The position numbers were made by a program, and so were the translations under genes. Positions 1 to 64,000 of a stretch of 64,000 bases of DNA are shown here, in pieces. Source of the DNA: Branchiostoma lanceolatum (taxonomy: Eukaryota > Chordata > Leptocardii > Amphioxiformes > Branchiostomatidae); assembly GCF_035083965.1 (NCBI RefSeq), contig NC_089724.1, positions 17,850,410 through 17,914,409 of the forward strand. The letters run 5' to 3'. How positions within the stretch are numbered: position 1 is the stretch's first letter; each line of letters begins with the position of its first letter. Below the pieces are notes generated by a model. The model was not told where the DNA came from. It worked only from the letters and a program-made list of their open reading frames with translations, and searched no databases.

Positions 1-114
1 TTTGCTTGAGTGGAAAATACCTGATGGAAATAGATAAGATAGATTGTACCACGCCAGTCAGGTTTGGGGGTACTACTACTAAGTACATGGATATAACAGA
101 CTTAAAGTTCCCTC

Positions 115-345
115 AGGCCACACCATTTTAATTTCTTGGTTAACAGAATTTTTAAAAAAAGGCTAGGTTGGAAAATCATCAGGAAAACAGAATATCAGAG
201 GAAAGTTTGTACTTTGGTGCACACAATTTCAGGGATTGAACAGGGTCAGGTGCAAGTTTTCACCCCAGCCTTCTGTTTTCATGATTTTTTTTTTGCTAAA
301 ATCAAAAAAAAAATCTGTTAACCAAGAAATTAAATGATGTGGCCT
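115..345. mobile_element. MITE family 1, copy 1
   Basis: About 230 bp bounded by inverted repeats of some 33 bp: the left end reads AGGCCACACC then TTTCTTGGTTAACAGA, and the right end is its reverse complement. The interior has no coding capacity. It lies in the intron that follows the last visible PEBP exon. Related copies are at 20274-20512, 6561-6747 (degenerate) and 27638-27726 (rearranged). Confidence 0.75.
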
Positions 346-511
346 TAACTTAACTTAGACTTAGAGTAGATTGCAGCTATCTAGACCCTTTTTTCAGTAC
401 ATTTACACTTTGAATGTTTAGGGCCAACTTTACTGCAGATTATTTGGCTGTAAAATTTTTATCATACTTAGATCAATACCTTAACAAACAGTTTCATAAA
501 GCTTTAATTAC

Positions 512-3500
512 CTGTGTTGGGGTCAGCTCATTTCCAAAGTCAACAATAATAGTGTTGCCTTCATAAGTAACCTGAAACATTGACAATGGAACCATTTCAA
601 AAAGTAGGTTTGCTAGGTCTCAGTAATTGAGTATTAGGTCCCTGATTCAAATTTATTAAACAATGGAAGCATAGCAGCTACATTTGTACTGTCTATGCTA
701 ACATCATTTGATATCATAACAGTACAGAGAAAATATCAGGATTTCATACCAATAAATTGATTATTGAATAAAATGAAATCATGGTTCTAAGTTCTAACAA
801 TTTTACATCATCTTGATACTATAGTATGTTAAGTGTAATCTGTTTAACTCTGACTAAAACATTACTACACAACAACACATTGGGTAAAAAAAGAAGACCA
901 AAATGCCTTACTGCTGCTGTCTCTGTTGGGGGTTTGTCCACTATGTCAGGAACTATCCCGTTCTTAAGAAAGGCATCAGCAGCCATGTTTCCAGTCAGCT
1001 CCACTGGGACACTGGATACAAGGATTATAGAAGTACAGGAAAGCAAGGAGTTGAGAAACATTCTGGTTGCATATTACACCACAGAGCTAGTCGTAAACTA
1101 TATGAGATTACTCGAAAAATGGTACATATACCAAATGTGTTGTACTGTTATGTCCTGTGGAAATGACTAATCATATCCAGTTGTTTGAGTAATTGCTTTT
1201 TTGGTGTAACTAATTTTAATGGTTTAACAATAACATGATAACTATTGTTTGAGTCAAAGTCAATACTGTTATCATGTATGGTACTACTGGATAAAGAGTT
1301 ACTGGTTATGGGAAAGCTGGTGCATGCTAAAAGAGAGGAATAAGAGAAATATCAAGAATATGGGGACACCTGTGAAAGCATGGAAAGAAGCTTGGATGAT
1401 AGAGAAAGAATAGATACATGTATGAAATTTGCATTTTTGGCAGTTTCTGTCAGATGATTTGGGCAATTTTTAAACATGTACTTGTATCAACATGCAAGTG
1501 CTCTTGGCTGGTGTATTCTTCTTCAAGAAACATGGAGGTTATATTTTAAACAGCGTTTGTGTGTGACGTTATATAAAAAAAAAGCTACTAGGGGGCCCAA
1601 TCCTCCTACACCTCTCCAAGAGCTATCTGCCACTCAAACATCAAGACCACAGCATGTCCAGAATGCGAGGTATCAAAACTGGAAGTTCTGCTGCAGTATC
1701 CCAGAACGTTGCAGGGGCCCATTACTGAACTCAACCTTCATTTCCCCCATACCTACCCACATACCAAATATCATTAGGATCCATCCACAGTTTCTTGAGT
1801 ACAGAACTATCCACTGATACACACACAGGCAAACGGCACCTACAACTTTCTTGGCGGAAATAAGGAAATTCTATACATGCAAAACATGTAATCTATGGCA
1901 GGTGGAACATGTCAAACAAAAACCAAACATCCAAATAAGGGGCTAATTTGCATAACTAATACGAAAATGCCACAACTCCTCAGTGGTAGATGATGGAAAT
2001 TTCATACTTGCGACATGTTAGTACTAGCAAGGAAGTGAACATCACCATGCATAAAATCTACAAAAGCTCTGAATATTTCATGGAGGTGAAAGGTTACCGC
2101 ACCAAACTCCAGTATAGCAATTACCTTGACCTTGACCAATTCAAATTTGACCTTTAGCAGATTGGTGCCCATCAAAATCTAAAGGTTAATGACGTTACTA
2201 TTGGAGAATTGGGCCACTTCAGGACACCATCACCAAGACATCTCCAAAATCAATACAAAATGCATTCATTTTAGAGCTCTATGCAGAAGCTGGTAAAGGT
2301 TTAATTATGATTTAATTGCAATACTAATTGGAATCACCAGGGGGTGTTTTGTCCTCTCACCTGGCCCCAGGCTTTGAGCCTGACTTTCCCATCAACCTTC
2401 CCACACTGCCCTGGCTCCCTGAAAAAGATCATCACAAAACAGGGAAAGGGGATTCAAAGAACATAGGCATAGGTATAGGTATAGGAGGAATGATACCACA
2501 AAGTAAATGCAATTCAATAATAACAAAAGTGAGAATGAATCCAAAGAATATCAAATCCATTTTTGTATTTATAATGCAGCGACGTGTTATGCTAAATATA
2601 CGCAAAATGCACCGATTATGCTTATTTCTTATTACCGGTAATCAGTTTACCGTATATTCAATGGGAGATTTAGAACAGTTTGGGTTTAAGTCACTTTAAG
2701 TAATGCAGCAGATTATGCTCTACGGCAAAAAAGCATGCAGGTCCCCAACAATGTGCTTAATTGCACAAGGCTTCACTGTTCATTGCTCTACCATGTTTTT
2801 TTTTCATATCAATGTAATAACAATTACATGCAACATTTAAGAAGTTAACAAATGATGTCAAGTAACATCTTTTGTTGTTTCAGCAAGTGTAACAGTGGGG
2901 GTTCAAGCGCCTCCAACTGACCAGGCTAACTGGTCGTGACCTTTTAGCCTAGAGGTTAAGGCGTGCGTGCCTGTGATCTGGCCTCCGGTTTCGGCGTGAG
3001 TTCGAATCTCGGTTGGGATCACTTCTGTTTCTACTCGCTCCTTTGATTTGTTTCACTGGTTCCCACACCGGCCCTGTGAGCCTGGCAAACGTGTGCCACA
3101 CAGGGAAGATCGAACTCGGAGATTCGAGGACGAATCTTAAAAAGAAAAGGGGGAGTAGTGTAACAGTGGGGGTTCAAGGGCCTCCAACTGACCAGGCTAA
3201 CTGGTCGCGACCTTTTAGCCTAGTGGTTAAGGCGTGCGTGCCTGTGATCTGGCCTCCGGTTTCGGCGTGAGTTCGAATCTCGGCTGGGATCACTTCTGTT
3301 TCTACTCGCTCCTTTGATTTGTTTCACAAGGACTTTAGTCTGTTGTTGGAATATTCTTTGTTAAGAAGTTGATAAATTATCGGTTTCAACTAAAGACAAA
3401 ATCATAGATGATGGAGGATAAGGGAAGTGGTATCTATTTGACCTATAACCCACTCCCCCTTCATATATCATATGTATTAAACGTTATGTTATTGTTGGGT

Positions 3501-4046
3501 TACAAGGTAACGCCCTCCTCACGGCTATGCAGTAAAATCATGGGCGATTGGAACAGCACACTTGCTTTAAGCAAGGAGGTTATATAGTCTATATAACCTC
3601 CTTGCTTTAAGCATGTTAGATTCCATCATGACAACCATGCTGCAAAATCTCACCTTCCACAAACCTGGTAACCATTCCTTACTCAGGGTTGTTTTACCGG
3701 ACACAGTCCTACAAAAGCAGAGGTTTTCTTTCTGAGAGCTCGAGCCTATCTTTCCGTAAAAATATTCCCTGGCGCGCGCTAATGAACTCGGCGGGCGGAC
3801 AACACTCCCAGCACCGTAGAGATACCTCTCACGGAGCTCACCTTGTTGCTGGTGTTGTTGTTGTTGCCCTTCCAAAATTGGAATATGAACGGCCCTGGCC
3901 CTTCCTCCAAACTGTCTGCCCCTCCTCTGTGCTTCCTCCTCTTCCTGATGATGATCTCGGAATATCAGCCGAGGAGTTCTCGTGAGAAGTCGGAAGAGCC
4001 GAGAAATCCCGAGAAGTACCGAAACCATCGCGAACGAGTTGCGCAT
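512..4046 (-). CDS. PEBP/RKIP-family protein, 5' part (partial, runs off left edge)
   Basis: Three exons in phase: 3842-4046, 912-1003 and 512-571, joined at GT-AG boundaries with phases 1, 0 and 0; the rest lies left of the window. Exons 2 and 3 together read VPDIVDKPPTETAAVTYEG and then VDFGNELTPTQ, the conserved N-terminal stretch of the phosphatidylethanolamine-binding family (Raf kinase inhibitor protein type), which binds phospholipid head groups and kinases. Exon 1 gives an Arg/Leu-rich, acid-poor leader (MRNSFAMVSVLLGISRLF) followed by an acidic, Arg-rich and Gln-rich stretch. The leader resembles a mitochondrial presequence, which is inference. Start: first in-frame ATG at 4046; the ATG at 4028 is the alternative and may be the real one, because an NRF1-like promoter site overlaps the first. 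The ligand-binding pocket residues are outside the window. Family call is strong; subfamily and localisation are unknown. Confidence 0.72.
1575..1860. repeat. Dispersed GGGGGCCCAA repeat, copy 1
   Basis: Shares ordered blocks with 36635-36985, 51530-51895 and 54865-55165: GGGGGCCCAA, then CTGCCACTCAAA, then ACCACAGCATGTCCAGAA, then GGAAGTTCTGCTGCAGTA, then CATACCAAATATCA and an ATCCATCCA block. In this copy and the fourth the end reads CTTCTTGGCG. Class is unknown; no coding capacity. Confidence 0.6.
2945..3009 (+). promoter_or_regulatory. Pol III-like A and B boxes in left terminal repeat
   Basis: TAGCCTAGAGG at 2945-2955 fits the tRNA A-box pattern, and AGTTCGAATCT at 2999-3009 fits the B box. 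The region between reads like D-arm, anticodon and T-arm sequence, but the acceptor stem does not pair well, so this is tRNA-like and not a tRNA gene. Confidence 0.55.
3216..3280 (+). promoter_or_regulatory. Pol III-like A and B boxes in right terminal repeat
   Basis: TAGCCTAGTGG at 3216-3226, a better A-box match than in the left repeat, and AGTTCGAATCT at 3270-3280 with the same 54-base offset. Both sets of boxes are therefore intact in the two repeats. Confidence 0.55.
3569..3607. repeat. Perfect 19-bp inverted repeat (hairpin)
   Basis: Arm AAGCAAGGAGGTTATATAG at 3569-3587, one loop base, then its exact reverse complement at 3589-3607. The arm sequence recurs in part near 9590-9610 and 14075, so it is probably a dispersed fold-back family. 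Confidence 0.7.
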
Positions 4047-4125
4047 GCGTGAATTGGCCACTCGTCAATCATATGACGTCACTTCCTTGTGATACTGGGG
4101 TTTCAAAATGGCGGAGGTGTTGTGA
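4040..4125. promoter_or_regulatory. Head-to-head promoter of PEBP-family gene and ZRANB1
   Basis: Palindromic NRF1-like site TGCGCATGCG at 4040-4049, full cAMP-response element TGACGTCA at 4074-4081, and a YY1-like AAAATGGCGG at 4105-4113. The two genes diverge from here: the PEBP reading frame starts at or before 4046 on the minus strand and the ZRANB1 transcript goes right. There is no TATA box, as is usual for NRF1/YY1 housekeeping promoters. Transcription start positions are inferred. Confidence 0.55.
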
Positions 4126-4791
4126 ACTGACCTTTGGGGGATTTAAAAGCCGAGAAAGCACTGTCCAAAACTGCGGATGAGGTGGACACAGACGGTACAA
4201 GCTCTCCACAGTACAGAAGAAGAGTGTCTCTGACAGCTGTCTGCCATGCATTGGTTAGTGCGCCTCGATTTGAAAGGGCCGAACGGGCCACATTCCTCGG
4301 TGTAAATTTTTCCACTACCAAAATAGTTCGCAAATCTGTTTTGTTTGGCTCCTAATATATCGAAGTCAGCTGCAGAAATGAGTTCAGATGCGACCCTTAA
4401 CTATTGTTTGTTTCCTTGCAGAAAGTGTTGTCGACAAAGCCCGAGGTCGGAAGGGAAAGATAGGTGCCGTGTTTGGTTCGTTCATTGAACAAAGTGGAAT
4501 TTTCCGTATTTGCTGTGGTATGTTTTGATGAGGTGTTGCCAGTTGACGATCGACAAGGTCAGTCATCCAAAATAGATCCAGAATATAACTCCGCACATAA
4601 TCCATCCGGAATAGCTTGTTGTGTGACAAGTCTGCATGGCAGGGTTTCCAGAGAGCGTCATATTTGGTAGCTGATGTGACTGAGTTGCTGATTGTGGAGA
4701 TAGTATCCCCTTTGTTCGAGTGGCAGAATCTGGTGGGCTTTGTTTTGGGGACGACTTGCTTGTGTAAAAAGGCTTCCTGTTCTCACCGACT
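4108..4791 (+). other. ZRANB1: ZRANB1 5' untranslated region, probably two exons
   Basis: A good acceptor (TTTCCTTGCAG) ends at 4421, so an exon from 4422 runs into the coding exon. The upstream exon probably begins near 4100 and ends near 4253 at a weak donor (TTG/GTTAGT). It contains a five-codon upstream ORF at 4108-4125. Boundaries are low confidence. Confidence 0.4.
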
Positions 4792-7700
4792 ATGTCTCAA
4801 CCTGACCCTGTCGATGCAAAATGGAGCTGCGACTACTGTACATACGAAAACTGGCCATCGGCACAGAAGTGCGCCATGTGCCATGGAACGAAACCTCCGC
4901 AACTCATCGCAGAGGCAGCGGAACGTGAAATACGACAAGAGCGAGATGCTGCACGCGAAAAGGAGAGGGACCTCGACATATATGCCGCAGCGAGCTCGCC
5001 TGCCTTGTTGATTTGCCCCACGAGCAGTATAGGCAGTACTACTAAAGTGACGAATCAAGAGGACAAGAACCTTTTAGACAAGAAAAAATGGACATGTAAA
5101 GCATGCACCTACCTCAACCAGCCTAAAGCAGTCAAGTGCACTGCATGTCTAGCGCCACGCAAGAAGTTGGCCCTTCCACCTGTGACTCAGGGTTCCGAGC
5201 CCAACAACGACCTCTTAGCAGCAAAAGCGCAATCTCGAACAAGTACGCCTCTTATACCGGGGTCTCCAGAGGCTACCAAAGCAGCAAACAATGACAAAAA
5301 CAAAGCTGTATATAACTCATCTAGGACAGTTGTGAAATGGTCTTGTAGTGCCTGTACATATGAGAACTGGCCCAAATCTTCAAAATGTGTGCTCTGTCAT
5401 ACTCCACGCCACAGAAGTCCGGAGCAGAGTCCCGGTAACACATCAAACATACACGACCACGATGCAAATAACCGGCGGGGGTCAAATTACCGCCGTCGCT
5501 CTCCACCATCCTCCGCACGATCGCCTACAGAGGCAAATGTCGAAATCGAGCTGGCGTCCGCGTCTGCATCTGCCGGTAACAACCAGCAGGAGGAACGGCG
5601 TCTCCGTCTGATACGGAACAGGATGCGCCAACAAGACTGGCTGTGGCTGAACGCGTGCGTCGGCGTGGTAGAAGGCGACCCACAGCCCGTCCAGGTGTTT
5701 CTGTCGTCCGGCGGTGACCCCGCTCGTCAGCTGACGTATGACGAGTGTTTACTCCTAGATCGTCCTAGTGCTTTTGATGTTGGATATACTCTCGTTCATC
5801 TTGCCATTCGCTTTCAAAGAGAAGACCTCCTGGCAGTGTTACTGACCTCCACAGAAGTTGCCTCACATGCGGTTAAGAGGGTTCCGTCCCACGTGAGCCC
5901 GGACTGTGCTGCGGACATTCGGCGAGAAGTCGCAGGAGGTCTGCGTCAGAGGAAAGGAGACTTCCCCTGCTACTTCTTGACCGAGATGGTGACCTTCGCA
6001 CTTCCAGCAGGTGAGGAAAAGTAGTTCACTTGCGTAAAGTGGTTATATTGATAAGTTTACGTATAGCATATTAATGGCCAGTAACAAAAAACACAGCTTT
6101 TGAGTTTTCTTAAAACAACAGTATGAAACAGATTTACACTACATCATATTTCTTTCAATCCATTCCTAATCAACTATTGACCATGTCATAATTTTGAATT
6201 GATAGCATGTAACAAAAAGGAATTACAACTTATGGCATTTCCACATCTGTTATGCAAATGTTTATTTAATTTGCTTGAGTCAGAGCCATAAGTTATGTAT
6301 GTCCGGATAATGGAAACTTCAACAACTAAAACAAGAATCTTAAGCATTATGTAAAAATCATAAAAATTCTCTGTGCATTATGTAAGGTATCATATTTCTT
6401 CATCCATTATGTAAATGACATTCTTATTTGCATCAATTGCATGACATATATATTAAGCAAGATTTGTCCCTAGACCCTACCTAAAGGCTAAGCTATATAC
6501 ATCAGGTCTAACTGTGTAAAGAATGTTTTAATGTGGCATCAGTTTGATTTTCATAGATTGAAAACAATTTTGCTGAACAGAAATATCAACACAGACTGAG
6601 GTCAAAGTTTGTACCTCAGTACACAGTTTCAAGGACAGAATGTAGTCAGATGGAAATTTACCCCCAACACTCTATTTTCACCTTGACCTCTTGCTAAATT
6701 TTAACTTTGAAATGTCAGAGAACCAAGAAGATAAGCTGGTATGGCCTGTTGTATAGAATGTACATTTACATATAGGAAAAAGATGAGAAAGTAAAAGTAA
6801 AAGACTCTTGTCGAGTAGTACTACAATGTACATACATGTACTTTCCTTTTCACTAGCACTTGAGCAATAGTTGGACTTACCCGTATAAGCTTTCCATATA
6901 TGGTTAGCCATATTGTATGACATGTGGTGTTTTCATGGGTTTATGATTTATTGATTTGATTATACACAGGGTCACCCCTCACGGTGGAGTGTGTTATTAT
7001 GGATATTATAGCTCAAGTCAACTCAGTCATTAAGTAGGAGAGTTTTTGCATGTGCCCTGATGCTAGTCTTTGTAACACAAACTCTAGTCTAGATCTTACT
7101 GTCCAGTGCTCTATGTAGCCCTGGGGGGCCTGACCAGTGGGAGGTCTGCTAGAAAGGTGATTTATCAGGCTAGCCAGGTTCCTGTAAAAACAATTAATAA
7201 ATTATGTTGAACCCTATAAGATTCCCTGTCCAATTTGAGAAGTAGCTGGCAAACCCATACATGTACAAGGCCGTCCATTGCATCATCTTTGCATGGTCAT
7301 CCAATTGCATAGTGGTGTGGAAAGACTGGGTCCACCCAGTGGGTTCACCTGAGGTTGAATAATAAGTCTGAGACCATTATATGTATCCCTGTTGTTTATG
7401 GGTGTGCGTTCTTCAAGTGAAAGCGTAATTCCAGTTCACAAGTGACATTGAAATTGTTCACCTACAGAAGTTGAAGACCTTCCCTCAGCTGTACAAAAGC
7501 AGTTGTATGAAGAAATCTTGGACCAAGATGTTCAGAAAGGTAAGATTTGTCAGGCTCACAAGTAATCATTCTTTCTCTCACACATCCTGCTGTAGTATCA
7601 ACAACAGATGATTACATGTATGTTCCCACCCTATATATGTTTTGCATATTACAATATAACATTGTATCTTGCTCATTTCATTTCCAGCTCCTTGACTTGA

Positions 7701-10700
7701 TCAGAAATGGAATTTATGGATAGATCCATCAAAAATATTCTATCTATGCATGGTTACACATTCAGGTCATCAAAATACATGTCTAAACCAAATTTCAGGT
7801 TCGTCCACTTTTTACGGTAAAAATAGTCTTGTATTAACATGTACAGTACATGTGCCAATTGTATGTACATTTTGTGATGTATGTGGCATCATTTTAACAG
7901 TCTCAAGGTCTATATATGATACCCTGTAGGTCTGTTTTACAGAATGTATATTTTGTAAAGAAACAATGTGCTTGCTGTTGATTGACAGAATTGGAACTGG
8001 AGTCGGTGATCAACTGGAACTATGAGATCACAGACCGGCTGGGTAGCAAGCTGCACGCCTTGTGGAACCGGACGGCAGGGGACTGTCTCCTGGACTCCGC
8101 CCTACAGGCCACGTGGGGCGTGTTCGACAAGGACGCGACACTGCGTAGGGCGCTGGCAGACAGCCTGATGGAGTGCTCTACAAGGTTCGGTCAAGAGCCT
8201 TGTGTAGTCACCCTTCTTGCAATGCTGTGATTCTGTGTGAATCTTAAATGGTCGCGGTGGTTTTGTTATCGTGGTACCTCTCCACCACGAAATCATGACA
8301 CCATGAATTGTTGTTTTTGTGCTACATTATTGTTTTGACCTTGAACTTAAAACACTACAAAAACTTCCTTTCCACCCCACAAATTAAATCCCCGCAATGA
8401 TAATTAATGGATTTACAGTATATACATATTGCAGTATCGACACTTTGGCCAAGTATAAAGCGTTCCAAAAGGATACCATTCTTCTAGTAGGATCTGTGAT
8501 TGAAATAAGAATCTGATGTGTTCCATTTAAACATCATCTTTCAAATTGTGATCTGTAGATTCCATAACTGTATTTTTAACTGTGTTTTGCTGAATACTTT
8601 CTTTTTATTACTAGTTTGTGTTGTGAATGAATTATTAACAATCGTCATATGACTATCATCAAAGACACGATACATGTAGTTCATAAAGCTGAGTAGGCAT
8701 GTGTGAGAGGCCTGATTCAATGTTTTGGTCACAATATGTCGTTTTGGTATTTCACTCATGGAAAACTTTGTGTGTGTTTTCTCAGCTTCTATGCCCGTTG
8801 GAAGGAGTATGAGGCATGGCAGGCCCAGCAGCTCCACTTCACGCTGGATGAGTCCCAGTGGCAGCAGGACTGGGCCCTGCTACTCAGTCTCGCCTCACAA
8901 CCAGGTACAGCACTGGTATCATGAGATACATCTGTGTAGAGGGTATTCTTGTGACATCAGGGCTACCATATGAAGGACTTTTGTTTACTTGCATCTAAGG
9001 GAATTGTCAGCCTCAAATTCCAGCACAAGCATACATGTACGTATCTTCATGTTTTACGGGCACACTCTTAAATTTCCTTTGCTCTTCCAACCAGGAGACA
9101 GAGTGTGTTGATGATGAAACCCAAGGTTAAAAGAAAGATTGTGGATGAAAAGATATATTTGAATCCTATCAAAAGCTCTGTTCACTGTGAGTGTGAGCAA
9201 GTTGTCACAATGATAGATTGACTCCAGTATGGTGATGCAGACACACCAATAACGTGGATAATGTGAATAAGCTGATCGGACATCTATTTGCTTGATGCTT
9301 GATAGGTAGGAAGGTCGTGTAAAGAAATATGAGTTATGTAGAGATAAATAGAATGAATGATTCAATGAAGGAATAAATGAGTGATAGCTGTGATGAATGA
9401 ATGATAACTGTACTAAATGAACTTCCCCAGGTGCCGCACTGGAACAGACCCACATCTTCACCCTAGCACACATCCTACGTCGCCCCATCATTGTCTATGG
9501 TGTCAAGTTTTTCAAGAGCTTCCGAGGTGAAACACTAGGCTATGCAAGGTTCCAAGGTAAGTTATCTGATTGGCCGACATGGTTTAATCTATTTAGCCTC
9601 CTTGCTTTAGCCAATAAGTACATTTTAAGATCCTACCATCTTTTATAGCAATGGATGCTATGCTGTTTGCCATTGCAATATTTAAACTTCTAGTATTTTG
9701 ATTAGCAAAAATACTCTAAAGATACAACTGAAACATCAGTCCAAAAGCATCACCTCTACTCAGATGCTCTTAATCATTGTTTATCTATCCTGTAGGTGTT
9801 TACTTGCCGTTACTATGGGAACCCAGTTTCTGCTGGAAAAGCCCCATCTCCCTGGGCTACACCCGCGGCCACTTCTCTGCACTGGTTCCACTTGAACCTG
9901 AGTCGGACGACGTCGGAGCAGGGGCCAACCTCGACACTGAGAACAGTGTGCAGGTGTGCTTCCTCCCCCTCATGGATGCAGAGGGCAAGCTACTGCCCGT
10001 TCACTTTCTCACAGCACAGGAGGTAAGACTTACGGCTATAGTACTGCGCCACTGTCCTGTTGTAAAGGATCAAGAGTTCTGATCGTAGAGGGAATTCACA
10101 ATTGTAATCAGTTAGTCTGCAGCCAAACTGGTGTCATATATATATATATAGGATATTCTTAATTTCTGTTCAAGTTCTGAATGTTAATACTGCCAAAAAA
10201 ATCATTTGAAGGTGTTGTTTGATATACAAGTATGGATTGATATTGACTGATGTTTAAAAAAAAGACAAATTTCACAACAATGATTCAAAACTGGCCATAT
10301 CATAAGAAGCATGTTTAGTTGTATTAGATCCACAACACTATAAACATAATTTTTCCATCATTTCACAAATACTTATAGTTTCTTTAATAGCCCTCAGTGA
10401 ACACAGGAATATTGTAGTACTAGATCAAAGGAATGGTTGACACAACATTTGCTGAAAACTTGATTGTTGTTCTTTATCTTATATAAGCCTTTGTCTTTAC
10501 CTTAGACTTTTTTGCTATAATTACATGGCATTACTGCAAGCAAAAATGCAAAGAAAATGTCGTTTAGATTTTGGGCAAGTGAAAAGTTGGTTCAGGCAAG
10601 TAGATTTGGGCAAATGAATTTTTGAAAACTTGTCCAACCCTGGTGTACAGAGGTTTTGTTTATGGTGTGTCTGGATGTTTGTGCTCCTGGGTGTTTGTAG

Positions 10701-13385
10701 TTATTTGAATATGCTGTCAGTCGAGTGGCAGAAAGTGGATTAGAAGATGGTGTCACTGCAAATGTCAGACTTGCAGAGGTTACAGGAAGTAGAATTCAGG
10801 GGTAGTGGTAGAAATAGTTGCTTATCAGAGGTGACAGACATTCCATATGACAGGGTCAAGAGGCTTGCTACTAATTTACAGGTAGATATTGGTATTGGTC
10901 TGTCTGATTGTCTACATTTTCACAGTAAGATATTTTTAAAATTGCAATTGAAAAAGATTGTTGAAATTGTTGTTGTCACCCCCAGCTTGGTGCTGAGGAG
11001 AGACTGTTGAAGGAGTGGATGGATTGCTGTGTCACAGACGGAGGCATCCTGGTGGCTCAACAGAAGATCAACAAGCGCCCTCCCCTCATCAACCAGATGA
11101 TGGACGAGTGGATGGACAGGTAGGGGTTAAGGGACCGTACGGAATTTAGCGGGGGGGGGGGTGCGGGGGATGTTGGGTCAGAAAAAATTTCCTTGGCCCT
11201 CCCCCCTTGCCGAAATTTTTTTCCCTGGCCCTCCCCCCAGCTACAAAAAAATTTTCCTTGGCCCTCCCCCCTTTCTGAAACACTAAAACTGGCCCCAAAA
11301 CTATTTATATACATAAAAAAATGACACAAAACAGAGAGGGCGGTAGAAACTTTCGTATGGAGGGCGGTGGGGAAAGATAACTTTATTGAATGATCACAAT
11401 TCGGTGCGAGGCATGGCCCGGGAAAATTTCGAAATCTTGACCGTCTGAGACGCTCTTTCCTTCATTTTGAGGGGCAAATTTTATTGGGAGACTATACTTA
11501 AAATCTTCATTAGTGACAAATAAGAATTGGCGAAGAAAATGTAGCGCAACAGAACTTTATTACGCACCTATATGTCCTACGAGAATAACTTCGGTCGGCA
11601 AAAGTAAAACATTTTCAACACTTGTCCTATTTTTCTCTCCAATGTTTTCCCTGGTATTAAACTTTCTTCGGTAACATCATTGAATATGTTCAAATGTCGC
11701 TGATTCAGGCATTCCAACAGCCGCTTCGTCGTGCTATCTCAAGCATTATTTTCTATAAAATCTCGCAATTTTATGCTTTATAGTTGACATCCCGAGAAAT
11801 AGCGAGACTCGCATGTTATTGGTCAATTTTCCGTGACGTAACGTAGACGGGCGCTGTTATTGGTGGGATGAAATATCTGACGGCCATTTATTTTTATCTT
11901 TACCATTTTTCGCGGGAATAAAGTGCATGTTACTCGGCCGGCTTGAAACTTTAGCAATGTATACACACATTACGGAAAGCCTGATAGCTTAGGAGTATGT
12001 CTGAATCTTTAGGTTTCATTGGCAATAACTGACGGTGAACCGGGGAAAACATCAGAAAAAACGTCTATCCGATGCGACCGATCAGCACTGTAGTGGGGAG
12101 GGGGGCGTGACGCCAATTTTTCAACTCCACGGCCACAATAGTCACTTGCAACCACGGCTCTCTTTTGTTTGGTTTGGGTTGTCACCGGCCGGCAGCGGGC
12201 ATTAGAAATCTAATCGGCCTCGTTGCAAACTTCCGCTGATTTTCTGGAGATTTTTCAAATTCCAAGGTCTGTCTATATGATCTGTTCACGCCGATTTTTG
12301 TCCGTCACTATGACGGAAAAGGCAGAATTTTTGTCCGTCATGAGTGGCAAAGTTCCGTCAAATGATGGAATGATGTACGGTGGATACAACACGGACTGTT
12401 ATTTTACCGCCTAAAACACCATTTGCTGCATTTTTAGGGGCAAAGTTTGCTGGTATTTGGGGGACGACGCCCTCCCGACATATTTTTCGCCGACGATTCT
12501 TGGGGAGTCGGCAGGCATGCTTCCCGCGGCTTGGGAAAATTTTTAAATCTTGACAGACGCTATTTCCTGCATTTAGAGGGGAAAATCTTGCTGGTAGACT
12601 TATGCTAAGATATTGCTAACTCTGAGAAAAAATCTTTTTTTCCTTGGCCCTCTCCCAGGCATCTTTTTTTTTCCTTGGCCCTCCCCCCGTACGCACCGGC
12701 CCTCCCCCCCTGCTAAATTTCGTACAGTCCCTAACCTCTTGGCACAACATTTGTAGTGGTTACACGGATGTTGGAGATTCTTTTAACACAACCAGTAACT
12801 CTCCCCTGCTGACGTATCGGTGTCTCCTTCCTCAGAGCTTCTGACTGAATCTCCAACATCCTATGTTCTACCAACCTGAGGAAATTATTTTGTGGTTACA
12901 CGGTTTGGCAGTAAGGGGAAGGTTAAATGTTTTAAACTGTCAGATGTGTTGAAGAAAGTCTTTTTTTTCAAGACTATGTCAAAAAGATGATTCAGAGTAT
13001 GCATTGTCAAGGTATGAATTTGATCTGAAAAGATTTAGGTAATATGCAAATGTGGAAGAATGTTTTCTTCCTTGCCTTGATAAAAGCTGGAAAATGCACT
13101 AGGTTTCCCATTTGTTCAGGTAGCTATGATCAAAATAATTACAATTGTTTTTTGTTGGTTGTATTGTTGGGTTTTGCATACTCATGATAAGTTGGTAACT
13201 TTGGAGTTAGGAATGACATGTCCATCTGATTGTTCATATTTTATTTACAGACTTTTCATAGTTGGTTTGTTAACGTTAAGATATTAACATATTGTATACA
13301 TATGTATTTGTAACATTGCAGGTACAGGAAGATAGCCCATCGACACCAGCAACTGTCAGACAGTGACGACGATGATGATGAATAA
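4792..13385 (+). CDS. ZRANB1: ZRANB1/TRABID deubiquitinase, complete
   Basis: Eight coding exons: 4792-6010, 7468-7539, 7989-8184, 8786-8904, 9431-9556, 9796-10022, 10986-11119 and 13322-13385; all GT-AG, phases continuous, 718 aa (human about 708). Three Npl4-type zinc fingers come first (about residues 10-38, 100-126 and 181-207; pattern WxCxxCTYxN..CxxC), then an ankyrin ubiquitin-binding domain (about 275-360), then an OTU catalytic domain. The catalytic cysteine is in GDCLLDS (Cys463) and the catalytic histidine in RGHFSAL (His603). The protein ends in an acidic DSDDDDDE tail. Known family role: cleaves K29-, K33- and K63-linked ubiquitin chains, and was proposed to act in Wnt signalling. 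An AATAAA overlaps the stop codon. No broken or missing catalytic residue is seen. Start is the first ATG of a frame leading straight into finger 1. Confidence 0.95.
6561..6747. mobile_element. MITE family 1, degenerate copy
   Basis: Aligns by eye with the interior and right end of the copy at 115-345: same order of AACAGAAATATCA, AAAGTTTGTAC, ACACAGTTTCA, TTTACCCCC and a terminal ACCAAGAAG..TATGGCCT. Left terminal repeat not recognisable. In ZRANB1 intron 1. Confidence 0.5.
8240..8420. mobile_element. MITE family 2, copy 1
   Basis: Shares with 62211-62405 the blocks GTGG..CCTCTCCACC, CATG(A/G)CACCATGAAT, ACTACAAAA and CTTCCTTTCCACCCC or its variant, and ends in ATTTACAGT, the reverse complement of the TACTGTAAAT start seen in the other copy. 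In ZRANB1 intron 3. Confidence 0.5.
11131..12731. mobile_element. Non-autonomous PIF/Harbinger-like DNA transposon
   Basis: 1.6 kb with inverted ends: left GGGACCGTACGGAATTTAGC at 11131-11150, right end the near reverse complement finishing GTCCC at 12731. Flanked by TAA on both sides (11128-11130 and 12732-12734), matching the TWA target preference of PIF/Harbinger elements. Next to both ends are several copies of TTCCTTGGCCCTCCCCCC. No transposase-like frame, so mobilisation would be in trans. It lies in the last intron of ZRANB1. Confidence 0.7.
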
Positions 13386-16300
13386 AAAGCATTTGACAAA
13401 GTGATGCAAAGGTTCTGACCATGCTCTCAAGATTTCATCGCAGCATTTCCCCCTATAATCATATTTGTGTCTGTATGGTAATATCAAAGCAAATGTTTGA
13501 TAAAGTAGCTGGAAGGGCTGTAAATGGATAAAAGAGTAAGTAGTCGAAGTGAATATGTAAGCTATGAGATGTGTACGAAAAAAGTTTAAAAATATCTATA
13601 CAGTTATACATGTAGATTTTTAAAACAAAAGTGGTAGCTAAGACTGCTACTCTGACAAGTGTATGTAAAGTACCCCCCCCCCTTAATCTGCAAAACTGTG
13701 TGTACAGCCTACAGAACACAGTAATAACAACCTGGAAGTTGTATCTACTTCTGTGGAGGGATGTTTATTGTAGACAGAAGTACATACACTGAAAACGGCT
13801 TGATTTGATGCACAAATGGATTACAAAAGAATTTATTGTATGGACCAGATATGTACTTACAAGCTGTAAGGTATACACATTTGAAAGAATGGTTTATGGT
13901 AAAGTGCTTTATGGTGCACTTATATGTTAAACTTCACTCTGGAAATTATGAGTCAAGTCAAGTCATTATTTTGTAAGCTGTCCTCTCTGTTAGAAATGAC
14001 ATATCATGGGCATGCGAGTCACACTTGTTACAGGAAAGCACAGCTCATACATGTGAAGACTGTGAAGTTTTAAGCAAGGAGACAGACACAGGGAAAATGT
14101 ACTGCACCTGCCACAAATACATGTATCTCAGGGGTGAACTCATGCAGCTTCAAAAGATCTTCAGTTGACTGTAGGCACCCCATCTCAAAAATCAAATCTG
14201 ATAACTGTTGGGATGTTATGCTTTTTTTGGAATCAGTAGGAATCTATGGTGCTTTGAGTTGTGGAATTTGAAATTGTTACCTTTTTCAGCATGACAGTTT
14301 TGCTATGTGCTCAGTTTCAAACTTGTATGAAAGGTGATTTTTACATCAACTCATATGTTTTCAGTTTTTCCTTTCATTGACTGATGAATGTCCTCACCAT
14401 GCTGTATCAGAACACACACCATATGTAAATATTCACCCATTGTTATAAACAAAAAGAGGAAAACACTACTAGAATGCCAGGACTGAACTGAGCCAGGATT
14501 TTAGATGACCTATCTTTGTGTAGTGCAAAGTACGACTGCATGAAACTGTGAAAATGTTTGTGTATACACAGTATGTATTATGCTTTGTACACTAGTGCAC
14601 ACCTCTCAGTAACGGTGTGATTTATCCTGTACTTTGTAGACATGTACTTTGATACTCTTATATATTTAACCACTTTATATAGAGAAGTAGAGGCATACAT
14701 GTACATGGATAGCCACATGTATGTCGCAGTATCTTCAGGGACCGAACAAACTGCAGTACCGGTAACTTTTGTTTGAAGGCGCTTATCTTAGGCAGCCTGC
14801 TCAGAAAGATCTTCTGTCAAACTTGCTATGAAAGACAGGGACCAGGGACAACAACAACAGCTCTGTTATCAATCCCTTCAAAATATTTTTCCACACAAGA
14901 AAAACCTTACTGTGCTTGAAATCCCTAATTCTTAAAACTTTTACTTTATGTCATTGCTTTGGTCAATGTGGAACAGTACATCCAGAGCTGCATCCCTTAT
15001 TTAACGTTAACACGTTGAAGTGTTTTTTTGTTGTTAAGATGATGAGAATGCTTAGATATGACAGTATCTGTCCTTTATGGATATTTCATTTAGGGAAAGG
15101 TGAGGAAACGATAGTGTATTCAAACCAGTTTCTCTTCACATATCTTGAATTATACTGTTGTTTTGCATACTGTAGTGCCCTACATGGTAATAGTTCATGG
15201 ACTACGTCAAATGCCATGATGCACATATGGAACAAATGTGTTGTCATATTTGTTACTCTTTACACCCCCTGGTTGTCCAGGGACTTATGATATGTTAAGC
15301 ATAGCAACTTTAATAAGTGAATCAAATCATGTACTGTGAATTTGTTGCAGTGATGATATTTGCCAGATTCTTGAGGTGCTTTTGTTATATTATAGTGTCA
15401 CTGCTTTGTTCACTTTTATTTATATCTTTGGGAAACACATGCAGCTGTCAATGGATTTCCTCTAAGGGGAAGTATTGCAGGCTCTGATATTGGGGGTAGA
15501 AAATTCTGTTTAAACGTTTTGACTTGAAGCAGCTGAAGTGAATCCTGTTCTTTCTTCAGATATTCTTGGTTTTGAGACAGCCTGTACTACAGCCCTGTCT
15601 AGGGTAATCCACTGACAGTGAACATTGAGGTGTGAAGTTGAGTATGGAAGTCACACATTGAGATAAAAGTCCTCTATGAAGGAACATCAACTTTGCTTCT
15701 TTGCTTGATTTTCTTGTCCTATAAAGAAAGAGTACATATTTGTACGTCTGCAATGCTTTATTAGAAGCAAAGTACACAATAATTCATCCTACATTTTATT
15801 ATCAGCTGGCCCTACAACATGACCACAAGTCCACTACTCATCTGTGCTAAACAACACATGCCATCAGCGTTTATACCACAGCCACGCTAAACCACTATTT
15901 CCCTGAACTTCACAGTTATATATAAAAATAAAAGTCTGTCCCAAAATATCACCAAATTCCAGAAAGGCGTTTAGGTGGTAGAGGGTGCACTTTTGCCATT
16001 CCCTTGTTTCTAGACGTGTTGGAACTGGTTATCCTTCCAACATATCTTCCCAGACATCTCGACAATGTACTGACAATTTCTTGCATTTGCATTTCTTGTA
16101 ACTGGCATCCAGGGTGACTTTCCAGTGGCACCAATAGTCCCGACTGGGGTTCTGATTTCCACAGAATCGAGTTAAGAAGCTGCCAGATCGAGAAAGCATA
16201 TTAGGATCCTCAAAACTTAGACATCAACTGGCTAAGACAGGTCATTGGCACTGGGTGACAAAACTTGCATGCTGTACTTCAAAACTACTGTAACAGCTCT

Positions 16301-19300
16301 TAGCATTCATTATACATTGATTCGACTATATGCAATGTACACAAAATGGACTTACAGTAGCTTTACAAACTTGTACAGTTGGCTAATATACAATCAGCTC
16401 TACGAAATGGTGAGCAAACTGTACTGGCTGAGTTTGATGTCATAGTGATACATGTACCCTAGTTGACAGCATGTGACACACTACAAGTGATTGTATGCAA
16501 CAATGTTACACAACCTTCACAGTTTACACATTCAGAACATTTATACGGCTTTGCATGAGTTTTGTGTCAGTGTTACTTTGTCACCAATGTTGTATGGGAA
16601 ACAACTATTATCATTTACTTAACTGTAGTATAGTCAGTTTACTACCAAGTGGGCAAGATGACGTCTCCATAGTGTGATGTTACATGAAGATAGGCGACTG
16701 CAACTAACCCAGCAGTTTTATAGCACCAACGGATACAAAATTGGTGCAATATCGATATCGCAATGTTAAATGTTGAAACACCTAATTTTGGTGACACCTT
16801 CAGGGTAGAGCCTTGTTTCTACTAATGGCATTACGCACAATCCCTAACTATTGTCCAGATTGATACATACAGGTGCAGGATTTCCCAGCTACAGGAGATG
16901 GAAGTTAAGATAAAATCACATTGAACGCTGCAACTTCACAACACAGATCAAAACGACATGTAGAAATCAATTCATGACAAGGAGATGGAATGCAAGAAAA
17001 AGAATGTAAAAAGTAAAGATTCCATATGTTAACAACATTCTATCTGTCGGCTTGGCTGCATGACATGCAATGATGGTTCAGTCAAGGGTCACATGGCAGC
17101 TGGCTACTGTCCTGAACATGGGAGTAGGCAATCCACATAAAGTAGTTGACTGCACATGCTTTGCATATTAGGAGGCAGGGACGCTGGTTCTTATTTTCTG
17201 ATGCAAATAACAACGTTTGGTACATTTTGAGCATTGATTATGCCCTTCACGAGTCTCCAGAACAAACTGCAATTTACTTGTTGAAACTAACCTGGTACAG
17301 TACAAAAGTACCCATCAAAAAGATGGGTTGACAAGTCTGTCTTGTGCTGTTTGTATGTCAATATTAATATACGACCTTTGTCTTGGAATTGTGACGAGTC
17401 CTTTCACATTGATCAAGTATGTACATCCTTGCATCAATGTAACACACTTTGGCCAAACAGCTTTTTTGGAACTTAAGCTTCTCGTTCAAGTCTGGGACCA
17501 AAACTCATTCAACGATTACAAACATTAACTCAATTACAAAATGTAGTTCACATCATGGTTGACCAATGGATGGCTAGCATCAGAATACAAGTACCCTATA
17601 AGACATTTTTCTGAATTGGGCATCAGCGACATTCCAGGATTAGGCTGTTCTTGTCACACACTGTATAAGGTCTGTGGGGCCAAACTAATGATTGACATTG
17701 TACTAAGCTTAAGTTCCACTCACTTATAATTCTACTAATCACAACATTTTGCAAACTTGTGGTAACAACACTAAAGGGCTGTAGACTTTTAAGTTTTATC
17801 TGTTATCAATATAATGTTACAAGATGAACTAATGTACATGCACCTTGTAATATGGCACTTCCAGTATCAGCCATGTAAACTTCATCCTAACACACTGGAA
17901 AACATTTCCAGAACAGAAGTTTACAAACTCACACCATCAGAAATATCATGAATCATATTGAATCAAAGGAACACACCATCATGGAATCTACAAAATGACA
18001 AAGGAGGTTTGATACATCATATATCAATCATGGCTACAGGTTCAGGTTGCTATCAGTATCAATATGTTCTACCTAGCTTGATGTCACAACATTTCTGTAT
18101 CTATCGATCATGTACAAGACTCATATAACATTAACATCTGATACATCCAGTAAGCTGAATCCCTTTCACAGTGTAACCTTCATTGTTACACATTTAACCT
18201 GCTGCCTAACCCCATAAGTAATATGGATTCGTTGCCAAATGGCAACCTTAGCAGTCTGAAGGTTAATTAACTTAAGATAACTGACCTTTTGTGTTGTTGC
18301 ATTCTACAGACATTTCTGTGTTTAGGTCTGTGAGTCTTTTTCATTTCATGCTTTAATTTTCCACTTTCCAGGAATAGAGCTTATCATTACCACATTCACG
18401 AGTGAAAACTTTGCAACAAATTCTCACATCTAACTATAGTCTTTCTGGCCATAGTGCATTATCTACCAAAAATGTAATTTATAACATAATTATGTATATT
18501 GGTCATGGTTAGTACAGCAATTGAGCTACGGCAGTCAAAAATGAGAAATATCTTTTTCAGGCCCAAAGCATGTCACATACAACAGAAAGTTCTTCTTCAT
18601 GTAACATTACATTTGAACCTGTATGTCACAGCGTATCCTTGTTACAGCTATACTAAGATATTACCTTTTTTCCACATTGCAGTGTTTTACATTGTATGCA
18701 ATGATGCAACAGAACGTTGGGCACCACAAATGAAGTAATTGTTTCTCTGGTGATGTTCAGCGATGAGGAAACTGCTACACTATGTATCTAAGGCATTGAT
18801 TTGGTCCAAGCAAGTTACAAAAATCTAATCTTAATCTGACTTTTGCTGGCCGTTGTAAAATAACATTAATTTCATTCTTATTTTTTCAAAATTCCCCTAC
18901 ATTTTCAGAAATATAAACAGGTCAACTGTGGATTGAATCATGATTTAACTGAAGTTACTACGAATCATACGCCAAAAATAGTTACTCAAGCAACTGGATA
19001 AAATTTTGAAACAGTCAGACGTTTCAGACAGCATCCGATATCTTTTGTCAGTAACCAAATAAAGATCTGGTAGAACTAGGTTCATCATATTTTTGGCATA
19101 TCTTATTACCTGGATGTCTTAGCTTCATCAATGTACTACAAATTATATTTTCCTAAGGATTTGACTAAAACTTCAGGTTGTCACTTCAAATATAACTCTG
19201 ATCTGATCAGCAACATAAAATCATTACAGTATGTACTATATATACTCTAATAAGTACTACATGCAGGGCACTTTCAATTAACATTCTATAGGAAGACATA

Positions 19301-19879
19301 GAATTTTCATCCAAGAATTTGACTTGAAGATACACAATATACATGTACAGTCAACAATGACATCCCTTGAATCGCAACATATTGATGCAGCATTTAAATA
19401 ATTATATTTTTCCACTGTACTCATTCATATATTTTATCTATTGTATAAAGGCAGAATAGTCTGATCATAACTGTGCTGTGTTATGTTGTGTTGTCCATTA
19501 CATAAGACAACATATATATTAGCTAACAGATTGGTGAAATTAGAGGTTTGTTCGCTCAGCAATGTTAGGTGTGTGTTACACAAACACCAGTGCTCTTAAT
19601 CTAATAAAACATGTCAAAGTGCATTGTGAATTAGTTGTGGGTACTGACCAATATTACAAATAACATGGTGTGCAGTAATTAAGAGATATTCCACTGCCTC
19701 TACTCTGAAGACCTTGTAGATGTGCTACATGCACCTCAGAGTCTATTGATTCAGTAGTATCACAGCAGTCATGTGCAAACTTCAGAAACCTGTTGCACTT
19801 TGTGTATAAGACCCTTTGCTCTTTTTTAATAGGGCACTCTCTTTGATGATGCTAACATGTTTGGACATGGTCTTCCCCT
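13386..19879. other. Convergent intergenic region and 3' UTRs
   Basis: No gene recognised in 6.5 kb between the ZRANB1 stop and the RHOBTB stop. Composition is A/T-rich with no splice-supported coding frame; the longest open frame (14916-15290) has no domain. The 3' untranslated regions of both genes must end here. Individual polyadenylation sites beyond the AATAAA at 13381-13386 cannot be chosen from sequence. Confidence 0.5.
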
Positions 19880-22800
19880 TTAGAAGCACCACTTCTTCAC
19901 TCTCTTGACTTTCTGGAGAGCTGCTTTCTTCTCTTCTGCTCTCTCTCTCTCCCTCTGAGTCTTCTCGTAGTAGTCCCGCTCTTTCAGGTACCTTCAACAA
20001 GGTAACAAAAACATCATGAAATGGTCCATGCAGGAATCAAACAATCATATAAATAGGGGTGATGTCATTGACAATTTCAACAATCTATCCATGAAACAGT
20101 TACCCATCAGGTGACGGAGTATCTCAAGAACATCTCAAGCAAACCTTCAAGTTGTCATGTCACAAAAATATGACACAATGCAGGGAGCCATATTTTACAA
20201 ATCAATATGGCAATGTCAATGAAACTTCTCAAATCATTATCTCATACGTGTTTGTAGCAATTATTGTTAGCATAAGGCCACATCAATCTATTTTCTTGGT
20301 TAACGGAATAAATCAGAAAAAAATATGCTAGATTGAAAAAACAACATAAAACAGAATCTCAGAGGAATATTTTTACTTTGGTGCACACAGTATCAGGGAG
20401 TGAACAAGGTCAGGTGCAAGTTTTCACCCCAGCCTTTTGTTTTCATGATTTATTTTGTTGCTAAAATAAAAAATAAAAATCTGTTAACCAAGAAATAAAA
20501 TTGGTGTGGCCTAAATGTTGAATGATAACCTCTGCCTCACCAGATGGGGGGCCAGCGATGTTTGGCCACGTACTGCTGTGTCTCCGGTGTCAAGGTGTGC
20601 AGCTCCTTGGAGTACCTGCGGCAGATGTGCTTGTAGTTGGTGGTGATGTGGGACAGACACCAGGCACTCAGCTGGGAGGCATTGTGGAGCTAGGGGGGCA
20701 TGGATGAGGGAAATCATCAACTGTTATGCCCGTCACACAGTCAACAAGCTTTTGCCGTATTCATTGATTGCCAGAAGGTCACTGAATCTCAAAATCACCC
20801 AAGAGTCAAGCATACATTACACCTGAAAGATTTAACAGGGCTCAATGAACTGTGAACATTGATAGATTCCTAAGAATTGCGCAATGATCAAGGGAACTCA
20901 GGGTGTATTACTGGCAAAAATGTCATTTAGAGCTTACAGACTCGGCCAATGGATTTTCTGCTGTACAGCACTCAGCTAGGGATTGTGGAGATATGGGGGC
21001 ATGGATGAAGGAAATCATAATCACTTAAGACAGTAACCAAAGACTTAGCTGGATGGCATTATGGTCATAGGGGCCAAGGGCAGTCACCTGCTGTGGAGCA
21101 GGCTAGATAAATGGTTTTGTGCACAAGTCCTGAAAACTAATCATGGGACCATTGGGGAGGGTTCACTGGGAAAAGGTCCTGTGTATGCATTATATATGAT
21201 CTGTTGACGTACATTCACAGCTGAAAGAAAAGCAGAGCCAATTGCACTTGGAACTGTCCATCATATTGTTATATTTCTTGGCAATACCTCAGGGGCAAGC
21301 CTATAGGTATAGTATTGTATGCAGTCTGCAGTGATCAACTGATATAATCTACGCAAATGAGGTCCTTATCAGAGGTATGAGTTGTAAAAAAAAACCCGAA
21401 TACGCTAACAGAGACCACTGTTGACATGGCAATGTCTTTTTAAGTTGCCAATCCTGTTTTCAATTCTATCCTCTACAACATTATGAGTGTGTAACATGTA
21501 CAGGTGTGTTTATAGCTCACCTGTGCAGGTTCCAGCAACATGAGCACTTCCAGGTGAATGTCTTGGTTATTCTCCCTGGCTCGGGTCAACTCTAGGACAA
21601 TGTGATGTTCTGTCAGGCAATATGGAAATAACAGCAAACATTTAACAACGAGGGGTATAGTAGGCGTCCTTCTATCCTAGGGGATGATGGTAGCGCTCTT
21701 TTCATGGCCGTGGAAAGCGCTTTGAATGACTTGCCTATCCTATCCTGGCATGCCTGGCCACAGTTGGATAATAACCAAGAGAATACACCAACGAGATACT
21801 GGATAATAAGGTGGAATTAAAGTACCCAGTTTCTAAAAAGATATAATACAGCAAAATGCCTACTGCAAATGCCGAATTTGACTTTGAGCAGGGACTAGGG
21901 AGATTTTGTAAGTATATACTATACTACAGCCTCTACAAGAATACATGGGTAACATCCCAACATAAAGTCCATTTCCTCAGCAACCTTTTTATAAACAATG
22001 AATTCTGCAAAACCATTTCCTGAGGAGCTATCATACATGTATGTTGCCACTGCACCTTTCTATCTCTAACCCAAATCGGTTTTAAACCTCAAAAGGCTGT
22101 GGAGATTTACCTGTGAGAGCTACAAGTCTGGGTAAACATATCCTATTGGCTAGCTCTATCAGGCCGATGCAGTCCCTGTTGGCAGGTAGTGACAGCTGTC
22201 CTGTGTACAAGTACTCTAGCAGAGCCTGCAGACAAGCTCTGGTCGTCCCTGGCAGAGGCACCTGGGGGTGAAATATACAACATATCATCGTCATGCCATT
22301 GGTGCATCTGATGCCATATTGATGACCTGCTGGCATTTCAGTGATTGAATCTTACTTTAGAAAAGAGTTCTCACCAGCGGGACACCAATATGGTGAACAC
22401 ATTGATACGAAAATTACATTAATAGGAATATCACAAGTTGATTTTGATTTTAAAAAGTGACAAAAAATATCTTCTACTTTCTCCACAACAGTAATGCATG
22501 AACTATAACTGGATTTTGAATCATGATATGGCACCGTAAAGTCATGCATGAATTGTAGATGGATGCAGAAACTGACCTCATTGATGGAACTCTCGAGGAA
22601 ATTTCCACCAAACATGGCTGACATGACATCAGAGTGTGCCATGAGCAAGGACTTGTGGGCCGGGACTGTCCCATCATCCACACGGAACAGAACATCTGCA
22701 GGGAAGAAACAGTCATTATGGTGTCAGGTGTAGAAAAATACTTGGTCTTATTGGATCTGGGCCCACCTGTGCACTGACATTTGTATGGGCACTTACAGGC

Positions 22801-25800
22801 ACCATTCAGGACAATGCACAGACATAGACACAGACCTACCGACAGATACATATATACAAGCGAGAACAATGGCATTGTGTCCTCTTAAACTACTGGTAAA
22901 TTGTACTCAATCACTGGTGAAAGGTAGTGGATGCTACCTGAAACATCTGACCATTTACAAAATTTATCCAATTGCTTGAGTAACCTTTGTATTGTGTATA
23001 TGAATCTTATTACCTCGATGTGCTGGCATAACTGTATAGCAATGGAATAAGCAAAGGCTAAATGACCACAAGTAATCTAAAATCACATGCAAGACACATA
23101 CCTGACAGCAGGCCCTTGGAAAGCAAATCTTTCAACCCAGAATTTCTCCGTTTATGGAATCGGAAGGAGACTTCAGGATTCATAAACTCTTCCTCATTGA
23201 GACGGTTCCTTATCATCTCTACTAAGACAACTATTTGCAATTCTTTTGCCAGGTGGAGGATGTCTGCAAGTGGCAAGCCCTTCTCCTCCAAGTGTCCTGT
23301 GTACAGGAATTCAAGGCAATGCTGGAACACTTTGGGAAGAACATTGGGATTTAGAGTCACAAAGGTATGCAAGGTTGGCCGCTCTGACTCGAGAAAAGGA
23401 TCACTTCCATTCGCCAGATGAATGGAATGAACGACGGAATGTTCGAGGATGTGGCTTGGGAAGCCATGGAAGTCTGTCGTGCCATTTCCATTGGCATCCC
23501 CTTGGCCTAGCAGCTGGCTTTTTGTCACATTCAAATTGGAAGTCCTTGATGAGCCATTTTCTACGGAGGGGTCATTGTCAAGGCGAGTTGTGGATGGGTC
23601 CTTCTGATTGGTCAGATCTTGTGACAGATCCATCATAAAGAGGTCTTTGAAGAAAGGTGAGGCAGCGACAAGGAAGACTTTGTTGGTAGGAATCCTGACA
23701 CCTTGGGCCAGGAACGTTACGTCGCTGCAGATAGGGTTGTGGAAGAAGTCCCTGAGCTCCTCCACGTGTGTGTTTGATGGCACAGTGATGATTGGCAGCG
23801 CAGGAGGAGGGGGAAGGAAGGGAAGCTGCAGCAGGGGTTTCTGCACCTTCTTCAGGTTGGACTTCCAGAACAGGAATGATCGCCGGGCAAGGAGAGCTGC
23901 CCTGGTCACGTTGTGGAACAGGTCGCGGACGCCATAGCTGTCCACGACGCTTGTTTCGTAGTAAGGAATGCCGAGTTCTTTAGCTACGTTTCTTCCTTCA
24001 TCAGGCATCATGATGTCTGATGGTTTGACTTTTCTGCAAGCAAGAAAGGAGCAAGTTGATTGTAATGTTGACAATATACTTTAATAAGTGTTGTTTGGCT
24101 ATACACATGTATAACATATACAATGTATCACACATTTTCCAAACTCACTGAGATTGCAATTCAGCAAAGAAAATAAAAGATTTGTCTCCATCCAAATTCA
24201 AGCTACCAGTATCATTTCAAGGATTAATAGTGCAACAGTGCAATATACATGAATGGTATTGCTATATCTACCGAACACACCTTGCAAAGGGCCCTTTGTG
24301 TTTGTTGTACAAGTCCAGGTCTGCATATCGGAGATCTGCCTGGCAGCCCGTGAGAATGATAGGTGCGTGGGGACAGAACTGCTTGATTTCCGGGTACCAC
24401 ATCAGCATGGCGTGCTTCAGAGACGTTGGGTTGGCGATGGAGAAGCATAGCAACACCACGTCTGACCTAGAAAAGTGGCTGGATTCAGTGAAGTGGAAAT
24501 TTAGTGCCACAATGTCAGGTTCCAGCCTCAGCAAACTGCATCTATACTAACCATTGTATGTCACAGGAAGCTACATGTACACCAGTGTAACAGACCAGAA
24601 CAAACCCCTGGCTAGAATATACCTGGGTATGTTCAGGCCAGGGGTATAGTATTGGCCTATTACACCAGGCACTAGAACTGCCCTGTTGCCATGCATTAAA
24701 GGTCTTTTATCTTAAACAAATGGTACCTCCAATTCCAAAGTAACCAAGACAATGACATTCATGCCAACAATGTCTAATAATGTTCATGAGATGACCATTC
24801 TGTGCAGTTTAATTTTCAAACTTCAATTTCATGTTTTCTTTTTTTATTCCATGTCATCAAAAGCAGCATGCTGATTTCTGTCATTTTTTTGTCATAGTAT
24901 GGCAGTTCTAGTAAGGTTATGGGTTAGTTATTTGACAGTACAATGTACATATTAGTTGTTGACATATGCTACTGAAACTACTAGTGAGTCTGTCAGCACA
25001 TGCACTTTTAAAGGGGAAAGCTGGGGAGAAACAGACTAACTCTATCATGACAGTCCAGACAGTTCCCTCTACACTGAGGCTCTGAACTATGCCAAATATT
25101 AGTGCAATGTTACTTACTGATACTTGTGAGTGGACAACGTCTGTGCATCATTCACCAGGAAGGTCAAACAATGCCAGAACTTGACTAGTACTAGGAGAGA
25201 CTTGAGCGTGGCATTATTGAAATGAAGACTTTGTGATACGATATGTTTACTGGTCTGATAATACACTGGTTGGGTGGTCTGCTTAAAAGAGGTCTAGAGA
25301 GCTATTTTCACTTAGCGTTATCACCCAATGTAATTGATCAGCAGATTCTTGGATGAAATCTGCCGAACATGTGATTTCTGCAGTCAAATTTTTTAAATTG
25401 AATTTGGAAATTTGATACCAGTAATGCATACATTTGCTGTACGTTGAGAGTGGCTCTGGTGCATGGCTAATGCAGCTGTGGTATGGATAGGAATTATCTG
25501 TATGCATGGCATGTGCATGAAATATTAACAACTGTTACAGGGCTACACATTTGCCACATACATCTGACACAATTTATAATGATCAAACTCTCACTGAGTA
25601 TTCCCAACCTTTCGCAGATGCCTATCTTCTGTTCACAGCTGTTGTGTTGGCTGCTTAAGTTGCTAAATTTTTCATTTGTAGTAGCTTTTATAGTACCCGC
25701 TTCCAAAAATTGATAATCCTTAGATAGTAATTCATGAATAAGCACATGAACATGTAAATTTGCTGTAGAAACAAACATAATAAACTAAATGCACAGCACA

Positions 25801-27190
25801 TAACACAAATGGAACACATAACATACACCAAATACAGTCTGTACCTATCAATAATGACTGACATAAAAAGGCAATCAGAAACAGCAGACTTCACTGTTTT
25901 GACAATAAGCACCAAATATACAGAAACTGCAGTATGGAAACACACAAAGACGAACATACACATGACAATACACTGACTGCTACATCACCCTTACTGTCCT
26001 TGGTACTGAACTAGAGCTACACCTCCCTTACACTGTCCTTGGCACTGAATGACTGCTACACAACCCTTACTGTCCTTGATACTGAATCACATTCACAGCT
26101 ACACAGCTCTTACTGTCCTTGGCACTGAATGACAGCTGTCCTTGGTACTGAATCACAGCTTCACCATCCTTACTGTCCTTGATACACACCATGACAATAC
26201 ACTGACTGCAACATCACCCTTACTGTCCTTGGTACTGACCTAGAGCTACACCTCCCTTACATTGTCCTTGGTACTGAATCACAGCTACACCATTACACTG
26301 TCCTTGGTGCTGAATCACAGCTACACCATTACACTGTCCTTGGTGCTGAATCACAGCTACACCATTACACTGTCCTTGGTGCTGAATCACAGCTACACCA
26401 CCCTTACTGGCCTTGGTACTGAATCTCAGCTACACACCCTTACACTGTCCTTGATACGGAATGAATGCTACACCCCCTTAACTCTCCTTGATTCTAAATC
26501 ACAGCTATACTACCATTAGGGTGAAGTAACAATGATACATATTAACAGATGGAAACACACAAAGCCATAACAGACACCCATTCAGGATTATCCTACCTTC
26601 CATAGGCAAATCTCCTGTCCTTCTCATGATCACCGAAGGTGTCCCACAGGCGCAGAGACACATGCACACCATCCACTATGTCATAGGAGCGCTCCAATAT
26701 CTGTGAAGATTTGCAATTACCAATTAATGGCTTCAACAGTGAATTATCAAACATTGGCAAGAGATGTATTTACACTACACATTCTGTTGGTACATTATGT
26801 ATGCGATGATAGAATTGGTAAGGTAAGTACAGTTCAATACCAAAACTGCTACCATGTTTACAGTACGTCCCTGCACTTAATTGTTACCTGATGACTAGCC
26901 TCCCCCCTACTGTAGTACTTACACAACTGTGTGGCCCAAGGGCTATAGAAACGGAGTCGCGCACCTCCCTAGACAATGACAGGATTGTACCTAACACTTA
27001 CTTGTGGAGAGATCTGGTATTGGTCGATGGCCCACACTGTTGGCACATGGGTGGCCAGCAGCTGCTGTTTAGTTATAGGAGTGGCACAGGCACGTGCACA
27101 TATGAGCCGTGTCTTCCCGACAGCGTTGTCCCCCACCACTACACACTTTACAAGCTCCACCAGGTGAGGCCGCTGATTCAGTAGAGCCAT
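19880..27190 (-). CDS. RHOBTB1/2-type atypical Rho GTPase, complete
   Basis: Nine coding exons in transcript order: 27002-27190, 26597-26700, 24281-24466, 23102-24033, 22577-22695, 22111-22261, 21521-21609, 20541-20689 and 19880-19991; all GT-AG, 676 aa. The N-terminal Rho-like domain has P-loop GDNAVGKT (residues 20-27), but [10 protein letters not shown] replaces the usual DTxGQE and GCQADLRY replaces the base-specificity motif, as in vertebrate RHOBTB. A proline-rich stretch ([10 protein letters not shown]) follows, then a BTB1 domain split by a long insert (about 240-460), then BTB2 (about 466-560), then the conserved C-terminal region (HRWPPIWYLKERD). Family role: CUL3 ubiquitin-ligase adaptor. 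Start: ATG at 27190, just inside an acceptor (TTCCACTGCAG) at about 27203; an upstream ATG at 27265 would need that intron retained. It ends KKWCF. Probably the single orthologue of RHOBTB1 and RHOBTB2. Confidence 0.94.
20274..20512. mobile_element. MITE family 1, copy 2
   Basis: Full-length relative of the copy at 115-345, with both terminal repeats (AAGGCCACATC.. at the left, ..GTGTGGCCT at the right) and the same interior, including TTTGGTGCACACA and AAGTTTTCACCCCAGCCTT. It ends only some 29 bp before a RHOBTB exon boundary (20541) and lies in the intron. Confidence 0.75.
24582..24669. repeat. 88-bp imperfect palindrome with flanking direct repeats
   Basis: The stretch TGTAACAGACCAG..CCCCTGGC reads almost the same on the opposite strand (TGTAATAGGCCAA..CCCCTGGC), giving a near full-length hairpin. 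TACACCAG occurs at 24578-24585 and at 24661-24668, overlapping the palindrome ends. It may be a miniature element; class unknown. RHOBTB intron. Confidence 0.55.
25970..26515. repeat. 36-bp minisatellite
   Basis: Tandem units beginning ACTGTCCTTGGTGCTGAATC and ending CACCATTAC. Three near-perfect units lie between about 26297 and 26404, with decayed units of similar and longer period on both sides. The open frame across it is an artefact of the 36-bp period. RHOBTB intron 2. Confidence 0.75.
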
Positions 27191-27637
27191 TCCAGACGCA
27201 TTCCTGCAGTGGAAGATAGCGTTCCAGAAGTTGAGTCTATTCCTTCTCTCGTATTGATCTTGCATAGTTTCTACGCATGATAAGGAACTAATTGCATCAA
27301 GATCCAGACACTGTGTACATGAATATTCTTAATTTCCTCTTCACAGCGGATAGAATCTAATTGTCACCTGATTGAGTAGTATCTAATGGAGATCTGGTAT
27401 TCTGTATCTGATGGTTCATGCCTTAATTCTCATTTCAGATACAAAGGCAAATGAGCAGAGTTATATGGAGCTGCATAAACATCAATGTGTGGTCACTTTC
27501 TTTAGATGATAACAAGTTAATAGAAGAAAATTGTATTTCATGAGGATAACAGAAAACAAAACGAATTGAATAAGTCTAAACAATTCTTAGATATGAGGAT
27601 ATCAGTTATTTAATCTTCTCAAAAAAAAGAATTTTAT

Positions 27638-27726
27638 AAAAAAAATTCATGAAAACAGAAGGCAGGGCATTTTTTTTTTTTGGAAAATAAAAATCTGTTA
27701 ACCAAGAAATTAAATTGTTGTGGCCT
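27638..27726. mobile_element. MITE family 1, rearranged fragment
   Basis: Carries the right terminal repeat (AATCTGTTAACCAAGAAATT..GTGGCCTA) preceded by TTCATGAAAACAGAAGGC, which is the reverse complement of interior sequence of the other copies. It therefore looks like an internally inverted remnant. Confidence 0.55.
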
Positions 27727-28973
27727 AAGGGTATTCAACTGTGTAACAGTATCTCTGCAACTGTCCAGTCAATTAGGTGAGAACTAAGAGACTGGGGAAT
27801 AATGAGTGCAAAGACGGCATTCCTCAATAAATTAGTCATCTTGAATAAGAAAACCTAACAACATACATGTAGCCTGTACCTGTACATCATACTGGAATTG
27901 TTCCTGCTACAAAATCATTGTGCTACCATCTATTTAGAAAACAAACAAAATGCAATACCCTGTACGTGTATTACCATGGCAGTCTGGCCTAGCTGCCCAT
28001 CTTTCAAATAAAAAGTGTCTAGGTACATGCCCCCAGGGGCCTGGTGGGCAGACCAGCTTTGCTTTCATTTATCTCTCAGTAATAATCAGGACTTCAAACT
28101 GAACCCCATCCACCTGTTCCTTATACTTTGCAACTACTACTTCTGCAACATAATTGAGACTCGTTCCAAATTTATCTCCTTTCTTGAACCTGCAAGCACC
28201 TATCCATATCCAAAATCAAGAAAATCCAAAATAGGCCCAAAATAGTTTAACCTCTGTCAATTTACAAATCCTACAAAGGGAAGTAATACAAACGTGTCAG
28301 CCCTGCTGATGGTCATGTGGTGTTGTTTTGAAATATGGCTGGCTGGTGAGGGCCGCTATGGTGTTTGAACATTGAACCTGACAACTCTCAGAAGTCTTGC
28401 CTTGAGAGCACTAACTTGCCCAAGGGAGGTGTGAAACATCAAGCCTAGTGAGTCATCTATAAATAAATTGTACTTAATGGGGAGGTCCTAAACTCTAATC
28501 TCATAATCCCACGTCCCACACATTGGCTTATCACATTCATTGGGAGGATTCCAAGTCACATACATGTATGGGGATGCAATATAAGTTTAGTTACATGTCT
28601 CATATCAATGCTTGATAATGTCATGTACTAAACAAACGACCTAATTCTAGTCTAAGCAAACTATGTCTATTTTGCCATCATCGCATAGCAAATACAGGAA
28701 GACATATATTGATTTTTCACAATTGATTGTTGATTTATGAATCAATAAAATGAATTAATGTTTTCTTTTTGTGTGTGTGTGTATACTGTAGGTCTAAGGA
28801 AGTGGAGAATTGATTGTGAAAGATTCCTGGCTTTTGATACAGGTCTAGGAATTCTTGTGATAATTTTGCAAAGGGAATATTGACAGAAAAACATTGACAA
28901 TACGCCACTTGGGTGGGAGCTCTGAGGTACTGACCAGTACAATATGTAGGTCATGTGGGAGAACAGGTCTTAC

Positions 28974-29020
28974 CGGCTAAGTTGCTTGCAAGGTTGTTTG
29001 GTTGACTGGCAGACAGTATT
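28974..29020 (-). other. Candidate non-coding 5' exon of RHOBTB
   Basis: On the minus strand a clear acceptor (GATTTTCCTTCAG) and a strong donor (CCG/GTAAGACC) enclose 47 bases without a required reading frame. Position between the first coding exon and the candidate first exon at 34890 fits an untranslated exon. No expression evidence. Confidence 0.35.
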
Positions 29021-30371
29021 CTGAAGGAAAATCATGACGTTTTGATTGTGATTGGTCTGAGGCTCTAATCTATAATTATTGAATACAATGTACAAGTAAA
29101 GTAATAAATCTAAGAACAGACCTGAGCCACAGCTAGCAGCTGGTGGTGTTTGGTTACAATTATTTATATGCTTATTGTAAATAGACCCGACCTGATAGTG
29201 TCAAAGTGTCTGTTCCGCCATCAATATAGCTTAAAAATAGTGCTAATAATGGAGGTGAGTCAACTAATATGACGATTTGTAATTGTCATCCTGTTACTTT
29301 GGATTAACTAAGTGATAAAGTGCTTATAATCCACGAGATCCATTACCATTCACTTTTAACATGTAATTTTAGGCTAATGTTATATATAAATACACACACA
29401 CATAGGTATGTCAATGTTCAATCAAAGTGAATTCTATGAACAAATTGTCAGTTGTACACATGAAACCTGTGTGTGATCTAAAAGGGATTAGGCATTACAT
29501 GCACATGACTAAGTGTTAATTCAATCAGCCACCCAGCAATATGGGGAAATCTGTCACATCCATTTTTTAAAGAATCAAACTGCCACTGTGTTCATTACAT
29601 TCTCAAAGCAACAATGACCTATTGCACACATTATTTAAACATGATACACAGATTGAGAAAAAAAGCCATAATCACTATATGTCTCTTGCACACATCTTAG
29701 TCAAACAAGACCATGGTCCATACAGCACAGGACATTATGGTCAATTTCATGTTCCATTTAAATTCACCCAATTCCATTAGGCTCATGGTAATGAGAGTCA
29801 GGCATGAAAAGTTGTACTTATAAGTCAGAATTCATATATTTGTGGCCCATCATCGGTATTGGAATCTATGTAGAACGTGGTCAGAATGCTTACCGTACCC
29901 TTGACCCAGCCAATATCCATTACTCTGAGAGTCTTAACAACATGTATACTGAGAGTATCATACAATTTGTATTGATACATTTTGTGATGTCAAATTCAAA
30001 CGGACCCTATCTCAGGGGCAAGTTAAACAATTAACAGTGGAAAGTAAAAAATATACCAAGTGCAGACAGGCTTGATACAGCCTTGGGCAATTTCAGAAAA
30101 GAAAATGATAGCATATGAAATGTCTTCGTACGTTTTAAGGGTTGTGGTCAGCTGGACATGAGCACAATGCTAGCCCACAGCAAGCCAAAGGAAACATATT
30201 GCATACTAGGTTTGACGATATAATAATTGAAAACAATAACACAAACACATACAAGGGACCCATCCACTCCTGATCAGCATTGCCTGAAAGACACAGCAGA
30301 TTCTCTAACATCAGGAGGAAGTAGGCAAGTTGCCAGAGTGACTCTGGGATAGATAGGAACTATGTTGGTGT

Positions 30372-30570
30372 CAGGGGTTTATCTAAACCAGGAAAGAGGG
30401 GCGCTGCACCCTCTTGTTTCAGCCCAGCGCCCCCTTGTCAAATTCAGATTTTTGCTTAATATCTGGCATACAGCCTTCACTCAGCGATTGATTTTTAAAT
30501 AAATACATAGAATTCGCTCCCTCGCCTGTGTGTGCTCCCTCTTGTTCAATTTTTCTAGAAAAAAACCCTG
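30372..30570. mobile_element. Possible hAT-like MITE
   Basis: Ends CAGGGGTTTATCTA and TAGAAAAAAACCCTG are inverted relatives, and CAGGG termini are typical of hAT elements. The interior repeats GCGC..CCCTCTTG. An 8-bp target duplication is not convincing (flanks share only GGTGT out of register). Confidence 0.35.
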
Positions 30571-31367
30571 GGTGTTATTTGACACATTGTCAATAAAACA
30601 AAAGAAGACTATTTGTGCCCTGCTTGCACTGAGCAGTTTTAAATAACGACTATGCATATACTCACCTTATTTTGACTATACTAAGGTAGCTTAGAGAACA
30701 TCATCTCTTCAAGAACAAATGCAATGGTTCTGTGCAATGTTTCAGATGTAAATCATTTGGAGAACAATGTTTTGTTGACATTTACACTACAGTACATATT
30801 GTTATGTATATTTACATGTATACATAGATAATGTAAAGTTCATGCATACATATATATATAACACTTTGCACCAGTCATCCATGCTCTACACAATTGCAAT
30901 GTCATTATCATGCTATAATTGCTGTAAATGTTCCATTCACAATGCACTACTGGACAGTATCAAAGCCATTATAATAAGGGCTGACCTGTAAGACCTCTGA
31001 GTCAGTTATTGTGAATACACCTTAAGGCCTGTGTCACTGACAGTGGGCTGATGGGGCCAATTCCTCGGCAGGTTTTCTAATTTCCTGTGCATCCACATCT
31101 TTTTACATCGCACCACAGCATGATTCACCATAAGCCCGTGTAAAGATTGATATGTAAGTCGGAACACAACTGAGTCTCCTCGTGCTGTCTGTTTAACACT
31201 GATGACGCACGCAAAGTAAGTGGGGAGTCAGGCTGAACCTGGCTGGAATATTAAAAGGGAAATCATACAAACCTGATGAAGCACCTCGCGCTGAACTGTA
31301 GAGAGTCCATTGAAACATTAGTGATTATATAAACCAGACTTAACAAATCAATTTCTGATCATGCATA

Positions 31368-32148
31368 ACGGGGGGTGCCCAAATATCGGACATTTTTGTA
31401 CGCGCTGGAACTCACGGCGCTCCATTGCTGGTTGCCAGAGAATGGTCATGTTTTAATGAATGAATTTTGAACACATTCATCTAAAATAGGCTACTACGCG
31501 GCCCGACGTACGTATTGAATGCGGCCCGACTTACGAAATCATTACGAAAAAACGACACCGCTTACATCAACAATACTCCGTCTACTTATTGGGAAATATC
31601 TTCGCCATCTCTGTATTCAGTTTCCTTTTCATAGATGGTACCAATCACATGTTAAAGCGTAACAAAACTGTGCGTTGAATTGTTCCGCCACCATCGCGGC
31701 CCAAAAAAATGGCGGGAAAACAACGTCGTCAGACGACAGCAATGTTTACGTTGTTTTTCTTTGGTCGGTTTTCTTCTCAACAAACACTTAAAGACCCAAA
31801 TTTTTAGTGTTTTATGAAGTTATTTTTCTTATGTGTATGATAGCTGTGTGACTTATGTATCTGCTTGGCACAGGTCGTATATTTAGGTGCCGGGCCGTCT
31901 AGCTACGCAGTGATCCTCTACTTAGCGCTACCATCATTATTGTCAAAATACTACTTTTCAACAAAACAAGAAATGAATATGTACACATATGTTTTGAATG
32001 TAATTGACAATTATGTGCATGAACTTGGGTTATTTACCTTCCTTACCAGCATAGTCATTGGACACAAACACGGCGTACTTATGCAAAATAAGATCAGTAA
32101 AAAATCCGTGCGATATTAGGGCGCGTGCGAAGTCAGGGCGCCCCCCGT
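31368..32148. mobile_element. 781-bp element with ACGGGGGG inverted ends
   Basis: Left end ACGGGGGGTGCCC and right end GGGCGCCCCCCGT, bounded by TA on each side (31366-31367 and 32149-32150), as for TA-targeting DNA transposons. Locally GC-rich ends in an A/T-rich region. No transposase recognised; the open frame at 31865-32119 has no known domain. Confidence 0.5.
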
Positions 32149-34889
32149 TACATATAGATTATCATACAATAAGACTTTTTGCTAATTCAAAGTCTACATC
32201 TTATTTTCTTGATATTACTAGTACAGTATGTATAATGTAGATTCAATCCATATAACAGTTACATGTAATACATTTTAAAAACATCAATCACGGTACTGCT
32301 AACAGTAATAGTACCAATAATTTATACACAAAATACAAACATGCCTTCCAAAATGTTATCAATCATCAGGACTTTTTACATCAGTGCCAAAAGGATCCTA
32401 CTCCATTAGATCACAGTTCTAATGTGTAAATCACTGTAATGATAAAGATGAAAGCACCTGGTATACACAAAAATCATAACTATTTTGCAGCCATGCATGC
32501 ATCTGCTTGTACCTGAGGGAGTTACGAACACCTGACTTTTGGCCTATCTTTTACATTGTGATTGATGATAATATATCATTGATATAGACAGACAACCTGT
32601 TACTTCTATGTATTTCCAAGAACATATGAATAATTCAAAATTTTGCACTTTGCTAGTCATTTTCGTTCAAGTACAAAGGTTTAACCTTTCTGCAACGGCT
32701 AACATCACATAGTTACTTAAGGCCCATTTTGAAAAACAAAAGCTAGTTTCCTTGTGTACTTGTCATGACTTGTAGTTGCCTGTTGTCTTAGGTGACATCA
32801 TGACAATGGTATTCGCCAATAGTTGGGACAGCAACAAGGCAGAGGAAACTATATAAGGAGTGAAAAGCATGGCTGGAATGTGGCTATTTGATGGTCAAAC
32901 TCTGTAATCTGTTTGGCTGGTTAAGCACAATGGCCGGACAGCTGTTGCTATGCAGAGATTACATCCTGTGTTCCTGTGTGTTTCGTGACAGAGCCTCCAC
33001 ATGAATCAGTAATATGAACATTCTTCTGACAGTACCAATTTGATGCAGCATATCCTTTGGTAACCAAAGTCTATTGCTGTCCTGCCAGCTTTGACAAGAG
33101 TCAGACCACTGGTGAATTGGGCTGGCCGAAAGTCAAGGACAGAATACGAAATCTGGATGGGTCAAATGAAAAATGTATCAATCCGCCTTTTCTGGTGTAT
33201 TTTATGTCCCTTGCATATAGTACATGTACTAGTACTATATCATGTAGCACACATCATTAAAGTGAGGGTGCTCTTATATTAATACTGGCTTACATGGGCA
33301 CATCCTGTACACTGCAGACTGTTGATCATGTTGGTAATATAGTAACATATTTTCGTCACCAGGCTTGGTGAGTATAAGAAATCATTAGCTCCCCAGCCAT
33401 GATCACAACTCCCTAGCAACTGGCAATTGCAAATACACCTAATCTACCATCAATGCAGTATGAATTCCCAGGGTGTGTCAGTGTCCCATAAGACTGTTTG
33501 TAAAGGTAACAAACCAAACAATACATTTCAGTCAGGTCAGTTAAGTACTAAAGGTTACTGTTCTTACTGCTCTCTTTCCTTGTGTTGAGCAACTTGTGTA
33601 GAGTAAATGTATCTTTTGGTTTGGCAATACATTAACTGCATAATATAGAGCCTTCTCCATGAATACCTGGCTATGTGCTCAGGCCAGGTAGGCAAATTGC
33701 TCGTTGAAAACCTACTCTCTGTAACTGTAACTGTTCGTAAGAACATACGGTTAAAAACCTATGCAAATCCTATCTGCTAGACATCAAAACAACTGTCTGA
33801 GTGTCTCCATTGCACACCCTCTGGCTGACGACACAATGCATTACACAGTACACACACACCATCCATGGCACGGACTTTAGTTTGGAGAATCTGATGTTGT
33901 GACTTCTCCATATCAGGTATCATCTACTAGTATACACTCAACACTCTTATTAGTCTAACAGTGCATGGAAAAATACTTGGCCATAGACTATAGAGAAATT
34001 GTGAGTTCTGAAAACCCTTGATATCCACATCAATCATAGAAGTACTTGTTCCACAGGATACTCAGTAAACACACTGTAAATCCATGTTTTGTTGTGACTA
34101 GACCTGGGGCTGGGCTCTCTGACAGCTGTTATATCTCAACATGCTGATAATGAAACAAGGATTCTGTGGAGAAAAAATATTTACTAATCACAATGGCACA
34201 GGTTCCTGGGATGTGTGGTATCGCTGATATCACATTTCTGTCATAATAGAGGGGGGAGAGTCACTAATGGATGGGGAGGGGAAGAGTTGTTTATGTGTAG
34301 CCTGTAATGAATCTGGGATACATTTTGAGGCAGACAGCTAGCCTTGACCCCACCACCTCAGGACACATAAACTTGCACAGCTGGACACATGGATAAGGGG
34401 AGCTGTCGGACAGTTTTCTGGAGGTGGTGACGTCTAATAATAATGAGCAATGAATGCAAAATTCTATCATTCTCGTCTTTTCTTTCCAATGGTATTCAAA
34501 ATACATACGACATCAAAAGCTGTTTTCCGGAGTGGTTGAAAACAACAGCCATGCATGACCTAAAACGACAAGCATGGAAATTGAAACTCTTGGTCTAGGT
34601 CAAGTACAATCTATGCACACAAGCAACATCCTGGTATAACTATAAATGTTACATGTTATGTACAGTATTTGTCTACATACGTGTTTGTAGTATCATGTTG
34701 ATGTGTCAGATAATGTCGATATACTAAGAACACAATCTGCAACTTCCACAGATCAGACTGTCACCGGTGCACCACTAGCCCAGTTTACACCAATTGTTAC
34801 TTAAGTCAAGATCTGTGCCAAATATTCCCTCCGTTTAGCAGTTGGTGCCAGCGGTAATTAAGGCGTTGACACTAAGCTTGTTTCCTTAC
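32149..34889. other. No gene recognised (RHOBTB 5' intron)
   Basis: A/T-rich, no coding exon, no clear element. Interpreted as first-intron sequence of RHOBTB if the 34890 donor is real. Confidence 0.4.
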
Positions 34890-35240
34890 CTGACGAATCG
34901 AGGACTCAATCGCGGCTAGTCGTCGGGGAATGCGTCCACACCAGCCTATAACCGCCTCAGACAGATCTCTGCTCGTCTGACGGTGCGAAGGGGAAGAAGA
35001 CTGTGGCCATCTCGCAGGAAAAGCGGTGTTCTGTGAGCCCGCGTTCTGGAGACATCCACAAGATCAGGGGATCAGACGACAGTGGGATCACGAGGAACTG
35101 ATCGGTGGGATCGGCTAGCGGTGGATTCCTCGAGATCAGAAGGCAGTGGGATCCGCGAGATCAGACGATAACGGGATCCGCAAGATCAGACGACTGCAGG
35201 ATTACGGAACCGGACGGGACGGATCCTGCACACACTTCCA
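34890..35240 (-). other. Candidate first non-coding exon and promoter of RHOBTB
   Basis: A strong minus-strand donor (TCGTCAG/GTAAGG, exon end 34890) terminates a GC-rich island of about 350 bp that stands out in an A/T-rich region. A TGACGTAA half-CRE is near 35247. It contains a 25-bp minisatellite. Exon start is not resolvable. Confidence 0.4.
35059..35207. repeat. 25-bp minisatellite in RHOBTB 5' exon candidate
   Basis: Four or more imperfect units starting GAGATCAGACGACAGT and ending GGGATCCGC, on the plus strand. Confidence 0.6.
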
Positions 35241-56312: not shown

Positions 56313-57754
56313 GTAAGGAGGCCGTCTAAGTGTAGCTACCGCATAGTTTTGGTATTTTTTGGGGGTGATTACGGGTTTGCTGAGTGCGATAGTTTTAGTG
56401 GTGTTGCTCGTTGTACTGAAAAACGTAGTGTTGGTGTCTCAACTTCGCCGAATGGCGTGCAACTTCTGACGAACGCCGCTTTTCCTGCAGACAACCTCTT
56501 TATTTCAGCCGTTTGAAACCCTCTACAACACTCATTACACCTAAAATCACCCCACAGCATTGTGGGGAGTCAAACAGGGTTCAAGATAAGCTTTAGTGCC
56601 GATTTTTGGGGTAGTTTGAGGTGATAGTTTGCATGCACCCCTCGTTTTCCACGCTAAACAGTTCTGCATGGTTTCTTCCCCACACGGGCGGCCTGGTCTT
56701 TATCACAGCACATCTATCCCCACTTCCCTGCACAGTTGGGGCCCTATCCTTCCTGTTTACCGCCCCTAAACCCTTCAACCCCCTGTCGTTATCATTCTGC
56801 ACAGTTTACCAACCAGCAACAGCTAGAAAATTTACCTCCGAGCAATTTTTAACGGACTTCACGGCCTTGGGCGAATTTGGGGGTCAGACAACTTGGGAAG
56901 TGCTAAGCTGAGTCCTGTGGTAACAGAGCACCATTGACTCATTACTATGCAAACGACCCAACTACAGCATGGGTCTAATTTTGTTCGGCTTTCTGTTTGC
57001 ATACTAGTATCTGTAGAAAAAAGATCATACTAGTACTTTGCTGGTAGTTTTATTGAGATTAAAAGGAAGGCTGCTTGATACCAAGGCCAGACACCAAATT
57101 TCCTGACTGAAAAAGAGGACTGTAGAAAAAGCCTTCCACGTGTTTTGCGTAGAGAGGGGTCTATGGGTGAACATTTTCTTCAAGATTAGTTCATTTCGTC
57201 TAAGAAATGTTGTTTTTCAGTCAGAATGTATGCATTTGGGGATTAGCAAGGATTGGCAAAGACATTCGAGGGGGGAAGTTTGGGAATTATTTTGTTTATG
57301 TCAACCCAGAGCTCATGGCTGAGGTTTTTATTTGGTCTTGCCCTAACCTATTAAAGTTGTGGTCAGTCTGGTCTGCTCCCAAAACCTTGTGGGCATAATT
57401 TCTGTGAGAATGTCACAATACAACCCCTTTTAATGGGTCTCTAGAGTGTTTCGCAGTAAAAATAATATCGGGTGTGCACGGAAATCTGTTCCACCCACAA
57501 CCTAAAAAATTTGCTAGCAACCCACACTTTTTCGAAAGGTTTCCTTACAACTCTTTTGGACGGGACTTTTTTGTACGACGGATGTACAAAATGAATTTGC
57601 TTTTAGCTTGCTAAATTCGTAGATCCTTGGGGAAAATAGTGTTGTCAGTGTGAATATGTTTTCAATTAAGCAAAATGGTTTGCATAGGTCATTTGGGACA
57701 GTATACACATTGTATGGATTGCAGAAATGCCTGGAGACCATTGCAAATAAGACC

Positions 57755-57957
57755 CTGTTCATACCACGATTCGCAAATTGTGATTCACCCTGGCACGGAT
57801 TGATCCCACACCTCGCAAATCCTGGTATGAACCTCTGAATCTGGCTCTGAGGGGGGTCAATCCTGATGCTCTCAATCCTGAGGTGGATTGGTGTATTAAA
57901 TCGGGATCAATCCCATGTCTGGGTGAATCCTGATTCACGAATCATTGTATGAATGGA
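57755..57957. mobile_element. MITE with about 55-bp inverted ends, CATACCACGATTCG type
   Basis: Left CTGTTCATACCACGATTCG..GTGATTCACCC and right GGGTGAATCC..CGAATCATTGTATGAATGG are inverted relatives; GGATTGATCCC and its inverse lie further in. In intron 1 of the REST-like gene. Confidence 0.6.
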
Positions 57958-59051
57958 TTCTAACTGTTTCTGAAGAAAGCTACTATTGTGACTAAGAAAT
58001 GTTCTAATTGTAGCTAAGGAATAGAGGAGGAAAGCTTGGGTGGCAGTGCAAAAACCTTGAGTTAGTACTTGATTTATGATTCACTAACTAGTACATATTG
58101 TACATACATTGTAGTAATGTATATGCCTAGCAACAATGTTTTAGAGTCTGACATGTTGAAATCACCAGGTTTTGACTAAAAATGCTGCAGTATCCAATGT
58201 TGCCTGCTGATTAACATACAATCCATATCCCAATTGTTAGTTAAGCCTAAAGATCATTGGAAGGAAAAACATCGCTACATCCAACCATGCGTTACTAAAA
58301 AAACCCTCCAAATATGCATCCCAGGACACATGTATAACAAAATAACAGCCAATCCTTGCTTGCTAGTCCTTTTGTTTAGTAATGGTCCGACTCCATGTAA
58401 CTTGAAACTGTTGTTTGCTTGGACAAGTTAACTTTCACTTTTGTTTTCTTAACCTTACAAAGTAAGTCACTTGAACTGATGTGTTTTTTAGAGTGCCTTA
58501 TCGCTGTTACAGGGATGACAATGCTCAGGTTAGTGCAGTAAGATTAGAGTTATGCAGGTTTTTTGATGTCTCCATGCCTTGAACCTGCACTGGCCAAAGA
58601 TAACTTCAGCGCCAGATAGTAGCCTGTAAATGTCATCATTGCAGCAGATAACAAGATTTTAAATTATTCATATTCCTACTGACCTACATCATGTAGGAAC
58701 AATTTTAAAAAGGAAAATTTGTCTATTGATGGACTGATAGGCAAAGAAAATGATTTCCAAGCAATATTTATTTAATGCTGGTAAGTTTTCTGTTATGTAA
58801 TTTTTTTGTGGTGAGCCCTGTATTCAGGGATGATTCATTCTGGCTCACTCCAGTCTTGTTTGGAATATTACCAGATGAAAACTGCTCACATTTTATAGCA
58901 TTTCAAAGCATAAACTTGAGGTTAAGTTTGACACAAAACTACACTTGATTATCACATTTTCACAGTCAATGATGTAAAATTCAACAACTCTTATCCTCTT
59001 CCAGGTAGCCTTTTCCATTTTTCTGTTCATCACCAAACGTGCCTTGTGACT

Positions 59052-62000
59052 ATGGAGGGTGTGGAGTTGGCGCCCCTGCAGCAGGTCGAGCTGGCAGCAC
59101 TACAGCAGGTGGACATGTCCAACATCAGCATGGAACAGGACCAGGAGGCACAGCTCACCCCACTGGACCTCAGCATGGTGGCCAGTATAAGGGACAAGCC
59201 AGTGGAACAGCCTGTGCAGGTAAAGTCTAGTCGTGTGGTAGAAATATCTAAATATCATGCTGTATTGTATAATAGGATAAGTGAGTTGCTAGTTGCAGTA
59301 AGAGAACAGGTGCATTGGTATGTTGTTAAAAAGACAATACTATATTTTACTCTATCCTACCATAGTTCTGAGAGCACTAGAGATGGAAATTCAGTGTTGT
59401 TCACAGACATAAGTTTGTATTTTGGGGTCAGTCCAGTTGTACATATAGCCCTGTATTGAAAGCAGTTGTGTTGGTATTGTTCTATGTGTAGGACCGGGAT
59501 GCCTCTCCTGACACAACTGTGCAGCAGTGGACACCTAGGAAAGGCAAGAAGATGAAGTGGAAATGGCAGAAGTCACCTGGAAAATCCTCTACCAAGTCTT
59601 CCAACAAGAAAAGAAAGACAGACCGCAAGATAGTATGTTTGTCACATTTCATAGTTTTTTTGCTCATAAGAAAATGTCACATGAGATTGCATATATTCAA
59701 TGTCTTAACTTGTACTTGAATAAACTATATGATACAAGGGAGATTAATTGTAATTCTGGGTATGAAACTGAGCCTGTGAATATGCAAAATGAAAAATGCG
59801 ATAGATCAATGTATCAATTTATTGCCATGAATTGCCAGAGATGTCATGATTTAATTGAAAGGGAGAACATCAAAATATACATCAATACAGTATAAGTAAG
59901 AAATGAAAGATAAAATGAAAGTCATATAAATATCTACATGATCAAAACACAAAAAACTTCTGTATTATCATATTGTGCAGGAGACAACACCTGATGAGAA
60001 CAGTAACCCAGTGATGGATGCAGAAGTACCATTGGTGAACAACCAGGAAGTTCACACCGCAGATGGTGTAATCCAGGACAACACTGGAGAGACCGCCTTC
60101 TCAGATGATGCCATCATGATGTCCCAACTTACTGATGAGGAAACACCACTGAGCTTGACAGCGCAGAAGGGCAGGCCTAAGAAGCTTGACATCCCCCCTA
60201 TGCCAGTTCGAGAGGAACCACAGCAGATCCAAGTGAACGGGACCACCACAGTCTTCTCAGACCGTACCGTGTACAACTGTGATGAATGTGCCTACACTAC
60301 ATACAAGCGATATGCCTACATCGTACACCTTCGTGTGCACACTGGTTAGTATTATTAATATGATATATTAATGTCCTTTCGCGTTCTGATGTGCTGCCAA
60401 GAGAACCAAATTTTTAAAAGAAATGAGAACCCCCATTAAGATTTATCTGCCAGGTCACATATGTCCGTCACTGTAGAAAAACAGTGTCTTTGAGATATCT
60501 CCAATGCAGCAGCACCCCCAGATATGCACAGTTTGGATGTACAGAAGTTCATTTTCATCTCTGAAGATTCATTCCTTCAGGATGGCAGATACATGTATAT
60601 GTGACCTGGCAAAATAATGTCAGTAGATGTTGGTTGAGTTTGTACAATTTTTTTTCCTAAAAGAATGATATAGATATGCTTTGTTTGATTTAACATTGTC
60701 TTGTGATCAACATTTGAGATAAATGCCATGATTGTTAATTCAATCTTTTCATACATACAGGAGAGAAGCCGTTCCAGTGTCCGTTCTGTCCCCATGCCAC
60801 GACCCAGGCAGGCCACCTGCGGCGCCACATGTCCCAGATGCACAGTGAAGAAGGGAAGAAGTTTGAGTGTGGGATGTGCAGCTTCTCTACCAACAGCCAA
60901 GTATGTATTACTTTATAGCAGTAGGTCAGGAATAGTCTGACCAGTTTTAGATTGAGTCATCCTTCACTCCAAAACACACCATGACCACTGCTGACTTATT
61001 TCCAACCACCAGCCAACCCATTCCAGACCTCCCGTCCACATCCGAATGCAGAAGGCTCACGTTTTTTCATGTAAAGAGAAGGTCTACTGTAGATATATAT
61101 ATATATGATTAAATACGAGCTAGAAATGTTATATGTTGTATACTTATTCCCCAAGAATGCATACAGAAATATTTTTGCTTTGAGAAATTTAAGTGTCTGT
61201 CAAATCCCATTGTTATGTCTTGCCTAAAGTGAATGTTTATGAAACAATGACAGTCTCAAAAGTTTGGTAACACATGTAGGTTTCTATGTGGGTGTCAAAT
61301 TCATGATTTTGTTCCCTCTTCAGAGCCGGCTTATCAAACACTTGAAGGAGCATGACACGGAGACGATGGAGGCAGAGGAAGCAGAGGAGGAGGAAGAACA
61401 GGGAGATGAGGAAGAAGAGGAGGAGGATAAAGATGGAGAGGAGGAACAAGAGAATATGGATGGAGAAGAATTGGGGGAGGAAAACATGGAGGATGCAACT
61501 GAAGGGAAGAAGAAGAAAAAGAAGAGGGGGACCAACAAGAGATTCAATTGTGGAGAGTGTGATTTCAAGACTGCTTACCGCCACTGCCTGGTCACCCATC
61601 TTAAGGTACCTGCTGTTCAGCTTGTTGATAGTACTTTCAAGAAAAACCTGGAAAGAGTTGCAAATTTCGGATGTTGTAGAGATTTTGTACAACCCAGTGG
61701 CTGAAAGTCAACGTTTGAGAAGTAACTTACAAATCCTATGAATACCTTATGTTACCTAACTGCTGACACATTTTGCCTCCCTACCTACTACTAGGTCCAC
61801 CAGGGCATTAAAGAACACAGATGCCCCCAGTGCGGTTACTCCACCACATACAAACATGTCCTGGCACGTCACATGCTCAGCCACGATGGGAAGCGGGACC
61901 ACTTCTGCGACAGTTGCTCCTTCGCCAGCCCGTACAAGTTTGTGGTGGCGCGCCATATCAAGCGCAAGCACGGCGGCCCGCGGCAACTGGCCTGCGACCG

Positions 62001-63950
62001 CTGCCCGTATCTGGGATTCGATGCAGCGGCCATGAAGGCTCACATGAAGAAACATGACAACGAGGGACAGTACAGGTACAGTATTTTCTATTAAGTTTGC
62101 TCAAGGAAAAAGTTACTATCAATAGACATCTTTCAAAGCCATGGAATAAAGTGTAAGCATTCTCTCATTGGCAATGCTCTGAGCGTCCTTCTTATGTTTT
62201 GATTCTGTGCTACTGTAAATCTTCAAACATTTTTTTTCGTGGTGACCTCTCCACCGTGAATTCATGGCACCATGAATATGTATTTCCAATGAACTACTAC
62301 TGCACTACAAAATTAGTTCAACTGTGAATTTCAAACACTGAAACCTCCTTTTCCCCTCCTTCTGCAAAATAAAACCACTCCAAAAGTAGATCAATTTACA
62401 GTGAATATAGCCTAGCCATTGACAGGTTTTTTCATGTGTCCCTGCAGATGTAAGTTTGCTCCCCGAGATGAGGACCAGAAGCCCCGTGAGAAGATCCTGC
62501 TGTATCACTGTGACCAGTGTGAGTACGCCACCAACCGCAAGGACCATCTGGACTGCCACGCGGTAAGACATAAGATCAACACAAACTAAACATGCTTTTT
62601 ATGCTGAAGTATGTGTAAGCAATGGTAGCAGTCTAGCAGAGGATGATAAATTTCCTAGTCATGATCACAACTTTGTTTTACAGAAAGTCCACAAGGATAA
62701 GCCTGACGGGGCTCATATATACAAGTGCGAGCAGTGCACGTACGTGACAGGCAAGCGATTCCTCCTCAACAAACACCTGAAGGGCCACTCTGCCGTCAAG
62801 AAGTACATGTGCGAGATGTGCGGCGGGACCTTCGACCGCAAGGTCAACTACGAGGCACACAAACGGACCCATACAGGAGAGAAGCCCTACAAGTGCCCCA
62901 AGTGCGACTACGCCAGCTCCCAGAAGACTCACCTGAACCGCCACCTCCGCATGCACAACGGCTTCCGCCCGTTCAAGTGCGAGAAGTGCTCATACGCCGC
63001 CGCAAACCAACACGAGATTGTCCGCCATGTTCGCCAGGTAAGACTGCAATAAAAGTGGAACTGAACCTTTGTGTTATAAGTAAGGAAATAGCAGCTAGCT
63101 AATACTGAACTTGATTACATGTACCAAGTACATGTAACCTTACATGTGCTAAGTACATGTATGTAATACCGTAGAGGATATGCACTTCCACTGTATGACT
63201 ACTATGATATAACTGGTTTCTTCATTCCCAGCACTTTTCCACCACAAATGATTGAACCGACCTGCCAATGTTCTGCCCCATCCAGGTGCACCTGAAGATC
63301 AAGCCGTTCCAGTGCCCATACTGTGCCTACGCCACAGCAGACAGGTCCAACTACACCAAGCACGTGGCCATGCACACCAACCCACGCCCCTTTACCTGCC
63401 CCGCCTGTGTCTACACCGCCAGCAAGAAGTGCAACCTCTACTATCACATGAAGGTAAGAAACTGTACATTCTCAATCTTGATTGTATTGCTTGAGGTACC
63501 ATATATTCAAGTCAGAACTCAAACAAAAAGGGTAGGACATTAAGTATTCTTGTTGCATTCTTGTGTTCACAGTCGAAGCACCCTGACCACCCAGACACAC
63601 AAGAGCATGCTGGGCACGTCAGGCTGAAGGTCAGACCTCCCAGCAGCACCGAGACCAGCCCCGAGGGCAAGGAGAAGTCCAAGCCCAAAGGTGACGAGGT
63701 CAACAACAACTGGAACCAGAACAAGAAGAAGGCTGGGGGGGCGGAGGGCACGTCGGAGGTGAAGACAGAAGAAGGGGCTGGTGCCAGCAACCTGATAGAC
63801 TTCATCACCAACACGGAGGATCAGGACGAGGAGGGGTCCGAGGTGCCGACCCCTGGGGTAGAGGGTCACAGCTGTGACTTCTGTGGACGTTTCTTCAATG
63901 ATCGGGAGATGTGGGAGTCGCATGTGCAGCGCCACCTACGCGCTTCTTAG
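59052..63950 (+). CDS. REST: REST/NRSF-like C2H2 zinc-finger transcription factor, complete
   Basis: Ten coding exons: 59052-59219, 59492-59632, 59981-60344, 60761-60900, 61324-61605, 61795-62075, 62448-62562, 62684-63037, 63286-63453 and 63573-63950; GT-AG, phases continuous, 796 aa. N-terminus with LxxLQQ-like repeats and a basic stretch (RKGKKMKWKWQK), then 14 C2H2 fingers: three, an acidic Glu-rich insert from GA-rich DNA (61369-61500), then eleven more. One C-terminal finger (CDFCGRFF..HVQRH) follows an unstructured region. Fingers 10-14, with DYASSQKTHLNRH, YAAANQHEIVRH, TADRSNYTKH and ASKKCNLYYHMKSKHP, match fingers 4-8 of vertebrate REST, and the isolated last finger is also a REST hallmark (CoREST binding there). 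Vertebrate REST has eight plus one, so the array here is longer. Known role: repression of neuronal genes through RE1 sites. The start follows the acceptor at 59004; the upstream exon is non-coding. Orthology is strong for the C-terminal half, less sure for the N-terminal half. Confidence 0.87.
62211..62405. mobile_element. MITE family 2, copy 2
   Basis: Left TACTGTAAATC and right ATTTACAGTGA are inverted ends. The interior (CCTCTCCACCGTGAATTCAT, GGCACCATGAAT) matches the copy at 8240-8420. In an intron of the REST-like gene, ending about 43 bp before an exon. Confidence 0.6.
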
Positions 63951-64000
63951 ATCTCCTTGTTCATACACAATATCACTTTTTGGCTTAAAGGGACTGTAGA

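Follow-up and report, generated by a model that had tools for sequence, protein, structure and literature searches.

A 439-bp element occupies positions 2888-3326 of the window, by which we mean the whole 64,000-nucleotide stretch of DNA analysed here. It consists of two 168-bp repeats with TG...CA ends (LTRs), placed around a 103-bp interior (3056-3158) and bounded by a 4-bp TSD (Table 1). The two LTRs differ at four positions (2908 C/3179 G, 2937 T/3208 C, 2953 A/3224 T and 3013 T/3284 C), corresponding to 97.6% identity and 2.4% divergence. No closed, ATG-started open reading frame (ORF) of at least 29 residues is present on either strand of the element.

Immediately before the element, the flank at 2861-2887 resembles a splice acceptor (TTTTGTTGTTTCAG) and then runs into the TSD. 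Roughly 1.4 kb downstream of the element begins the open frame of an ORF with NZF and AnkUBD domains, which we take to be a ZRANB1-like gene and which suggests an animal host. An open frame on the minus strand at 23061-24080 contains a BTB domain and is presumably RHOBTB-like. Six block pairs of 129-300 nt, lying 6.6-7.2 kb apart and sharing 95-98% identity, connect 38035-41666 with 45283-48269; an LDL-receptor class A ORF is found in each copy, and the arrangement is probably a tandem gene duplication. The window also contains a degenerate tandem array at 25946-26508 (units of ~36 and 75 nt) and GC-rich tandem arrays at 51116-51422 (11-, 20- and 31/32-nt units).

Table 1. Features of the element and its borders, in window coordinates.
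Feature	Position	Strand	Basis
Left TSD, CAAG	2884-2887		Sequence
5' LTR, 168 bp, TG...CA	2888-3055	+	Repeat search; 97.6% identical to 3' LTR
Palindrome over putative start, T4 run and A-box start, 5' LTR	2920-2953		Sequence; 12/17 pairs
tRNA-like region of 5' LTR, 84 nt	2938-3021	+	Rfam RF00005, model positions 1-71 of 71, 17.6 bits
T4 run, sole one (+ strand) in 5' LTR; last T is first A-box base	2942-2945	+	Sequence scan
A box of 5' LTR, TAGCCTAGAGG, AGG for YGG	2945-2955	+	Pattern search
B-box core of 5' LTR, GTTCGAATC	3000-3008	+	Pattern search
PBS, 15 nt, complementary to tRNA-Glu 3' end	3057-3071	+	Pairing, 15/15
Hairpin CCCTGTG...CACAGGG, inner stem TGGCA/TGCCA	3072-3105	+	Folding
Hairpin AGATTCG-AGGA-CGAATCT, perfect 7-bp stem, before PPT	3120-3137	+	Sequence
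Polypurine tract AAAAAGAAAAGGGGGAG, 17-nt purine run, then TAG, then 3' LTR	3139-3155	+	Sequence
3' LTR, 168 bp, TG...CA	3159-3326	+	Repeat search
Palindrome over putative start, T4 run and A-box start, 3' LTR	3191-3224		Sequence; 14/17 pairs
tRNA-like region of 3' LTR, 84 nt	3209-3292	+	Rfam RF00005, model positions 1-71 of 71, 21.3 bits
T4 run, sole one (+ strand) in 3' LTR; putative Pol III terminator	3213-3216	+	Sequence scan
A box of 3' LTR, TAGCCTAGTGG, full match to TRGYNNARNNG	3216-3226	+	Pattern search
B-box core of 3' LTR, GTTCGAATC	3271-3279	+	Pattern search
Right TSD, CAAG	3327-3330		Sequence

The LTR pair and the interior

A sequence-only reading of this DNA had described a miniature LTR element (TRIM) made of two 168-bp direct repeats with four differences and flanked by the 4-bp TSD CAAG. 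Our analysis bears out each of these points and confirms the observation of a gene-less LTR element, in which a TG...CA pair, a TSD, a primer-binding site (PBS) and a polypurine tract (PPT) occur without coding capacity. The LTR pair, TSD, PBS and PPT jointly mark an LTR retrotransposon, as opposed to a SINE or segmental duplication. The insertion had also been called recent, and of this claim the near-identity of the LTRs stands; their 2.4% divergence is a relative measure with no clock and gives no age because no rate is attached to it.

The element occurs once in the window, where the remaining matches to it span just 13-16 nt. Among 14 families of direct repeats (at least 60 nt, within 8 kb), judged by eye from spacing and content, we found no second TRIM. 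Exact-pattern scans of viral and prokaryote contigs returned 0 related loci, a result that says little about animal genomes.

One spacer base separates the 5' LTR from the PBS, which pairs at 15 of its 15 bases with the end of CTCCCGGTGTGGGAACCA, given as the 3' fragment of tRNA-Glu-TTC-1-3 (PMC7555719). When the PBS was compared with 25 human tRNAs, tRNA-Glu matched over 15 contiguous bases and the runner-up over 4. This pairing substantiates the PBS-like segment that had been noticed after the left repeat. The polypurine tract earlier placed before the right repeat is present as a 17-nt purine run, but it does not exactly abut the LTR because TAG intervenes.

Two hairpins lie between the PBS and the PPT. 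The first is the 34-bp stem-loop of the earlier reading, to which we add a second, inner stem; it folds at -16.8 kcal/mol (z -2.57), and 4 of 200 shuffles fold equally well or better. The 103-bp interior as a whole, which also includes the perfect-stemmed second hairpin, folds beyond its shuffles (z -3.24; 1/200 as good).

Membership of the tRNA-SINEs (a single unit, an A-rich or repeat tail, a variable TSD) is contradicted by the paired TG...CA units, the TSD of 4 bp and the lack of a tail. A related reading, that two copies of a tRNA-derived SINE lie here in tandem, would account for the 168-bp unit and for the tRNA-like promoter described below. Against it stand the TG...CA ends, the matching 4-bp TSD, a PBS and a PPT close to the junctions where they are expected and the fact that neither unit has an A-rich tail; this reading is disfavoured, and we give it almost no credence.

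tRNA-like sequence, T4 runs and palindromes in the LTRs

Each LTR contains an 84-nt segment, as long as a class II tRNA, that a covariance search aligned to the full length of the Rfam tRNA model RF00005. The alignment thus extends over the whole model in both LTRs, but the scores (17.6 bits in the 5' LTR and 21.3 in the 3' LTR) fall below the gathering score of 29. Taken over all families, the E-values come to 0.098 and 1 for a search of 801 bases and to 7.9 for a search of the whole window; the latter, with E allowed up to 10, lists a tRNA match in the 3' LTR alone and leaves the 5' LTR unlisted. Simple division of 7.9 by 4227 families gives about 0.002 for tRNA alone. No Rfam family reaches its gathering threshold anywhere in the window, and the 5S rRNA family is absent from the matches in both the window and the element searches. 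ARAGORN reports no tRNA when run with its defaults; lowering the score to 80% brings up both LTRs among 34 places in the window, so the relaxed setting does not discriminate. The sub-threshold Rfam scores and the default ARAGORN result speak against a functional tRNA gene. In a comparison of the segment with the 25 tRNAs (3' LTR only, 200 mononucleotide shuffles per tRNA), Leu-AAG, Met, Ser-GCT, Leu-CAG and Trp give z-scores of 5.0-5.4 and the others score less, the lowest z-score being 1.1; the isotype of the segment is ambiguous.

An A box and a B box in tRNA order had been reported in each repeat, and we find them in both LTRs, where the A-box pattern and the B-box core that follows it span 64 nt end to end (starting at 2945 and 3216). 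The B-box consensus is GGTTCGANTCC, from which the AGTTCGAATCT of the element departs. Two choices in the box search favour the Pol III reading: the strict box pattern was written after the sequence had been seen, and the loose A box, from the A-box consensus, was trimmed to 11 bases since the 12th, a G, mismatches. The looser A...B pattern has three plus-strand matches in the whole window (2945, 3216 and the overlapping 3224), all within the LTRs, and none on the minus strand. Whole-window shuffles (n = 50) yield a mean of 0.7 matches; when the 3' LTR was dinucleotide-shuffled 5000 times, 2 of the shuffles contained the pattern.

The high Rfam E-values over all families would fit an ordinary TRIM whose LTRs resemble a tRNA by chance. 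The whole-window E-value for tRNA alone, the rarity of the A...B pattern among LTR shuffles and the z-scores of the five top tRNAs all speak against this, and we regard a chance likeness as very improbable. On this evidence the LTR segment can be called tRNA-like, and we infer that it descends from a tRNA. The segments fold like their shuffles (z -0.28 and -0.31; 73/200 and 66/200 as good). Given this lack of extra folding and the absence of a default ARAGORN tRNA, the segment is better explained as a promoter than as a tRNA.

In both LTRs the single plus-strand T4 run overlaps the A box by one base, its last T opening the box (2945 and 3216), and no further T4 is found on the plus strand between 2946 and 3212. 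The T4-free stretch is weak as evidence: T4 is likewise missing from 1629 of 5000 shuffles and from 299 of 1275 window segments of matching length, and exactly one T4 run occurs in 2356 of 5000 LTR shuffles. Each T4 run lies within a palindrome, and the copy in the 3' LTR is the window's top gapless even-centred 34-nt palindrome. This palindrome was noticed first and ranked later, a choice that also favours the Pol III reading, and the ranking covers gapless even-centred palindromes only, so that the spaced repeat at 3576-3600 lies outside it. The 5' LTR copy is two pairs poorer because of the differences at 2937 and 2953. Judged by palindrome and A box, the 3' LTR seems nearer to the state of the element at insertion.

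The spaced repeat belongs to an inverted repeat at 3562-3614, whose perfect 12-nt arms, separated by a single base, lie at 3576-3600; by eye it extends further. Its minus strand scores 37.1 bits with the let-7 precursor model, below the gathering score of 53.5, and it is probably a palindromic repeat and not a microRNA gene.

Relation to Helenus

TRIMs whose LTRs carry tRNA-derived sequence have been published under the name Helenus (Kojima, 2024; PMC10886601), which is also used in a meeting report (PMC12859917). Helenus elements are described from fungi, from plants and from six phyla of animals and measure 311-1263 bp; the animal members have a 4-bp TSD, bivalve families include tRNA-Glu primers and the PBS regions of animal members are similar to Gypsy elements only (PMC10886601). 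Most have a box A with TRGCY and YGG, the box B GGTTC is called conserved, and their Pol III function is stated as not experimentally validated (PMC10886601). The novelty that the sequence-only reading had implied for a tRNA-like promoter in animal TRIM LTRs is thus lost to this 2024 publication.

The element is a new example of the published Helenus kind, and the earlier interpretation was right in kind. Like Helenus, it is an LTR pair, short (439 bp, within the published size range) and without coding capacity. Both LTRs contain tRNA-like sequence, which is sub-threshold here and agrees with the Helenus definition by likeness. The PBS lies one base after the LTR and the PPT three bases before the 3' LTR; the TSD of 4 bp (CAAG) is as in animal members, and the tRNA-Glu primer is as in the bivalve families. 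The Helenus box A is found as TAGCC and TGG in the 3' LTR, whereas the 5' LTR has TAGCC but AGG. Box B differs, reading AGTTCGAATC in both LTRs (AGTTC) in place of the usual GGTTC, a trait that is typical of Helenus and not part of its definition. What is new is the T4 run whose last T opens the A box and which sits within a palindrome; the main text of PMC10886601 has terminators for Cassandra only and no T4 run beside the A box.

Lancelets are absent from the species table of PMC10886601, and the words Branchiostoma, amphioxus and lancelet are absent from its main text; a family entered in its supplements or in Repbase may exist. Among the literature matches listed, none names a lancelet TRIM in its title or the start of its abstract, and PMC10886601 is the only one on elements with tRNA-like LTRs. 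None of five sequence words of the element occurs in the papers searched. If the host is a lancelet, cephalochordates would join the published range of Helenus.

A candidate Pol III cycle

The LTR pair, TSD, tRNA-Glu PBS, PPT, lack of an ORF and tRNA-like segment in both LTRs can be read directly from the DNA. We consider it probable that the element is a Helenus-type TRIM, non-coding and mobilised in trans, with LTRs that carry a decayed tRNA-derived Pol III promoter. The helper is most likely an LTR retrotransposon of the Gypsy type.

Pol III usually starts 11-20 nt upstream of the A box. In the proposed cycle, it would initiate at that distance before the A box of the 5' LTR, pass through the rest of that LTR and the interior, which lack T4, and terminate at the sole T4 run of the 3' LTR. 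The predicted RNA of ~283-292 nt would carry the same 12-21 nt (R) at both ends, since transcription would begin 11-20 nt ahead of the A box in one LTR and stop on the A box's first base in the other. Terminal R would then serve minus-strand transfer, host tRNA-Glu would prime at the PBS, helper enzymes would synthesise the cDNA, and the helper integrase would insert it and make the 4-bp duplication. Signals recognised by the helper would be likeliest in the hairpins between the PBS and the PPT, and the tRNA-like part would act as a promoter and not as a folded tRNA. A putative transcript at 2930-3216 gives a z-score of -5.22 (0/200 shuffles fold as well), and in its predicted fold the ends pair via the palindrome because R is palindromic. 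The folds of the interior and of this transcript may have a role in the cycle.

Several features count against such a cycle. The T4 run of the 5' LTR sits just past the supposed start and must not stop the polymerase there, and the 5' LTR, the would-be promoter, bears a worse A box than the 3' LTR. The tRNA scores are below threshold, ARAGORN calls no tRNA at default settings and the B box departs from GGTTC. The low scores and the substituted A box of the 5' LTR would also suit a TRIM transcribed by Pol II from a TATA-less promoter, with the tRNA-like segment as an inert remnant of a SINE inserted in the LTR; the published model for the origin of Helenus is indeed a SINE insertion into a TRIM LTR (PMC10886601). 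However, box order and spacing are kept in both LTRs (which is not independent evidence, because the two LTRs are too alike), TATAWA, AATAAA and ATTAAA are all absent from the plus strand of the element, and the single T4 of each LTR is placed as the R region of a Pol III transcript would require. We consider this Pol II reading unlikely.

The preferred reading, a Helenus-type TRIM with a Pol III transcript, combines one start region, one T4 stop, an R of 12-21 nt and a tRNA-Glu PBS, and so offers a testable model for a Pol III transcript in an LTR cycle. The layout also models how a gene-less parasite can exploit a helper without having to share LTR sequence with it. Its readable Pol III R-region layout is the element's main worth and can be checked across all Helenus families. 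More tentatively, and with more doubt than confidence, we suggest that tRNA-type TRIMs in general replicate by a Pol III cycle resembling that of Cassandra, where a single promoter has its T4 terminator downstream of the start but ahead of the A box, one LTR acts as promoter and the other as terminator, and palindromic R copies are able to pair at the RNA ends.

Cassandra is a plant TRIM of 565-860 bp with a 5S rRNA-derived Pol III promoter and a terminal redundancy of 18 bp, and is called the only validated lineage of the kind (PMC10886601). The parallel that had been drawn with it holds up, and tRNA-like Pol III boxes are present in both LTRs of the element. Both would be TRIMs whose LTR houses a Pol III promoter, and the 18-bp redundancy of Cassandra compares with the 12-21 nt predicted here. 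They differ in that Cassandra is 5S rRNA-derived and found in plants, whereas no 5S match occurs in the element. Ajax of nemerteans is likewise an animal TRIM with a small-RNA promoter and a similar length (421-434 bp), but its promoter derives from 5S rRNA and its TSD is 5 bp (PMC10886601). In the description of biv-TRIM given in PMC6934838, a canonical PBS is not clearly found and tRNA-like LTR sequence is not mentioned; like the element, biv-TRIM is an animal TRIM with a short interior (77-80 bp) that contains inverted repeats.
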